This document shows, piece after piece, positions 1 to 64,000 of a stretch of 64,000 bases of DNA; the stretch's first letter is position 1; the number at the start of each line of letters is the position of its first letter. The DNA lies in the NCBI RefSeq assembly GCF_020520285.1, contig NZ_CP084742.1:4588001-4652000 (forward strand), read 5' to 3'. This stretch comes from Pseudomonas sp. L5B5 (lineage in GTDB: Bacteria > Pseudomonadota > Gammaproteobacteria > Pseudomonadales > Pseudomonadaceae). Under the pieces are notes generated by a model, which saw only the letters and a list, made by a program, of their open reading frames with translations, had not been told where the DNA came from and ran no database searches. A program made the translations under genes and the position numbers.

Positions 1-327
1 GCCAACCTGGGCCTGGAGCTGACGCCCTACCTGTGGACCCCGGCCACCTGGATGGCGGGCAAGCACGCGGCGATCCTGACCTACATCGATGAATGGAAGA
101 AACCGGTGCTGGTGGGCGGCGATACCCCCACCAGCGATGGCTACATGCTGTTCCACGATGTGGACGTGGCCAAGGGCGGCATCCACCTGTGGATCAACCG
201 CAAGGACAAGTACATGACCCAACTCAACGGCATGATCGCCAAGCATGCCGCAGCCCAGGCCAAGCAAGGGCTGGCGGTGACCGCCGACAAGAACTGGGTG
301 ATCGTCAAGCCGGAAGATATCCAGTAG
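1..327 (+). CDS. HAD-superfamily phosphatase, C-terminal part (5' end outside window)
   Basis: An open frame enters from the left edge and ends at a TAG at 325-327, leaving about 108 C-terminal residues. They contain VLVGGDTPTSDGYML, which matches the late HAD motif (GD..xxD) that binds the Mg ion, followed by a helical tail. The sequence resembles the C-terminus of periplasmic phosphorylcholine phosphatase-like HAD proteins of Pseudomonas, but with the catalytic N-terminal DxD motif out of view the substrate cannot be assigned. The frame is open from base 1, so the ATG at 52 is internal and not a start. Confidence 0.7.
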   Translation, partial: ANLGLELTPYLWTPATWMAGKHAAILTYIDEWKKPVLVGGDTPTSDGYMLFHDVDVAKGGIHLWINRKDKYMTQLNGMIAKHAAAQAKQGLAVTADKNWVIVKPEDIQ

Positions 328-431
328 TTCGCTGTCAGCCGGTGGGGAAGGTGCTCTCGACCGCTTTCCCCAGCGGATCATCCGTCATGCCGGCCAGGGC
401 CTTGGGGCCCTGTCCCGGTGAGTGTTTCAAC

Positions 432-461
432 TTGTGACAGCCAAACCCCCTCTGCCATAAT
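432..461 (+). promoter_or_regulatory. Candidate sigma-70 promoter of the MBOAT/SGNH operon
   Basis: TTGTGA (432-437) and CATAAT (456-461) are separated by 18 bases and lie about 60 bases before the MBOAT start codon. The spacing and the matches to TTGACA/TATAAT are good for a Pseudomonas promoter. This is a motif call only. Confidence 0.55.
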
Positions 462-523
462 CGCGCCCGTTTGCACTCTCCCGCCTGCTCTCCCTGTGCC
501 GGGTTCATCCCCGTCTGCACGTA

Positions 524-1936
524 ATGGACTACGTTGTGAGCTATCTCTCGATCGAATTCGGCCTCTGCTTCATCCTGTTCTTCGTTCTGTACTGGGGCCT
601 GGGTTTCAGCCTGCGGCTGCAGAATGCCCTGCTGCTGGCCGCCAGCTACGCCATCCTGGCCAGCTTCAGCCTGAACTTCCTTTATATCCTGCTGGGCTAC
701 ACCGCCCTGGTCTACCTGCTGGGGCTGCTTAGCCAGCGTTATCCCGGGCGTGGCTGGGTCAACGGCTTGATGCTGTTGCTGGTGCTGGGGGCCTTCTATT
801 TATTCAAGTATCAGGATTTCTTCACCAGCAGCGTGCAGGGCGTCTTCGCCCAGTTCGGCGTGGAAGTGTCACTGCCATTGCTGGAGGTGCTGCTGCCGGT
901 GGGGCTGTCCTTCTATGCCTTCCACTCGGTCAGCTACCTGGTGTCGATCAATCGCCGTGAGCTGACTGCGGGCTCACCCTTCGACCTGGCGCTGTACCTG
1001 GCCTTTTTCCCCAGCCTGATTGCCGGCCCGGTGAACCGGGCGATTCCCATGCTGGGACAGATCAACCCGCCACAGCTGCGCCAGGTGCTGGAGCCGCAAC
1101 GGGCGCTGGGTCTGATCGCGGTGGCGGTGGTCAAGCTGTTCTTCCTCAGCTCGTGGCTGGCCAACGAGTGGGTCGATCCGGTGTTCGAGAGCCCGGTGGC
1201 GTTTTCCGCCGAGCAGATCCTGCGGGCGGTCTACGGTTATTCGTTCCTGATCTACTTCAACTTCAGCGGTTATACCGACCTGGTGACCGGTATTGCCCTG
1301 CTGCTGGGGTTCCGCCTGCCGGAGAACTTCAACTACCCCTACGCGGCGCGCAACCTCAAGGAGTTCTGGGGACGCTGGCACATCAGCCTGTCGACCTTCA
1401 TCCGCGACTACGTGTACATCCCGTTGGGGGGCAACCGTGGCCCGGTATGGCGCGGCAACCTGAACATGCTGCTGGCGATGCTGATCTCCGGCCTGTGGCA
1501 CGGCGCCAGCGCCAACTTCATCATCTGGGGTGCGCTGCATGGCGTCGGCCTGGCGCTTTACAAGCTGTGCAGCCCATTGCTGGCGCGTGGCCCGGCCTGG
1601 TCCCGGTCCGACCTGATGGCCCGCCTGCTGACCTTCCACTACGTGGCGCTGGCCTGGATCTTCTTCCGTTGCGCGACCCTGTCCGATGCCCTGGACATGC
1701 TGGGCGGCCTGGGTGGCCTGTCCCTCTCCGGACTGGCTGGCAGTGCGCTGTCGCTGCTGGGCTGTCTGTTGTTCGTGGCCTTCTATCCCTGGATCGTGGC
1801 TCTGCTGCGCCGCCTGTTCGACGCGGCCACCCGCTTGCCGTGGCTGCTGTATCCAGTGCCGCTGGGGCTGTTCATCTGCGTGGTCATTTTCGCCTCACCG
1901 TCGGGCGTACCGGGGTTCATCTATGCCAGTTTCTAA
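524..1936 (+). CDS. MBOAT-family O-acyltransferase (AlgI/DltB-like)
   Basis: A 470-residue polytopic membrane protein of the membrane-bound O-acyltransferase family, which moves acyl groups across the inner membrane for attachment to extracytoplasmic polymers. The signature block WGRWHISLSTFIRDYVYIP (His about 286) and the catalytic block SGLWHGASANFIIWG (invariant His about 326) are both intact, and the length is normal for AlgI-type proteins. The next gene starts 14 bases before this one stops, and two SGNH proteins follow, so it is probably the membrane acyl donor step of a three-protein polysaccharide acetylation or acylation system. It is not in an alginate cluster, so the algI symbol is not used; the polymer acted on is unknown. 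Confidence 0.88.
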   Translation: MDYVVSYLSIEFGLCFILFFVLYWGLGFSLRLQNALLLAASYAILASFSLNFLYILLGYTALVYLLGLLSQRYPGRGWVNGLMLLLVLGAFYLFKYQDFFTSSVQGVFAQFGVEVSLPLLEVLLPVGLSFYAFHSVSYLVSINRRELTAGSPFDLALYLAFFPSLIAGPVNRAIPMLGQINPPQLRQVLEPQRALGLIAVAVVKLFFLSSWLANEWVDPVFESPVAFSAEQILRAVYGYSFLIYFNFSGYTDLVTGIALLLGFRLPENFNYPYAARNLKEFWGRWHISLSTFIRDYVYIPLGGNRGPVWRGNLNMLLAMLISGLWHGASANFIIWGALHGVGLALYKLCSPLLARGPAWSRSDLMARLLTFHYVALAWIFFRCATLSDALDMLGGLGGLSLSGLAGSALSLLGCLLFVAFYPWIVALLRRLFDAATRLPWLLYPVPLGLFICVVIFASPSGVPGFIYASF

Positions 1937-3062
1937 CCGTTCACCCTTGTCGGTCAGCCTGGGCAGCGCAGCCAAGGTGCTTTATGCCCTGGTGGCGACC
2001 AGCCTGCTGCTGGTGTGGTTCAACCAGCAATCGATCCGTCTCTATTGCCAGCAGAAGTATCACGAAGCCTGTGAGATCCCGGGTGTGTCGCAGAACCCGC
2101 AGTGGCGCTTCGGTGCGCAGCTCAACCAGGCCCTGGAAAATGCCCGGGTGGCCTTCGTCGACAGTTTTGCTGCCCAGCCCGAGCTGAACCTGGTGGCCCA
2201 GGTCGAAGCCGCGGTTGAGCAGGAGCCTGTGGCACCCGCACCAGTACCCGCGGCCACTTTGCCCGCACCTGTGCACGCCAAGCCTGTAGCCAGTACCCCT
2301 CCGGCTGTGCCCCAGGGGACAGTGACCGCAGCGCAAACCGTGGCAGCGGCGCCTGTGACCAGTCACCCAGCCAAGGCTGCACAGGATCCAGCGACGCCTC
2401 TGATGGCCAGCCTCGGAACCGGCGACGAGGTGTTTTTCGTAGGTGATTCGCTGATGCAGGGCGTGGCGCCCCACATGGCCAATACCTTGCGCAAGCGCTA
2501 CAACGTCAAGAGCCTGAACCTGAGCAAGCAGAGCACCGGCCTTGCGTATCCGAGTTTCTTCAACTGGCCCAAGACCGTTGAAAACACCCTGGCAGGCAAT
2601 CCCAACATCCGCTTGATGGTGATTTTCCTGGGGCCCAACGACCCCTGGGACATGCCGGTGGTCAAGGGCAAGCCGTTCCTGCGGTTCAAGACGCCCGACT
2701 GGGAACAGGCCTATCGCCTGCGCATCGATTCGATCCTCGACACCGCCCAGGCGCATAATGTGCAGGTCATCTGGGTCGGTCCGCCGAACATGGAGAAAGC
2801 CAAGCTGTCTACAGCCATGGCTTACCTGAGCGACCTGTACAAGAGCCAGATCGAGCAGTATCACCAGCACTTCGTTTCGGCCAACGACATTCTCGGTTAC
2901 CGCAACGATGAGTTTTCCTACTACCGCATCACCAAGGATGGCCAGAAGGTCAAGACCCGGGTCGATGACGGTATTCACTTCACACCCACTGGGCAGAAGC
3001 TGATCGCTGAGCGTGTGATCTCGATGATCAATTTTCCCAGTCAACAATTGACGGAGCACTGA
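1923..3062 (+). CDS. SGNH/GDSL hydrolase-family protein, DUF459-like
   Basis: A 379-residue protein with an N-terminal membrane anchor (residues about 14-30), a Pro/Ala/Val-rich linker (about 85-155) and an SGNH domain. Block I is VGDSLMQG with nucleophile Ser about 176; the later block is DDGIHFTPTG, giving the catalytic Asp/His pair. The topology puts the SGNH domain in the periplasm. The ATG at 1923 is chosen because it overlaps the MBOAT stop by 14 bases and leads straight into the anchor. In MBOAT/SGNH systems the SGNH partner passes the acyl group to the glycan or removes it. Both the overlap and the order argue for one transcript with the MBOAT gene. Confidence 0.85.
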   Translation: MPVSNRSPLSVSLGSAAKVLYALVATSLLLVWFNQQSIRLYCQQKYHEACEIPGVSQNPQWRFGAQLNQALENARVAFVDSFAAQPELNLVAQVEAAVEQEPVAPAPVPAATLPAPVHAKPVASTPPAVPQGTVTAAQTVAAAPVTSHPAKAAQDPATPLMASLGTGDEVFFVGDSLMQGVAPHMANTLRKRYNVKSLNLSKQSTGLAYPSFFNWPKTVENTLAGNPNIRLMVIFLGPNDPWDMPVVKGKPFLRFKTPDWEQAYRLRIDSILDTAQAHNVQVIWVGPPNMEKAKLSTAMAYLSDLYKSQIEQYHQHFVSANDILGYRNDEFSYYRITKDGQKVKTRVDDGIHFTPTGQKLIAERVISMINFPSQQLTEH

Positions 3063-3064
3063 CT

Positions 3065-4288
3065 ATGGGGCGACTGCAAGGTATTGCGCTGTTGCTGGGC
3101 ATCACCTTGCTGAGCAGTTGCAGCCCGACCACCGAGGTCCAGGCCACTCCTGCCTCGGCCCTGGCCAAGGCCGGTCCGAGCCAGAAGAAGGTCTTGACCA
3201 CGGGCAGCGATCCGAACCTGGCGCTGCTGGCACGCAAGTTCAGTACCTCCAATCGCACGCCGATCAGCATCGTTCAGTTGGGCGATTCGCACACCGCAGC
3301 CGACTTGTTCAGCGGTGAGATGCGGCGTCTGCTGCAGGCGCAATACGGCGATGGCGGCATCGGTTTCGTGGCCGCCACGCCGGTGCCGGGAACCCGCTAC
3401 GAGCGTGTGATCCTCAGCGCAGCCAAGCGCCAGTGGTCGCTGGTGTCGGCGCGCAACCAGCAGAGCACGCAGTTTCCCCTGGGTGGCTACCTGTCGCAGC
3501 CGATGACTCCGGGCGCCCGGGTGCACATCGTCGAGCGCCAGCCGAGCAACCAGCAATACCGTATTTCCGCGCTGTACCAGGCGGCCAGCAACAACACCCT
3601 GACGGCACGGGACAACCTCAACAAAAGCAGCCGCATGCTTGCCGCCACCGGCGGGCAGTGGCGCATGAGCCCGCCGTTCAACAACCTGACCCTGCCCCTG
3701 GACCTGAATGTGGCCAACAGCCAGGGCCTGGTCCTGGGCGGCTGGAACATCCTTGGGCAGAAGAGCGCCGGGGTGATCTATTCCGCCCTGGGCATCAACG
3801 GTGCGCGCCTGGACGTGCTGGACAAGTGGCAGAACGGTTGGCTGGAGGCGCTCAAGGCCCTGCGCCCGGACATGGTGGTGCTGGCCTACGGCACCAACGA
3901 GGCCTTCGATGACGACCTCGATCTGCAGCTGTATCGCAGCCAGTTGCAGGAAAAGGTCGCGGTGCTGCGCAAGAACCTGCCCAAGACGGTGATCCTGCTG
4001 GTCGGTCCGCCGGACTCCATCAAGCGGCGCAATGCCGGCAGTTGCGCTGCCTCGCAACCGCAGCCGCTGCGCCAGATCATCCAGATCCAGAAGGACGTGG
4101 CGAAAACCAGCCGCACGCTGTTCTGGGATTGGCAGGCTTTCATGGGCGGTGACTGTTCCATCAGCCAGTGGCAGGCCAGTGACCTGGCGCGCAATGACCT
4201 GATCCACCTGACGGCCGACGGTTATCGCAAGAGCGCCGACGGGCTGTACCGCTTCCTGCGCGGGCAGTTGGGCGAACGCATGCCGTGA
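3065..4288 (+). CDS. SGNH/GDSL hydrolase-family lipoprotein
   Basis: A 407-residue protein beginning two bases after the previous stop. The N-terminus is a lipoprotein signal, with lipobox LLSSC placing the lipidated Cys near residue 19. The body carries the SGNH blocks IVQLGDSHTAAD (Ser in GDSH), YGTNEAF (the GxN oxyanion block) and DLIHLTADGY (Asp/His). This is the AlgX/WssI-like or peptidoglycan-acetylesterase-like SGNH shape, expected in the periplasm or at the outer membrane. With the two upstream genes it forms a compact MBOAT-SGNH-SGNH unit. A shared terminator with ilvD follows. Confidence 0.83.
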   Translation: MGRLQGIALLLGITLLSSCSPTTEVQATPASALAKAGPSQKKVLTTGSDPNLALLARKFSTSNRTPISIVQLGDSHTAADLFSGEMRRLLQAQYGDGGIGFVAATPVPGTRYERVILSAAKRQWSLVSARNQQSTQFPLGGYLSQPMTPGARVHIVERQPSNQQYRISALYQAASNNTLTARDNLNKSSRMLAATGGQWRMSPPFNNLTLPLDLNVANSQGLVLGGWNILGQKSAGVIYSALGINGARLDVLDKWQNGWLEALKALRPDMVVLAYGTNEAFDDDLDLQLYRSQLQEKVAVLRKNLPKTVILLVGPPDSIKRRNAGSCAASQPQPLRQIIQIQKDVAKTSRTLFWDWQAFMGGDCSISQWQASDLARNDLIHLTADGYRKSADGLYRFLRGQLGERMP

Positions 4289-4314
4289 GGCTCCACTGGC
4301 CGGCAAGGTAAAAA

Positions 4315-4339
4315 AATGCCCCGCACTTGGCGGGGCATT
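4315..4339. terminator. Bidirectional rho-independent terminator
   Basis: A perfect 10-base stem (AATGCCCCGC / GCGGGGCATT) closes a 5-base loop, with an A-run on the left and a T-rich stretch on the right. It therefore serves both the plus-strand SGNH operon and the minus-strand ilvD. Confidence 0.88.
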
Positions 4340-4357
4340 TTCATTTGCAGGTGGCGA

Positions 4358-6199
4358 TCACAGGCTGTCGAGCAGGGCCTTGTCGCGTACCGCACCCTTG
4401 TCGGCGCTGGTGGCCAGCAGGGCATAGGCCTTCAGGGCGGTGGTCACCTTGCGTGGGCGCACTTCCACTGGTTTCCAGCCTTTCTTGTCCTGTTCGACAC
4501 GACGGGCGGCCAGTTCCTCGTCGCTGACCAGCAGGTTGATCGAGCGGTTGGGAATGTCGATCAGCACCTTGTCGCCGTCCCGGACCAGGCCGATGGCGCC
4601 ACCTGCGGCGGCTTCCGGCGAGGCGTGGCCGATGGACAGGCCCGAAGTACCACCCGAGAAGCGGCCGTCGGTCAGCAGGGCACAGGCCTTGCCCAGGCCC
4701 TTGGACTTCAGGTACGAGGTCGGGTACAGCATCTCCTGCATGCCCGGGCCGCCTTTCGGGCCCTCGTAGCGAATGATGACGATGTCGCCTTCCTTCACTT
4801 CATCGGCAAGGATGCCGCGTACCGCGCTGTCCTGGCTTTCGAAGATCTTGGCGTTGCCTTCGAACACGTGGATCGATTCGTCGACGCCGGCGGTCTTCAC
4901 CACGCAGCCGTCCAGGGCGATGTTGCCGTACAGCACCGCCAGGCCGCCCTCTTGCGAGTAGGCATGCTCGACACTGCGGATGCAGCCATTTTCACGGTCG
5001 TCGTCCAGCGTCTCCCAGCGGGTCGACTGGCTGAATGCCGTCTGCGTGGGGATGCCTGCCGGGCCTGCCTTGAAGAAGGTATGCACGGCTTCATCCGTGG
5101 TCTGGGTGATGTCCCACTTGGCGATGGCATCGCTCATGCTGCGGCTGTGGACGGTCGGCAGGTCGGTGTGCAGCAGGCCGCCACGGGCCAGCGACCCGAG
5201 GATGCTGAAGATGCCGCCGGCGCGGTGCACGTCTTCCATGTGGTACTTCTGGATGTTCGGCGCCACCTTGCACAGCTGCGGCACCTTGCGCGACAGGCGA
5301 TCGATGTCCCGCAGGTCGAAGTCCACCTCGCCTTCCTGGGCGGCGGCCAGCAGGTGCAGGATGGTGTTGGTCGAACCGCCCATGGCGATGTCCAGCATCA
5401 TGGCGTTCTCGAACGCCTTGAAGTTGGCGATGTTGCGCGGCAGTACCGACTCGTCGTTCTCGCCGTAGTAGCGCTGGCACAGCTGGACGATGGTGCGCCC
5501 GGCTTCCAGGAACAGCTGCTCACGGTCGCTGTGGGTGGCCAGGGTCGAACCGTTGCCCGGCAGGGCGAGGCCCAGGGCTTCGGTCAGGCAGTTCATGGAG
5601 TTGGCGGTGAACATGCCGGAGCACGAACCACAGGTCGGGCAGGCACTGCGCTCGTACTCCGCGACCTTCTCGTCAGAAGCGCTGGAGTCGGCGGCGATGA
5701 CCATGGCATCCACCAGGTCCAGGCCGTGGGAGGCCAGCTTGGTCTTGCCGGCTTCCATCGGGCCGCCGGAGACGAAGATCACCGGGATGTTCAGGCGCAG
5801 GGCGGCCATCAGCATGCCGGGGGTGATCTTGTCGCAGTTGGAGATGCAGACGATGGCGTCGGCGCAGTGGGCGTTGACCATGTATTCCACCGAGTCGGCG
5901 ATGATCTCGCGGCTCGGCAGCGAATACAGCATGCCGTCATGGCCCATGGCGATGCCGTCGTCCACGGCGATGGTGTTGAACTCCTTGGCCACGCCACCGG
6001 CGCGTTCGATCTCGCGAGCCACCAGCTGGCCCAGGTCCTTCAGGTGCACGTGCCCCGGGACGAACTGGGTGAAGGAGTTGGCAACGGCGATGATCGGCTT
6101 CTTGAAGTCGGCATCTTTCATCCCCGTGGCGCGCCACAGCGCGCGGGCACCGGCCATGTTGCGGCCGTGGGTGGACGTTTTCGAACGGTAATCAGGCAT
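4358..6199 (-). CDS. ilvD: Dihydroxy-acid dehydratase
   Basis: 613 residues, the normal length for IlvD. It dehydrates 2,3-dihydroxy-isovalerate and 2,3-dihydroxy-3-methylvalerate in the last shared step before valine, isoleucine, leucine and pantothenate synthesis. The Fe-S and metal-binding blocks are visible: [13 protein letters not shown] near residue 120 and [18 protein letters not shown] near residue 195, plus the C-terminal [16 protein letters not shown]. The N-terminus [26 protein letters not shown] is the family norm, which fixes the start. Transcribed alone, with its terminator shared with the convergent operon. Confidence 0.97.
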
Positions 6200-6500
6200 G
6201 AAGCACTCCGGGCGGCTAATCAGGTGACAAATGGGGAGTGAGCTTCTATTGACCTCGGGAACACTCAGAAATGGCCGTGTGTCCGAAGCTGCCGATGACC
6301 CCGCGGGATCGCCGGGAGACTCAGCCTGAGCTCATAAACCCGCCGGGGGATGACTGGCGATGAATAGGCCCGATTCTACACCGCTGGCGCCAGGAAGGAA
6401 TGCCGTGACCGCTCTGCGGCGTCGATCGCGCTGCACACGACTGGAACCGGCAGATTGCTTTAGACTCGCGCCCCTTCGATCAGCTACCAATGGAACTGGA
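6200..6500. other. Divergent intergenic region, ilvD / membrane protein
   Basis: 301 bases with no supported gene. It should hold the ilvD promoter. The best minus-strand -10-like hexamer is TAGAAT near 6371-6376, which would give a leader of about 170 nt with several GC-rich inverted segments; no leader peptide typical of branched-chain amino acid attenuation was recognised. A plus-strand reading frame enters from 6360, but its codons before 6501 look unlike the protein that follows, so they are not annotated as coding. Confidence 0.4.
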
Positions 6501-7079
6501 ATGCCCGCCCCTTTTCGATCCTTGAGGTTGTACCTGGCTGTCGGCTTGTTGCAGGGAGGCGTGCTGATGTGGCTGCTTCTCCATAGCAGCTGGCCCTCCA
6601 GCGCCATGGCGGCGCTGGCCGCTGTCCTGCTGGCGGGCGGCACCGCCTTGCAATTGCAGGGTGAGCCATGGCGCCGGTTGCGCAGTTGGGCTGCCGTGCT
6701 GCTGGTGGGCGTGGTTTCGGCAGGGCTGGTGCTGGCATGCCAGGCACTGCCTGTAACCCTGTTGGTGGTGTGTGGCATCGCTGCTGCGCTGCTGGTGATC
6801 GCGCTAGTGGGCGCCACCCTGGCACAGGGGCGAGCCCGATTGGGGCGACGGCTGCTCGAAACCGGCCTGTGGCTGCTGCTGGCCCTGCCGTGGCCTTGGC
6901 TGGTCCATGAACTGTTCAAGCGGTGGCTGGCCTATCGGCATCTGGACCCCTTCAAGGACGAATTGCTGTCCGTGGCATTCTTCACCGGCCCGCCCCTGGC
7001 GTTCTCGGTTGCGCTGTTTCTCGGCCAGCTGTGGCGCAGCCGGCCCGTCAGGCACAGACTCGCAGGTCGCGCCGATTGA
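6501..7079 (+). CDS. Conserved hypothetical inner-membrane protein
   Basis: A 192-residue, strongly hydrophobic protein with about five or six predicted membrane segments (beginning LYLAVGLLQGGVLMWLLL near residue 9) and a basic C-terminal tail. I do not recognise a named family. The ATG at 6501 is preferred over an upstream in-frame ATG at 6360 because the added stretch is Arg-rich, non-hydrophobic and lies in promoter-like DNA. The 3' end overlaps the convergent MFS gene by 32 bases. Confidence 0.6.
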   Translation: MPAPFRSLRLYLAVGLLQGGVLMWLLLHSSWPSSAMAALAAVLLAGGTALQLQGEPWRRLRSWAAVLLVGVVSAGLVLACQALPVTLLVVCGIAAALLVIALVGATLAQGRARLGRRLLETGLWLLLALPWPWLVHELFKRWLAYRHLDPFKDELLSVAFFTGPPLAFSVALFLGQLWRSRPVRHRLAGRAD

Positions 7080-8241
7080 CCAGGCTGTTCAAGGCCAGCG
7101 CACTTGCACTCAGCACCAGGAAGCACAGGCCCAGGGCCATGGTCGGGTTGTTGCTGCTCAGATTGATGAAGCCACTGATCAAGCCCCCGCAAGTGAAGAT
7201 GATCATGTTGCCGGCCGAGGCCGAAGTCCCCGCGTTCTGCGGGAACAGGCCCATGGCCCTGGACGTGGCGACCGGGCGGGTAATGGTGGTGCCGGCGGTG
7301 CAGATGATCATGGGCACCAGCACCGTGATTGCGCTCATGCCTGATTGCTGCAGGAGCAGCATCAGCAGGCCGGACAGGGCAATCAGCAGCAACCCGACGG
7401 TGATCTGGGTGCTGGCCTGCATGTACCGGTTCATCACCCCGGCTCCAAAACCGCCCAGTACGTAGGCCGCGCCGTACAGCAGAAGGGCCAGCGAGTACTG
7501 GTAGGACGAGAGCTGCAATTGCTCCATGAAGATGATCGGCGAGATGACGATGAACGAGAAATGGCAGGAGAACGCCAGCGCCGAGATCAGCCAGTAACCC
7601 ACGAATCGCGGTTCCGAGCAGACCAGCCAGTAGGCCGCGAGCAGGTTCCTGTGCCGGACCGAGGCGGTGCCTGGGGTGTTTTCCAGCAGCAGGCAGGCCT
7701 TGAGGATCACCAGCAGGCCGATGGCGATGAACACCTCGAAACTGCCCTGCCAGCCGATCTGGTCCTGCAACCAGGTGCCGAACAGTGGCGACAGGGAAAT
7801 GAAGATCCCGCTGGCAGTGACCATGGCGATGCGCAGGCGCTCCTGCTCCTTGCCCATGAACAGGTCCTGGACCAGCGCCTGGGACAGCACGAAGCAGCCA
7901 CAGCCAATGGCCTGGATCACCCGGAAGAACAGGAACCACGAATATTCGCGGGCCATGATGCAACCGGCTGCGCCGACGATGGCCACGCTCATGCCGGCCA
8001 GCAGCAGCTTCTTGCGGCCCAGGGAGTCGGACAGCGGGCCGACCACCATCAGCGAGAAGGACAGGCCGATGGCGAACAGGCTGACTGACAGCGCGATGTC
8101 GGCGCTCGAGGTCTGGAAGCGTTCGGCCAGGGCAGGGAAGGAGGGCAGGATGACGTCCAGCGGGAAGACGCCGAGCAGCGTCATGGTCATCAACAGGACG
8201 ATGGCCGAGGTCTTTTTCGTGGAGCGCGGGGGGTGGTCCAT
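7048..8241 (-). CDS. MFS transporter, Bcr/CflA-type drug exporter
   Basis: A 397-residue, 12-helix major facilitator. The first helix has FPLDVILPSFPALAERFQTS, a pattern typical of Bcr/CflA proteins, and the loop 2-3 motif is GPLSDSLGRKKLLLAG, the antiporter-type MFS motif. These features fit a proton-driven drug or metabolite exporter of the inner membrane; the substrate cannot be read from sequence. The start follows a short basic N-terminus. The end overlaps the convergent membrane-protein gene by 32 bases. Confidence 0.85.
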   Translation of the reverse strand: MDHPPRSTKKTSAIVLLMTMTLLGVFPLDVILPSFPALAERFQTSSADIALSVSLFAIGLSFSLMVVGPLSDSLGRKKLLLAGMSVAIVGAAGCIMAREYSWFLFFRVIQAIGCGCFVLSQALVQDLFMGKEQERLRIAMVTASGIFISLSPLFGTWLQDQIGWQGSFEVFIAIGLLVILKACLLLENTPGTASVRHRNLLAAYWLVCSEPRFVGYWLISALAFSCHFSFIVISPIIFMEQLQLSSYQYSLALLLYGAAYVLGGFGAGVMNRYMQASTQITVGLLLIALSGLLMLLLQQSGMSAITVLVPMIICTAGTTITRPVATSRAMGLFPQNAGTSASAGNMIIFTCGGLISGFINLSSNNPTMALGLCFLVLSASALALNSLVNRRDLRVCA

Positions 8242-8312
8242 GGGGCAGAGTGCTCGGTCCTTGAGGTGTTCCCGAGGATCGAGTCATGGCCCTGCAAAGT
8301 CAATCGGTACCA

Positions 8313-8345
8313 CTGGCCGCGCCCGTCGCGAACGGGAGCGGCCAG
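8313..8345. terminator. Stable hairpin, possible terminator of rlmI
   Basis: CTGGCCGC (8313-8320) pairs with GCGGCCAG (8338-8345), with an inner CCCGT/ACGGG stem. It lies just past the rlmI stop. There is no clear T-run, so intrinsic termination is uncertain. Confidence 0.4.
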
Positions 8346-8355
8346 CCGGTTGGCC

Positions 8356-9552
8356 TCAGCTGTTGGGCAGCAGGCGGCAGGTGATGCTCTTGATGTAGCG
8401 GGTTTCCGGGATGGCCGGGTGCACCGGGTGATCCGGACCCTGGCCGCCACGCTCCAGCAGCTGGATGTTGCGGTCCAGGTGGCGGGCGCTGGTCAGCAGG
8501 ATGTTCTGCAGGTCGTCCTCGGGCAGGTGCATCGAGCACGAGGCGCTGACCAGGATGCCGTCCTTGGTCAACAGGCGCATGGCTTGTTCGTTGAGGCGGC
8601 GGTAGGCGCCTTCGCCGTTCTTCAGGTCCTTCTTGCGCTTGATGAAGGCGGGCGGGTCGGCAACGATCACGTCGAAACGTTCTTCAGCGGCCTTGAGTTC
8701 CTTGAGGGCCTCGAACACGTCGCCTTCGATGCAGGTGAGCTTGTCGGCAATGCCGTTGAGGGCCGCGTTGCGCTCCACGCCATCCAGGGCAAAACCCGAG
8801 GCGTCGACGCAGAACACTTCGCTGGCGCCGAACGCGCCGGCCTGCACACCCCAGCCACCGATGTAGCTGAACAGGTCCAGCACGCGCTTGCCCTTGGCGT
8901 AAGGGGCCAGGCGTGCGCGGTTCATGCGGTGGTCATAGAACCAGCCGGTCTTCTGGCCTTCCATCACCGGGGCTTCGAACTTCACGCCGTTCTCTTCCAG
9001 CGCGACCCACTCGGGCACCACGCCGAACACGGTGTCGACGTAACGCTCAAGGCCTTCGGCGTCACGGGCCGCGGAATCGTTCTTGAACAGGATGCCGCTG
9101 GGCTTGAGCACCTGGACCAGGGCGGCGATCACGTCGTCCTTGTGACGTTCCATGGTGGCCGAGGCCAGCTGCACCACCAGGATGTCGCCGAAGCGATCCA
9201 CCACCAGGCCCGGCAGCAGGTCGGAGTCGCCGTACACCAGGCGATAGAAGGGCTTGTCGAACAGGCGCTCGCGCAGGGACAGGGCCACGTTCAGGCGGTG
9301 CACCAGCAGCGACTTGTCCAGGGCCAGCTTGGCATCGCGCGACAGCAGGCGGGCGCAGATCAGGTTGTTGGGGCTCATGGCGACGATGCCCAACGGCTTG
9401 CCGCCCGCAGCTTCCAGCAGCGCCTGGTCGCCCGCCTTGAAGCCGTGCAGGGGAGTGGCGGCTACATCGATTTCATTGCTGTAGACCCACAGGTGGCCGG
9501 CGCGCAGGCGGCGGTCGGCGTTGGCTTTGAGGCGCAGGCTTGGCAGGGACAT
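8356..9552 (-). CDS. rlmI: 23S rRNA m5C1962 methyltransferase (RlmI)
   Basis: 398 residues. The first 75 or so (LRLKANADRRLRAGHLWVYSNEI) form a PUA-like RNA-binding domain, followed by the EEHEA-like central part and a Rossmann methyltransferase domain. The SAM motif is VLDLFSYIGGWGVQA, and the catalytic-type motifs are VADPPAFIKRKKDL and LVSASCSMHLPEDD (the cysteine of m5C enzymes). Substrate assignment to C1962 of 23S rRNA is by family. Single gene with its own promoter-like -10. Confidence 0.9.
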   Translation of the reverse strand: MSLPSLRLKANADRRLRAGHLWVYSNEIDVAATPLHGFKAGDQALLEAAGGKPLGIVAMSPNNLICARLLSRDAKLALDKSLLVHRLNVALSLRERLFDKPFYRLVYGDSDLLPGLVVDRFGDILVVQLASATMERHKDDVIAALVQVLKPSGILFKNDSAARDAEGLERYVDTVFGVVPEWVALEENGVKFEAPVMEGQKTGWFYDHRMNRARLAPYAKGKRVLDLFSYIGGWGVQAGAFGASEVFCVDASGFALDGVERNAALNGIADKLTCIEGDVFEALKELKAAEERFDVIVADPPAFIKRKKDLKNGEGAYRRLNEQAMRLLTKDGILVSASCSMHLPEDDLQNILLTSARHLDRNIQLLERGGQGPDHPVHPAIPETRYIKSITCRLLPNS

Positions 9553-9578
9553 GACGTCGCTCCGGAAAAAAGGGCGCG

Positions 9579-9584
9579 ATTATA
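9579..9584 (-). promoter_or_regulatory. Candidate -10 element of rlmI
   Basis: A perfect TATAAT on the minus strand, 27 bases upstream of the rlmI start codon. No convincing -35 hexamer is seen at 16-18 bases. Confidence 0.5.
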
Positions 9585-9712
9585 CCCCGTCCCGTGGATT
9601 CGGCGATGGCCATTGGACCTGCGGCTAAATGTGCAAGGTAAAGTTCCTGACGGTTTGCCCAACATTGCCGAGATAGGGGTTAGAATCGCCGCCTGACCCA
9701 GAGTGTGTACTT

Positions 9713-10579
9713 ATGTCCCAAGAGCTATCAGCCGAACAGATTCAACAGGCCCTGCAAGGCATCAGCGTGCCGCCCCAGCCGCAGATCATGGTGGATCTGC
9801 AGATGGAGCAGTACATGCCGGACCCTGACCTGGAGGTGATCGCCAAGCTGATATCCCAGGACCCGGGCCTGTCCGGCGCACTGCTGAAGATCGTCAATTC
9901 GCCCTATTACGGCCTGAGCAACAAGATCGCCTCGATCCAGCGCGCGGTTAACCTGCTGGGCAGCCGCTCGATCATCAACCTGATCAACGCGCAGTCGATC
10001 AAGGGCGAGATGAGCGATGAAACCATCGTCACCCTCAACCGTTTCTGGGATACCGCCCAGGACGTGGCCATGACCTGCCTGACCCTGGCCAAGCGCACCG
10101 GCTCGCAGGCCGTGGACGAAGCCTATGCGCTGGGGTTGTTCCACGATTGTGGCGTGCCGCTGATGCTCAAGCGTTTCCCCAACTACATGACGGTACTGGA
10201 AAAAGCCTACGGCAGTGCCGGCCCCGAGCAGCGGGTGGTGGACACCGAGAATCACGCCTTCAATACCAACCACGCGGTGGTGGGCTACTACACGGCCAAG
10301 TCCTGGCGCCTGCCGGAACACGTGACCAACGCCATCGCCAATCACCACAACGCCCTGGCAATCTTCAGCGACGAGTCCTCGCGCAACAGCCAGCTGAAGA
10401 ACCTGCTGGCGATCTTGAAGATGGCCGAACATATCTGCTCGTCCTATCGGGTGCTGGGCAACCAGGTCGAAGACCACGAGTGGAACAGCATCGGCCACCT
10501 GGTGCTCGATTATGTCGGCCTGTCGGACTACGACTTCGAGAACCTCAAGGAAACCGTGCGCGAGCTGGGCGCCCACTGA
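9713..10579 (+). CDS. HDOD-domain signalling protein
   Basis: 288 residues, essentially one HDOD domain. The N-terminal part reads [26 protein letters not shown]..., followed by [22 protein letters not shown], the hallmark HDOD segment, and a degenerate HD-type helical core ([11 protein letters not shown], with ANHHNAL later). HDOD proteins are usually non-hydrolytic relatives of HD phosphodiesterases with roles in regulation; the ligand is unknown. Its stop codon overlaps the mutM start (TGATG), so the two are translationally coupled. Confidence 0.88.
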
Positions 10580-11391
10580 TGCCTGAACTGCCCGAGGTCG
10601 AGACCACCCGGCGCGGGATCGCGCCGCACCTGGAGGGCCAGAAGGTCAGTCGGGTGATCGTTCGTGAACGGCGCCTGCGCTGGCCGATCCCCGAAGACCT
10701 GGATATCCGTCTGTCCGGGCAGCGTATCGTCCAGGTCGACCGCCGGGCCAAGTACCTGTTGATCAATGCCGAAGTCGGCACCCTGATCAGCCACCTGGGC
10801 ATGTCGGGCAACCTGCGGCTGGTGGAAGTCGGCCTGCCGGCGGCCAAGCATGAGCACGTGGATATCGAACTGGAGTCGGGGCTGGCCCTGCGCTATACCG
10901 ACCCGCGGCGCTTTGGCGCCATGCTCTGGAGCCTCGATCCCCTGGGCCACGAATTGCTGGCGCGGCTGGGGCCGGAGCCCTTGACCGATCTGTTCGACGG
11001 CGAGCGCCTGTTCCAGCTGTCCCGGGGGCGCTCGATGGCGGTCAAGCCATTCATCATGGACAACGCGGTGGTGGTGGGGGTGGGCAACATCTACGCCACC
11101 GAGGCGCTGTTCGCTGCGGGCATCGATCCGCGCCGCGAGGCCAAGGGCATTTCCCGAGCCCGCTACCTGAGGCTGGCGATCGAGATCAAGCGGATATTGG
11201 CCGCCGCCATCGAACGTGGCGGGACCACCTTGCGCGATTTCATCGGCGGGGATGGCCAGCCCGGCTACTTCCAGCAGGAGCTGTTCGTCTACGGACGGGG
11301 CACGGAGCACTGCAAGGTCTGTGGTACGGGATTGCGGGAGCTCAAGCTGGGCCAGCGTGCCAGCGTCTATTGCCCGCGCTGCCAGAGCTGA
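10579..11391 (+). CDS. mutM: Formamidopyrimidine-DNA glycosylase (Fpg/MutM)
   Basis: 270 residues, the usual length. The mature N-terminus [12 protein letters not shown] supplies the catalytic Pro2 and Glu3; Lys in the SGNLRL region and the C-terminal zinc finger [10 protein letters not shown]...YCPRCQS complete the enzyme. It removes 8-oxoguanine and formamidopyrimidines and nicks the strand by beta,delta-elimination. The ATG at 10579 is certain because the glycosylase needs Pro directly after Met. Coupled to the HDOD gene by a 1-base overlap. Confidence 0.97.
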
Positions 11392-11439
11392 TCCTGGCGT
11401 CACTGGCGCTCAGCCAATCCTCGTAAATCCGCAGTCACA

Positions 11440-11456
11440 GGGGCCGCCATGGCCCC
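11440..11456. terminator. Hairpin between convergent mutM and ferredoxin genes
   Basis: GGGGCC (11440-11445) and GGCCCC (11451-11456) form a short GC stem between the two stop codons. No T-run follows, so this is only a possible terminator. Confidence 0.35.
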
Positions 11457-11464
11457 AGGCAGGC

Positions 11465-12430
<966 letters not shown>

Positions 12431-12446
12431 TCAATCCCGAGCTTCT

Positions 12447-14042
12447 TCACGCTGTTTTCAAGCGTTGCGCCAGGGCCGTGGCCAACTGCGCGGTCAGGCC
12501 GTACACCGACAGCTGCGGGTTGGCGCCGATACTGGTGGGGAACAGCGAGCCATCGTGGATCGAAAGGTTATGCAACTGGTGGTGGCGCCCCAGGCTGTCG
12601 GCCACGGCGAACTTGGGGTCCTGGCCCATGGCGCAGCCGCCCATCACGTGGGCGCTGCCCAGGCGAGTGCGGTACAGCGCGAGGTCCAGGCCGTCGATCT
12701 GGGCGCGAACCTCGGCCAGGGTCTTGGCGAACCGGGCGTCGCTGTGCAACGGCTTGACCGCCTTGGCGCCACCGGCGAACTGGATTTCCGCCATGCTGTG
12801 GAAGGCCCGGCGCAGACCGTCCCAGGCGTAGGGCGAGACTTGATAGTCGAGCACCGGGCTGCCGTCGCCGCGCAGTTCGACGTTGCCGCCGGTGCTGTCG
12901 GGATGGAAGCCGTCCCGCAGCAGCGCGAGCATGGCATGGGTGTGGGGCAACTGTTCCATGGACAGGCCGCTCTGGGGTCCGAAACCACCCAGCAGGGTGC
13001 TGGCCAGGGCCGGTTGCAGCGGTGGCACCTCGAGTTTGTAGGCCATCTTGCCGGTGGTGCCGTCCTGCCATTGGAAATGGTCGGAATAGATCGACTGCGG
13101 TGCCCCGTAGAAGGGGTTGATCACCTCGTCGAACTGCCCGGCGGAGAAGTTCACCAAGTGCAGGAAGGTGCGCTTGCCCAGGCGCGAATGCGGGTCCGGC
13201 GCATCGGAGCGCAACAGCAGGGCCGGGCTATTGATGCCGCCGCCGGCCAGTACATAGTGCCTGGCCTTGACCGTGATGGTGCGGCCGGTGGGCACCACGC
13301 AGCGCTCATCGAGGGCCAGGCACTGCAGGCTGGTGATCTTGTCGCCGCTCAGTTGCAGGCGTTCGGCCCGGGCCAGGTACAGCAGCTCGCCGCCTTTCTC
13401 CAGAGTTGCCGGAATGGTGGTCACCAGCATCGACTGCTTGGCATTGGTCGGGCAGCCGAGGCCGCAGTAACCCAGGTTCCAGCAGCCGCGCACGTTGCGC
13501 GGGATCACGTGCCAGCTGTAGCCCAGGGCTTCGCAGCCCTTGCGGATCACGTCGTTGTTGGCGTTGGGTGGCATGACCCAGGGCGCAACGCCCAGGCGCT
13601 GCTCCATTTTCTCGAACCAGGGGGCCATCTCGGCCGAGCTGTGGCCCACCACACCATGCTCCCGGGCCCAGTGCTCGAGGGTTGGGTCGGGGGTGCGAAA
13701 GCTCGATGTCCAGTTGATCAGGGTGGTGCCGCCCACGGCGCGGCCCTGGAGGATGGTGATGGCGCCGTCCTTGCTCATGCGCCCGATGCCTTCCTGGTAA
13801 AGGCTGGTGTAGGCCTGGTCTTCGAGCATCTTGAAATCGTCGCTGGTCTTGAGCGGGCCTTCTTCGATCAGCAGCACCTTGTAGCCCGCAGCACTGAGGA
13901 TCTCGGCAGTGGTGCCGCCTCCGGCGCCACTGCCGACGATGGCAACGTCGGCTTCCAGGGTCAGGTCCTGGTCCAGTTGCGAGCCGTTGTAGGTTTTCCA
14001 GCCACGAGTCAGGCCTTCGCGAAACAGATCAGGTACAGGCAT
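12447..14042 (-). CDS. laoA: GMC-family long-chain alcohol dehydrogenase (LaoA-like)
   Basis: 531 residues. The FAD-binding motif is DVAIVGSGAGGGTTAEILSAAG near residue 32, and the GMC signature GRAVGGTTLINW follows. The C-terminal region LGSAHVMGGCAMGQDPKFAV contains the His expected for the GMC active site. The neighbours (TAT-leader protein, coniferyl-type aldehyde dehydrogenase, divergent TetR) match the P. aeruginosa lao cluster (PA0364-PA0367), whose LaoA oxidises long-chain primary alcohols arising from alkane or alkyl sulfate breakdown. The start MPVPDLFREGL is chosen over an ATG 42 bases upstream because that prefix overlaps repeat-like DNA. Confidence 0.85.
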   Translation of the reverse strand: MPVPDLFREGLTRGWKTYNGSQLDQDLTLEADVAIVGSGAGGGTTAEILSAAGYKVLLIEEGPLKTSDDFKMLEDQAYTSLYQEGIGRMSKDGAITILQGRAVGGTTLINWTSSFRTPDPTLEHWAREHGVVGHSSAEMAPWFEKMEQRLGVAPWVMPPNANNDVIRKGCEALGYSWHVIPRNVRGCWNLGYCGLGCPTNAKQSMLVTTIPATLEKGGELLYLARAERLQLSGDKITSLQCLALDERCVVPTGRTITVKARHYVLAGGGINSPALLLRSDAPDPHSRLGKRTFLHLVNFSAGQFDEVINPFYGAPQSIYSDHFQWQDGTTGKMAYKLEVPPLQPALASTLLGGFGPQSGLSMEQLPHTHAMLALLRDGFHPDSTGGNVELRGDGSPVLDYQVSPYAWDGLRRAFHSMAEIQFAGGAKAVKPLHSDARFAKTLAEVRAQIDGLDLALYRTRLGSAHVMGGCAMGQDPKFAVADSLGRHHQLHNLSIHDGSLFPTSIGANPQLSVYGLTAQLATALAQRLKTA

Positions 14043-14084
14043 ATCGGGTGCTCTCTTATTATTGATGGCTCGGCGCGCATCCAC

Positions 14085-14208
14085 TGTAGGCGCTGCTCAG
14101 CCTGCGAAGCTGCGAAAAGGCCCGCAGGGCCTTGCTTGACGATCTGCAGCCGAACCCCCAGTGCCCCGCGAGCGTCCCGCTCGTTCGCAGCCTGTGGCGG
14201 CGGCTACA
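14085..14208. repeat. REP-doublet (REPIN)-like structure between laoA and laoB
   Basis: The left end begins TGTAGGCGCTGCTCAGCCTG and the right end, read on the minus strand, begins TGTAGCCGCCGCCACAGGCT. The ends are imperfectly complementary, and further GC-rich hairpins lie inside (for example CGAGCG/CGCTCG). The GCAGCCTG core is shared with the structure at 41434-41509. It fits the intergenic REP family of Pseudomonas and separates laoA from laoB. Confidence 0.6.
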
Positions 14209-14216
14209 AAGGCCGA

Positions 14217-14762
14217 TCAGACCTTGGGCGGCCCGGGGTAACCGCAATGGGCCCAGGATTCGGGCCGGGTGTACCAGGCCATCATCACCAGTTGCAGCAA
14301 TGACGCATGCCCCATGCGCAGCAGGGCCAGGAAGCTGTTTTCCCAGCGGCTGAGGAAGTTGCGGATGTCATCCGCGCTGGCGTTTTCCCAACTGCCCCAG
14401 ATCCCCGTCAGCGGGCCACGGGTAACCGCCATGCCCAGCACATCGAACAATTGCTGGGTGAGTTTGAACATCTCGGTCGACAGGTGATTGAGGGCGTTGT
14501 CCAGGTTTCCCAGGGTGCCCTCGATGGCGGCGGGCATCCTGTCCGCGGCCACGGCACCTTCGAGCATCACCGGAATCAGCGCCCGCAGGAACGGCAGGTC
14601 ATTGCTGCGCAGCATGGTGAAGCCGCTCGCAGGCGTGCTGGCGGAGCAGCCGCTGAGGCTGGCGCCAAGACCGGCGGTGGCCAGGAAGGCGCTGGCGCAC
14701 AAACCGATTTTCAGCAGGCCGCGCCGCGACAGCGCGGGTGTTTCAGACAGGCTAGGGGTCAT
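14217..14762 (-). CDS. laoB: Twin-arginine signal protein, LaoB-like partner of LaoA
   Basis: 181 residues. The N-terminus has SRRGLLKIGLCASAFLATAGLG, a Tat-type signal with the RR pair at about residues 13-14, followed by SGCSAS, which could also be a lipobox. The rest is a small helical domain without recognised catalytic residues. Position between a GMC oxidoreductase and an aldehyde dehydrogenase matches LaoB of P. aeruginosa (PA0365), described as a membrane-associated component. It may help place or mature LaoA or link it to the respiratory chain; this is inferred from context. Confidence 0.75.
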   Translation of the reverse strand: MTPSLSETPALSRRGLLKIGLCASAFLATAGLGASLSGCSASTPASGFTMLRSNDLPFLRALIPVMLEGAVAADRMPAAIEGTLGNLDNALNHLSTEMFKLTQQLFDVLGMAVTRGPLTGIWGSWENASADDIRNFLSRWENSFLALLRMGHASLLQLVMMAWYTRPESWAHCGYPGPPKV

Positions 14763-14788
14763 TGTTGTTATTACCCGCGATCTGTTGG

Positions 14789-16219
14789 TTAACGAATGAA
14801 CAGCTTCTGGATCAGTTTCTGGATCGATGTGCCATAGGGCGGATAGATCAGGCGGGCAGCGTTGAACCGCTGCTTGATGAACACCCCCTTGGCCTTGCTG
14901 AAGGTCAGGAAACCTTCATGGCCGTGATAGTGGCCCATGCCTGAAGGCCCGATGCCACCGAAAGGCAGGTCGTCCTGGGCCACATGCAACAAGGTGTCGT
15001 TCATGCAGGCGCCGCCGGAGTGGGTCTCGTTGAGTACCCGTTGTTGCTCGGCCTTGTCGTAACCGAAGTAGTACAGGGCCAGGGGACGAGGTCGCTCGCA
15101 GACATAGGCCAGGGCTTGGTCGAGGGTCTTGTAGGGCACGATCGGCAGGATCGGGCCGAAGATCTCGTCCTGCATCACCGTCATGTCATCGCTGACGTTG
15201 AGCAGCAGGCTGTGGGGCAGGCGCCGCTCCTGGCCCTGGTCGAACAGGGGCACCAGCTCCGCGCCCTTGCTGGTGGCATCGCTCAGGTAGCCATTGAGCC
15301 GAGACAGCTGGCGCTGGTTGATGATCGCGGTGTAGTCGGGGTTGTCCGCCAGGGTGGGGAAGAAACCGCGTACCACCTGGCGATAGGCCTCGACGAAGGC
15401 GCCCACGCGTTCCTCGGGCACCAGTACGTAGTCCGGGGCGACGCAGGTCTGGCCGGCGTTCATGGTCTTGCCAAAGGCGATGCGCTCGGCGGCGTCCTTG
15501 AGTGGCACGGTCTGCGACACGATGGCGGGGGACTTGCCACCCAGTTCCAGGGTCACCGGGGTCAGGTTCTCTGCGGCGGCACGCATCACGTGCTTGCCGA
15601 TGCTGGTGGCGCCGGTGAACAGCAGGTGGTCGAAGCGAAGCCTGGAGAAGGCCATGCCTACCTCCGCCTCCCCCAGGACCACACAGACCAGGTCTTCGGG
15701 GAAGATTCGCGCCAGCAGTTGCTTGAGCAACTGGCCAGTGGCGGGAGTCGACTCGCTGAGCTTGAGCATGACCCGGTTGCCGGCCGCCAGGGCACCGGTC
15801 AGCGGGCCCATGCACAGGAACAGTGGGTAGTTCCAGGGCACGATGATGCCCACCACCCCCAGCGGCTGGTAGACCACCTTGGCCGAGGCGGGCTGGAAGG
15901 CCATGCCGACGGCGCGGCGGGACGGTTTCATCCAGCGCTTGAGGTGTTTGCGGGCATAGTGGATGCCATGCAGGCTGGGCATGATCTCCGCGAGCAGGGT
16001 TTCATCGGCGCTGCGGTTGCTGAAATCCTGGCTGATGGCATCGATCAGCGCCTGGCGTTCGGTGGTGAGCACATCCTGCAACGCCTTGAGCCATTGATCG
16101 CGCTGGGCGGCAGGGGGCATCGGATGGGCGGCATAGGCCCGGCGCTGAGCTTCGAACAGCTCGAGCAACCCGTCCTGTTGCTGAAGGGAATCCTGTAGGT
16201 AAGCGATCTCGGCAGACAT
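14789..16219 (-). CDS. laoC: Coniferyl-aldehyde-type NAD(P)-dependent aldehyde dehydrogenase (LaoC-like)
   Basis: 476 residues of the short ALDH class (CalB/ALDH3-like). Motifs visible are GVVGIIVPWNYPLFL, the catalytic Glu segment LELGGKSPAIV and the Cys nucleophile in NAGQTCVAPDYVL. The hydrophobic, basic C-terminus (ARLIYPPYGTSIQKLIQKLFIR) is like the membrane-associated tails of fatty-aldehyde dehydrogenases. In the lao cluster this enzyme would oxidise the long-chain aldehyde made by LaoA to the fatty acid. The gene ends 26 bases before laoB and is divergent from the TetR gene. Confidence 0.87.
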   Translation of the reverse strand: MSAEIAYLQDSLQQQDGLLELFEAQRRAYAAHPMPPAAQRDQWLKALQDVLTTERQALIDAISQDFSNRSADETLLAEIMPSLHGIHYARKHLKRWMKPSRRAVGMAFQPASAKVVYQPLGVVGIIVPWNYPLFLCMGPLTGALAAGNRVMLKLSESTPATGQLLKQLLARIFPEDLVCVVLGEAEVGMAFSRLRFDHLLFTGATSIGKHVMRAAAENLTPVTLELGGKSPAIVSQTVPLKDAAERIAFGKTMNAGQTCVAPDYVLVPEERVGAFVEAYRQVVRGFFPTLADNPDYTAIINQRQLSRLNGYLSDATSKGAELVPLFDQGQERRLPHSLLLNVSDDMTVMQDEIFGPILPIVPYKTLDQALAYVCERPRPLALYYFGYDKAEQQRVLNETHSGGACMNDTLLHVAQDDLPFGGIGPSGMGHYHGHEGFLTFSKAKGVFIKQRFNAARLIYPPYGTSIQKLIQKLFIR

Positions 16220-16253
16220 GACCGGGCTCCGGTTTGTATGGGGTGGCTAGTTT

Positions 16254-16273
16254 TTTAGAGCTTATGCTCTAAA
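16254..16273. promoter_or_regulatory. Perfect palindrome, probable LaoR operator
   Basis: TTTAGAGC (16254-16261), spacer TTAT, and GCTCTAAA (16266-16273) form a perfect 8-base inverted repeat in the short gap between the divergent laoC and TetR genes. Size and symmetry suit a TetR dimer that represses both directions. Confidence 0.65.
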
Positions 16274-16364
16274 TTGTCAATTACCATCCCGTGCCGGTCG
16301 CGATTTATCCTCAAGGGGATAGATCGTAAAATGCATCCAGTCTTTCGAATTAAAGCCCAAAGCC

Positions 16365-17036
16365 ATGGCCCCACGTATAAAAACCCGCGAGCGCATCGTT
16401 CAGTTCAGCCTCGAGCTCTTCAACCAGCAGGGCGAACGCAACGTCAGCACCAACCATATTGCGGCGCATATGGAGATATCTCCGGGCAACCTGTATTACC
16501 ACTTCCCCAACAAGCAGGCGATCATCGCCGTGCTCTTCGCCGAGTACGAAAGCCTGGTGGACAGTTTCCTGCGCCCGCCCTCCGGGCGTGCCGTCACCGT
16601 CGAGGACAAGCGCTACTACCTGCAGGCGCTGCTGGCGGCCATGTGGCGCTACCGTTTCCTGCACCGCGACCTGGAACACCTGCTGGACAGCGATTGCGAT
16701 CTCGCAGCGCGCTATCGGCGTTTCTCCCAGCGTTGCCTGATCCAGGGCATGGCCATCTACGGGCGTTTCGTCGATGCGGGGATCATTGCCATGGACAAGG
16801 TGCAGATCGAGTCACTGACCCTCAATGCCTGGATCATCCTCACGTCCTGGGTGCGTTTTCTGTGCACCACTCGTGAGAACTCCACTCACTTGAGCGAAGA
16901 AGCGATCAAGCGTGGCGTCTACCAGGTGCTGGTGCTGGAAGCCGGGTTTGTCACCGATCAGGCGCGGGATGCCGTCAACGGCCTGTTCGAGGAGTTTTAC
17001 GTGCCCCTGGCCCAAGCCCTGGAAGAAGTGCAGTAG
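16365..17036 (+). CDS. laoR: TetR-family transcriptional regulator (LaoR-like)
   Basis: 223 residues. The N-terminal helix-turn-helix is typical of TetR proteins: TRERIVQFSLELFNQQGERNVSTNHIAAHMEISPGNLYYHFPNKQAI (about residues 5-51). The C-terminal region is a helical ligand-binding domain. Divergent from laoCBA with a perfect palindrome between, it is probably the cluster repressor relieved by a long-chain alcohol, aldehyde or acyl derivative. Family assignment is sure; the effector is inferred from the P. aeruginosa cluster. Confidence 0.87.
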   Translation: MAPRIKTRERIVQFSLELFNQQGERNVSTNHIAAHMEISPGNLYYHFPNKQAIIAVLFAEYESLVDSFLRPPSGRAVTVEDKRYYLQALLAAMWRYRFLHRDLEHLLDSDCDLAARYRRFSQRCLIQGMAIYGRFVDAGIIAMDKVQIESLTLNAWIILTSWVRFLCTTRENSTHLSEEAIKRGVYQVLVLEAGFVTDQARDAVNGLFEEFYVPLAQALEEVQ

Positions 17037-17071
17037 GATCAACCTTCGACACTCATTCACAGGAGCCTGCT

Positions 17072-17926
17072 ATGCCCGTTGCGCAATTGATCAGCCCGCT
17101 TGCCCTGGACCAGAAGCGACAACAGCCCGGCCTGGTCATTCTGGATTGTCGCTTTGCCCTGGAAGACCCGGACTACGGGCAGCGCAGCTATGCCGAGGGG
17201 CATCTGGCGGGGGCGCACTTCGCTGACCTGAACCGGGATTTGAGCGCGCCTGTGGTCAAGGGCGTGACGGGCCGGCATCCGCTGCCGGACCCCGTCCGGC
17301 TGGTGGAGCGCTTGCAGGCCTGGGGGATCGATAACGACAGCGACATCGTGCTGTACGACGATGGTCCCGGTGCCTTCGCCGCTCGGGCGTGGTGGTTGCT
17401 GGCCTGGCTGGGCAAGCGCGACGGCGTGTTCATCCTCGACGGTGGTCTCAAGGCCTGGCACGCCGCAGGCCTGCCGCTGAGCCTGGACCCGCCACCTGCG
17501 GTCGCGGGGCACTTCAGTGGTGAACCGGATTCACAGCTGTTGCTGGATGCCGAGCAGTTGCGCAAACGCCTGGGCCGGACGGACATGACCTTGCTGGATG
17601 CCCGCGGCCTGCCGCGCTTTCGTGGCGAAGTGGAACCCATCGATCCGGTGGCCGGGCATATTCCCGGGGCACAATGCGCGGCATTCACCGACAACCTGGG
17701 GGAGGACGGATGTTTCCTTCCAGTCGATCGGCTCAGGCAGCGTTTTGCGGAAAAACTGGCCGGGCGTTCCCCGGAGCAACTGGTGGCCTATTGCGGTTCC
17801 GGCGTCACCGCCTGCCACAACCTGTTTGCCCTGTGCCTGGCCGGTTATCCCCTGGCGCGCCTGTATGCCGGCTCGTGGAGCGAATGGATCACCGACGCCC
17901 AGCGGCCTGTCGCCACTGGCGATTGA
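17072..17926 (+). CDS. Tandem rhodanese sulfurtransferase
   Basis: 284 residues with two rhodanese-homology domains. The N-terminal one is inactive (LYDDGPGAFAARAWW, no Cys); the C-terminal one carries the loop AYCGSGVTACHN with the persulfide-forming Cys. The CGSGVTA loop is that of 3-mercaptopyruvate sulfurtransferases, while thiosulfate sulfurtransferases usually have a charged residue in the loop, so mercaptopyruvate is the likelier donor. An AGGAG ribosome site lies 7 bases before the ATG. It starts 35 bases after laoR, so read-through is possible. Confidence 0.88.
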   Translation: MPVAQLISPLALDQKRQQPGLVILDCRFALEDPDYGQRSYAEGHLAGAHFADLNRDLSAPVVKGVTGRHPLPDPVRLVERLQAWGIDNDSDIVLYDDGPGAFAARAWWLLAWLGKRDGVFILDGGLKAWHAAGLPLSLDPPPAVAGHFSGEPDSQLLLDAEQLRKRLGRTDMTLLDARGLPRFRGEVEPIDPVAGHIPGAQCAAFTDNLGEDGCFLPVDRLRQRFAEKLAGRSPEQLVAYCGSGVTACHNLFALCLAGYPLARLYAGSWSEWITDAQRPVATGD

Positions 17927-17949
17927 TTGCCTTCATCCTTGGCACCTGT

Positions 17950-18012
17950 GGAGCCAGGCGGGCTCCTTCGCCGGCAAACGGCTTGCGTGGCGGTAGGCGC
18001 GAACCTGTTCGC
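17950..18012. repeat. Cluster of short hairpins between convergent genes
   Basis: GGAGCC (17950-17955) pairs with GGCTCC (17961-17966), and GCGAAC (17999-18004) pairs with GTTCGC (18007-18012), between the stops of the sulfurtransferase and the AraC regulator. They may act as terminators or be a worn REP element; no T-run is present. Confidence 0.4.
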
Positions 18013-18026
18013 AAGAGCCGCGCCGC

Positions 18027-18854
18027 CTACACCACGGCGCTGCGATAAGCCGCCGGTGCTACCCCATACACCTGCTTGAATTGCCGGCTGAGGTGACTCT
18101 GGTCGGCAAACCCCAGCTGCGTCGCCACCTCGAGCGGCAGGCAGCCGTCGCGCAGCAGGGCGCGGGCCTTGGCGATGCGCTGTTGCATCAACCAGGTATG
18201 GGGCGGGATGCCGGTTGCCCGGCGAAATACCCGAGCGAAATGGAACGGCGACAGGTTCACTGCCGTCGCCAATTCTTCCAGTGACGGCGGCGCTGCCAGT
18301 TGCGAGCGCAGCAGCTCCTTGGCCTGGACAATGGCCCGATGTTCCTGCCCGGGCTCACCCGGTGCCCGGACCCCGGCGTGCCGCTGCAACAGCAACAGCA
18401 GCATTTCCCGCCATTGGGTCTGTTGTTGCAGGGCCGTGGCCGGGCTTTCCAGCAGGTGATGCAGGCGGGCAAAACCCTGTACCAGGTCCGGATCGCGGTA
18501 CAGGGTTGCGCCAAAGGCCGGCAGGCTGCCGCTGGGCAGTTCCAGTTCATCCAGCAGGCCGATTATCTGCTGGTTCTCCGGGTAGAAGGCCCGATAGAGC
18601 CAGCCGTCCTCGACGCCCTTGGCGCCGGTATGCAGCTCGTCCGGATTGATCAGCACCAGCGTGCCACTGCCCGCCAGGTGTTCGGCCCCGCGATAGCGGT
18701 AGCGCTGGGCACCGGCCATGATCATGCCGATCACGAAACCATCATGCACATGGGGCACGAAGCGGTGTTCGATGTAGCGCGCGGCCAGCAGTTCGACGCC
18801 GCTCAGGGGGGCGGTCTGCCAGAAACGGATCGACTCCCGGGTGGACTTATCCAT
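18027..18854 (-). CDS. AraC-family transcriptional regulator with cupin sensor
   Basis: 275 residues. An N-terminal cupin-like AraC sensing domain (HRFVPHVHDGFVIGMIMAG...GSGTLVLINPDELHTG) is followed by two C-terminal helix-turn-helix motifs (SLEELATAVNLSPFHFARVFRRATG and LPLEVATQLGFADQSHLSRQFKQVYG). The start MDKSTRESIRFW is chosen because it opens the cupin domain; it lies 8 bases inside the end of the upstream yheT-like gene, suggesting co-transcription. The target is not evident; members of this class often control adjacent transporters, but none is here. Confidence 0.83.
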   Translation of the reverse strand: MDKSTRESIRFWQTAPLSGVELLAARYIEHRFVPHVHDGFVIGMIMAGAQRYRYRGAEHLAGSGTLVLINPDELHTGAKGVEDGWLYRAFYPENQQIIGLLDELELPSGSLPAFGATLYRDPDLVQGFARLHHLLESPATALQQQTQWREMLLLLLQRHAGVRAPGEPGQEHRAIVQAKELLRSQLAAPPSLEELATAVNLSPFHFARVFRRATGIPPHTWLMQQRIAKARALLRDGCLPLEVATQLGFADQSHLSRQFKQVYGVAPAAYRSAVV

Positions 18855-19848
18855 GGCGGCCCAGATCGGCCAGCCATTGTGGGATGCGGCGTTCCAGGTA
18901 GTAGCCGGGATGCTTGAGGGAACCGTTGACGAACCCCACATGGCCGCCCCTGGCTTGCAGCTCGAACTGGGTGCTGGATGACAGTTCGCTGGGTTCGGGC
19001 AGGCTGTGGCGGAAGACGAAGGGGTCGTCCGCAGCCTGGATGATCAGGGTCGGCGTGCGAATTTCCCCCAGGAAATAGCGGCTGGAGGCTCGCCGATAAT
19101 AGTCCTGGGCATCGGTAAACCCATTCAGCGGCGCGGTGACCCGGCCGTCGAAATCCCAGAAGGTGCGCATCTTGGTCAGCGGCCCCAGTTGTGCCAGGGT
19201 CGCCAGGCCCTCGTGGCGGCCGTCGTGCTGGAACTGGCGCTGCTTGTCCTTGATGTAGGCCAGCATCTCGCGCATGAAATGCGCCTGGTAGACCCTGGAA
19301 AAGCCCTGGCCGATACGGTCGGCACACTGGTCCAGGCGAAATGGCACCGACACTGCGGTGGCGCCTTGCAGGGAGCTGGCGCTGCCGGTTTCCCCCAGGT
19401 ACTTGAGCAAGACATTGCCGCCCAGGGAGTAGCCCACGGCATACAGCGGTGCCAGTGGGCGCTTGGCGCGCAGGTGGGCGACGGCCGAGGCCAGATCTTC
19501 ACTGGCGCCTGAGTGATAGCTGCGTGCTAGCAGGTTGGGTTCGCCGGAGCAGCCGCGCCAGTTCAGTGCCACGCTGGCCCAGCCCTGGTTCGCCAGGGCC
19601 TGTTGCAGGCCGGTCACGTAATGCGAGCCGGAGGAGCCGGTCAGGCCGTGCAGCACCAGCACCAGCGGTGCCTCGGCGCTGTGGGGGCCGTACCAGTCGA
19701 GATCGAGAAAGTCGCCGTCTTCCAGCCACAGGCGTTCGCGCTGGCGTTCCAGTGGGGTGGCCGGCCGCCACAGGGGCCCCCAGAGGGTCTGCAGGTGCGG
19801 ATTGCCTAGGCCGAAGGCGGGGATGAAGCGATCTGGCGAGTCGGGCAC
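18847..19848 (-). CDS. YheT-family alpha/beta-fold hydrolase
   Basis: 333 residues. The pattern FGLGNPHLQTLWGPLWRP at the N-terminus, VLHGLTGSSGSHYV, WRGCSGEPNLLARSYHSG and the nucleophile elbow VGYSLGGNVLLKYLGE identify the YheT/ABHD1-3 family. The catalytic Ser is in GYSLGG; the late His is in RGGHVGF. The physiological substrate is not known, though esters or membrane lipids are likely. It overlaps the AraC gene by 8 bases. Confidence 0.87.
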   Translation of the reverse strand: MPDSPDRFIPAFGLGNPHLQTLWGPLWRPATPLERQRERLWLEDGDFLDLDWYGPHSAEAPLVLVLHGLTGSSGSHYVTGLQQALANQGWASVALNWRGCSGEPNLLARSYHSGASEDLASAVAHLRAKRPLAPLYAVGYSLGGNVLLKYLGETGSASSLQGATAVSVPFRLDQCADRIGQGFSRVYQAHFMREMLAYIKDKQRQFQHDGRHEGLATLAQLGPLTKMRTFWDFDGRVTAPLNGFTDAQDYYRRASSRYFLGEIRTPTLIIQAADDPFVFRHSLPEPSELSSSTQFELQARGGHVGFVNGSLKHPGYYLERRIPQWLADLGRHG

Positions 19849-19911
19849 GGGGAGTATCTCGATGCAGCGGTGCGCAGTCCGGGCGGGCTGCGCACCTTGT
19901 TCCGGCCGGTG

Positions 19912-20532
19912 CTAAGCCGCGTTGTCTGCCATACGTTGCCACAACGCGTAATGCACCTGCCCGGATTTTTGCTCGCGGTGCAGGCGCCAGCGTGCTGGCA
20001 GGCCCAGGGTCGAGGGCGGGGTCTCGCTTTCGGTGTAGATCCAGGCATCGTCTGCCAGCCAGCCACGCTCTTCAAGCAGGGCGCAGGCGGCGGGCAGCAA
20101 GTTCTGGTTGAACGGCGGGTCGAGGAACGCCAGGTCGAAGGCGGTGGCTGGTTGGGTCTCCAGGTAGCGCAGTGCATCGCTCGTCTGCACCTGGCCTACG
20201 GTGCAGCGCAGGGTACCCAGGTGCTCGCGCAGGCTGGACACCGCGACGCTGCTGCTGTCCAGGGCCAGGCCGCTGGCGGCGCCACGGGACAGGGCCTCGA
20301 GGAACACCGCGCCGCTGCCGGCAAACAGGTCGATCACCTTGGCCCCGGCCACATAGGGCGCGAGCCAGTTGAACAGGGTCTCGCGCACTCGGTCTGGGGT
20401 TGGGCGCAACCCGGGCAGGTCGGGGAAGCTCAGTTTACGGCTGCGCCATTCGCCGCCGATGATGCGCAACTGACCCACGCCATTGTGCAGGTTGTGGGCG
20501 GGTTTCTTGCTGGGACGGGCTGGACGGGCCAT
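19912..20532 (-). CDS. rsmD: 16S rRNA m2G966 methyltransferase
   Basis: 206 residues. LRIIGGEWRSRKLSFPD followed by RPTPDRVRETLFNWL is the RsmD signature; the SAM motif is VIDLFAGSGAVFLEALSRGA and the catalytic motif DLAFLDPPFNQNL (DPPF). It methylates N2 of G966 in 16S rRNA of assembled 30S particles. The start overlaps the stop of the upstream M16 gene by one base (TGATG). RsmD is commonly next to ftsYEX in proteobacteria, as here. Confidence 0.95.
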   Translation of the reverse strand: MARPARPSKKPAHNLHNGVGQLRIIGGEWRSRKLSFPDLPGLRPTPDRVRETLFNWLAPYVAGAKVIDLFAGSGAVFLEALSRGAASGLALDSSSVAVSSLREHLGTLRCTVGQVQTSDALRYLETQPATAFDLAFLDPPFNQNLLPAACALLEERGWLADDAWIYTESETPPSTLGLPARWRLHREQKSGQVHYALWQRMADNAA

Positions 20533-22022
20533 CAGTGCTCCGGAACCCCGAGCGGCTGCTCGGCGGGTTTGTCAGTAGGGGGCGGCAACGGCTTCTGGGC
20601 GACGGTCGGACCGGCGCTGACGATGACCATCTTGTCGACGCTCAAGTGTTTGTTCATGGCGGCCTTGACCTGCTCCACGGTCAGCGCCTGGGACTGGCGC
20701 ATGAAGTCTTCCAGGTAGCTCAGGGGCAGGTTGTAGAAGCCCATGGCGCCCAGTTGGCCGACGATATCGGCGTTGCTGGCGGTGGACAGCGGGAAGCTGC
20801 CGGCCAGCTCGCGCTTGGCATCGTCCAGTTCCTTCTGGGTCGGGCCGTTCTTCAGGTACTCGGCGAACACGTCCTGCACCAGTTTCAGGGTGCCCTCGCT
20901 CATTTCGGCACGGGTCTGCAGGTTGATCATGAACGGGCCACGAACCTGCATCGGGGTGAAGCCAGAGTAGACACCGTAGGTCAGGCCGCGTTTTTCACGC
21001 ACTTCGCTCATCAGCCGGGTGCCGAAACCGCCACCGCCAAGGATCTGGTTGCCCAGGGATACTGCAGCATAGTCCGGGTCGTCACGGTCGATCCCCAGTT
21101 GTGCCAGCAGCAGGTTGGTCTGGCTCGATGGGAACTCGATGTGGCCGAGGCTGGCCTTGGGTTCTACGGGTTGCTCGATCTTCGCCAGGGCTGGGCCCTT
21201 GGGCAGGGCGCTGGAAACCTGGGCGGCAATCGCCTCGGCATCGCTGCGCGACAGGTCGCCGACCAGGGCGATCACCCCATTGCCAGCGGTATAGGCCTTG
21301 GCGTGGAACGCTTGCAGTTGCGCGAGGCTAATGCTCGGAACGCTCTTGGCATTGCCTTCGCTGGCATGGGCATAGGGATGGTTGCCGTACAGGCGCTGCA
21401 TCAGCTCCAGGCTGGCCAGTTTGCCGGGGTTCTGCTTCTGGTACTCGAAGCCGGCGAGCAACTGGTTCTTGATCCGGGCCAGGGAGTCGGCAGGGAAGGT
21501 CGGCTTGCCCACCACTTCGGCAAACAGCTTCAGCGCTGGCTGGCGTTTATCCACCGCGCTGAGGCTGCGCAACGAGACCACGGCCATGTCCTTGTAGGCG
21601 CCGTTGCCGATATCCGCTCCCAGGCTTTCAAAGCCCCGGGCGATGGCGCCAACGTCCTTGCCGGGCACACCCTCGTTGAGCATGGCGTTGGTCAGCAGGG
21701 CCAGGCCGGAGGTGTTGCCATCCTGGCTGCTGCCGGCGGCGAAGATCAGGCGCATGTCGAACATCGGCAGCTCGCGGGCCTCGACGAACAATACCTTGGC
21801 GCCTTCTGCGGTGTTCCAGGTCTGTACATTGAGGTTGCGGTGGCTGGGCGCCTTGCCATCCAGCTCGGCCAGGGATTGCAGTTTCTGGCTGCTCTTGGCG
21901 TTGTCCAGGGCCTGGCTGGCATTGCTTTCGCCGGAGCGCGACAGGTAGAGGCCACCGGCGGTGAGCAGGGCCACCAGCGCGGCGCCCAGCAGGATCGGTG
22001 AAGCATTCTTGCGCTTATTCAT
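20532..22022 (-). CDS. M16-family peptidase-like protein, non-catalytic partner
   Basis: 496 residues with an N-terminal membrane or signal segment (ILLGAALVALLTAGGLYLS). The M16 fold is recognisable (MLNEGVPGKDVGAIARGFESLGADIGNG, and LGNQILGGGGFGTRLMSEVREKRGLTYGVYSGF), but the HxxEH zinc motif is missing at the expected place. This is the pattern of M16 heterodimers where one subunit is catalytic and the other carries the substrate-gripping R/Y segment seen here (REKRGLTYG). It is paired with the catalytic subunit just upstream with 8 bases of overlap. The location should be periplasmic. Confidence 0.88.
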   Translation of the reverse strand: MNKRKNASPILLGAALVALLTAGGLYLSRSGESNASQALDNAKSSQKLQSLAELDGKAPSHRNLNVQTWNTAEGAKVLFVEARELPMFDMRLIFAAGSSQDGNTSGLALLTNAMLNEGVPGKDVGAIARGFESLGADIGNGAYKDMAVVSLRSLSAVDKRQPALKLFAEVVGKPTFPADSLARIKNQLLAGFEYQKQNPGKLASLELMQRLYGNHPYAHASEGNAKSVPSISLAQLQAFHAKAYTAGNGVIALVGDLSRSDAEAIAAQVSSALPKGPALAKIEQPVEPKASLGHIEFPSSQTNLLLAQLGIDRDDPDYAAVSLGNQILGGGGFGTRLMSEVREKRGLTYGVYSGFTPMQVRGPFMINLQTRAEMSEGTLKLVQDVFAEYLKNGPTQKELDDAKRELAGSFPLSTASNADIVGQLGAMGFYNLPLSYLEDFMRQSQALTVEQVKAAMNKHLSVDKMVIVSAGPTVAQKPLPPPTDKPAEQPLGVPEH

Positions 22023-23370
22023 GAGCGGACTCCTCAGGCAGTACGTGGGCCACGCTCATACGTTCCCGGGTGAAGTAGGTGCGGGCGGCCTTCTGGATGT
22101 CTTCCGGGGTCACGCTTTGCAGCTCGGCAAGCTCGGTGTCCATCAGCTTCCACGACAGGCCGACGGTTTCCAGCTGGCCGATGGCGGTGGCCTGGCTGGT
22201 GATGGAGTCGCGTTCATAGACCAGGCCGGCGATCACCTGGGCCCGCACGCGTTCCAGCTCTTCTGCGGACGGCGGGGTGGTCTTGAGCTGGTCCAGCATG
22301 CGCCACAGACCGGCTTCGGCCTGGGCGATGGTTTTCTTCTTCTGGCTGTTGGGGGTGGCCGAGAGCATGAACAGGCTGTCGCCCCGGGTGTAGGCGTCGT
22401 AGCTGGTCGAGCCGTTGGACAGCAGTTCCTCGCCACGCTCCAGCTGGGTCGGGATGCGGGCGCTGTAGCCGCCATCCAGCAGGGCCGAGGCCAGGCGCAG
22501 AGCGTTCACCGAGCGCTTGTCCTCGACAGTGGCGATGCTCGGCACGTTGAAGGCCAGCATCAGGCTTGGCAGCTGGGTCTTCACATGCAGGGTGATCAGG
22601 CGTTCGCCGGGTTCGGCCAGCTCCATGGGGATCTTCGCCGGTGGCACGTCACGCTTGGCAATGGCGCCGAAATAGCGCTGGGCCAAGGCCTTGACCTCGT
22701 CCGGGGTGACATCGCCGACCACCACCAGCGTCGCGTTGTTGGGGGCGTACCAGGACTGGTACCAGTGGCGCAGCTCCTCGACCTTCATCCGGTTCAGGTC
22801 GGCCATCCAGCCGATGGTCGGGGTGTGGTAGCCGCTGGCGGGATAGGCCATGGCCTTGAAACGCTCGTAGGCCTTGGACATGGGCTTGTCGTCGGTGCGC
22901 AGGCGGCGCTCTTCCTTGATCACCTCGATCTCGCGGCTGAATTCGTCGGCCGGCAGGCGCAGGCTGGCCATGCGGTCGGCTTCCAGCTCCAGGGCGACAC
23001 CCAGGCGGTCACGGGCCAGGACCTGGTAGTAGGCGGTGAAGTCATCGCTGGTGAAGGCATTCTCCTCGGCGCCCAGGTCCCGCAGGATCAACGAGGCTTC
23101 GCCGGGCCCGACCTTTTCGCTGCCCTTGAACATCATGTGTTCCAGGGCGTGGGACAGGCCGGTCTGGCCAGGGGTTTCGTAGCTGGAGCCGACCTTGTAC
23201 CAGACCTGGGAGACCACCACCGGGGCACGATGATCTTCGCGGACCACGACCTTGAGGCCGTTGTCGAGGGTGAATTCGTGGGTGGGTTGCGGGTCGGCAG
23301 CCAGGGCTGCAAGAGGCAGACAAACTGTGCTGAGCAGCAGGCCTGCGGCGCGGCGGGCTAGAGCATTCAT
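22015..23370 (-). CDS. M16-family zinc metallopeptidase, catalytic subunit
   Basis: 451 residues with an N-terminal signal peptide (LLLSTVCLPLAALAADPQ). The inverted zinc motif HALEHMMF (HxxEH) sits near residue 79, and the distal Glu ligand is expected in the ENAFTSDDFTAYYQVL region, as in pitrilysin-class M16B enzymes. A periplasmic protease working with the non-catalytic subunit encoded next. The pair lies upstream of rsmD in one operon, divergent from ftsY. Its substrate is unknown. Confidence 0.92.
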   Translation of the reverse strand: MNALARRAAGLLLSTVCLPLAALAADPQPTHEFTLDNGLKVVVREDHRAPVVVSQVWYKVGSSYETPGQTGLSHALEHMMFKGSEKVGPGEASLILRDLGAEENAFTSDDFTAYYQVLARDRLGVALELEADRMASLRLPADEFSREIEVIKEERRLRTDDKPMSKAYERFKAMAYPASGYHTPTIGWMADLNRMKVEELRHWYQSWYAPNNATLVVVGDVTPDEVKALAQRYFGAIAKRDVPPAKIPMELAEPGERLITLHVKTQLPSLMLAFNVPSIATVEDKRSVNALRLASALLDGGYSARIPTQLERGEELLSNGSTSYDAYTRGDSLFMLSATPNSQKKKTIAQAEAGLWRMLDQLKTTPPSAEELERVRAQVIAGLVYERDSITSQATAIGQLETVGLSWKLMDTELAELQSVTPEDIQKAARTYFTRERMSVAHVLPEESAHE

Positions 23371-23797
23371 TCGTTTTTAAACCTGTTGGGCTGCCCGCTG
23401 GGTCTTGGTCAGCGAGCGAGAGGTTGGGGCGGGTCGCCATTCGTTACCAGGTCAGGCCTGCGGGTGGCCACACGGTACTGGTAATGAGGGGTGACACGCC
23501 CTAGGATACTGATCCGTTTCACTGGCGGCCACGCCTATCAGGTGTTTGCGGCTCAGCAACAACTTGATCGGGTTGTATGAGTTATCGGCAATATTCCTTG
23601 ATTTATCAGCTAAAATTCGACGTTTCGCCGATTTTGCCGTTCCAGTCCTTTAGTAAAATCGATCCTTGAGGTGCTTTCGGGCATTTCGACAACATGTTGC
23701 GCGTGAACAAGCTGGATGAAACATAGTCTGTTCTGCATCGAATATTTATTTACCGAGGCGCCTGCTGGCGCATCGCTACCTTGAGATAGTCATCTCC
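23371..23797. other. Divergent intergenic region, M16 operon / ftsY
   Basis: 427 bases with no supported gene. The stretch 23560-23760 is clearly AT-richer than its surroundings and should hold the ftsY promoter. The best plus-strand -10-like hexamers are TAAAAT at 23611-23616 and 23654-23659, but neither has a good -35 at 16-18 bases. The left part (23371-23540) should hold the M16 operon promoter; TATCCT near 23501-23506 on the minus strand is a weak -10 candidate. No RNA gene was recognised. Confidence 0.4.
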
Positions 23798-25395
<1,598 letters not shown>

Positions 25396-25399
<4 letters not shown>

Positions 25400-26067
25400 T
25401 TCGTTTCGAACAGGTCGGTAAGCGCTATCCCAATGGTCACGTTGGCCTGCATGAGCTGAGCTTTCGCGTCCGGCGCGGAGAATTCCTGTTCGTCACTGGT
25501 CATTCCGGTGCCGGTAAAAGCACCCTGTTGCGCCTGCTGCTGGCCATGGAGCGCCCCACCTCGGGCAAGTTGCTGCTGGCCGGGCAGGACCTGGGACAGA
25601 TCAGCAACGCGCAGATTCCGTTTCTGCGTCGACAGATCGGTGTGGTGTTCCAGAACCACCAGTTGCTGTTCGATCGCACGGTCTTCAACAACGTGGCCCT
25701 GCCGCTGCAGATCCTCGGACTGTCCAAGGCCGAGATCGCCAAGCGCGTGGATTCGGCCCTGGAACGCGTGGCCCTGTCGGACAAGGCCGAGCTCTATCCC
25801 GGCGACCTGTCCACCGGTCAGCAGCAACGGGTGGGCATCGCCCGAGCCATCGTCCACCGTCCGGCATTGCTGTTGGCGGATGAACCCACCGGTAACCTCG
25901 ACCCGCGTCTTGCGGCGGAAATCATGGGCGTATTCGAAGATATCAACCGTCTGGGCACCAGTGTGCTGATAGCCAGCCACGACCTGGCCCTGATTGCCCG
26001 CATGCGTCATCGCATGCTGACCCTGCAACGTGGCCGCCTGATCGGCGACGGGGAGGCCGGCGAATGA
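25396..26067 (+). CDS. ftsE: Cell-division ABC ATP-binding protein FtsE
   Basis: 223 residues. Walker A GHSGAGKSTLLRLLL, Q-loop VFQNHQLLF, signature DLSTGQQQRVGIARAIV, Walker B LLLADEPTGNLD and the switch His ASHDLAL are all present. The signature is STGQQQ in place of the usual LSGGEQQ. With FtsX it couples ATP hydrolysis to periplasmic activation of peptidoglycan amidases at the division site. Overlaps ftsY and ftsX by 4 bases each. Confidence 0.96.
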
Positions 26068-27086
26068 GTGCGACCCGTACCCCTAAAGTGGCGGAGCGCG
26101 TAGCGCCCAAGGCCTCCGAGGCGCCGCCGCCGAAGAAAAAGCGCGACGAAGACGACGGTCCGGATTTTGGCACCCTGCTGCACGCCTGGCTCGAAAACCA
26201 CCGTGCCAGCCTGCTGGACAGCTTGCGGCGCCTGGGCAAGCAGCCGATCGGCAGCTTCTTCACCTGCTTGGTGATGGCCGTGGCCTTGAGCCTGCCCATG
26301 GGCCTGTCGCTGCTGCTCAATAACATCGAGCGCCTGGGCGGCTCCTGGCAGCGTGCAGCACAGATTTCGCTGTACCTGGATCTGGGGGCATCTGCCAGTG
26401 ATGGCGAAACGCTCCGCGAGCAGATCAAGAGCCTGCCGGGCGTGGCGGATGCCGAGTTCATCAGCAAGGAAAAGGCCCTGGAAGAGTTCCAGCAGCAGTC
26501 CGGGCTGGGCGAGGCCTTGCGCGAACTGCCCCATAATCCACTGCCGGGTGTGGTGCTGGTAACGCCCAACGAAGTGGACAAGACGACCCTGGATGCCTTG
26601 CGCCAGCGCCTGGCAGAAATGCCCAAGGTGCAGCTGGCGCAGCTGGACCTGGTCTGGGTGGAGCGGCTGGCGGCAATCCTCAAGCTGGGCGATCGGTTTG
26701 TCTTCGGCCTGACGGTGCTGCTGGTTTCTGCATTACTTTTGGTGATAGGCAATACCATTCGTCTTCATATTGAAAATCGCCGCACCGAGATAGAAGTGAT
26801 TAAACTCGTCGGCGGCACAGACAGCTATGTGCGACGTCCTTTCCTTTATATGGGCGCGCTGTATGGCTTCGGTGCGGGCATCCTGTCCTGGGGAGTCCTG
26901 GCCTTTGGCCTGGATTGGTTGAACGATGCGGTAGTGGGCCTGGCAGGTCTCTACGGCAGTGATTTCGCCCTGGCGGGTGTGCCTGTTGCGGACGGTCTGT
27001 CGCTCTTGCTAGGGGCGGTGCTGTTGGGTTATATCGGTGCGTGGATTGCGGTGGCCCGTCACCTGAGGGAGCTGGCACCGAAATAG
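26064..27086 (+). CDS. ftsX: Cell-division permease FtsX
   Basis: 340 residues. A basic cytoplasmic N-terminus (PKKKRDEDDGPDFG) precedes TM1 (SFFTCLVMAVALSLPMGLSLLL), a periplasmic domain (about residues 95-205) and three C-terminal membrane helices (beginning FVFGLTVLLVSALLLVIGNTIRLHI), the FtsX/MacB-like layout. The periplasmic loop would bind an amidase activator such as EnvC. Starts by ATGA overlap with ftsE. Confidence 0.95.
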   Translation: MSATRTPKVAERVAPKASEAPPPKKKRDEDDGPDFGTLLHAWLENHRASLLDSLRRLGKQPIGSFFTCLVMAVALSLPMGLSLLLNNIERLGGSWQRAAQISLYLDLGASASDGETLREQIKSLPGVADAEFISKEKALEEFQQQSGLGEALRELPHNPLPGVVLVTPNEVDKTTLDALRQRLAEMPKVQLAQLDLVWVERLAAILKLGDRFVFGLTVLLVSALLLVIGNTIRLHIENRRTEIEVIKLVGGTDSYVRRPFLYMGALYGFGAGILSWGVLAFGLDWLNDAVVGLAGLYGSDFALAGVPVADGLSLLLGAVLLGYIGAWIAVARHLRELAPK

Positions 27087-27123
27087 TGTCTTTTTGCTTG
27101 TATTGACCTTTCAGCGTTCATGG

Positions 27124-27150
27124 GAACTTGTTTAGCGGTTTCCGGTCAAT
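27124..27150 (+). promoter_or_regulatory. Probable AlgU (sigma-22/sigma-E) promoter of rpoH
   Basis: GAACTT (27124-27129), a 16-base spacer and TCAAT (27146-27150) match the AlgU/RpoE promoter layout (GAACTT-N16/17-TCtgA, here imperfect in the -10). It is 50 bases upstream of the rpoH start. In P. aeruginosa rpoH is known to be partly transcribed by AlgU, which supports the call. Confidence 0.65.
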
Positions 27151-27199
27151 TTTCGCAGTGCTGAACTGCACGAGTTATGTGAGTCGGAGGTTTTTTCGT

Positions 27200-28054
27200 A
27201 TGACCACTTCTTTGCAACCTGCTTACGCATTGGTTCCAGGCGCAAACCTGGAGGCCTATGTGCACACGGTGAACAGCATTCCATTGCTGACGCCCGAGCA
27301 GGAGCGTGAACTGGCCGAGAGTCTCTACTATGAGCAGAATCTTGAGGCGGCTCGGCAGATGGTGCTTGCCCACCTGCGTTTTGTCGTACATATCGCCCGC
27401 AGCTATTCCGGCTACGGGCTGGCCCAGGCCGACCTGATCCAGGAAGGCAACGTTGGCCTGATGAAGGCCGTGAAGCGCTTCAACCCCGAGATGGGCGTGC
27501 GCTTGGTGTCTTTCGCCGTTCACTGGATCAAGGCGGAAATCCACGAGTTCATCCTGCGCAATTGGCGGATCGTCAAGGTCGCGACCACCAAGGCCCAGCG
27601 CAAGCTGTTCTTCAACCTGCGCAGCCAGAAGAAACGCCTGGCCTGGCTGAACAACGAGGAAGTCCATCGCGTGGCGGAAAGCCTCGGCGTAGAGCCACGT
27701 GAAGTGCGCGAGATGGAAAGCCGCCTGACCGGCCAGGACATGGCCTTCGACCCGGCTGCCGAAGCCGACGACGACAGCGCCTTCCAGGCGCCGGCCAACT
27801 ACCTGGAAGATCATCGCTACGATCCGGCGTTGCAGCTGGAAGACGCTGACTGGAGCGACAACTCCACCAACAACCTGCATGAAGCGCTGGAAGTGTTGGA
27901 CGAGCGTAGCCGTGACATTCTCTATCAGCGCTGGTTGGCTGAAGAGAAAGCGACGCTGCACGATCTGGCACAGAAGTACAACGTTTCGGCCGAGCGGATC
28001 CGCCAGCTGGAAAAAAGCGCGATGAACAAGCTCAAGCTGTCCATTGCCGCTTGA
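27200..28054 (+). CDS. rpoH: RNA polymerase heat-shock sigma factor RpoH (sigma-32)
   Basis: 284 residues, the normal length. Region 2 reads [45 protein letters not shown], the RpoH box [15 protein letters not shown] follows at about 130, and region 4 ends with [29 protein letters not shown]. It directs transcription of chaperone and protease genes. The ATG at 27200 is chosen since the N-terminus [20 protein letters not shown] is the Pseudomonas form and GGAGG lies about 9 bases upstream. A strong terminator follows. Confidence 0.97.
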
Positions 28055-28074
28055 ATGCCGTCCAGGCACCAAGC

Positions 28075-28103
28075 AAAACGCCCCGAGATGATCGGGGCGT
28101 TTT
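28075..28103. terminator. Rho-independent terminator after rpoH
   Basis: A perfect 12-base stem (AAAACGCCCCGA / TCGGGGCGTTTT) around a 5-base loop, A-rich on the left and T-rich on the right. It can serve rpoH and the convergent mtgA. Confidence 0.93.
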
Positions 28104-28123
28104 CGTTTGTGCTTGGCGCTGGA

Positions 28124-28846
28124 TTACTCGGCCCAGGGCGCCTGGCGTGATTCGTTCAGGCGCTTGAGGTAGTCGGCCCCGCCCAATTGGCTCATCTGCC
28201 GTCGAATCCAGCCCGCGCGCTGTAGGACATAGGTGCTGGGGCGTGCGGCACTCCAGACCCTGGGGTTGGGCAGGACGGCGGCCAACAGGCTGGCCTGCTG
28301 GCGCGACAGATTGGCGGCGCTGACCCCGAAGTGATGACGCGCGGCAGCTTCGGCGCCGAACACGCCTTCATCCCATTCCGCGCTGTTGAGATAGACCTCA
28401 AGAATCCTCTGCTTTGGCCACAGCACTTCGATCAACGCAGTGAACCAGGCTTCCAGGCCCTTGCGCAGATAGCTGCGACCGGACCACAGGAACAGGTTCT
28501 TCGATACCTGCTGGCTCAGGGTGCTGGCGCCGCGGATCTTGCCGCCTCGTTCGTTGTAGGCCAGGGCTGCCTGGATGGCATCGAAGTCGAATCCCCAGTG
28601 CTCGGGGAATTTCTGGTCTTCACTGGCGATTACCGCGACCTTGAGGTTGTCGGAGATTTCGTCCCAGGGTGTCCAGGTACGCTGCAGGTCGATGGGGTCG
28701 CCGTCGACCCAGGATTCGATCTTGCGCTCGACCATCAGGGCCGTGCCGGGCGGAGGTACGAAACGCAACAGCAGCACCAGCGCGACACTGCCGATGACGA
28801 ACCACTTCAAGGCTTTTACCAGACGACGAAACAGATAACGCAGCAT
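28124..28846 (-). CDS. mtgA: Monofunctional biosynthetic peptidoglycan transglycosylase
   Basis: 240 residues. One N-terminal membrane anchor (LKWFVIGSVALVLLLRFVPPP) is followed by a GT51 domain: VIASEDQKFPEHWGFD carries the first catalytic Glu, GASTLSQQVSKNLFLWSGRSYLRKGLEAWFTALIE is the GT51 motif II/III region, and KQRILEVYLNSAEWDEGVFGAEAAARHHF completes it. It polymerises lipid II glycan chains without a transpeptidase domain. Monocistronic, convergent with rpoH. Confidence 0.95.
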   Translation of the reverse strand: MLRYLFRRLVKALKWFVIGSVALVLLLRFVPPPGTALMVERKIESWVDGDPIDLQRTWTPWDEISDNLKVAVIASEDQKFPEHWGFDFDAIQAALAYNERGGKIRGASTLSQQVSKNLFLWSGRSYLRKGLEAWFTALIEVLWPKQRILEVYLNSAEWDEGVFGAEAAARHHFGVSAANLSRQQASLLAAVLPNPRVWSAARPSTYVLQRAGWIRRQMSQLGGADYLKRLNESRQAPWAE

Positions 28847-28920
28847 AGAGATGGCTTGGCCGAACCCGTTGAGCGCGCCATTATACAGACCCTTTGCGCT
28901 GAATCTGACTGGAGTTCCCC

Positions 28921-29301
28921 ATGTTGCGTGGCTTCCTGATGCTGGCTGCCTTCTTCGGTTTCACCGGAGTAGCCCTTGGCGCTTTCGCCGCCCACGGCCT
29001 GAAAAGCCGCCTCAGCGCCGAGTACCTGGCCATCTTCCATACCGGGGTCACGTACCAGTTGGTGCACTGCCTGGCCCTGTTCGGCGTGGCGCTGCTGGCC
29101 ACCCAGGTTCCGGGACGGCTGGTGACCTGGGCGGGCGTGGCTTTCACCCTGGGCATCCTGCTGTTCTCCGGCAGCCTGTACCTGTTGACCCTGACCGGCG
29201 TTGGCAAGCTGGGCATCATCACGCCCCTGGGTGGCGCGGCGTTCCTCGCCGGCTGGCTGCTGCTGGGGCTTGCCGCCTGGCGCCTGCAAGCGGCCGCCTG
29301 A
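28921..29301 (+). CDS. DUF423-family membrane protein (YgdD-like)
   Basis: 126 residues with four membrane helices. GVALGAFAAHGLKSRLSAEYLAIFHTGVTYQLVHCLALF is the DUF423 signature, and the C-terminal half has ITPLGGAAFLAGWLLLGLAAW. A small inner-membrane protein of unknown function. It sits 20-70 bases before the thiS promoter region and is divergent from mtgA. Confidence 0.88.
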   Translation: MLRGFLMLAAFFGFTGVALGAFAAHGLKSRLSAEYLAIFHTGVTYQLVHCLALFGVALLATQVPGRLVTWAGVAFTLGILLFSGSLYLLTLTGVGKLGIITPLGGAAFLAGWLLLGLAAWRLQAAA

Positions 29302-29310
29302 CGCTTGTAG

Positions 29311-29340
29311 CTGACCTTTAGGTCATGATCGGGCTAGAAT
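29311..29340 (+). promoter_or_regulatory. Candidate thiS promoter with overlapping palindrome
   Basis: CTGACC (29311-29316) and TAGAAT (29335-29340) are spaced by 18 bases. The palindrome TGACCT-TT-AGGTCA (29312-29325) covers the -35 and could bind a repressor. No TPP riboswitch structure was recognised between here and thiS. Confidence 0.45.
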
Positions 29341-29372
29341 GCTGGCCCCTAAAAATGATGGCGGCCTCGAGC

Positions 29373-29573
29373 ATGCGCATTCAGTTGAACGGTGAATCCT
29401 TCGAATTGCCCGATGGCTCGACTGTCGCGGCCCTGCTGACGCACCTTGAACTGACCGGGCGGCGGATAGCAGTGGAACTCAACCTGGATATCGTTCCGCG
29501 CAGCCAGCATGCCCAAACTTCCCTGAACGAAGGCGATCAGGTGGAAGTGGTCCACGCCATCGGCGGCGGCTAG
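29373..29573 (+). CDS. thiS: Sulfur carrier protein ThiS
   Basis: 66 residues with the ubiquitin-like fold and the C-terminal Gly-Gly (HAIGGG) that is adenylated and thiocarboxylated to carry sulfur for the thiamine thiazole. MRIQLNGESFELPDG is the family N-terminus; an in-frame ATG 48 bases upstream overlaps the promoter and is rejected. Followed by thiG after 167 bases. Confidence 0.95.
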   Translation: MRIQLNGESFELPDGSTVAALLTHLELTGRRIAVELNLDIVPRSQHAQTSLNEGDQVEVVHAIGGG

Positions 29574-29740
29574 CCAGGTACCGCGAGGATTGCGGCGTTA
29601 AAAAGCAGGCTCGGAATACTCATTGAGTTGCCTAGGTTCCACCACCTCGCCTGTTTTTGCCTTCCTGCCCTCGCTCGTTCTCATGGCATTTGGTCCACCA
29701 AAGAATTCTGCAAGAACCTCACCCCAACAGAGGATTTCCG

Positions 29741-30535
29741 ATGAGCAACGTTCGTAGTGACAAGCCTTTCGTCCTGGCCGGTCGGACGTACCAGTCGCGT
29801 TTGCTGGTAGGTACCGGCAAATACCGCGACATGGAAGAAACCCGCCTGGCCATCGAAGCTTCGGGTGCCGAGATCGTGACCGTCGCCGTGCGCCGGACCA
29901 ACATTGGCCAGAACCCGGGCGAACCGAACCTGCTGGATATCCTGCCGCCGGATCGCTACACCATCCTGCCCAACACCGCCGGTTGCTACGACGCGGTGGA
30001 AGCCGTGCGCACCTGCCGCCTGGCCCGCGAGCTGCTCGATGGTCACAACCTGGTGAAGCTGGAAGTCCTGGCCGACCAGAAGACCCTGTTCCCCAACGTG
30101 CTGGAAACCCTCAAGGCTGCCGAAGTGCTGGTCAAGGAAGGTTTCGACGTGATGGTCTACACCAGCGACGACCCGATCATCGCTCGCCAGCTGGCGGAAA
30201 TGGGTTGCATCGCGGTCATGCCGCTGGCCGGCCTGATCGGCACCGGGCTGGGGATCTGCAATCCCTACAACCTGCAGATCATCCTTGAAGAAGCCAAGGT
30301 CCCGGTGCTGGTGGATGCCGGTGTCGGTACCGCCTCCGACGCCACCATCGCCATGGAACTGGGCTGTGAAGCGGTGCTGATGAACTCGGCCATCGCCCAT
30401 GCACAGCAGCCGGTAATGATGGCCGAAGCCATGAAACACGCAATTGTCGCGGGCCGCCTGGCGTACCTCGCCGGTCGCATGCCGAAGAAACTCTATGCCA
30501 GCGCCTCTTCGCCGCTGGATGGTCTGATCAAGTAA
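29741..30535 (+). CDS. thiG: Thiazole synthase ThiG
   Basis: 264 residues. A TIM-barrel enzyme joining ThiS-thiocarboxylate, dehydroglycine and 1-deoxy-D-xylulose 5-phosphate into thiazole phosphate. Seen in the sequence: [12 protein letters not shown], the Schiff-base Lys in LVKLEVLAD and the phosphate-binding [31 protein letters not shown]. The ATG at 29741 follows an AGAGGA ribosome site; the upstream in-frame codons are non-conserved. TrmB begins 9 bases after its stop, suggesting one transcript. Confidence 0.97.
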
Positions 30536-30544
30536 GAGCCATTG

Positions 30545-31270
30545 ATGACTGAATCAAACGACACGCCAATCCAGCCGGACGCCGGCGACGAGCGCCAACA
30601 CCGCCGCATCAAGAGTTTCGTGATGCGCGCCGGACGCATGACCGAAGGCCAGCAGCGCGGCCTGGACCAGGGAGCACCATTGTATGTGCTGCCCCTGGCC
30701 GATGCTCCGGTGGATTACGACCAGGTGTTCGGCCGTTCGGCGCCGCGCTCCCTGGAAATCGGCTTCGGCATGGGCCATTCGCTGCTGGAAATGGCGGCGG
30801 CGGCCCCGGAGCAGGATTTCATCGGCGTGGAGGTTCATCGTCCAGGTGTCGGCGCGCTGCTCAATGGCGTGCTGACCCAGGGGCTGACCAACCTGCGGGT
30901 CTATGATTGCGACGCCATCGAGGTGCTCAACCGCTGTATCGCCGACAACAGCCTGGATCGCCTGATGCTGTTTTTCCCCGATCCATGGCACAAGAGCCGC
31001 CATCACAAGCGTCGTATCGTCCAGGCGTCTTTCGCTGAACTGGTGCGCAGCAAGCTCAAGGTCGGCGGCGTTCTGCACATGGCTACCGACTGGGAGCCTT
31101 ATGCCGAATACATGCTGGAAGTGATGAACGTCGCCCCTGGCTATCGCAACCTGGCCGAAGACGGCAAGTGCGTACCGCGCCCCGCCGAACGTCCGATCAC
31201 CAAGTTCGAGCGTCGCGGCGAGCGCCTGGGCCACGGTGTGTGGGACCTGAAGTTCGAAAAGCTGGATTGA
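30545..31270 (+). CDS. trmB: tRNA (guanine-46-N7)-methyltransferase
   Basis: 241 residues. The motifs [23 protein letters not shown] (SAM binding), [21 protein letters not shown] (catalytic/tRNA-binding) and [18 protein letters not shown] at the C-terminus are those of TrmB. It makes m7G46 in the variable loop of tRNA. The ATG at 30545 is preferred to the TTG three bases before. Confidence 0.96.
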
Positions 31271-31276
31271 CCTGCC

Positions 31277-31297
31277 AGCCCCTCTCCCCGAGGGGCT
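31277..31297. terminator. Hairpin between convergent trmB and kptA
   Basis: AGCCCCTC (31277-31284) and GAGGGGCT (31290-31297) form an 8-base perfect stem with a 5-base loop, followed by a second GC hairpin. Likely a terminator for one or both genes, though the T-run is short. Confidence 0.55.
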
Positions 31298-31325
31298 CTT
31301 GCCGGGCCGTGCAAGGGCCCGGTCG

Positions 31326-31874
31326 CTACAGAACGGTGATGAACCCAGCCGGTACCTGGTCGGTCAACCACACACCGTTCTCCGCCTGATAGAACGTGCA
31401 ACCCCGAGCCTGCATGGCCTGGGTGTCGATCTGCAGGATCACCACCTTGCCATAGCGCTGGCCCACGCCCCTGGCAGTCTCTATGTCCTGGGACAGGTGC
31501 ACGTGATGGCGTGAGCCCGGGATCAGCCCTTTCTCATTGATCGAATCCATGAAGCGCGTGGCGGTGCCGTGATAGAGCACGGCAGGTGGTTGGCGTTCTT
31601 CCAGCTGCAGCTGCACTGCCTTGCTGGAGTGCCCCTGGACAGCGCGGATGCGTTGGCCTTCAGTGGACAGGGCGAAGCGCTTCTTGTCGTTGTCCCGGAC
31701 CACCTGTTCGATCAGTTCCCGGGTCAGTTGCCGGCCTTCAGTGGCTGCGCCGGCGATCAGCGCGTCGATATCGGCCCAGCCTTCGCTGTCCAGTGTCAGG
31801 CCGATGGCCTGGGGTTCGTGGCGCAGCACGTAGCTGAGGAACTTGCTGGTGTCTTCGAGGGTTTTCTTGTTCAT
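31326..31874 (-). CDS. kptA: RNA 2'-phosphotransferase (Tpt1/KptA)
   Basis: 182 residues. The conserved Arg/His blocks of Tpt1/KptA are present: SKFLSYVLRHEPQAIGL near the N-terminus, RIRAVQGHSS, LYHGTATRFMDSINEKGLIPGSRHHVHLS and a final VWLTDQVPAGFI. In yeast this enzyme uses NAD to remove the 2'-phosphate left by tRNA splicing; bacterial homologues are active in vitro but have no known splicing substrate. MNKKTLEDTSKFLS sets the start. DUF3392 gene lies 44 bases upstream on the same strand. Confidence 0.93.
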   Translation of the reverse strand: MNKKTLEDTSKFLSYVLRHEPQAIGLTLDSEGWADIDALIAGAATEGRQLTRELIEQVVRDNDKKRFALSTEGQRIRAVQGHSSKAVQLQLEERQPPAVLYHGTATRFMDSINEKGLIPGSRHHVHLSQDIETARGVGQRYGKVVILQIDTQAMQARGCTFYQAENGVWLTDQVPAGFITVL

Positions 31875-31918
31875 GTCATCCTTGATAACGGCAGCCGAGG
31901 GCTCGCGGCGTCGGCAGT

Positions 31919-32242
31919 TCAGCGTCGGTCCGCGACCACGCCGATCAGCACCAGTACCACCAGCAGCACCGGCGCCAGGCTGTAGTTGTTGAACTGGCTC
32001 AGGCCCCGCACGATCCATGGCGTGGCATAGATCAGCGCCAGGCCGCTGCCGATCATGCACAGCAGGGCCATCAGGGGGACGCGCAGGGCGCCGGCGATAC
32101 CGCCCAGGCGTTGTTCGACCCAGCCCTTGATGTCGGCGCCGAACAGCACCAGCAGGCAGCCCACCAGTGCCAGGGAGATTTCCGAAAGGTTGCTGCGACT
32201 CCAGCGGGACACGGTGGCAAGCAGATCGAGTACCAGATCCAT
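31919..32242 (-). CDS. DUF3392-family small membrane protein
   Basis: 107 residues with three hydrophobic helices (ISLALVGCLLVLFGADIKGWVEQ, VPLMALLCMIGSGLALIYA, LAPVLLVVLVLIGVVADRR). This pattern is that of the gammaproteobacterial DUF3392 proteins, whose function is unknown. It lies between hemW (9 bases downstream of hemW's stop) and kptA and is probably co-transcribed with both. Confidence 0.8.
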   Translation of the reverse strand: MDLVLDLLATVSRWSRSNLSEISLALVGCLLVLFGADIKGWVEQRLGGIAGALRVPLMALLCMIGSGLALIYATPWIVRGLSQFNNYSLAPVLLVVLVLIGVVADRR

Positions 32243-32251
32243 GTAGTTTCC

Positions 32252-33454
32252 TTAGATCAGAAAGTATTGCAGCAGGTCATTGAGGAACAGTTGCCCGCGG
32301 GCGGTGGCCGCCAGGCGTGACGGTTCGACCTGCAACAAGCCGCTTTGTTCGGCCTGGCGCCGGCCTTCGGCAAGGCTGGCCAGGTCCAGGCCGGTGCGCT
32401 GGGCGAACAGCACGGCATCCACGCCATCGGTCAGGCGCAGAGCGTTCATCAGGAACTCGAACGGCAGCTCTTCGTTGCCCAGGGCCTTCTCGCCGGCCTT
32501 GAACGGTTTGGCCGGGTTCAGGTAGTCCTTGGGCAAGCGGGTCTTCCAGGTGCGCAGGATGCGCCCGTCCGGATGGCTGAGCTTGCCATGGGCCCCAGCA
32601 CCGATACCGATGAAGTCGCCAAAGCTCCAGTAGTTCAGGTTATGCCGCGCCGCACGACCGGGTTGGGCGTAGGCCGAGACTTCGTACTGGGCATAACCGT
32701 GCTCCGCCAGCAGCGCCTGGCCGGCCTCCTGGATATCCCACAGGATGTCGTCTTCGGGCAGCGTCGGCGGTTGATTCCAGAACACTGTGTTGGGTTCCAG
32801 GGTCAGCTGGTACCAGGACAGGTGGGTCGGGCCCATGGCGATGGCCTGGCGCAGGTCGCCCAGGGCATCGTCCAGGGACTGGTCAGGCAGGCCGTGCATC
32901 AGGTCCAGGTTGAAGTTGTCGAATCCTGCCTGGCGCGCCATGTCGGCGGCCCGCACGGCTTCGGCGCCGCTGTGGATGCGGCCCAGGGCCTGAAGCTTCT
33001 GTTCCTGGAAGCTCTGGATGCCGATGGACAGGCGATTGATCCCCAGGGCGCGGTAGGCCGTGAACTTTTCCTGCTCGAAGGTCCCCGGATTGGCTTCCAG
33101 GGTGATCTCGATGTCGCTGGCGAACGGGATCCGCTGCTGCACGCCGGCCAGCAATCGGCCCAGGGCTGCGGCGCTGAACAGGCTCGGGGTGCCGCCACCG
33201 AAGAAGATCGAGCTCAATTCCCGGCCATGGGCCGCGGGCAGGTCCTGGTCGAGATCGGCCAGCAAGGCGTCGATGTACTCCTCTTCCGGCAGCGTCGGGC
33301 TGGCGGCGTGGGAGTTGAAGTCGCAATACGGGCATTTGCGTACACACCACGGGATGTGGATGTACAGCGCCAGGGGCGGCAACTGGGGGAGCGCCGTCCG
33401 GGGCGTATGCGCGCCGCCGAGAATCAGCGGCGACGCGGAGGGCTCATGACTCAT
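32252..33454 (-). CDS. hemW: Radical-SAM heme chaperone HemW
   Basis: 400 residues. [22 protein letters not shown] carries the CxxxCxxC radical-SAM cluster in the HemW form (extra Cys), [11 protein letters not shown] and [13 protein letters not shown] follow, and the C-terminal HemN_C-like part is intact. HemW is a heme-transfer chaperone, often mis-annotated as coproporphyrinogen oxidase. The chosen ATG (33454) makes a 4-base ATGA overlap with rdgB; its N-terminal extension before the barrel is about 27 residues. Confidence 0.93.
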
Positions 33455-34047
33455 TTCAGGCCCAGGCGTTGCCGCAGTATGGCCATGGCGCGGGCGCGGT
33501 GGCTGAGCTGGTTCTTCTCCTCGGGGCCCAGCTCGGCGCTGGAGCAGTTGCGCTCCGGCACCCAGAACAGCGGGTCGTAGCCGAAGCCGTGCTCGCCGCT
33601 GGCGGCGGTGAGGATGCGCCCATGCCACTGGCCTTCGCAGAGGATTGGCAGGGGATCGTCGGCGTGTCGCACCAGGGCCAGGACGCAGACGAACTGCGCG
33701 CCGCGCTCGGCTTGCGGGACATCCTTGAGGGCTTCGAGCAGCTTGGCGTTGTTCGCCGCGTCGCCCTGGCCGTCGGCATAGCGGGCCGAGTAGATGCCCG
33801 GCGCGCCGCCGAGGAAATCCACCGCCAGGCCGGAGTCGTCCGCCAGTGCCGGCAAGCCGGAAATGCGTGCGGCATTACGCGCCTTGAGGATGGCGTTTTC
33901 GACGAACGACAGGCCGGTTTCTTCCGGCTCGACTCTGCTGAATTCGCCGATCGAGCGCAGTTGCACCGAGGCGCCGAGCATGGCCTGGAGTTCTTTGAGT
34001 TTGCCGGCGTTGTGGCTGGCCAATACGAGTTGCGTGAGATTCATCAT
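33451..34047 (-). CDS. rdgB: XTP/dITP pyrophosphatase (RdgB/HAM1)
   Basis: 198 residues. [18 protein letters not shown] is the substrate-binding N-terminus, [24 protein letters not shown] contains the catalytic Asp and [10 protein letters not shown] completes the Ham1 signature. It hydrolyses non-canonical purine triphosphates to prevent their incorporation. ATGA overlaps on both sides (DUF4426 upstream, hemW downstream) show tight coupling. Confidence 0.96.
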
Positions 34048-34478
34048 TCGCCCGGGAATAGCTCTTGGTTGAAGCTGAAGCTGTTGGTATCACCGCCAGT
34101 CTGCACATTGATGGTGAAGGTACGGTTTTCCTGTTGCTCCACCGGGAACTGGGCGATGTAGTAGATCGCGCCCTGTTCGGTGATCTGGCGGAACTTCAGC
34201 GGGAAGCTCTTGCTGGTCAGGTCCTTGACCGTACCGCTGACCTGGCCGACCAACGGTTTGCCGTCCTTGATCAGCGAAACGTTGATCACGCCCTGGTTCT
34301 TGCTGCGAATCAGCTCTGCCGCCCTGGCGATGTCCGGTTGCAGGTAGGTGGAGTTGAAGGTGTTGTAGTGCACGGTGATGTCGCCGAACACTTCCTGGCG
34401 TTCGCCCTTGATCGGGTCTGCCGCCAGCGCCGAGAGGCTCAGGCAGGCAGACAGTAGAAATGCAACCAGACGTCCCAT
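34044..34478 (-). CDS. DUF4426-family periplasmic protein
   Basis: 144 residues with a signal peptide ending in [13 protein letters not shown] (cleavage near residue 20). The mature part is beta-rich ([45 protein letters not shown]). Function unknown; the conserved position between metW and rdgB is typical of Pseudomonas. Ends with a 4-base overlap with rdgB. Confidence 0.85.
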
Positions 34479-34504
34479 GATCGTTCTCCTAGATGCAGCG
34501 TGGG

Positions 34505-35125
34505 TTATACCGCGACCTTGTGGTCCTGCAGGCCGGGACTGCTGAGGCGGTAGATGCCGATCTCTCCCAACAGATTAGGCCATAGCTTACTGGCCCACCC
34601 GTGGCGGTGTTGTTGATCGACCGCAAGGCGGTTGATCACCTGGGCCTGGCGTTCGCGGCACAACGCCTCGAAATCCTCGAAGGTGCAGAAGTGGATGTTC
34701 GGCGTGTTGTACCAGGTGTACGGCATGAACTCCGATACCGGCATCCGGCCCTTGCTGGCCAGGTACCAGCGGCAGCGCCAGTGGCCGAAGTTGGGGAAGG
34801 TGATGATGCACTGGCGCCCGACGCGCAGCATTTCATCCAGCAGCTTGTCGGGGTAGTGCACGGCCTGCAGGGCCTGGGTCATGACCACGACATCGAAGCT
34901 GTTGCTGGCGAAGTTGCCCAGGCCCTTGTCCAGGTCTTGCTCGATCACGTTGATGCCCTTGCCCACGCATTCGGCGATGTTGTCGGCATCGTTTTCCAGG
35001 CCGTAGCCGGTGACTTGCTTGTTCTCTTGCAGCCAGCTCAGCAGTTCGCCGTTGCCGCAGCCCAGGTCGAGGACGCGGCTGCCGGCGGGGATCCATTCCT
35101 GGATGATTTCCAGATCGGCTCTCAT
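34505..35125 (-). CDS. metW: Methionine biosynthesis protein MetW
   Basis: 206 residues. A class I methyltransferase fold with SRVLDLGCGNGELLSWLQ and VIEQDLDKGLGNFASNSFDVVVMTQALQAV. MetW is required together with MetX for homoserine acylation in pseudomonads and related bacteria; it is thought to activate MetX. It follows metX by 7 bases. Confidence 0.95.
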   Translation of the reverse strand: MRADLEIIQEWIPAGSRVLDLGCGNGELLSWLQENKQVTGYGLENDADNIAECVGKGINVIEQDLDKGLGNFASNSFDVVVMTQALQAVHYPDKLLDEMLRVGRQCIITFPNFGHWRCRWYLASKGRMPVSEFMPYTWYNTPNIHFCTFEDFEALCRERQAQVINRLAVDQQHRHGWASKLWPNLLGEIGIYRLSSPGLQDHKVAV

Positions 35126-35132
35126 CGTGTCC

Positions 35133-36272
35133 TCACAGCGTGATGCGGTTCATGTAGTGACCAAATGCCTGCAGGTAGCGCGGGATCGGGATCAGGAAGG
35201 CGTCGTGGCCCTGCGGTGCGTCGATCTCCAGGTAGCAGACGTCCTTGCGGGCGGCCATCAGCGCATCCACCAATTCTCGCGAGCGGGCCGGGGAGAAGCG
35301 CCAGTCGGTGGTGAAGGACATCACGCAGAACCTGGCCGTGGCGCCAGCGAAGGTCCTGGCCAGGTCGTCGTCGAAGTTGGCGGCCGGGTCGAAGTAGTCC
35401 AGGGCCTTGGTCATCAGCAGGTAGGTGTTGGCGTCGAAGCGTCCGGAGAACTCCTCGCCCTGGTAGCGCAGGTAGCTTTCCACCTGGAATTCCACGTTGT
35501 GGAAGTCGTAGTTGAGTTTCTCGCTCTTGAGGCCGCGGCCGAATTTCTCGCCCATGGAGTCGTCGGACAGGTAGGTGATGTGCCCCACCATGCGCGCCAG
35601 CATCAACCCGCGCTTGGGGATCACGCCCTGTTCCTGGAACGAGCCGCCGTGGAATTCCGGGTCGGTGAGGATGGCCTGGCGCGCCACTTCGTTGAAGGCG
35701 ATGTTCTGTGCCGACAGCTTGGGCGCCGAGGCGATGGCCAGGCAATGGCGAACCCGGTCCGGGTAGGTGATGGTCCACTGCAGGGCCTGCATGCCCCCCA
35801 GGCTGCCGCCGATTACCGCTGCCCACTGGCCAATGCCCAGGCGGTCGGCCAGGCGGGCCTGGCTGTGCACCCAGTCTTCCACGGTGAGTACCGGGAAGTC
35901 GGCGCCGAAGGGCCTGCCGGTGTCCGGGTTGAGGCTGCTGGGGCCGGTAGAGCCGTTGCACCCGCCGAGGTTGTTGAGGCTGACCACGAAGAACCTGCTG
36001 GTATCGATCGGCTTGCCGGGGCCGATGCAGCTGTCCCACCAACCGGGCTTGCGGTCGTCGGGGCTGTGGTAGCCGGCGGCATGATGATGGCCCGACAGGG
36101 CGTGGCAGATCAGCACCGCGTTGCTGGCGCTGGCGTTGAGCTGGCCGTAGGTTTCGTAGATCAGGTCGTAGGCCGGCAGCGAGCGACCGCAGGCCAGGGC
36201 CAGGGGTTCGCTGAAGTGCGCAACTTGAGGTGTGACCAGACCAACGGAATCGGCGGGAAAGGCAGTTGGCAT
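35133..36272 (-). CDS. metX: Homoserine O-acyltransferase MetX
   Basis: 379 residues. Alpha/beta-hydrolase fold with [15 protein letters not shown] (oxyanion region), the nucleophile elbow [12 protein letters not shown] and the late [11 protein letters not shown] block carrying the catalytic His. In Pseudomonas, MetX enzymes use succinyl-CoA, making O-succinylhomoserine for direct sulfhydrylation; this donor is assigned by family knowledge. [13 protein letters not shown] is the family start, so the ATG 15 bases further upstream is not used. Confidence 0.95.
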
Positions 36273-36301
36273 CGACCCTGCTCTCATTCAAATGAGGCGT
36301 A

Positions 36302-36330
36302 AGTCTAAAGACCGCTGTGTCCAGCGGCAA
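36302..36330 (-). promoter_or_regulatory. Candidate sigma-70 promoter of metXW
   Basis: On the minus strand TTGCCG (36325-36330) and TAGACT (36302-36307) are spaced by 17 bases and end 29 bases before the metX start. Confidence 0.5.
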
Positions 36331-36378
36331 GCAAAGCCCGGGCCTGTATTTCGTTGCTGGAAATGGCCTGTCGACGAA

Positions 36379-36672
36379 TCAGGCCGGGCGCGCCAGGCCC
36401 GGCAGCTCGGGGAGTTTCTTCGGCGCTAGCAGGCGCACCCGTTTCTGCCGGTTCAGCTCGCCACTGACCAGGCTGACGTGGCTCTTGGGGATGCCGAAGG
36501 CCTTGGCCAGGAACGCCATCAGGTGCGCATTGGCCTTGCCTTCGACGGGCGGGGCAGTGAGGCGGATCTTCAGCCGGTCGCCGTGCAGGCCAGCGAACTC
36601 GTCGCTGCTGGCCTTGGGTTGCAGGTGGCAATCGAGCAACAGGTCGTCACCGTCCCAGCGAAAGTAGCTCAT
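36379..36672 (-). CDS. DUF167-family protein (YggU-like)
   Basis: 97 residues. The conserved core is [17 protein letters not shown] and [46 protein letters not shown], typical of YggU/DUF167. Function unknown. Its start overlaps the stop of the upstream YggT gene by one base, part of a proC-yggT-yggU unit. Confidence 0.92.
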
Positions 36673-37259
36673 CAGATCAGCCCGAACAGCTCGCGGGGCA
36701 TGAAGGTGTAGAGCGCCAGGCGTGGAATCAGCCCTTGCTGCAGTAGCTGGATCACGATGAATGCCAGGATCGGCGAGATATCCAGGCCGCCCAGGTTGGG
36801 CACGACGCGGCGGAACGGCGCCAGTAGCGGCTCGCTCAGCTGGTAGGCCAGTTCGGCGCCGGGGCTCTGGCTGCCGGGCGCGACCCAGGACAGGATCACG
36901 CTGATGATCATGGCGAAGAACCAGATCTTGAGGAACAGCGCGAAGAGGCCGATCGGCGCCCAGAGCAACAGGCCCAGTACGTTGAAGGGGATGTAGCTGA
37001 GGGTCAGGATGATGGCGAACAGGACCATCTGCACGATCAGCGCCAGCACCAGCGAGGACATGTCCAGGCCGAACATGCTGGGGATGACCCGACGCAATGG
37101 CTTGAGCAGCGGTTGGGTGGCGCGCACGATGAACTGGCAGATGGGGTTGTAGAAGTTGGCCCGCACCGCTTGCAGCATGAAGCGCAGCAGGACTACCAGC
37201 AGGTAGAGGCTGCCCAGGGTCTGGATCACAAAAATGGCAGCGTCGTTGAGTCCGAACAT
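36672..37259 (-). CDS. YggT-family membrane protein
   Basis: 195 residues with two YGGT repeats, each with two membrane helices and a central [11 protein letters not shown] or [11 protein letters not shown] motif (about residues 50 and 145). The family is linked with membrane protein targeting or osmotic protection in some bacteria, but the molecular role is open. It lies between proC and yggU in the conserved yggS-proC-yggT-yggU order. Confidence 0.93.
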
Positions 37260-37283
37260 TGTCGATTCCTTTGTAGGGGCGAA

Positions 37284-38102
37284 TTAGCGGCCGAGTTGTT
37301 CGGCCATTTCTGCCGAACGGTGCGCGGCGGCACCCAGAGCTTTTTCCACCAGGGCCTCGAAACCGTCGGCCTGGAACGACTTGATCGCCGCCTCCGTGGT
37401 GCCGGCCGGCGAGGTTACGCGGCGGCGCAGTTCGGCGGCGTCCACGTCGCTGGAGACCGCCATGTGGGCGGCGCCCAGGGCGGTTTGCAAGGTCAGCTGG
37501 GCAGCGGTTTCCCGTGGCAGGCCGAGTTTTTCGCCAGCGGCGGTCATGGCTTCGATCAGCAGGAAGAAATAGGCGGGCCCGCTACCGGAAACGGCGGTCA
37601 CCGCATCCAGTTGCTGCTCCTGCTCCAGCCACAGGGCCGTGCCCACGGCAGACAGCAGCTCTTCGGCCTGGCGACGCTGCTCGGTGCTCACCCGGGAAGT
37701 GGCGTACAGGCCGCTGACGCCCTGGCGCAGCAGGGCAGGCGTGTTGGGCATGCAGCGTACGATCGGCTGCTCGCCCAGCCAGTTGCCCATGCTCGAGCAG
37801 GTGATGCCGGCAGCGATGGAGACCACCAGCTGGTGGGGCTGCAGGCTTGGACGCAGGGCCTCGCACACGGCCTTCATGGCCTGCGGCTTGACCGCCAGGA
37901 CGATCACGTCGACGCCGGCGATGGCCTCGGCGTTATCGGCGAAGACCTGGATGCCGTGCTCGGCGGCGACCTTGGCCCGGGTCTGCTCGCCCGGGTCGCT
38001 GGCGCGGATCTGCGAAGCCTCGAGGCCCTTGGCCCGCAGGCCGCCGATGAGACTGGCCGCCATGTTGCCGGCACCGATAAAAGCGATACGAGTCGTGTTC
38101 AT
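37284..38102 (-). CDS. proC: Pyrroline-5-carboxylate reductase
   Basis: 272 residues. The N-terminal Rossmann motif is [16 protein letters not shown], and the C-terminal dimer domain has [18 protein letters not shown] and [12 protein letters not shown], the P5CR signature. It makes proline from pyrroline-5-carboxylate using NAD(P)H. 34 bases downstream of yggS. Confidence 0.97.
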
Positions 38103-38136
38103 GACAGGTCCTTATCAGGGGTCAGGGCCAGTCCTT

Positions 38137-38835
38137 TCAGGACTGGCTGTAGTCGCGGGCGCCAAACAGGGCGGTACCGATCCGCACCCAGGTGGCGCCT
38201 TGGGCGATGGCCGCTTCGAGATCGTGGCTCATGCCCATGGAAAGAGTGTCCACGGGCAGCCCCAGGCTGCCGCGCAGGTCGTTGTTCAGGGTCTGTACCG
38301 CGGCAAAGGCGGCGTGCTGGGCAGCGAGATCCTCGGTGGGTTCGGGAATCGCCATCAATCCGCGCAGGCGCAGGCGTGGCAAGGCGCTGATGGCGCGGGC
38401 CAGGGCCGGCAGATCGGCCGCGGTGCAGCCGGACTTGCTGGCCTCGCCACTGACATTGACCTGGATGCAGATGTTCAGCGGGCCCAGTTCGGCCGGGCGC
38501 TGCTCGGACAGGCGTTGTGCGATTTTCAGGCGGTCCACGGAATGCACCCAGTCAAAGTGCTCGGCGATGGCGCGAGTCTTGTTCGACTGAATGGGGCCGA
38601 TGAAGTGCCAACTCAAGGGCAGATCGATCAGCTCCTGCTGCTTGCCCAGGGCTTCTTGCAGATAGTTCTCGCCGAAATCGCACAGGCCGGCAGCGTGGGC
38701 CTCGCGCAGGGCGGCGGCAGGCTTGGTCTTGCTCACGGCCAGCAGCCGGACGCTGTCCGGGGCACGCTGTGCGGCCTGGCTGGCGCTGCGGATGCGTTCG
38801 GCTACCTGGGCGATGTTGTCTGCTATCGTGGACAT
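38137..38835 (-). CDS. YggS/PLPBP-family pyridoxal-phosphate homeostasis protein
   Basis: 232 residues, a single PLP-binding barrel. The PLP lysine is in LLAVSKTKPAAAL (about residue 37); FGENYLQEALGKQ, WHFIGPIQSNKTR and the phosphate-binding SMGMSHDLEAAIAQGATWVRIGTALFG follow. The family buffers and delivers PLP and affects amino-acid pools. The start is the conserved MSTIADNIAQV. First gene of the yggS-proC-yggT-yggU group and divergent from pilT. Confidence 0.94.
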   Translation of the reverse strand: MSTIADNIAQVAERIRSASQAAQRAPDSVRLLAVSKTKPAAALREAHAAGLCDFGENYLQEALGKQQELIDLPLSWHFIGPIQSNKTRAIAEHFDWVHSVDRLKIAQRLSEQRPAELGPLNICIQVNVSGEASKSGCTAADLPALARAISALPRLRLRGLMAIPEPTEDLAAQHAAFAAVQTLNNDLRGSLGLPVDTLSMGMSHDLEAAIAQGATWVRIGTALFGARDYSQS

Positions 38836-39028
38836 TCGATTCCGTCTCAAAAGTATCTGCGGTGGGCGCCTGAGAGCCTGGCCGCCACCTGCCGCGTAAT
38901 CCACCAGCCCCTGCCTGTCGATCGGCCCGTGCGTTGCTTCCGGGCCGTGCCGGACATTGTCCTGCACCAGCCTGCGGGCACGCAGGGGGGCTGAAGCTCG
39001 CGGCATTCTACTGGAATTGGGGGGCACT

Positions 39029-40063
39029 ATGGACATCACCGAACTGCTGCGATTGAGCGTCTCGCGAGGCGCTTCCGATCTGCACCTGTCCGCCGGGCTG
39101 GCGCCGCTGTTGCGCATCGATGGCGATATCTGCCCGCTGCAGGGGCCGATACTGGATGCGCAGCAAGTGCTGGTACTGATCCACAGTCTGATGAACGAGA
39201 CGCAGCGTGCGACCTTCGCCACCCAGCGGGACCTGGACTTCGCCCATGAACTGCCGGGGGTGGCGAGGTTTCGGGTCAATGCCTTCCAGCATGCCCGGGG
39301 CGCCGGAGCGGTGCTGCGGTTGATCCCTTCGCGGGTGCAGGGCCTGGATGAGTTGGGCCTGGGGGCGGTGTTCCGGCAGGTCAGCGAGCTGCCTCGGGGG
39401 CTGGTACTGGTGACCGGACCCACCGGCAGCGGCAAGTCCACCACCCTGGCGGCGATGATCGATCACCTGAACCGGACCCGTCATCAACACATCCTTACCC
39501 TGGAGGACCCCATCGAGTTCATTCACCCACCGCAAGCTTGCCTGGTGCACCAGCGTGAGGTGCCACGCGACAGCCACAGTTTTGCCACGGCCCTGCGCGC
39601 GGCACTGCGTGAGGACCCCGATGTGATCCTGCTGGGTGAGCTGCGTGACCTGGAGACCATTCGCCTGGCGCTGACCGCCGCGGAAACCGGGCACCTGGTG
39701 TTCGCCACCCTGCACACCTCGTCGGCGGCCAAGACCATCGACCGGCTGGTGGATGTGTTTCCGGGAGAAGAAAAGGCCCTGGTGCGCTCGATGCTGGCCG
39801 AATCGCTGCAGGCGGTGATTGCCCAGGTGCTGCTCAAGCGAGTGGGCGGCGGGCGAGTGGCGGCACATGAAATCATGCTGGGCACGGCGGCGATCCGCAA
39901 TCTGATCCGCGAGGACAAGGTGGCGCAGATGTATTCGGCAATCCAGACCGGTGGTGCTCAGGGTATGCAGACCCTGGACATGAGCCTGAAAGCGTTGCTG
40001 GGGCGGGGGGTGATCAGTCGCGAGCAGGCGCGGGAGAAGGCGCGGATGCCGGAAAGTCTTTGA
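39029..40063 (+). CDS. pilT: Type IV pilus retraction ATPase PilT
   Basis: 344 residues, the standard PilT length. Walker A GPTGSGKSTTLAAM, Walker B-type VILLGELRDLETIRLALTAAETGHLVFATLHTSSAAKTIDR with His box, and the C-terminal AIRNLIREDKVAQMYSAIQTG motif needed for retraction are all intact. It depolymerises pilin for twitching. The N-terminal 100 residues differ clearly from P. aeruginosa PilT as I remember it. The usual downstream partner pilU is absent: a convergent NlpC/P60 gene follows directly. Confidence 0.93.
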   Translation: MDITELLRLSVSRGASDLHLSAGLAPLLRIDGDICPLQGPILDAQQVLVLIHSLMNETQRATFATQRDLDFAHELPGVARFRVNAFQHARGAGAVLRLIPSRVQGLDELGLGAVFRQVSELPRGLVLVTGPTGSGKSTTLAAMIDHLNRTRHQHILTLEDPIEFIHPPQACLVHQREVPRDSHSFATALRAALREDPDVILLGELRDLETIRLALTAAETGHLVFATLHTSSAAKTIDRLVDVFPGEEKALVRSMLAESLQAVIAQVLLKRVGGGRVAAHEIMLGTAAIRNLIREDKVAQMYSAIQTGGAQGMQTLDMSLKALLGRGVISREQAREKARMPESL

Positions 40064-40076
40064 AGGGAAGTGCGTT

Positions 40077-40100
40077 CGCCGCCTGGTTGAGCAGGCGGCG
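40077..40100. terminator. Hairpin between convergent pilT and NlpC/P60 gene
   Basis: CGCCGCCTG (40077-40085) and CAGGCGGCG (40092-40100) form a perfect 9-base stem with a 6-base loop, lying between the two stop codons. The T-run is lacking. Confidence 0.5.
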
Positions 40101-40108
40101 AGTCGGGA

Positions 40109-40732
40109 TCAGCGCTGGACGACCCGCAGGGTCTTCTGTTCCTTGGGCAGGACCCGCTTGGCAACCACGTAGTGATTGTCCCAGTAGGGTTTCTTCAGGG
40201 TATCGATGCTCACTGCCTTGCCGCGCCGAGGGGCGTGGATGAAGCGATCATTGCCCAGGTAGATGGCGACGTGGTTGACTTTGCGGCTCTTGATGTTGAA
40301 GAACAGCAGGTCGCCCGGCTTGAGGTCCTTGCGCTCGACCTTCTGCCCGTGGCCGCTGGCCATGGCGTTGGAGGTGCGCGGCAGGTCCACGGCGGCGACG
40401 TCATTGAAGGCGTACTTCACCAGGCCGCTGCAATCGAAACCCTTGCTTGGGCTGCTACCGCCCCAGCGATAAGGTGTACCGAGGGCATTGACGGCGCGAC
40501 TGAGTACATTGCTGCTCTGCTTGGCACCCATCTGGGGCACCAGCTTGCTGTCGACCTTGGCCAGCTGGGTGGAATGCTTGATTGAAGTCTTGTGCTTGGC
40601 AGCGACCGTCGAAACGTGGGATTTCGGGGTGTAGCCGTTGACGTTGGGAAGTCGTTGCTCACGGTTGGTGGCGTGGGCGGCCAGTGGCATTAATAGGCAA
40701 ATGGTTAGCCATGTCTTGAAAAATGGACGCAT
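40109..40732 (-). CDS. NlpC/P60-family (C40) peptidoglycan endopeptidase
   Basis: 207 residues with a signal peptide (TWLTICLLMPLAAHA, cleavage near 22) and a basic, low-complexity spacer. The catalytic domain begins LGTPYRWGGSSPSKGFDCSGLVKYAF with the nucleophile Cys; the His is in NHVAIYLGNDRFIHAPRRG. It should cleave stem peptides in the periplasm. Divergent from the TM2 gene. Confidence 0.93.
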   Translation of the reverse strand: MRPFFKTWLTICLLMPLAAHATNREQRLPNVNGYTPKSHVSTVAAKHKTSIKHSTQLAKVDSKLVPQMGAKQSSNVLSRAVNALGTPYRWGGSSPSKGFDCSGLVKYAFNDVAAVDLPRTSNAMASGHGQKVERKDLKPGDLLFFNIKSRKVNHVAIYLGNDRFIHAPRRGKAVSIDTLKKPYWDNHYVVAKRVLPKEQKTLRVVQR

Positions 40733-40982
40733 TAGGCAAGGCTCTTATTGGTTAGCGCGCAACTTTATAACAGCTTTCAGGTCATTTCCGAGGCCGTTTG
40801 TCGATTCAACCTTGAGGTCAACTTCGGCAAAGAGGCGGCAACTTGACGCAGAAAACCGTCAGAAGTCAGGCAATACAAGGCTTTGACGGACGACAAGGTA
40901 GCACCGACCGTATGTCGAGTGCCTGTAAAAAAGTCACAAAGTTTTTGAGAAAATTTATCTATCACCCGCCAAGAGGCACTTA

Positions 40983-41402
40983 ATGAACACCTATCGTCAG
41001 GACGCATCCACCCAGGACACCCACAGCAAGGTGATCGGTTACCTGTTGTGGATTTTCGGTTTTACCGGTGCCCACCGCTTCTATTACGGCAAGCCGGTGA
41101 CCGGGACCCTCTGGTTCTTCACCTTCGGCCTGCTGGGTATCGGTTGGCTGATCGACTTGTTCCTGATCCCGGCCATGGACCGCGAAGCGGACCTGCGGTT
41201 TACCTCGGGGCCGATTGAATACAGCGTGGCCTGGATCCTGCTGACCTTCCTCGGGGTATTGGGCGTACACCGCATGTACCAGGGCAAATGGCTGAGCGGG
41301 GTGATCTACCTGTTCACCGGCGGCTTGTTCTTCCTTGGGGTGCTGTACGACTTCTGGACACTGAACGACCAGGTCTCCCTGGAAAACGCCAAGCGCCGTT
41401 GA
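40983..41402 (+). CDS. TM2-domain membrane protein with duplicated motif
   Basis: 139 residues with four membrane helices. The TM2 motif appears twice: WIFGFTGAHRFYYGKPVTGTLWF near residue 24 and LGVLGVHRMYQGKWLSGVIYLF near residue 82, so the protein is an internal duplication of the two-helix TM2 unit. The role of bacterial TM2 proteins is unknown. A single gene between divergent and convergent neighbours. Confidence 0.85.
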   Translation: MNTYRQDASTQDTHSKVIGYLLWIFGFTGAHRFYYGKPVTGTLWFFTFGLLGIGWLIDLFLIPAMDREADLRFTSGPIEYSVAWILLTFLGVLGVHRMYQGKWLSGVIYLFTGGLFFLGVLYDFWTLNDQVSLENAKRR

Positions 41403-41433
41403 TCCCGTCATCGGCGCCGGCGGTGATGGCTCA

Positions 41434-41509
41434 TGTAGCGGCTGTCGCGGCAGGCCAGCAGCAGGAGCGGCGGCCCCTTCGGAGCCGCTCGCAGCCTGCG
41501 GCAGCTACA
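41434..41509. repeat. REP-doublet (REPIN)-like element
   Basis: The ends TGTAGCGGCTGTCGCGGCAG (left) and TGTAGCTGCCGCAGGCTGCG (right, minus strand) are imperfect inverted copies with a GC hairpin between (GGAGCGG / CCGCTCG). It lies between the convergent TM2 and pyrC' genes, the normal place for Pseudomonas REPs, and may also act in termination. Confidence 0.65.
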
Positions 41510-41516
41510 GGATCAA

Positions 41517-42788
41517 TCAGCCCTGGTGGCTGATATGCCCGTCCACCAGGGTGTAGCGCACTGCGCCGGGCAGGCTGTGGCCGAGGAACGGACAGTTCTC
41601 GCCACGGGACAACCACCGCTCGCCGGCCACGGTGGAGCTGGCCGGGTCGAACAGCACCAGGTCCGCTGCACCGCCCACGGCCAGCTTGCCGGCTGGCAGG
41701 CGCAAGGCATCTGCCGGGCCGGCGCTCAGGCGCGCCATCAGGGTCGGCAGGTCCAGGAGGCCGTCCTGCACCAGGGTCAGGGCCAGCGGCAGCAACAGTT
41801 CGACGCTGCTGATCCCCGGCTCGGTCGCGCCGAACGGTGCCAGCTTGGCGTCGCGTTCATGGGGCTGGTGATGGCTGGCAATCGCCTGTACTACGCCGGA
41901 CTTCACCGCAGCACGCAGGGCGTCCCGATCGGCTCGTGAGCGCAGGGGCGGCTGTACGTGGTACAGGCTGGAGAAGTCGATCAGCGCTTCGTCGGTCAGG
42001 ATCAGCTGATACAGCGCCACATCGGCTGTAACCTGCAGGCCACGGGCCTGGGCCTGGGCGATCAGCTCCACTCCCCGGGCGCTGGTCAGCTGGCTGAAGT
42101 GCGCCCGTACGCCGCTTTGCTCCACCAGCAGCAGGTCGCGGGCCAGGGCCACGGTCTCCGCGCTTTCGGGGATGCCCGGCAGGCCGAGGAAACTGGCGGT
42201 GGCGCCTTCATGGGCCAGGCCGCCTTCGGCCAGGTCGCGGTCCTGGGAGTTGAAGATCACCGTCAGGTCGAACGTGGCGGCGTATTCCAGGGCACGGCAC
42301 AGGGTACGGGTGCTGCGAAAACCCTCCAGGCCGTTGCCGAAGGCCACGCAACCGGCATCGCGCAGGGCGATCAGCTCGGCCAGTTGTTCGCCTTCCAGGC
42401 CCTTGCTCAAGGCGCCAATCGGGAACACCTTGCTGTTGCCGGCCTCCCGGGCGCGGTCGAGGATCAGTTCGGCCACCGCCGAGGTGTCCAGCACCGGCTT
42501 GGTGCGAGGAGGGCAGCACAGGCTGGTGACGCCGCCGGCGGCAGCGGCACGGGTTTCGCTGGCGATGCTGCCCTTGCGGCTGTAGCCCGGCTCGCGCAGG
42601 GCGACGTTCAGGTCCACCAGGCCGGGGGCGGCCACCATGCCCTTGCCGTCGATCACGGTGACGGCGTTGAAACCGGTCGGGGCGCCGCCGATGGCGGCGA
42701 TCTTGCCGGCGTCCAGGTGCAGGTCGGTAACTTGATCCAGGCCGCTGCTTGGATCGATGACGCGGGCGCCGAGAATGCTGAGCTTCAC
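41517..42788 (-). CDS. pyrC': Dihydroorotase-like subunit PyrC' (inactive homologue)
   Basis: 423 residues of the amidohydrolase fold. The usual zinc-binding DxHVHLRxPG is replaced by [11 protein letters not shown], so both His ligands are lost and the protein should not have dihydroorotase activity. In pseudomonads this homologue is a structural subunit needed for the PyrB dodecamer. The start overlaps the pyrB stop by 4 bases, so the two subunits are translationally coupled. Confidence 0.93.
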
Positions 42789-43789
42789 TGGGCGTTCTCC
42801 TGCTCGAATTGTCGCTGGGCGGTCTGCCCGCTCATGGCCATGGACAGTACGGCCATGCGTACTGCGATGCCGTAGGTCACCTGGTTGAGGATCACCGAAT
42901 GTGGACCGTCGGCCACCGCCGACTCGATTTCCACACCGCGATTGATCGGCCCTGGGTGCATGACGATGGCGTCGGGCTTGGCACCCGCCAGGCGCGTGGT
43001 GGTCAGGCCGAACAGGCGGTAGAACTCGCCCTCGCTGGGTAGCAGGCCGCCCTGCATGCGCTCGCGCTGCAGGCGCAGCATGATCACTACGTCCACGTCC
43101 TTGAGGCCCTCGGCCATGTCGGTGTAGACCTTGACCCCGTACTGCTCGATACCGATGGGCAGCAGCGTCTTGGGCGCGATCACGCGGATGTCCGGGCAGC
43201 CGAGGGTTTTCAGCGCCAGCATGTTCGAGCGCGCGACCCGCGAGTGCAGGATGTCGCCGACGATGGCCACCGAGAGGTTCTCGAAGCTGCCCTTGTGCCG
43301 GCGGATGGTCAGCATGTCGAGCATGCCCTGGGTCGGGTGAGCGTGGCGGCCGTCGCCGCCGTTGATGATCGCCACCTGGGGGCAGACATGTTCGGCGATG
43401 AAGTGCGCGGCGCCGGAGTCGCCATGGCGTACCACGAACATGTCGGCAGCCATGGCTTCAAGGTTGCGCAGGGTGTCGAGCAGGGTCTCGCCCTTGCTCG
43501 CCGAGGACGTCGATACGTTCAGGGTGATCACGTCAGCCGACAGTCGCTGGGCGGCCAGTTCGAAGGTGGTGCGGGTGCGGGTGGAGTTCTCGAAGAACAC
43601 GTTGCACACGGTCTTGCCGCGCAGCAGGGGGACTTTCTTCACTGCCCGGGCGCCGACTTCGAGGAAGGAGTCGGCGGTGTCGAGGATTTCCGTCAGCAGT
43701 TCGCGGTTCAGGCCGTCGAGGGAGAGGAAGTGGCGCAGCTGGCCCTGATCGTTGAGCTGCAGCGGGCGCTTGGCGTCTAGAGGCGTCAT
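42785..43789 (-). CDS. pyrB: Aspartate carbamoyltransferase catalytic subunit
   Basis: 334 residues. The carbamoyl-phosphate loop is [19 protein letters not shown], and the 80s-type loop [22 protein letters not shown] and [11 protein letters not shown] follow. The N-terminal extension (about 15 residues before the fold) is typical of the Pseudomonas enzyme, which is held together by PyrC'. Between pyrR (27 bases upstream) and pyrC' in one operon. Confidence 0.97.
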
Positions 43790-43816
43790 CGCAATGGACT
43801 CTTTAAAAGGGCGGGT

Positions 43817-44323
43817 TTAGGGGGCGACGTCTTGGAGCTCGAGTTGAAGCGGCGCAGGACCGGACAATTTTACTCGCTCATGGGTCGCCAGCGACAGGGT
43901 CGCGCCCACCACGTTCGGCCGGATCGGCAGCTCGGCGGCGTTCAGGTCCAGCAGGCAGACCAGGGTCACGCTGGCCGGGCGGCCATAGTCGAACAGCTCG
44001 TTGAGGGCGGCGCGGATCGTCCGGCCGCTCATCAGCACGTCGTCGACCAGTACCAGGTGCTGGCCTTCGATCTCGAACGGCAGTTCGGAGGGGCGTACTT
44101 GCGGGTGCAGGCCGTTCTGGCTGAAGTCGTCGCGATAGAAGGAGACGTCCAGGGTGCCCAGGGGGGCATCGCTGCCCAGGGCTTCCAGCAGGGCCTGGGC
44201 CACCCACACGCCACCGGTGCGGATACCGATGAAGCGTGGTTCGCTGATGGTGCGCTGGACCAGGTGGGCTTTGAGATCGATGGCCATCTGGCTGATCAGG
44301 GCGACGGGATTGGGCAGGCTCAT
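43817..44323 (-). CDS. pyrR: Bifunctional pyr operon regulator / uracil phosphoribosyltransferase PyrR
   Basis: 168 residues. The type I PRTase fold shows [12 protein letters not shown] and the PRPP loop [25 protein letters not shown]. In Pseudomonas, PyrR heads the pyrRBC' operon and has a regulatory role in response to pyrimidine nucleotides. I could not see a Bacillus-type attenuator between pyrR and pyrB, only 27 bases apart. Confidence 0.95.
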
Positions 44324-44378
44324 GGTGGCTCCTTCGTGGGCTCGCGCCTGACTGCCGGGCAGTTGGGCGCGGGGACTT

Positions 44379-44508
44379 AGAACCTGCTCGCGATCTGCTG
44401 CGCTTGGCGCTGGAAATGGCTTCGAATGCTCATTTAGGTGCCTAAACTGCGCTTTCTTGGCGATGTCTGCCTTGCCTGGGCGTCGCTCGCTGGATCGTGA
44501 ACAGGTTC
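44379..44508. mobile_element. MITE-like element with terminal inverted repeats
   Basis: About 130 bases between pyrR and ruvX. The left end AGAACCTGCTCGCGATC and the right end on the minus strand AGAACCTGTTCACGATC match at 15 of 17 bases. A central perfect palindrome TTTAGG-TG-CCTAAA lies at 44432-44445. There is no reading frame of note. This layout fits a non-autonomous inverted-repeat element of the Pseudomonas fluorescens group. Confidence 0.65.
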
Positions 44509-44572
44509 TTGCGGCTGGTGTTGGGCCAGGAGACGCGCAGCTGCGGGCCGCGCGTCTTCGGGATCGTGATCT

Positions 44573-45010
44573 CTAGGTATTGAGCAGCGTGGCATTCTCG
44601 TCGAGCCAGCCCTGCAGCAGGAGGGCAGCGGCGATGGCGTCCACCGGATTGTCCCGATAGCTGCCTTTCTGTCCGCCCCGGGCCAGGCGCTCGCCCTTGG
44701 CCTCGAAGGTGGTCAGGCGCTCATCGTGGGTATAGAAGGGCACATTGAAGCGGCCATTCAGGCGCCGGGCGAACTTCTCGGCACGCAGGCACATCTCGCT
44801 GGGCGTGCCGTCCATGTTCAGTGGCAGGCCCACCACGACCGCATCGGGCTGCCATTCCTTGAACAGGGCTTCGACCTGGCTCCAGTCCGGTACGCCATTC
44901 TGCGCCCTCAGGGTGCACAGCTCCCGGGCCTGGCCGGTGATGGCCTGGCCCACGGCAACGCCGATCTGCCGGGTGCCGTAGTCGAAGCCGAGGATCAGTC
45001 GCAAGGCCAT
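44573..45010 (-). CDS. ruvX: RuvX/YqgF Holliday-junction resolvase-like protein
   Basis: 145 residues. RNase H-like fold with the first catalytic Asp in LILGFDYGTRQIGVAVG, VVVGLPLNMDGTPSEM and the later acidic block YTHDERLTTFEA, ending with NPVDAIAAALLLQGWL. The family acts as a putative resolvase or in 16S rRNA 5' processing. Its start overlaps the algH stop by one base. Confidence 0.94.
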   Translation of the reverse strand: MALRLILGFDYGTRQIGVAVGQAITGQARELCTLRAQNGVPDWSQVEALFKEWQPDAVVVGLPLNMDGTPSEMCLRAEKFARRLNGRFNVPFYTHDERLTTFEAKGERLARGGQKGSYRDNPVDAIAAALLLQGWLDENATLLNT

Positions 45011-45579
45011 CAGGCGTGACCCGCCTGGCTGGTGAGCAGGCTGAGGTTGACGCCCAGGTGGCGGGCGGCCGCTTCCAGGCGCAGTTCGCTGCTGGTGTTG
45101 AACAGGATGTCGGCGTCGAAGGGGCAGGTCAGCCAGGCGTTGTCCGCCAGCTCGGCTTCCAGTTGCCCGGCTTCCCAGCCGGCATAACCCAGGGCGATCA
45201 GGCTCTTGGCCGGCCCCGAGCCATCGGCGATGGCGAACAGCACGTCCTGGGAGGTGGACAGCGACAAGCCCTCGAGTTCCACCGTGGCCTGGTAAACCGG
45301 GCCGCTGGGGTGCAGGACGAAGCCGCGGTCGGTCTGTACCGGACCGCCGCTGAAGACCGGCACATGCTGGCACAGCAGTGGTGGCTCCTCGTCGGGGCGC
45401 AGTTGCTCCAGGATATCGGCGAGGTTCAGGTCCTGCGGGCGGTTGACCACCAGCCCCATGGCACCACTGGCGTTGTGCTCGACGATGTAGGTCAAGGTCT
45501 GGGCAAAGTTCGGGTCGGCCATGTGCGGCATGGCGATCAGGAAGTGATGCTTGAGGTAGCTGGGGCTGACATTTTTCAT
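45010..45579 (-). CDS. algH: YqgE/AlgH family protein
   Basis: 189 residues. LKHHFLIAMPHMADPNFAQTLTYIVEHNASGAMGLVVNRP is the DUF179 signature. In P. aeruginosa the orthologue AlgH affects alginate production; its biochemistry is unsettled. MKNVSPSYLKHHFLIA is the family start, so an in-frame ATG 36 bases upstream is not used. Coupled to ruvX. Confidence 0.94.
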   Translation of the reverse strand: MKNVSPSYLKHHFLIAMPHMADPNFAQTLTYIVEHNASGAMGLVVNRPQDLNLADILEQLRPDEEPPLLCQHVPVFSGGPVQTDRGFVLHPSGPVYQATVELEGLSLSTSQDVLFAIADGSGPAKSLIALGYAGWEAGQLEAELADNAWLTCPFDADILFNTSSELRLEAAARHLGVNLSLLTSQAGHA

Positions 45580-45660
45580 GAGCGCTAGTGTGGCGGCGAC
45601 GGGCCCGGCTGACAAGCTGGCGATGCACCCGCCGCCCGGGTCACGGTGCCAGGCGGGTGG

Positions 45661-46560
45661 TCAGTTGCTGGACAGCTTGTCGCCCCGGGCGAATCGCCAG
45701 GTGCGGATGATTTCCAGGCGGTCGATGTCCGACAGGTCACCGGTGAAAGGCGCGAACGGCGCGGCCAGGCGCACGATACGCTGGGCGGCCTGGTCGAGCA
45801 GTGGCTGGCCGGAGGACTCCAGCACCAGCACTTCATACAGCGAGCCGTCGCGATTGATCGACACCATCAGCCGCAGGTTGCCGTAGATCTGCTTGCGCCG
45901 GGCCTCCTCGGGGTAGTTGAGGTTGCCGATGCGCTCGACCTTCTTGCGCCACTCGTCCTTGTACCAGGCACCCTTGTCGCGCATGGTCGAGGCCGCGCTC
46001 AGTCGGTGGATACGGGGGCGCTTGGCGTACAGCTGCTGTTCGTTGGCCAGCTCGGCCTCCAGGCTGGAGATCTCGCTGGACAGTTGCGAGCTGTCGAACG
46101 AAGGGGCGTCGGCCTTGGGCGTCGGCTCCTTCTTGACCTCTTCGCGCTGGGTCACGGTCTTTTTCGGTTTGGGCGCAGTGGTGGCCACCGCAGCCTTGGG
46201 TGCCACTTCCTTGACCTGCGGCTTGACCGATGGCGGTGGCACGACCTTTTTCACCGAATTGTCCTGGAACGGCGCTACTTCGGTGGTCTTGGGAATCGCC
46301 TTCTTGTCCAGGGTGCCGCTGCCTTGCTGGTTTTCCTGGGCCAGGAAGTCGGCCTTCTTCGGCTTGGTCTCGCTCTTGAAGGTGGCCAGGGTGATTTCCA
46401 GGGTCTTGCTGATCTGCTGGGGCTCGGCAAAGGAAAACCCCAGGCCCAGGATCAGTGCCAGGTGCAGGAGCGCCGCGAGGAACAGGGTGAATCCCAGGCG
46501 ATCGGCCGCGCGGACGCCACCGTGGGCCAGTTCGGGTGGCAGGTCGGACGGAAGGCTCAT
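45661..46560 (-). CDS. TonB-family energy transducer (TonB3-like)
   Basis: 299 residues. One N-terminal membrane anchor (LGFTLFLAALLHLALILGLGFSF) follows a short cytoplasmic part; the periplasmic spacer is Lys/Pro/Val-rich with a coiled region (SSQLSSEISSLEAELANEQQLYAKRP), and the C-terminal TonB domain is NLNYPEEARRKQIYGNLRLMVSINRDGSLYEVLVLESSG. No ExbB/ExbD genes adjoin it. In P. aeruginosa the TonB3 gene holds this same place between algH and gshB and is needed for normal twitching, which fits the Chp cluster that follows. Confidence 0.9.
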   Translation of the reverse strand: MSLPSDLPPELAHGGVRAADRLGFTLFLAALLHLALILGLGFSFAEPQQISKTLEITLATFKSETKPKKADFLAQENQQGSGTLDKKAIPKTTEVAPFQDNSVKKVVPPPSVKPQVKEVAPKAAVATTAPKPKKTVTQREEVKKEPTPKADAPSFDSSQLSSEISSLEAELANEQQLYAKRPRIHRLSAASTMRDKGAWYKDEWRKKVERIGNLNYPEEARRKQIYGNLRLMVSINRDGSLYEVLVLESSGQPLLDQAAQRIVRLAAPFAPFTGDLSDIDRLEIIRTWRFARGDKLSSN

Positions 46561-46689
46561 TGGCAGTTCGGCATCACAGCAGGCATTGCACAACCAACAT
46601 CACGGTTTCACAGGCGGCGCATGATAACGCAATGTTGGTTTCAAGCCGTAAGCCTCAATCTTCAAGCGACAGGCTGCATGTGATGTAGG

Positions 46690-47661
46690 TCAACTTTGCG
46701 GCTTGCTGGTTGCAGCTTGCAGCTTCTTGTCGATGGCATCCATGAGCATGGCGCCGATGTTGGTGCCGAAGGCGTTGTCGATTTCGCGGATGCAGGTCGG
46801 GCTGGTGACGTTGATTTCCGTCAGGTGCTCGCCGATCACGTCGAGGCCGACGAACAGCAGGCCCTTGGCCCTCAGGGTCGGGCCGACCTGGGCGGCGATC
46901 CAGCGATCCTTGTCGCTCAGTGGCCGGGCCTCGCCACGCCCTCCGGCTGCCAGGTTGCCACGGGTCTCGCCAGCAGCGGGAATGCGCGCCAGGCAGTAGG
47001 GTACCGGCTCGCCGTCGATCATCAGGATGCGTTTGTCGCCGTCCTTGATTGCCGGCAGGTAGGCCTGGGCCATGATCTGCTGGCTGCCCAGCACGGTGAG
47101 GGTTTCGAGGATCACCGACAGGTTCGGATCGCCCGCCCGATGGCGGAAGATCGAGGTGCCGCCCATGCCGTCCAGCGGCTTGAGGATCACGTCACCGTGT
47201 TCGGCGGCGAACTCGCGCAGCACATCGGCGCGGCGGCTGACCACGGTGGGTGGCGTGCACTGCGGGAACAGCGTGGCGAACAGCTTTTCATTGCAGTCGC
47301 GCAGGCTCTGGGGCTTGTTGACCACCAGCACGCCGGCGTTCTCGGCCTGCTCCAGCAGGTAGGTGGAGTAGACGAACTCCATGTCGAAGGGCGGGTCCTT
47401 GCGCATCAGGATCACGTCCAGGTCGCTCAGCGGGCTGTCGATCTCGTCCCCCAGCTCGAACCACTTCTGCGGGTCGGCGAAGACCTGCAGCGCACGCATG
47501 CGGGCCCGAGCCACGCCAGCGCCCTGGTAGAGGTCGCGCTGCTCCATATAGAAGAGGCTCCAGCCACGCTCCTGGGCGGCCAGCAGCATGGCCAGCGAGC
47601 TATCCTTTTTGTAGGAGATGCTGGCGATAGGGTCCATGACAATCCCGACGCGAACGCTCAT
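46690..47661 (-). CDS. gshB: Glutathione synthetase
   Basis: 323 residues, ATP-grasp fold. VRVGIVMDPIASISYKKDSSLAMLLAAQ is the N-terminus, DVILMRKDPPFDMEFVYSTYLLE and LKPLDGMGGTSIFRH the ATP/Mg-binding parts, and EINVTSPTCIREID the C-terminal ligand site. It joins gamma-glutamylcysteine and glycine. The ATG at 47661 is the family start. Divergent from pilG. Confidence 0.96.
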   Translation of the reverse strand: MSVRVGIVMDPIASISYKKDSSLAMLLAAQERGWSLFYMEQRDLYQGAGVARARMRALQVFADPQKWFELGDEIDSPLSDLDVILMRKDPPFDMEFVYSTYLLEQAENAGVLVVNKPQSLRDCNEKLFATLFPQCTPPTVVSRRADVLREFAAEHGDVILKPLDGMGGTSIFRHRAGDPNLSVILETLTVLGSQQIMAQAYLPAIKDGDKRILMIDGEPVPYCLARIPAAGETRGNLAAGGRGEARPLSDKDRWIAAQVGPTLRAKGLLFVGLDVIGEHLTEINVTSPTCIREIDNAFGTNIGAMLMDAIDKKLQAATSKPQS

Positions 47662-47906
47662 GGGGTGGATTCCTTCAAATGATTGGGTGGGCGCAAGGCT
47701 AAGCAAGGCGAAAAAGTGGCGTCAGAGTGGCGCTGACAGAGACTTGGGTCAAGGAAAAACCACTGCCTGGCGTGCTCCATGGATTGCAGGGGGAGAGTGT
47801 GCTAAAAAGGCTCGCATGCCGGGCCGAGGCCTTGAAGTTCAAGGGTTCCGGGCGTTGGCAGCGGCATCCGATCCAATCGATTCGCTGGGGCGACGGTAGA
47901 GCAGAT

Positions 47907-48311
47907 ATGGAACAGCATTCCAACGCCTTGAAGGTGATGGTGATCGACGACTCGAAGACGATTCGCCGCACGGCCGAAATGCTGCTGAAGAACGTCGGTT
48001 GCGAGGTCATCACCGCAGTGGACGGTTTCGAGGCCCTGGCCAAGATCGTCGACCACCATCCCGGCATCATCTTCGTCGACATCATGATGCCGCGCCTCGA
48101 CGGTTATCAGACCTGTGCGCTGGTCAAGAACAACAGCGCGTTCAAGTCCACTCCCGTGATCATGCTGTCCTCCAAGGACGGGCTGTTCGACAAGGCCAAG
48201 GGCCGTATCGTCGGCTCCGACCAGTTTTTGACCAAACCCTTCAGCAAGGAAGAACTGCTGAGCGCGATCAAGGCCCATGTCCCGGACTTCGTCGCGCTTG
48301 CGCAACAGTAG
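47907..48311 (+). CDS. pilG: Twitching response regulator PilG
   Basis: 134 residues, a single receiver domain. VMVIDDSKTIRRTAEMLL supplies the acidic pocket, FVDIMMPRLDG the phospho-acceptor Asp and LTKPFSKEELL the conserved Lys. In P. aeruginosa PilG takes phosphate from ChpA and promotes pilus extension and cAMP signalling. First gene of the Chp operon; the start follows a region of 245 bases shared with divergent gshB. Confidence 0.95.
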   Translation: MEQHSNALKVMVIDDSKTIRRTAEMLLKNVGCEVITAVDGFEALAKIVDHHPGIIFVDIMMPRLDGYQTCALVKNNSAFKSTPVIMLSSKDGLFDKAKGRIVGSDQFLTKPFSKEELLSAIKAHVPDFVALAQQ

Positions 48312-48368
48312 ACACGCACAGCGATGCCCGGCCAGCGGGCCGCGCGCCTATACCGTATGGGGAAGACC

Positions 48369-48734
48369 ATGGCTCGTATCCTGATCGTCGATGATTCGCC
48401 GACCGAAATGTACAAACTCACCGGCATGCTGGAAAAGCACGGCCATGAAGTGCTCAAGGCCGAGAACGGCGCCGACGGTGTGGCCCTGGCCCGGGAAGAA
48501 AAACCCGATGCGGTGCTGATGGATATCGTCATGCCCGGACTCAATGGCTTCCAGGCCACTCGCCAGCTGACCAAGGACGCCGAGACCAGCCATATCCCGG
48601 TGATCATCATCACCACCAAGGATCAGGAAACCGACAAGGTCTGGGGCACCCGCCAGGGCGCCAGGGACTACCTGACCAAACCGGTGGAAGAAGAGACCCT
48701 GATCAAGACCCTGAACCACGTCCTGGCCGGCTGA
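48369..48734 (+). CDS. pilH: Twitching response regulator PilH
   Basis: 121 residues, a stand-alone receiver domain. ARILIVDDSPTEMYKLTGML, the acceptor Asp in AVLMDIVMPGLNG and the Lys in DYLTKPVEEETLI are all present. In P. aeruginosa PilH counteracts PilG, acting as phosphate sink or promoting retraction. 57 bases after pilG and 11 bases before pilI. Confidence 0.95.
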   Translation: MARILIVDDSPTEMYKLTGMLEKHGHEVLKAENGADGVALAREEKPDAVLMDIVMPGLNGFQATRQLTKDAETSHIPVIIITTKDQETDKVWGTRQGARDYLTKPVEEETLIKTLNHVLAG

Positions 48735-48745
48735 ACGCCCGCGCC

Positions 48746-49285
48746 ATGAGTGAATCCCGGACCGCCTTCGAACTGCTGCTGGAGATCGACCAGCGCTGTC
48801 GCGTGCTGGCTGCCGACCTGCCCTCACAGGAAACCCGCCAGCACAGCTGGAGCGGTATCGGTTTCCGCCTGGGCAGCCATTGGTATGTCGCGGCCATGGG
48901 CGAGGTCAGCGAGGTCCTGCATGAGCCGCGCTACACCCTGCTGCCGGGAGTCAAGCCCTGGGTCAGGGGCGTGGCCAACCTGCGCGGGCGGCTGCTGCCG
49001 ATCATGGACCTGTGCGCATTCCTTGGTCATGAGCTGTCGCCCCTGCGCAAGCAGCGCCGGGTACTGGTGGTGGAATACAAGGACCTGTTCGTCGGCCTGC
49101 TGGTGGATGAAGTGGCGGGCCTCAAGCATTTTGCCCAGGACACCCTGGAGCCCGGCCTCAGCGATTCTGCCGACGTCGCGATCAACCCCTACCTGCAGGG
49201 GCAGTTTCGCCGCGAGCAGATCTGGCAGGTCTTCAGCCCCCTTGCCCTGGCTCGCTCACCTCGCTTCCTGGAGGTGGCGGCGTGA
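48746..49285 (+). CDS. pilI: CheW-like coupling protein PilI
   Basis: 179 residues, a CheW domain. It contains GIGFRLGSHWYVAAMGEVSEVLHEPRYTLLPGVKPWVRGVANLRGRLLPIMDL, the standard CheW core that bridges chemoreceptor PilJ and kinase ChpA. Its stop (TGA) overlaps a GTG that opens a 45-codon frame leading to pilJ. Confidence 0.94.
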   Translation: MSESRTAFELLLEIDQRCRVLAADLPSQETRQHSWSGIGFRLGSHWYVAAMGEVSEVLHEPRYTLLPGVKPWVRGVANLRGRLLPIMDLCAFLGHELSPLRKQRRVLVVEYKDLFVGLLVDEVAGLKHFAQDTLEPGLSDSADVAINPYLQGQFRREQIWQVFSPLALARSPRFLEVAA

Positions 49286-49419
49286 ACGGCGCCACGGCGC
49301 CTGCGTTATCCATCGCAGTACCACGGGAGGCCTGGGCCTTTCTGGATCAACCCACGTCGTCCCGGTGTCCCGGGCGGCCGTATGCGGGAACGCCCGCTCG
49401 CCACAGGCCTGATCGATGA
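49282..49419 (+). CDS. Possible 45-codon small ORF bridging pilI and pilJ
   Basis: A GTG at 49282 overlaps the pilI stop as GTGA, and the frame stays open to a TGA at 49417-49419, which overlaps the pilJ ATG as ATGA. The product would start [20 protein letters not shown] and end in an Arg/Pro-rich tail. I recognise no family. The double 4-base overlap is the mark of translational coupling, yet the second half looks compositionally like unselected GC-rich DNA, so it may be chance or a gene remnant. Confidence 0.3.
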
Positions 49420-51479
49420 CCAAAGCCAAACCCGGCATGCCCCAGGAGGGCTCTCGCAGCCGCTCGCAGATCATCGTGCTGTTCATCGCACTGATCGTGT
49501 TCATCATGCTGCTGTTCGCCAACTTCGCCTACCTGAACACCCAGGCCACCTATGACAAGCAGTACATCGGCCATGCCGGTGAACTGCGCGTGCTGTCCCA
49601 GCGCATCGCCAAGAACGCCACCGAGGCCGCCGCGGGCAAGGCCGCGGCGTTCAAGCTGCTGGCCGATGCGCGCAACGATTTCGCCCAGCGCTGGAGTTAC
49701 CTGAAGCAGGGTGACCCGGCCACCGGCCTGCCGGGCGCCCCGGTGACGCTGCGCCAGGAAATGCGTGCGGTGCAGCTGGACTGGGAAAAACTGCTGAAGA
49801 ACGCCGATGCCATCCTGGCCAGCGAGCAGACGGTGCTGTCGCTGCATCAGGTGGCCGCGACCCTGGCCGAAACCGTGCCGCAGTTGCAGGTGGAGTACGA
49901 GAAGGTCGTGGAGATCCTCCTGCAGCGTGGCGCTCCCGCCAGCCAGGTGGCCATGGCCCAGCGCCAGTCGCTGCTGGCCGAGCGGATTCTCGGCGCGGTC
50001 AACACCGTGCTGGCCGGGGATGAGAATGCAGTACAGGCCGCCGACGTCTTTGGCCGTGATGCCGCGCGCTTCGGCCAGGTGCTCAACGGCATGCTGCAAG
50101 GCAACCCGGGGCTGAAGATCAGCCAGGTCGAGGACCCCGACGCAAGGGCCCGGCTGGCGGAGATTTCCGAGTTGTTCGAGTTTGTCTCCGGCTCCGTGGA
50201 CGAGATCCTCGAGACGTCCCCCGAGCTGTTCCAGGTGCGCGAGTCCGCCAGCAGCATCTTCAGCCTGTCCCAGACCCTGCTGGACGAGGCGTCGCGCCTG
50301 GCCAGCGGTTTCGAGAACCTGGCCGGCAGCCGCAAGCTGGACACCATCGGCGGTTATGTCCTGGGCCTGCTGGCCCTGGCCTCGGTCATCCTCATCGGCC
50401 TGGTGATGGTCCGCGAGACCAATCGCCAGCTGCGCGAGACCGCATTGAAGAACGAGCGCAACCAGAACGCGATCATGCGCCTGCTGGACGAGATTGAAGA
50501 CCTGGCCGACGGCGACCTCACGGTGACGGCCTCGGTGACCGAGGACTTCACCGGGACCATCGCCGATTCCATCAACTATTCCGTCGACCAGCTGCGGGAC
50601 CTGGTGGCCACCATCAACCTCACCGCCGGCCAGGTAGCTGGCGCCGTGCAGGAAACCCAGGCCACCGCAATGCAACTGGCCGAAGCCTCGGAGCACCAGG
50701 CACAACAGATTTCCGAAGCTTCCACGGCTATCAACGACATGGCCCAGTCCATCGACCAGGTATCGGCCAACGCGGCGGAGTCCTCGGCGGTGGCCGAGCG
50801 TTCGGTGGAGATTGCCAACAAGGGCAACGAAGTGGTGCACAACACCATCCACGGCATGGACAACATCCGCGAGCAGATCCAGGACACCGCCAAGCGAATC
50901 AAGCGCCTGGGTGAGTCTTCCCAGGAAATCGGCGACATCGTCAGCCTGATCGACGACATTGCCGACCAGACCAATATCCTGGCCCTGAACGCGGCCATCC
51001 AGGCGTCCATGGCCGGTGATGCCGGGCGCGGTTTTGCCGTGGTCGCCGACGAAGTGCAGCGGCTGGCGGAGCGTTCCTCGGCCGCTACCCGGCAGATCGA
51101 GACCCTGGTCCGGGCGATCCAGACCGACACCAACGAAGCGGTGATCTCCATGGAACAGACCACCACCGAAGTGGTACGCGGCGCGCGCCTGGCGCAGGAT
51201 GCCGGCGTGGCCCTGGAGGAAATCGAAGGCGTGTCCAAGACTCTCGCGGCTTTGATCCAGAGCATCTCCAACGCGGCCCAGCAGCAGACTTCCTCGGCCG
51301 GGCAGATTTCCCTGACCATGAACGTGATCCAGCAGATCACCTCGCAGACCTCGTCCGGTTCCACGGCGACCGCCGAGAGCATCGGCAACCTGGCGAAGAT
51401 GGCCAGCCAGTTGCGCCGTTCGGTGTCCGGTTTCACCTTGCCGGCGACCCGGGCCCCGGCCACCAATGACAACCGTTGA
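49416..51479 (+). CDS. pilJ: Type IV pilus chemoreceptor PilJ
   Basis: 687 residues. TM1 is about residues 19-40 ([22 protein letters not shown]), the periplasmic part (about 41-310) has PilJ-type four-helix repeats ([23 protein letters not shown], and [18 protein letters not shown]), TM2 is about 311-332, a HAMP follows, and the signalling tip is [45 protein letters not shown]. It senses pilus engagement or ligands and controls ChpA. No receptor methyltransferase gene follows it here. Confidence 0.96.
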
Positions 51480-51506
51480 CTGAAGCACGGCCCGACTGGA
51501 GTGGTT

Positions 51507-54500
51507 ATGGTTGATCGGCACGACTACGTGGCCCTCGAATGGGTCAAGGGCGCTATTGCCGAAACCCTGAAGCAGGCGCATCAGGCGCTCGAGCACCTGG
51601 CGGAAGACCCCCAGGCCCTCGACGCCCTGGACCAGTGCCTGGAAGGCATCCATCAGGTCCACGGCAGCTTGCAGATGGTGGAGTTCTACGGCGCCGCGCT
51701 GCTGGCCGAAGAGATGGAGAAACTCGCCCTGGCCCTGCAGCAGGGCCGTGTGGCCCAGCGCGAGGAAGCCCTGCGTCTGCTGCGCCAGGCCATCGGCCAG
51801 TTGCCGCAATACCTGGACCGTGTGCAGAGCGCACGCCGCGACCTGCCGCTGGTGGTGCTGCCGCTGCTCAACGACCTGCGCAGCGCCCGTGGCGAGAGCC
51901 TGCTGTCGGAAACCAGCCTGTTCAGCCCGCAGTTGCCCAGCCTGCCGCCGTTGGGCGACAAGGCCCTGGCAGCCCTGGAACCGCCGGAGCTGCCGACCCA
52001 GTTGCGCAAGCTGCGGCACATGTTGCAGACCGCCCTGGTGGACCTGCTGCGCGAACAGGACGATGAAATCAGCCTGGGCCACATGGCCAAGGTCTTCGAG
52101 CGCCTGGAGGCGCTGTGCCAGGATGCACCGCTGGCGCCCTTGTGGCACATCGCCTCGGCCTTGGTGGAAGGCATGCGCCAGGGTGTCATCGCCAACAGCC
52201 CGGCGGTGCGCAGTCTGCTCAAGGATGCCGACAAGGAGCTCAAGCGCCTGCAGGAGCAGGGCATGCCGGGGATCAACCGGGCAGCCCCCGACGAGTTGCT
52301 CAAGAGCCTGCTGTTCTATATCGCCAAGGCGCGCCATCCCACCCCATTGATGCTGACCATGAAAGAACGTTACGGACTGGACGACGCTTTGCCCGACAGC
52401 GCAGTAGTCGATGAAGAGCGGGCCCGCATGGCCGGGCCCGACCGCGATGCCCTGCGCTCGGTACTGACCGCCGTGTGCGATGGCCTGGTGCGGGTCAAGG
52501 AGCGCCTCGATCTGTTCGTGCGCAGCGACCGCCAGCACACCGATGACCTGGACAGCCTGCTGTCGCCCCTGCGACAGATCGCCGACACCTTGGCCGTGCT
52601 GGGGTTTGGCCAGCCGCGCAAGGTGATCATCGACCAGCTGGCGGTGGTCCAGAGCCTGGCCCAGGGCCAGCGCGCGCCGGATGACGCGGTCCTGATGGAC
52701 GTCGCCGGCGCGCTGCTGTACGTCGAGGCGACCCTGGCCGGCATGGCCGGCGCCGTGGAACCGGAGAACCGCGAGGAAAGCCGCCTGCCCACCACCGACC
52801 TGACCCAGATCCACCAACTGGTGATCAAGGAGTCGCGGGTCTGCCTGCAACAGGCCAGGGAGCTGATCACCGAGTCGATCGAGGCTGCCTGGGAGCACGA
52901 GCCTCTGCTGGCCCTGCCGGAACTGCTGACCCAGGTGCGCGGCGCCCTGGCGATGATCCCGTTGCCCCGGGCGGCCGCATTGCTGCAAGCCTGCAACCGC
53001 TTTATCGGCGAACGGCTGCTGGCGGCCCCGGCCCGGCCCGGCTGGCGGCAGCTGGATCACCTGGCGGATGTGATCACCAGCCTGGACTATTACCTGGAGC
53101 GCCTGAACGAAGACCCCGAGGCTCCGGGGGAGAAAATCCTCGATATCGCCCAGCAAGGCCTGGAGGCCCTGGGGTATGAGCCGCAAGCCCAGGTGCCGCT
53201 GCTGGAGCAACCCCTGGACCCGGCCGCCGCCCAGGACCTGGCGGATCAGCAAGTGCTGGATGATCCCCTGGTGGCGCAATCCCTGGCCGATGTCCTGGCC
53301 GCGCCGGTTTCGCTCCTTAACCCACCGGCCTTGAGCACGCCGGGCAGCCTGTTGCCGCCGCCCGGGGACGAGGAACCGGTGGACGACGAGTTGCGCGAGG
53401 TGTTCCTCGAGGAAACCGAGGAAGTGCTGGAAATGCTTCGCGAGTACCTGCCGCGCTGGGAGGACGACCCCCAGGGCAAGTCCGCCTTGAGCGAACTGCG
53501 CCGAGCCTTCCATACCCTCAAGGGCAGTGGCCGCATGGTCCGTGCCCTGGTGCTCGGGGAGCTGGCCTGGGCGGTGGAGAACCTGCTCAACCGGGTGCTG
53601 GAACGCAGTGTGCAGCCCAGCGCCGACATCCACCAGCTGCTGGCTGACACCTTGCAGCTGCTGCCCGAGCTGATCGGCGAGTATGCCGCCCATGCCCAGC
53701 GCCAGCGTGACGATGTCGATCGCCTGGCTGCCCGGGCCCATTCCCTGGCCAGTGGCGCCGCGACCCCGGTACCGCGCGAGGATGTCCTAGACCCGCAACT
53801 GCTGGAGATTTTCCGCACCGAGGCCCAGACCCACCTGGACAGCATCAACCGTTTTCTCGACCAGGCCGCCGACCAGATGCCGCTGCAAGCCAGCGATGCG
53901 TTGCAACGGGCGTTGCACACCCTCAAGGGCAGCGCCTCGATGGCCGGTGTGTGGCCGATCGCCGAATTGGCCGGCCCTTTCGACCAACTGGCGCGGGAAT
54001 ACCGGGCGCACCTGATTCCCTTGGACCTGGACGAAGTTGAACTGTTGCTGGAGGCCGAAGGCCTGCTGCGCAAGGGCCTGCGGCAGCTGGACAGCACCCC
54101 GCTGGCGCCCATCGACGGCGCCCGTGCGCTGGCCGGTCGGGCCCTGGCCCTGCTGGGCGAGCGCCTGGAAGCCCTGCTCGATGCGCCGGATAGCGCCCCC
54201 CGGGCCAAGCGCGACCCGCAACTGATCAACGACTTCCTGGCCCACGGCATGGACATCCTGCTGGATGCCGAAAGCCTGCTGTTGCGCTGGCAGCAGCATC
54301 CCGGCGAACGCCAGGAGCTCAGTGCCTTGCTGGATGAACTGACCACCCTGGGTGAAGGTGCGCACCTGGCGGACCTGCAGCCGGTGGACGAACTCTGCGA
54401 AGCCCTGCTCGACCTGTACGGCGCGGTGGAGGAAAGCAGCCTGGCGGTCAGCGAGCGGTTCTTCCATGAGGCCCAGGACGCCCATGAGGCACTGATCAAC

Positions 54501-57410
54501 ATGCTCGACGAACTGGCCGCCGGCCAGGAAGTCAGCCCATGCCCCGAGCGGCTCCGGGCCCTGCGTGCATTGCTGGACGAGGGCCTCGATCCATCTGCCA
54601 CCGGCCTGGTCAAGAGCGATGGCAGCCGGGCCTTGAGCATCAGCGAGCTGGGCATGGCCACTGCAAGTCTTGCGCGACAGGCGCCGGAGCAGGCGGATGA
54701 CGAGTTGGTGGAGATCTTCCTCGAGGAGGCGGTGGATATCCTCGACAGCGCCGACCAGGCCTTGCAGCGCTGGTTGTCCGATCCGGAAAACGGCGCGCCG
54801 CTGTCGTCCCTGCAGAGGGACATGCACACCCTCAAGGGTGGGGCACGGATGGCCGAGGTGGCGCCGGTGGCCGAGCTGGCCCAGGAGCTGGAGTCGCTGT
54901 ACGAAGGCCTGGTGGATCGCCGCTACAGCCACGGCCAGCACCTGGGCCTGCTGCTGCGGGGCAGCCATGAACAGCTGGCCCTGCTGCTCCAGCAATTGCA
55001 GGGGCAACGGCCCCTGGACGACTCCCGGGCCCAGGTCGAGGCGGTACGGGCCTACCGGCAGCAGGCGGCCAGCCCCGTCGAAGCCGTGCCGGACTCCGAG
55101 GTCCCGGATCACGCGGCCCAGGACCCCGAGCTGCTGGAAATCTTCCTCGAAGAGGGTTTCGACATCATCGACAGCTCGGCTGCTGCCCTGAGCCGCTGGC
55201 AAGCCGAGCCCCAGTCCCGCCAGGAGGTGGAGACCCTGCTGCGCGACCTGCATACCCTCAAGGGCGGTGCCCGGATGGTGGAGATCAGCGCCATCGGCGA
55301 CCTGGCCCACGAGCTGGAGTTCCTCTTCGAGGGCCTGTCGGCCGGCCTGCTGCAGCCCAGCCCGGTGCTGTTCACCTTGTTGCAGAAGAGCCACGACCGC
55401 CTGGCGCAGATGCTCGATGCCGCCCGCGCCGGACAGCCGATCGAAGCGGCGCAGAAGCTCATCGACGCGATCCACGACCTGAGCCACCCCCGCGTACCCG
55501 CCACCCCGGGCCCGGAGCTTGCGCCGCCAGCCGGCAAGCCCGAGCCGGCCGCGTCGCAGCCGGAGGTGGCGGCCGGGGCAGACATGGTCAAGGTCTCGGC
55601 AGAGTTGCTGGATGACCTGGTGAACCTGGCCGGGGAAACCTCGATCTTCCGAGGCCGCATCGAGCAGCAAGTCAACGATGCCCGGGTGACGTTGAACGAG
55701 ATGGAAACCACCATCGAGCGGATCCGCGACCAGTTGCGCCGCCTGGACACCGAGACCCAGGGCCGGATCCTCAGCCGCCAGCAGGTGGACGCCGAGCGCC
55801 TGGGTTACGAAGAGTTCGACCCGCTGGAAATGGATCGCCATTCCCAGCTGCAACAACTGTCCCGGGCCTTGTTCGAGTCGGCCTCGGACCTGTGGGACCT
55901 CAAGGACACCCTCGACCGGCGCAACCATGATGCTGCAGACCTGCTGCAACAGCAGGGGCGGATCAACACCGAGTTGCAGGAGGGGCTGATGCGCACCCGC
56001 ATGGTGCCGTTCGAGCGCATGGTTCCGCGCCTGAGACGTATCGTCCGGCAAGTGGCCGAAGAGCTGGGCAAGGATGTCGAGTTCGTGGTCGGCAACGCCG
56101 AGGGCGAGATGGACCGCAATGTCCTGGAACGCATGGTGGCCCCCCTGGAGCACATGTTGCGCAACGCCGTCGACCATGGCCTGGAGTCGGCCGAGGCCCG
56201 CCGTGCGGCAGGCAAGCCGGCGCAGGGGCAGATCACCCTGGACCTGTCCCGGGAGGGCGGCGACATCGTCTTCGACATGCGCGATGACGGCGCCGGGGTC
56301 CCCCTGGAGGCCGTCCGCAGGAAGGCCATCAAGCGCGGCCTGCTGGACCCGCTGGCGCAACTCAGCGACCGCGAGGTGCTGCAGTTCATCATGCAGCCAG
56401 GGTTCTCCACCGCCGAGAAGATCACCCAGATCTCCGGGCGCGGGGTGGGCATGGACGTGGTCCATGAAGAAGTGCGCCAACTGGGCGGCAGCATGAGCAT
56501 CGACTCGGTGGCCGGGCAGGGTGTGCACTTTCGCATCCGCTTGCCGTTCACCGTCTCGGTCAATCGCGCGTTGATGGTCCAGTGTGGCGATGAGCAATAT
56601 GCGATCCCGCTCAACACCGTGGAGGGCATCGTGCGGGTCATGCCGGGCGAGCTGGATGCCTATTACCAGCTCGACCCGCCGCGCTACCAGTACGCCGGCC
56701 AGTGCTACGAGCTGTGCTATCTCGGTGAACTGCTCAATACCGTGCAACGGCCCAAGCTGCTGGGCCAGGTGCTGGCACTGCCGGTACTGCTGGTGCAGTG
56801 CAACGAACAGCGGATCGCGGTGCAGGTGGACGCTACCTTCGGCACCCGGGAGATCGTGGTCAAGAGCCTGGGGCCGCAGTTCGCCGCAGTCCAGGGACTG
56901 TCCGGGGCGACCATCCTCGGCGATGGCCGGGTGGTGCTGATCCTCGACCTGCTGGCTCATATTCGCGCCCGCCAGGACCAGCCGCCGCAGCCCCGGGCCA
57001 GCGGTGCCGAAGCCTCGGGCGAGGCGCAGCCGCCACGGCCGATGCTGGTGCTGGTGGTGGACGACTCGGTCACCGTGCGCAAGGTCACCAGCCGCCTGCT
57101 GGAGCGCCACGGCATGAACGTGCTGACCGCCAAGGACGGGGTCGATGCCATGGCGCTGCTGGCCGAACACACCCCGGACCTGATGCTGCTGGATATCGAG
57201 ATGCCGCGCATGGACGGTTTCGAGGTGGCGATCCAGGTGCGCAACGACCCGCGCCTGCAGCACCTGCCGATCATCATGATCACCTCGCGCACCGGTCAGA
57301 AGCACCGCGACCGGGCCATGGCCATCGGCGTCAACGACTACCTCGGCAAGCCCTATCAAGAGTCGGTGCTGCTGGAAAGCATCGCCCTGTGGAGCAAGAA
57401 CCATGCTTGA
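51507..57410 (+). CDS. chpA: Chp-system hybrid histidine kinase ChpA
   Basis: 1967 residues, shorter than the roughly 2470 of P. aeruginosa ChpA. Histidine phosphotransfer sites seen: a divergent one IHQVHGSLQM (His about 49), then FHTLKGSGRM (about 669), LHTLKGSASM (about 804), MHTLKGGARM (about 1107) and LHTLKGGARM (about 1249). A CheA-type dimer domain begins about 1360, the HATPase N-box is LRNAVDHGLE (about 1553) with DDGAGVPLEA and SGRGVGMDVVHEEV, a CheW domain covers about 1670-1810, and a receiver domain (VVDDSVTVRK, acceptor in MLLDIEMPRMDG) ends the protein. It phosphorylates PilG and PilH. The ATG at 51507 is preferred to the GTG at 51501. Confidence 0.95.
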   Translation: MVDRHDYVALEWVKGAIAETLKQAHQALEHLAEDPQALDALDQCLEGIHQVHGSLQMVEFYGAALLAEEMEKLALALQQGRVAQREEALRLLRQAIGQLPQYLDRVQSARRDLPLVVLPLLNDLRSARGESLLSETSLFSPQLPSLPPLGDKALAALEPPELPTQLRKLRHMLQTALVDLLREQDDEISLGHMAKVFERLEALCQDAPLAPLWHIASALVEGMRQGVIANSPAVRSLLKDADKELKRLQEQGMPGINRAAPDELLKSLLFYIAKARHPTPLMLTMKERYGLDDALPDSAVVDEERARMAGPDRDALRSVLTAVCDGLVRVKERLDLFVRSDRQHTDDLDSLLSPLRQIADTLAVLGFGQPRKVIIDQLAVVQSLAQGQRAPDDAVLMDVAGALLYVEATLAGMAGAVEPENREESRLPTTDLTQIHQLVIKESRVCLQQARELITESIEAAWEHEPLLALPELLTQVRGALAMIPLPRAAALLQACNRFIGERLLAAPARPGWRQLDHLADVITSLDYYLERLNEDPEAPGEKILDIAQQGLEALGYEPQAQVPLLEQPLDPAAAQDLADQQVLDDPLVAQSLADVLAAPVSLLNPPALSTPGSLLPPPGDEEPVDDELREVFLEETEEVLEMLREYLPRWEDDPQGKSALSELRRAFHTLKGSGRMVRALVLGELAWAVENLLNRVLERSVQPSADIHQLLADTLQLLPELIGEYAAHAQRQRDDVDRLAARAHSLASGAATPVPREDVLDPQLLEIFRTEAQTHLDSINRFLDQAADQMPLQASDALQRALHTLKGSASMAGVWPIAELAGPFDQLAREYRAHLIPLDLDEVELLLEAEGLLRKGLRQLDSTPLAPIDGARALAGRALALLGERLEALLDAPDSAPRAKRDPQLINDFLAHGMDILLDAESLLLRWQQHPGERQELSALLDELTTLGEGAHLADLQPVDELCEALLDLYGAVEESSLAVSERFFHEAQDAHEALINMLDELAAGQEVSPCPERLRALRALLDEGLDPSATGLVKSDGSRALSISELGMATASLARQAPEQADDELVEIFLEEAVDILDSADQALQRWLSDPENGAPLSSLQRDMHTLKGGARMAEVAPVAELAQELESLYEGLVDRRYSHGQHLGLLLRGSHEQLALLLQQLQGQRPLDDSRAQVEAVRAYRQQAASPVEAVPDSEVPDHAAQDPELLEIFLEEGFDIIDSSAAALSRWQAEPQSRQEVETLLRDLHTLKGGARMVEISAIGDLAHELEFLFEGLSAGLLQPSPVLFTLLQKSHDRLAQMLDAARAGQPIEAAQKLIDAIHDLSHPRVPATPGPELAPPAGKPEPAASQPEVAAGADMVKVSAELLDDLVNLAGETSIFRGRIEQQVNDARVTLNEMETTIERIRDQLRRLDTETQGRILSRQQVDAERLGYEEFDPLEMDRHSQLQQLSRALFESASDLWDLKDTLDRRNHDAADLLQQQGRINTELQEGLMRTRMVPFERMVPRLRRIVRQVAEELGKDVEFVVGNAEGEMDRNVLERMVAPLEHMLRNAVDHGLESAEARRAAGKPAQGQITLDLSREGGDIVFDMRDDGAGVPLEAVRRKAIKRGLLDPLAQLSDREVLQFIMQPGFSTAEKITQISGRGVGMDVVHEEVRQLGGSMSIDSVAGQGVHFRIRLPFTVSVNRALMVQCGDEQYAIPLNTVEGIVRVMPGELDAYYQLDPPRYQYAGQCYELCYLGELLNTVQRPKLLGQVLALPVLLVQCNEQRIAVQVDATFGTREIVVKSLGPQFAAVQGLSGATILGDGRVVLILDLLAHIRARQDQPPQPRASGAEASGEAQPPRPMLVLVVDDSVTVRKVTSRLLERHGMNVLTAKDGVDAMALLAEHTPDLMLLDIEMPRMDGFEVAIQVRNDPRLQHLPIIMITSRTGQKHRDRAMAIGVNDYLGKPYQESVLLESIALWSKNHA

Positions 57411-57861
57411 CCACCGCGCAAGCAGCCTCACCGGGCTGTTGCTGCCCCTGGCCGACCGCACCTTGATCCTGCCCAACGTGGCCGTGGCCGAGCTGATCGA
57501 CTACCAGCAGGGCAGCTTCGACCTGGACTCGCCGCCCTGGTACCTGGGCCGGGTGCTGTGGCGTGACCGGCAGATTCCGCTGATCAGCTTCGAGTCGGCC
57601 TGCGGCAGCCCCACGGTTATCGGCGAGCGGGCGCGGATCGTCGTGCTCAATGCCCTGGGCGGGCGCGCGGAAGTGAAGTTCATCGCCTTGCTGGTGCAGG
57701 GCATTCCGCGTTCCTGCAAGCTCGACAGCCAGTTGAGCTACGTCGATGTACCCCTGGCTCCGCTGGAGAAAGCCGCGGTGCAGGTGGCCGAGCAGGTGGC
57801 CCGGGTGCCGGACTTGCTGGCCCTGGAAGAGTGGCTGGTGGCTGCCGGGCTGGCCCTCTAG
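57403..57861 (+). CDS. chpC: CheW-like protein ChpC
   Basis: 152 residues, a CheW-like domain (LLLPLADRTLILPNVAVAELIDYQQG, WYLGRVLWRDRQIPLISFESACG). Overlaps the chpA stop by 8 bases. In P. aeruginosa a CheB gene (chpB) separates chpA and chpC; here chpC follows directly. It may couple further receptors to ChpA. Last gene of the operon before a MITE-like element. Confidence 0.88.
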   Translation: MLDHRASSLTGLLLPLADRTLILPNVAVAELIDYQQGSFDLDSPPWYLGRVLWRDRQIPLISFESACGSPTVIGERARIVVLNALGGRAEVKFIALLVQGIPRSCKLDSQLSYVDVPLAPLEKAAVQVAEQVARVPDLLALEEWLVAAGLAL

Positions 57862-58020
57862 CAGACCGTTGAAAAACGTAGGTGAGGCAGTCAGCGCAAG
57901 GCAAAAAAACAGGCGAAAAAGCGCAGTTTACGAGTGGTAAATGAGCATTTTGACCGGGCTGGCGCACCAGCTTGTTTTTAACGCAGCGATGGCAACGCAG
58001 GTAGTTTTTCAACGGCCTGC
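57862..58020. mobile_element. MITE-like element with terminal inverted repeats
   Basis: About 159 bases between the convergent chpC and NADAR genes. The left end GCAGACCGTTGAAAAAC and the right end on the minus strand GCAGGCCGTTGAAAAAC match at 16 of 17 bases, and inner parts (AAAAAAACAGGC and AAAAACAAGC) are also partly inverted. It starts right after one stop codon and its last base lies within the other, so it fills the whole gap and may act as a bidirectional terminator. Confidence 0.7.
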
Positions 58021-58580
58021 TAGGCGCCGCGCAGGCGGTCGCGCACCTCCATCAGTGCATAACCCAGCAGGTTGAGCCCGCGCCACTTCGCCGGCTGAGC
58101 AGCCTTGGCGTCGTCGGCTGCCAGGCCGATGCCCCAGATCCGATCCACCGGGCTGGCTTCCACCAGCACCTGCTTGCCGGTCGACAGCAGATAGTCGCCC
58201 AGGGCCTGATGCTGGCTGAACTTGGCCAGATTGCCGCGCACCACGATGGCAAAGCGTGCCTCGGTCCAGCGAGCATCATCGAAGCCGCGCACCTCGCGGC
58301 CCAACTGCTTGACGTCGGCAGGCGCCACGGCCTGGATGATCCGCGCGTGGGTCTGCTGGTCGTCGAACAGCAAGGCCTTGCCAGCCATCATGTAGTGCTC
58401 GGCGGTAGGGTAGTGAATGCCATCGAGCTCGAAACCGGTAGCGAACCACTGGCTGAAACAGCTTGGCGAAATGCGCCCGTCACGGGGCGGCTGGTGGCCC
58501 CAGAACATCAGGTAATCGGGTTTCAGGCCTTGCTTGATCTGCTCCAGCAGCGCCTGGTTCGAGCGAATCGGTGTGTCCAT
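58020..58580 (-). CDS. NADAR-family protein (YbiA-like)
   Basis: 186 residues. ISPSCFSQWFATGFELDGIHYPTAEHYMMAGKALLFDD, RFAIVVRGNLAKFSQH and the C-terminal VDRIWGIGLAADD...WRGLNLLGYALMEVR are the NADAR signature. Members hydrolyse ADP-ribosylated nucleobases or early riboflavin intermediates, so NAD-linked repair or riboflavin damage control are both possible. The ATG at 58580 has a GAGAG ribosome site; an in-frame ATG 12 bases upstream lacks one. Confidence 0.9.
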   Translation of the reverse strand: MDTPIRSNQALLEQIKQGLKPDYLMFWGHQPPRDGRISPSCFSQWFATGFELDGIHYPTAEHYMMAGKALLFDDQQTHARIIQAVAPADVKQLGREVRGFDDARWTEARFAIVVRGNLAKFSQHQALGDYLLSTGKQVLVEASPVDRIWGIGLAADDAKAAQPAKWRGLNLLGYALMEVRDRLRGA

Positions 58581-58695
58581 GCTGACTCTCATCTTGGTCT
58601 ACCCAGGCCATTCATAGGCCGGTACGGCGGGCATTGTGTACCGGGAGCGGGGAGGGCGCTATTGGCAGGAAATTCTTCGGTATTGATCAGTCCCC

Positions 58696-58735
58696 AAAAG
58701 GGACCTATCGTTCCCTTTTTAGGACCTCTTGAGGT
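58696..58735 (+). promoter_or_regulatory. Paired inverted repeats before the wHTH-nucleotidyltransferase gene
   Basis: AAAAGGGA (58696-58703) and TCCCTTTT (58712-58719) are perfect inverted arms with an 8-base spacer. A second palindrome ACCTC-TT-GAGGT (58724-58735) covers the ribosome site (GAGGTG). Binding by the encoded winged-helix protein would allow autoregulation at the levels of transcription and initiation. Confidence 0.5.
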
Positions 58736-58739
58736 GAGT

Positions 58740-59369
58740 ATGTCGAATCGATCTTTGAGCCAGGCGCTATTTACCTCAACCCAGCAGAAAATCCTCGGGC
58801 TGCTCTTCGGCAAGCCTGACCAGAGCTTCTACGCCAATGAGATCGCTCGTTGGGCGCAGGTGGGCAAGGGCAGCCTGATGCGTGAACTGGAGCGTCTTCA
58901 TGGCGCGGGCATTTTGCTGCTGACCCGCCAGGGTAACCAGACTCACTACCAGGCCAACGATCAGTGTCCGATCTATCACGAACTACTGGGTATCGTGCAC
59001 AAGACATTCGGTATTGCCGATCCGTTGCGGCTGGCGCTGATGCCCTTCGCAAGTCAATTGGTATGGGCCTTTGTCTATGGTTCGGTGGCCCGTGACCAGG
59101 CTCACGCATCCAGTGACATTGATCTCATGTTGATCGGCCAGGACCTGCATTACAGTGAGGTCATGGAACGGCTGCTGCTTACGGAAGAACAGCTTGGCCG
59201 GCCGATCAACCCTACCCTGTACACCCCAGAGAACTGGATCGCCAGGCATGTGGCCGGGAACAGTTTTGTCCAGCGGGTCAGGCAACAGGACAAGATCACC
59301 TTGCTGGGGTGCGACCCCATGGAGTCCATGGATGGACGGACAGCACAACCTGGAGAACCTGCTACGTAG
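58740..59369 (+). CDS. Winged-helix/nucleotidyltransferase fusion protein (MNT-type antitoxin-like)
   Basis: 209 residues. The N-terminal ~85 residues are an ArsR-like winged helix (QKILGLLFGKPDQSFYANEIARWAQVGKGSLMRELERLHGAGILLLTRQGNQTHYQAN). The rest is a minimal nucleotidyltransferase with a complete GS-x10-DxD active site: YGSVARDQAHASSDIDLMLIG near residue 117. The partner HEPN gene overlaps its end by 38 bases. In HEPN/MNT toxin-antitoxin pairs the MNT protein AMPylates and silences the HEPN RNase; the added DNA-binding domain suggests a combined repressor and antitoxin. Confidence 0.83.
   Translation: MSNRSLSQALFTSTQQKILGLLFGKPDQSFYANEIARWAQVGKGSLMRELERLHGAGILLLTRQGNQTHYQANDQCPIYHELLGIVHKTFGIADPLRLALMPFASQLVWAFVYGSVARDQAHASSDIDLMLIGQDLHYSEVMERLLLTEEQLGRPINPTLYTPENWIARHVAGNSFVQRVRQQDKITLLGCDPMESMDGRTAQPGEPAT
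59306..59318 (+). promoter_or_regulatory. Small hairpin before the HEPN ribosome site
   Basis: GGGGT (59306-59310) and ACCCC (59314-59318) form a 5-base stem with a 3-base loop, two bases before the GGAG ribosome site of the HEPN gene. Translation of the upstream gene would melt it, which could couple the two products. Confidence 0.35.
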
Positions 59370-59748
59370 CAACGCCTTGAAGGCTGAACCCAGCGACACG
59401 CGTGAATGTGCAGGGTTACTGCGTTCTGCGGCGCAACGCTTGCAGGACGTGGGCACACCCGGCTTGTCCTTCTCCAGCCGCTTCGATTTGGCCTACAACG
59501 CGGCCCATGCTGCTGCGCTCTGTGCCTTGCGCCTGCAAGGCTATCGTTCCGAAAAACGCTATCTGGTATTTCAGTGCCTGGGACTCACCGCAGGCCTGGA
59601 CCGGGTGCGAGTGCGTCTGTTCGCGTTGTGTCACGAGCGGCGCAACCTGGCGGAATATGAAGGCTACATGGATGAAGATGAAGACCTGCTGGAGGCGTTG
59701 CGAGTCAGCACCCAGCATTTGCTGGAGCAGATCACGGACAGAATGTAG
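59332..59748 (+). CDS. HEPN-domain protein
   Basis: 138 residues, all-helical. LAYNAAHAAALCALRLQGYRSEKRYLVFQCL and RVRLFALCHERRNLAEYEGYMDEDEDLLE match HEPN proteins, with the R-N-x-x-x-Y segment on the fourth helix; the RNase-type Rx4-6H motif is only possibly present (R..LFALCH). The start is set by GGAG at 59321-59324, 7 bases before the ATG. It overlaps the wHTH-nucleotidyltransferase gene by 38 bases in another frame, so both must be made from one message. A toxin role is inferred from family and partner, not shown. Confidence 0.78.
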   Translation: MDGQHNLENLLRSNALKAEPSDTRECAGLLRSAAQRLQDVGTPGLSFSSRFDLAYNAAHAAALCALRLQGYRSEKRYLVFQCLGLTAGLDRVRVRLFALCHERRNLAEYEGYMDEDEDLLEALRVSTQHLLEQITDRM

Positions 59749-59759
59749 CGCCTGAATCA

Positions 59760-59774
59760 TTACGCCCAGCGTAA
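59760..59774 (+). promoter_or_regulatory. Candidate LysR-type (MdcR) operator before mdcA
   Basis: TTACGC-CCA-GCGTAA is a perfect inverted repeat containing a T-N11-A core, the LysR-family binding signature, 83 bases before the mdcA start. Malonate decarboxylase operons are usually activated by the LysR-type MdcR; no mdcR is inside the window. Confidence 0.55.
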
Positions 59775-59856
59775 CGATCTCGCACCGGGCTTGATTGATG
59801 CTCCCCAGGCTTGACTCCTATGGTGGCTGCCACGACAGCGAACCCGTGGAGCGAGC

Positions 59857-61533
59857 ATGACAACGACAATATCCCCCGACGCGCGCTGGACGCGGCGGCG
59901 CAGCGAGAAGCAGCGTCGCCTCGAGCAGGTGCGGGCCATCGCCGATGGCGTGGTGTTGCCCACCGACCAGATCGTCGCGGCGCTGGAGGCCCTGATCCTG
60001 CCTGGGGACCGGGTGGTGCTGGAGGGTAACAACCAGAAGCAGGCGGACTTCCTCTCCCGGTCCCTGGCCAAGGCCGACCCGGCCAGGCTGCACGACCTGC
60101 ACATGATCATGCCCAGCGTCGGCCGGGCCGAGCACCTGGACTTGTTCGAGCGCGGCATCGCCCGCAAGCTCGACTTTTCCTTTGCCGGCACCCAGAGCCT
60201 GCGCATCAGCCAACTGCTCGAAGATGGGCTGCTGGAAGTCGGCGCGATCCATACCTACATCGAGCTCTACGCACGACTGGTGGTGGACCTGATCCCCAAC
60301 GTCGTGCTCTCGGCCGGCTTCATGGCCGACCGCGCCGGCAACATCTACACCGGGCCCAGCACCGAGGACACCCCGGCGCTGATCGAACCGGCGGCCTTCA
60401 GCGATGGCATCGTCATCGTCCAGGTCAACCAGCTGGTGGACGATGTCAGTGAGCTGCCCCGGGTGGATATCCCGGCGTCCTGGGTCGACTTCGTGGTGGT
60501 GGCCGACAAGCCGTTCTACATCGAACCGCTGTTCACCCGTGATCCCCGGCACATCAAGCCTGTGCATGTGCTGATGGCGATGATGGCGATCCGCGGCATC
60601 TACGAGAAACACAACGTCCAGTCGCTGAACCACGGTATCGGCTTCAACACCGCGGCCATCGAGCTGATCCTGCCGACCTACGGCGAATCCCTGGGGCTGA
60701 AGGGCAAGATCTGCCGCAACTGGACACTCAATCCCCATCCGACCCTGATCCCGGCCATCGAAAGCGGCTGGGTGGAGAGCGTGCACTGCTTCGGCACCGA
60801 ACTGGGCATGGAAAACTACATCGCCGCCCGCCCGGATGTGTTCTTCACCGGCCGCGACGGCTCGCTGCGGTCCAATCGGATGTTCTGCCAACTGGCCGGG
60901 CAGTACGCGGTGGACCTGTTCATCGGTGCCACCTTGCAAGTGGACGGCGATGGCCATTCCTCCACCGTGACCCGGGGCCGCCTGGCCGGTTTCGGCGGTG
61001 CGCCGAACATGGGCCACGATCCCCGTGGGCGCCGCCACGGGACCCCGGCCTGGCTGGACATGCGCCTGGACCAGAACGATGCGCCCCAGGCCCTGCTCGA
61101 GCGCGGCAAGAAACTGGTGGTGCAGATGGTCGAGACCTTCCAGGAGGGGGGCAAACCGACCTTCGTCGAGACCCTCGACGCGGTGGACGTGGCCAGGAAA
61201 AGCGGCATGCCCCTGGCGCCGATCATGATCTACGGCGACGACGTCACCCACCTGCTCACCGAAGAAGGCATCGCCTACCTGTACAAGGCCCGTTCCCTGG
61301 AGGAGCGCCAGGCGATGATCGCGGCGGTGGCCGGGGTCACCGCCATCGGCCTGCGCCACAACCCCAGGGACACCGAAAGCATGCGCCGTGAAGGGCTGAT
61401 CGCCCTGCCGGAAGACCTCGGCATCCGCCGTACCGACGCCAGTCGTGAGCTGCTGGCGGCGAAAAGCGTTGCCGATCTGGTGCAGTGGTCCGGTGGTTTG
61501 TACAACCCGCCCGCCAAATTCAGGAGTTGGTGA
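59857..61533 (+). CDS. mdcA: Malonate decarboxylase alpha subunit (acetyl-S-ACP:malonate ACP transferase)
   Basis: 558 residues, the usual MdcA length, with a CoA-transferase-like fold. Recognisable parts are [76 protein letters not shown] and [26 protein letters not shown]. It moves malonate onto the ACP subunit in exchange for acetate. First gene of mdcABCDE; the stop overlaps mdcB by one base. Confidence 0.95.
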
Positions 61534-62408
61534 TGCACGCATTCAATCTGCAATCCCGGCCCCAGGGGCTGGCTGACCGCCTGGCGGATTTGGCGGTGGA
61601 CGCGCTGATCGACGAGGCCGACCTGTCGCCCAAGCCGGCCCTGGTGGACCGGCGCGGCAACGGCGCCCACAGCGACCTGCACCTGGGGCTGATGCATGCT
61701 TCGGCGCTGAGCCTGTGGCCGGCGTTCAAGGAAATGGCCGAGGTGGCCCTGGAGTCCGGCGTGGTCGGCCTGCCGCTGCGCGAAGCTCTGGGACGCATCG
61801 GTCGCGAAGGCGAGCAGGCCATGCTGGCCACCACTGGCGGGGTGAACACCCATCGCGGGGCGATCTGGGCCCTGGGCCTGCTGGTGGCCGCGACCGCCCT
61901 GGAGCCTCGATCCACTGGCGCCGGCAAGGTCGCGCTGCGGGCCGCGCGCCTGGCCCTGCTGGAGGATCGTTACGCACCCCGGCCCTTGAGTCATGGCGCC
62001 CAGGTGGCACTGCGCTACGGCGTGCGCGGTGCCCGGGAACAAGCGCAGCAGGGCTTTCCTGCGGTGCTGCAACTGGGGCTGCCCCAGCTCAAGCGCAGTC
62101 GCGCCCAAGGCCATGGCGAACAGAACGCCCGGCTCGATGCGCTGCTGGCGATCATGACCGGCCTGGCCGACACCTGTGTGCTCTATCGCGCGGGCGAGAC
62201 CGGCCTGCGAGCCATGCAGGAAGGCGCCCAGGCAGTGCTCGATGCAGGTGGCAGCGCCAGCCTGGCCGGGCGTCGCCGGCTGCATGAGCTGGACCAGTGC
62301 CTGGTGGCCTTGAACGCCTCGCCCGGGGGGGCCGCGGACTTGCTCGCGGCCTGCCTGCTGATCGACCGGATCGCCTCCGGCGCCGTCCTTATCCAGGGAG
62401 CAGTGTGA
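61533..62408 (+). CDS. mdcB: Triphosphoribosyl-dephospho-CoA synthase MdcB
   Basis: 291 residues, a CitG/MdcB-family protein. [34 protein letters not shown] is the family signature, and [18 protein letters not shown] follows. It makes the 2'-(5''-triphosphoribosyl)-3'-dephospho-CoA precursor of the ACP prosthetic group from ATP and dephospho-CoA. ATG at 61533 overlaps the mdcA stop; the end overlaps the mdcC ATG by one base. Confidence 0.94.
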
Positions 62409-62707
62409 TGGAAACCTTGTCTTTCGAATTTCCCGCCGGCCAGCCCGGTCGGGGCCGTGCCCTGGTGGGCTGTGTCGGCTCCGGTGACCTGGAAGTGCTG
62501 TTGGAACCGGCCCCGGCCGGGAAGCTGACGATCCAGGTGCAGACCTCGGTCAACGGCAGCGCCGCGCGCTGGCAGCATCTGTTCGAGCGTATGTTCGACG
62601 GCCAGAGGCTGCCGGCGCTGCTGATCGATATCCATGACTTCGGTGCCACTCCAGGGGTGGTGCGCTTGCGTCTAGAACAAGCTCTGGAGGAGATCGGCCA
62701 TGACTGA
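62408..62707 (+). CDS. mdcC: Malonate decarboxylase acyl carrier protein (delta subunit)
   Basis: 99 residues. [14 protein letters not shown] is the family start and GCVGSGDLEVLLEP contains the Ser that receives the phosphoribosyl-dephospho-CoA group. It carries malonyl and acetyl thioesters through the catalytic cycle. Overlaps mdcB by one base and mdcD by 8. Confidence 0.94.
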   Translation: METLSFEFPAGQPGRGRALVGCVGSGDLEVLLEPAPAGKLTIQVQTSVNGSAARWQHLFERMFDGQRLPALLIDIHDFGATPGVVRLRLEQALEEIGHD

Positions 62708-63551
62708 CAGCGCCCGTTTGCTCAACCAGCACAGCTTTGTCGAACTCGGTGCCCGGCAGCGCGCCAGAGCGCTATTGGATGCCGGCAGCTTTCGCGAGCT
62801 GCTCGATCCGTTCCAGCGGGTCATGTCGCCCTGGCTGCCGCGCCAGGGCGTGGTGCCCCAGGCCGATGACGGCGTGGTGATCGCCAAGGGCAGCATCGAC
62901 GGCCTGCCGGTGGTGATCGCCGCCATCGAAGGCGCGTTCCAGGGCGGCAGTCTCGGGGAAGTGGGCGGGGCGAAGATCGCCGGTGCCCTGGAACTTGCCG
63001 CCGAGGACAACCGCAAGGGCATTGCCACCCGCGCCGTGCTGCTGCTGGAAACCGGCGGCGTACGCTTGCAGGAGGCCAACCTGGGCCTGGCAGCGATCGC
63101 CGATATCCACGCGGCCATCGTCGACCTGCGCCAGTACCAGCCAGTGGTGGGCGTGGTAGCGGGCAGCGTCGGCTGTTTTGGTGGCATGTCGATCGCCGCC
63201 GGCCTGTGCAGCTATCTGCTGGTGACCCAGGAAGCACGTCTGGGGCTGAACGGCCCCCAGGTCATCGAGCAGGAAGCCGGGCTGGAGGAATACGACTCCC
63301 GGGACCGGCCGTTCATCTGGAGCCTGACCGGTGGCGAGCAGCGTTTTGCCAGTGGCCTGGTGGACCGTTATGTCGCCGACGATGTGGCGCAGATCCAGGC
63401 CCAGGTCCGTGAGTTGCTGGTCCTCGGCCTGCCTCAGCGGCAGCGCAGCCGCGAGGCGGATCTGTATCTGCACCGTCTGGCTGGCCTGGACACGCAGCCG
63501 CAGATCGATGCGGCGACAGTTCGCGATCTGTATCAAGGAGACCGCTCATGA
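62700..63551 (+). CDS. mdcD: Malonate decarboxylase beta subunit (malonyl-S-ACP decarboxylase)
   Basis: 283 residues of the carboxyltransferase/crotonase fold. IAAIEGAFQGGSLGEVGGAKIAGALELA and the glycine-rich GVVAGSVGCFGGMSIAAGLCSYLLVTQEARLGLNGPQVIEQEAG are visible, providing oxyanion-hole segments. With MdcE it decarboxylates malonyl-ACP to acetyl-ACP. ATGA overlap with mdcE. Confidence 0.94.
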   Translation: MTDSARLLNQHSFVELGARQRARALLDAGSFRELLDPFQRVMSPWLPRQGVVPQADDGVVIAKGSIDGLPVVIAAIEGAFQGGSLGEVGGAKIAGALELAAEDNRKGIATRAVLLLETGGVRLQEANLGLAAIADIHAAIVDLRQYQPVVGVVAGSVGCFGGMSIAAGLCSYLLVTQEARLGLNGPQVIEQEAGLEEYDSRDRPFIWSLTGGEQRFASGLVDRYVADDVAQIQAQVRELLVLGLPQRQRSREADLYLHRLAGLDTQPQIDAATVRDLYQGDRS

Positions 63552-64000
63552 ATGCTAGTTCCCTGCGGGGCCTGAACTGGTTCAACGCCTTGAGAGGCGA
63601 TGCGCCCGGGGTTGCCGGCCTGCCGCCTTCGCTGCAAGTCGCCGACGGCCAGTTGGGCGGCCAGCCTGCACGCTTTATCGCCGTGGTGCCCGACCCCGAG
63701 AACCGTTTTCCCCGTGCCCGTCAGGGCGAGGTCGGCTTGCTGGAGGGCTGGGGCCTGGCCAAGGCGGTGGACGGGCTGATCGATGCCGACCGCGATCAAC
63801 CGCACAAGCGAGCGCTGATCGCCATTGTCGATGTGCCGAGCCAGGCCTATGGCCGCCGTGAAGAGGCCCTGGGCATTCATCAGGCCCTGGCCGCGGCTGC
63901 CGACAGCTACGCCCGGGCGCGGCTGGCCGGGCACCCGGTGATCGCCCTGTTGGTGGGCAAGGCCATGTCCGGGGCCTTTCTGGCCCACGGCTACCAGGCC
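63548..64000 (+). CDS. mdcE: Malonate decarboxylase gamma subunit, N-terminal part (cut by window end)
   Basis: The first 151 residues are present, beginning MNASSLRGLNWFNALRGDAPG and reaching LLVGKAMSGAFLAHGYQA, the start of a carboxyltransferase glycine-rich block. It is the partner of MdcD in the decarboxylase. The ATG overlaps the mdcD stop by 4 bases. The remainder lies past base 64000. Confidence 0.93.
   Translation, partial: MNASSLRGLNWFNALRGDAPGVAGLPPSLQVADGQLGGQPARFIAVVPDPENRFPRARQGEVGLLEGWGLAKAVDGLIDADRDQPHKRALIAIVDVPSQAYGRREEALGIHQALAAAADSYARARLAGHPVIALLVGKAMSGAFLAHGYQA

Follow-up and report, generated by a model that had tools for sequence, protein, structure and literature searches.

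A two-gene module in Pseudomonas sp. L5B5 encodes a winged-helix nucleotidyltransferase (NTase) of the PDC-M05 family and a HEPN protein, and carries a conserved tandem operator over its presumed promoter. In the reading to which about an even chance is assigned, the NTase is an autorepressed, antitoxin-like protein that restrains a HEPN effector. The tandem operator, a HEPN protein devoid of the RX4HXY motif, the lopsided decay of the two genes and a patchy but shared site in Pseudomonas are the new elements described here.

The module is a member of the PDC-M05 family

The module lies in a 64,000-nucleotide stretch of contig NZ_CP084742.1 (positions 4,588,001 to 4,652,000; hereafter the window). 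Its first gene (58740..59369, forward strand) encodes the 209 aa PDC-M05A protein, a winged helix fused to a GSX10DXD nucleotidyltransferase, and is preceded by a likely ribosome-binding site, GAGGTG, read by eye at 58731..58736 (forward strand). The second (59332..59748, forward strand) encodes the 138 aa HEPN protein PDC-M05B with the motif R104-N-L-A-E-Y109-E-G111. An earlier note on this DNA had proposed this domain make-up and a 38-base overlap of the two genes, and both were confirmed. The note had named the lack of a HEPN fold in the second protein as evidence against its reading; a HEPN fold is predicted for it. The fusion had also been put forward as a new arrangement, which does not hold, as the winged helix-NTase plus HEPN architecture is already known as the PADLOC candidate defence system PDC-M05. 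The window NTase matches the PDC-M05A model PDLC04368 (E 2.4e-84, residues 1-193) and the product of the adjacent gene matches the PDC-M05B model PDLC04373 (E 2.4e-58, residues 1-136). For structure prediction of the HEPN protein, 83 of 95 rows (no stop, more than 100 aa) entered the pool; thinning and the exclusion of plasmid rows then left 45, with the window among them. For the NTase, 108 of 110 rows entered and 53 were used after the same steps.

At 100 of 115 loci the NTase gene is immediately followed, on its own strand, by a HEPN match. These loci represent 110 different NTases, 95 of them with the HEPN match, when only identical sequences are merged; loci of the genus survey and of the contig scan overlap in species.

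A probable tandem operator overlaps the presumed promoter of the module

The upstream region was compared among orthologues. A TTGA-type hexamer aligned in orthologues, TTGATC (58683..58688, forward strand), is the presumed -35 element and is followed after 17 nt by a conserved TATCGT (58706..58711, forward strand), the presumed -10 element. Operator 1, the conserved palindrome GTCCCCAAAAGGGAC (58690..58704), lies inside the spacer, and operator 2, TTCCCTTTTTAGGAC (58711..58725), begins at the last base of the -10 element, which is thus placed between the two. Operator 2 is 21 bp from operator 1, and both its palindrome and this spacing are conserved. The palindromes over the promoter noticed earlier are real and recur in orthologues. 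A consensus promoter scan of the window reported no promoter, and the promoter assignment thus rests on conservation.

The operator consists of two CCC-N5-GGG palindromes 21 bp apart, a distance of two helical turns. At least 10 of the 12 CCC/GGG letters at the 21-bp register are present in 99 of 109 upstream regions; in the operator scoring, three loci (L021, L103, L105) were credited through a second pair upstream of the promoter one. By location, at least 10 of the 12 operator letters are seen at 36 of 37 chpC-mdcA loci and at 63 of 72 other loci. Letter-shuffled control regions reached the score in 18 of 2200 cases. When perfect 3-bp arms and an A/T-rich core were required, a pair exactly 21 bp apart was seen in 78 of the 109 regions, whereas every other spacing between 11 and 60 bp was found at fewer than four loci. 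Of 199 Pseudomonas genomes, 31 contain the exact tandem pattern; an NTase match accompanies it in 23 of these and is missing from the other 8. A backward control pattern is absent from all 199. The genome of the window itself gives no match to the exact pattern because its second palindrome differs by one base from the form seen most often in the family. A search of this genome for single palindromes found four places, three of them with G/C-rich cores.

Divergent members of the family show variant sites. In the distant NTases L028-L030 (36-42% identical) and the plasmid locus L043, the best 21-bp pair is GCC/GGC-like with imperfect arms (6 of 8 arm pairs, given without a chance estimate). Upstream of L097, GTTCA half-sites at 21 bp were recognized by eye, and the 11-base test misses them; L097 is also the sole NTase of the 110 in which the presumed recognition helix starts with Ala and not Gly. 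A further tandem palindrome pair, upstream of the promoter pair, is seen at L010, L021, L103 and L105 and may add to the strength of repression.

Two features expected of an autorepressing regulator, a winged-helix fold and a conserved palindromic site over its own promoter, are found together, and the winged-helix motifs REL and GNQ are invariant in all 110 NTases. The DNA-binding half of the NTase very probably represses its own operon, as judged from this sequence conservation. The NTase would bind at both palindromes of the 21-bp pair, probably in the form of two dimers that sit on the same helical face. The palindromes straddle the -10 element of its own promoter, and the bound protein would keep the operon repressed, a step for which the conservation argues strongly.

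Operators at sites lacking the module

Intact tandem palindromes were also seen at eight loci where the module is absent (L130, L134, L141, L145, L146, L149, L154, L227). Seven of these clearly lie at sites where relatives carry the module, with both flanks matching; at the eighth, L154, the flank matches to the relatives' module site are short and weak. They were considered as an argument against the operator, an argument dropped in view of the seven. These sites are read as relics, possibly reused as terminators. In several of them a small gene ends just before the palindrome. This gene is presumably of the DUF3077/DUF6124 kind, and DUF6124 (PF19619) occurs among the neighbours of the module.

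Active-site residues of the two proteins

The residues of the NTase active site were compared among the 110 sequences. In the window they are G114, S115, D126 and D128. The GS pair and the first Asp are present in all 110 NTases and the second Asp in 108. The third acidic position is Asn in 108 of 110 (N157 in window numbering), whereas the solved enzymes 2rff and 9xbd have Asp at this strand, a comparison based on printed alignments to these two enzymes, the ones that reach the strand. Since this position is Asn in nearly all members, catalysis by the NTase is not assured. Nucleotide binding looks to be kept and catalysis is uncertain, as far as the residues can tell. If the protein is an enzyme, its target could also be another protein or a small molecule, with the HEPN protein serving as the substrate-binding subunit in the manner of two-domain drug nucleotidyltransferases; this is considered quite unlikely.

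Motif residues of the HEPN protein were counted in 90 ungapped rows (95 rows, of which 5 were gapped). R104, N105 and G111 are found in all 90 and Y109 in 89. Counted from R104, the motif reads RX4YXG and not RX4HXY, the motif of type VII HEPN toxins according to an excerpt of PMC11586414. The His position is occupied by Tyr in 89 of 90 rows and by Asp in one, with His in none, and the position of the AMPylated Tyr is Gly in all 90. As the RX4HXY residues are absent, RNase activity of the HEPN protein is not assured. The same excerpt states that changes of R98 or H103 in a Legionella HEPN protein had negligible impact on RNase activity (PMC11586414), and the missing motif does not therefore exclude such activity. 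AMPylation of the HEPN protein is possible, although the positions of the canonical acceptor Tyr and of the catalytic His are both replaced.

These residues bear on two other explanations. The module could be a type VII HepT/MntA pair like any other, to which a winged helix has been added and in which a HEPN RNase is silenced by tyrosine AMPylation. The gene order, both folds and the GSX10DXD motif agree with this, the lopsided decay described below would fit as well, and the missing His is not decisive in view of the Legionella results. Against it, the His and acceptor Tyr positions of RX4HXY are both replaced, and the NCBIfam MntA model gives the window NTase 25.1 bits, under its cut-off of 60. 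This is held to be the least probable of the explanations considered. Alternatively, the module could be a regulatory switch, with the NTase as a nucleotide-sensing, perhaps non-catalytic, repressor and the HEPN protein as a non-toxic co-regulator or anti-repressor. The absence of RX4HXY in all 90 HEPN rows and the Asn at the third acidic position in place of the Asp of 2rff and 9xbd speak for it, as does the retention of the operator at most loci without HEPN. However, in the 199 Pseudomonas genomes the exact operator occurs only beside the module or at the eight other sites, and since seven of the eight are clearly module places of relatives, the operator does not seem to serve any other target. 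A switch acting on itself alone needs an output, and this explanation is regarded as unlikely.

Purifying selection and lopsided decay

Both genes are under purifying selection. Twenty pairs were tried and those with dS between 0.02 and 1.5 were kept, giving a median dN/dS of 0.085 for the NTase (19 pairs) and of 0.10 for the HEPN protein (15 pairs, among them L024/L065 with a ratio of 1.15, which involves a broken HEPN).

The two genes are not lost equally. In the genus and class surveys, an intact NTase stands with a broken or absent HEPN at 16 loci and the reverse is seen at one, L217 (two-sided p 0.0003), where L170/L224 and L172/the second module of L210, each pair being the same place, were counted once, and where the 80 contig loci, having been found through their NTase, and the distant NTases with no HEPN (L218, L219, L220) stand outside the tally. 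Partial NTase or HEPN matches not fetched as loci stayed unclassified in it; where such a match is to HEPN, it either extends over no more than half of the model or adjoins an intact NTase gene. At several loci (L221, L222, L225, L226) both genes are wrecked. Some of the breaks in HEPN lie in metagenome assemblies, where they may reflect sequencing errors; random errors should hit the NTase more often, as its gene is longer.

Decay that begins with HEPN is expected if an unrestrained HEPN protein is costly. It could alternatively mean that the HEPN protein is merely more dispensable. Taking the decay together with the kinship to HEPN-MNT pairs, a harmful effector is the best reading of the HEPN protein, with roughly equal chances of being right or wrong. 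In the preferred explanation, that of an antitoxin-like NTase, the HEPN protein would be the member of the pair whose free activity carries a cost. The NTase would keep it in check in two ways: it would repress the operon and, if HEPN-MNT pairs are a guide, it would also bind the HEPN protein in a complex and might nucleotidylate it. Repression would be lifted under stress or during infection by a phage, and the HEPN protein, once free, would serve as an effector that arrests growth or targets RNA, using an active site that is not RX4H.

Distribution and inheritance

A presence/absence survey gave an NTase match in 31 and a HEPN match in 29 of 199 Pseudomonas genomes, remnants included; the locus is not universally conserved in the genus, in line with the earlier note. 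In the wider class the matches were 45 and 38 of 274 genomes, respectively. The best 80 of at least 515 relatives in the genome-contig scan come from Pseudomonas, other Beta- and Gammaproteobacteria and one Desulfuromonadales record.

At 22 of 30 Pseudomonas loci, chpC and/or mdcA lie beside the pair, as in the window. When the chpC-mdcA site is defined as a match to chpC and/or mdcA within the fetched stretch, its 37 unique NTases need 2 changes on the NTase tree, against a mean of 16.1 for shuffled assignments. Five Pseudomonas rows without chpC or mdcA nest inside the chpC-mdcA group. Because so few changes are needed, the Pseudomonas locus at chpC-mdcA is, on the evidence of the tree, inherited with losses and not moving cargo. 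The earlier idea of recent cargo is rejected for this site. The tree also places eight NTases of betaproteobacterial records within those of Pseudomonas, and transfer across a larger distance is likely.

No NTase match was found in 50,697 phage records, and none of the 64 viral contig stretches hit by two HEPN peptide patterns is a relative. Seventeen plasmid records match the NTase. Five of these were inspected; HEPN is next door by profile in all five and the tandem operator is present in four, L043 being under the CCC/GGG score.

In the window, a NADAR-domain gene (PF08719, E 3.1e-54; 58020-58592, reverse strand) adjoins the module in divergent orientation. Flanks of mostly 1.5 to 3 kb were searched at the 115 module loci, and the window alone has a match to this gene. 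NADAR-domain proteins are among the classes examined in the DefensePredictor paper, as stated in an excerpt of it (PMC13092281). Between the NADAR gene and a CheW-like gene lies an inverted repeat (57858-58023) with 20-nt arms, 95% complementary and 126 nt apart, whose size suggests a miniature mobile element.

A lone NTase is present on a Methylococcales contig (L118, 2607-3282), with no operator score and no HEPN match. From their translation, the frames after it look like a helicase and a DUF499-type ATPase.

Links to phage and defence

In Burkholderia cenocepacia K56-2, PDC-M05A is given as upregulated in the course of phage infection (PMC12584637). In excerpts of a survey of 7747 archaeal genomes (PMC12988326), M05 is given as a nucleotidyltransferase plus a HEPN protein with an antiviral role to be confirmed, PDC-M05 is enriched in archaea, and such candidates are traced to a guilt-by-embedding approach. 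PMC13092281, PMC12137116 and PMC6393860 describe other systems, and PMC13284704 is unrelated. Among the matches listed in PubMed Central, the family occurs by name in two papers and PDC-M05A in one, and there was no functional study and no operator description of PDC-M05.

The 125 nearest neighbours at the 68 loci away from the chpC-mdcA site were matched by 227 PADLOC models (raw counts). RtcR-type regulators (5), PDC-S04 (3), SoFic (3) and a type I methyltransferase (2) are among them; of the 25 models listed none occurs in more than 5 of the 125 neighbours, and this neighbour scan gave no clear sign of a defence island. The roles named in the earlier note, those of a toxin, a regulator and a phage-defence system, are all still candidates. 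A bolder proposal, which we rate as rather improbable, is an autonomous phage-responsive switch of a new type. The NTase domain, with its third metal-binding acid altered, would read or make a nucleotide signal during infection, the repressor would leave the double operator, and a HEPN effector with an active site unlike RX4H would be released. The PDC-M05 operator offers a ready DNA probe and a reporter for measuring how far the operon is repressed, whether phage lifts the repression and what part the HEPN protein plays.

Comparison with known systems

The window module resembles PDC-M05 in that both proteins match the models over nearly their full length, in the order NTase then HEPN. It differs in being flanked by chp, NADAR and mdc genes, at a site common to related pseudomonads, and in not being visibly within a defence system.

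With the HEPN-MNT (HepT/MntA, type VII) pairs it shares the folds, the GSX10DXD motif, the MNT gene in first place and the two-gene operon. Makarova and colleagues considered in 2009 that MNT-HEPN pairs might rely on a DNA-binding partner encoded in trans, according to an excerpt of PMC2701414. In the present module a winged helix is fused to the NTase and a self-operator is conserved, and the difference from the free-standing MntA to which attention had been drawn thus stands. The HEPN protein has RX4YXG in place of RX4HXY and the NTase has Asn at the third acidic position; with RX4HXY missing, the limits of the current type VII model can be put to the test. Compared with ArsR/MarR-type repressors, the predicted winged-helix repressor of this module carries a nucleotidyltransferase domain and its operator is a tandem pair at 21 bp.
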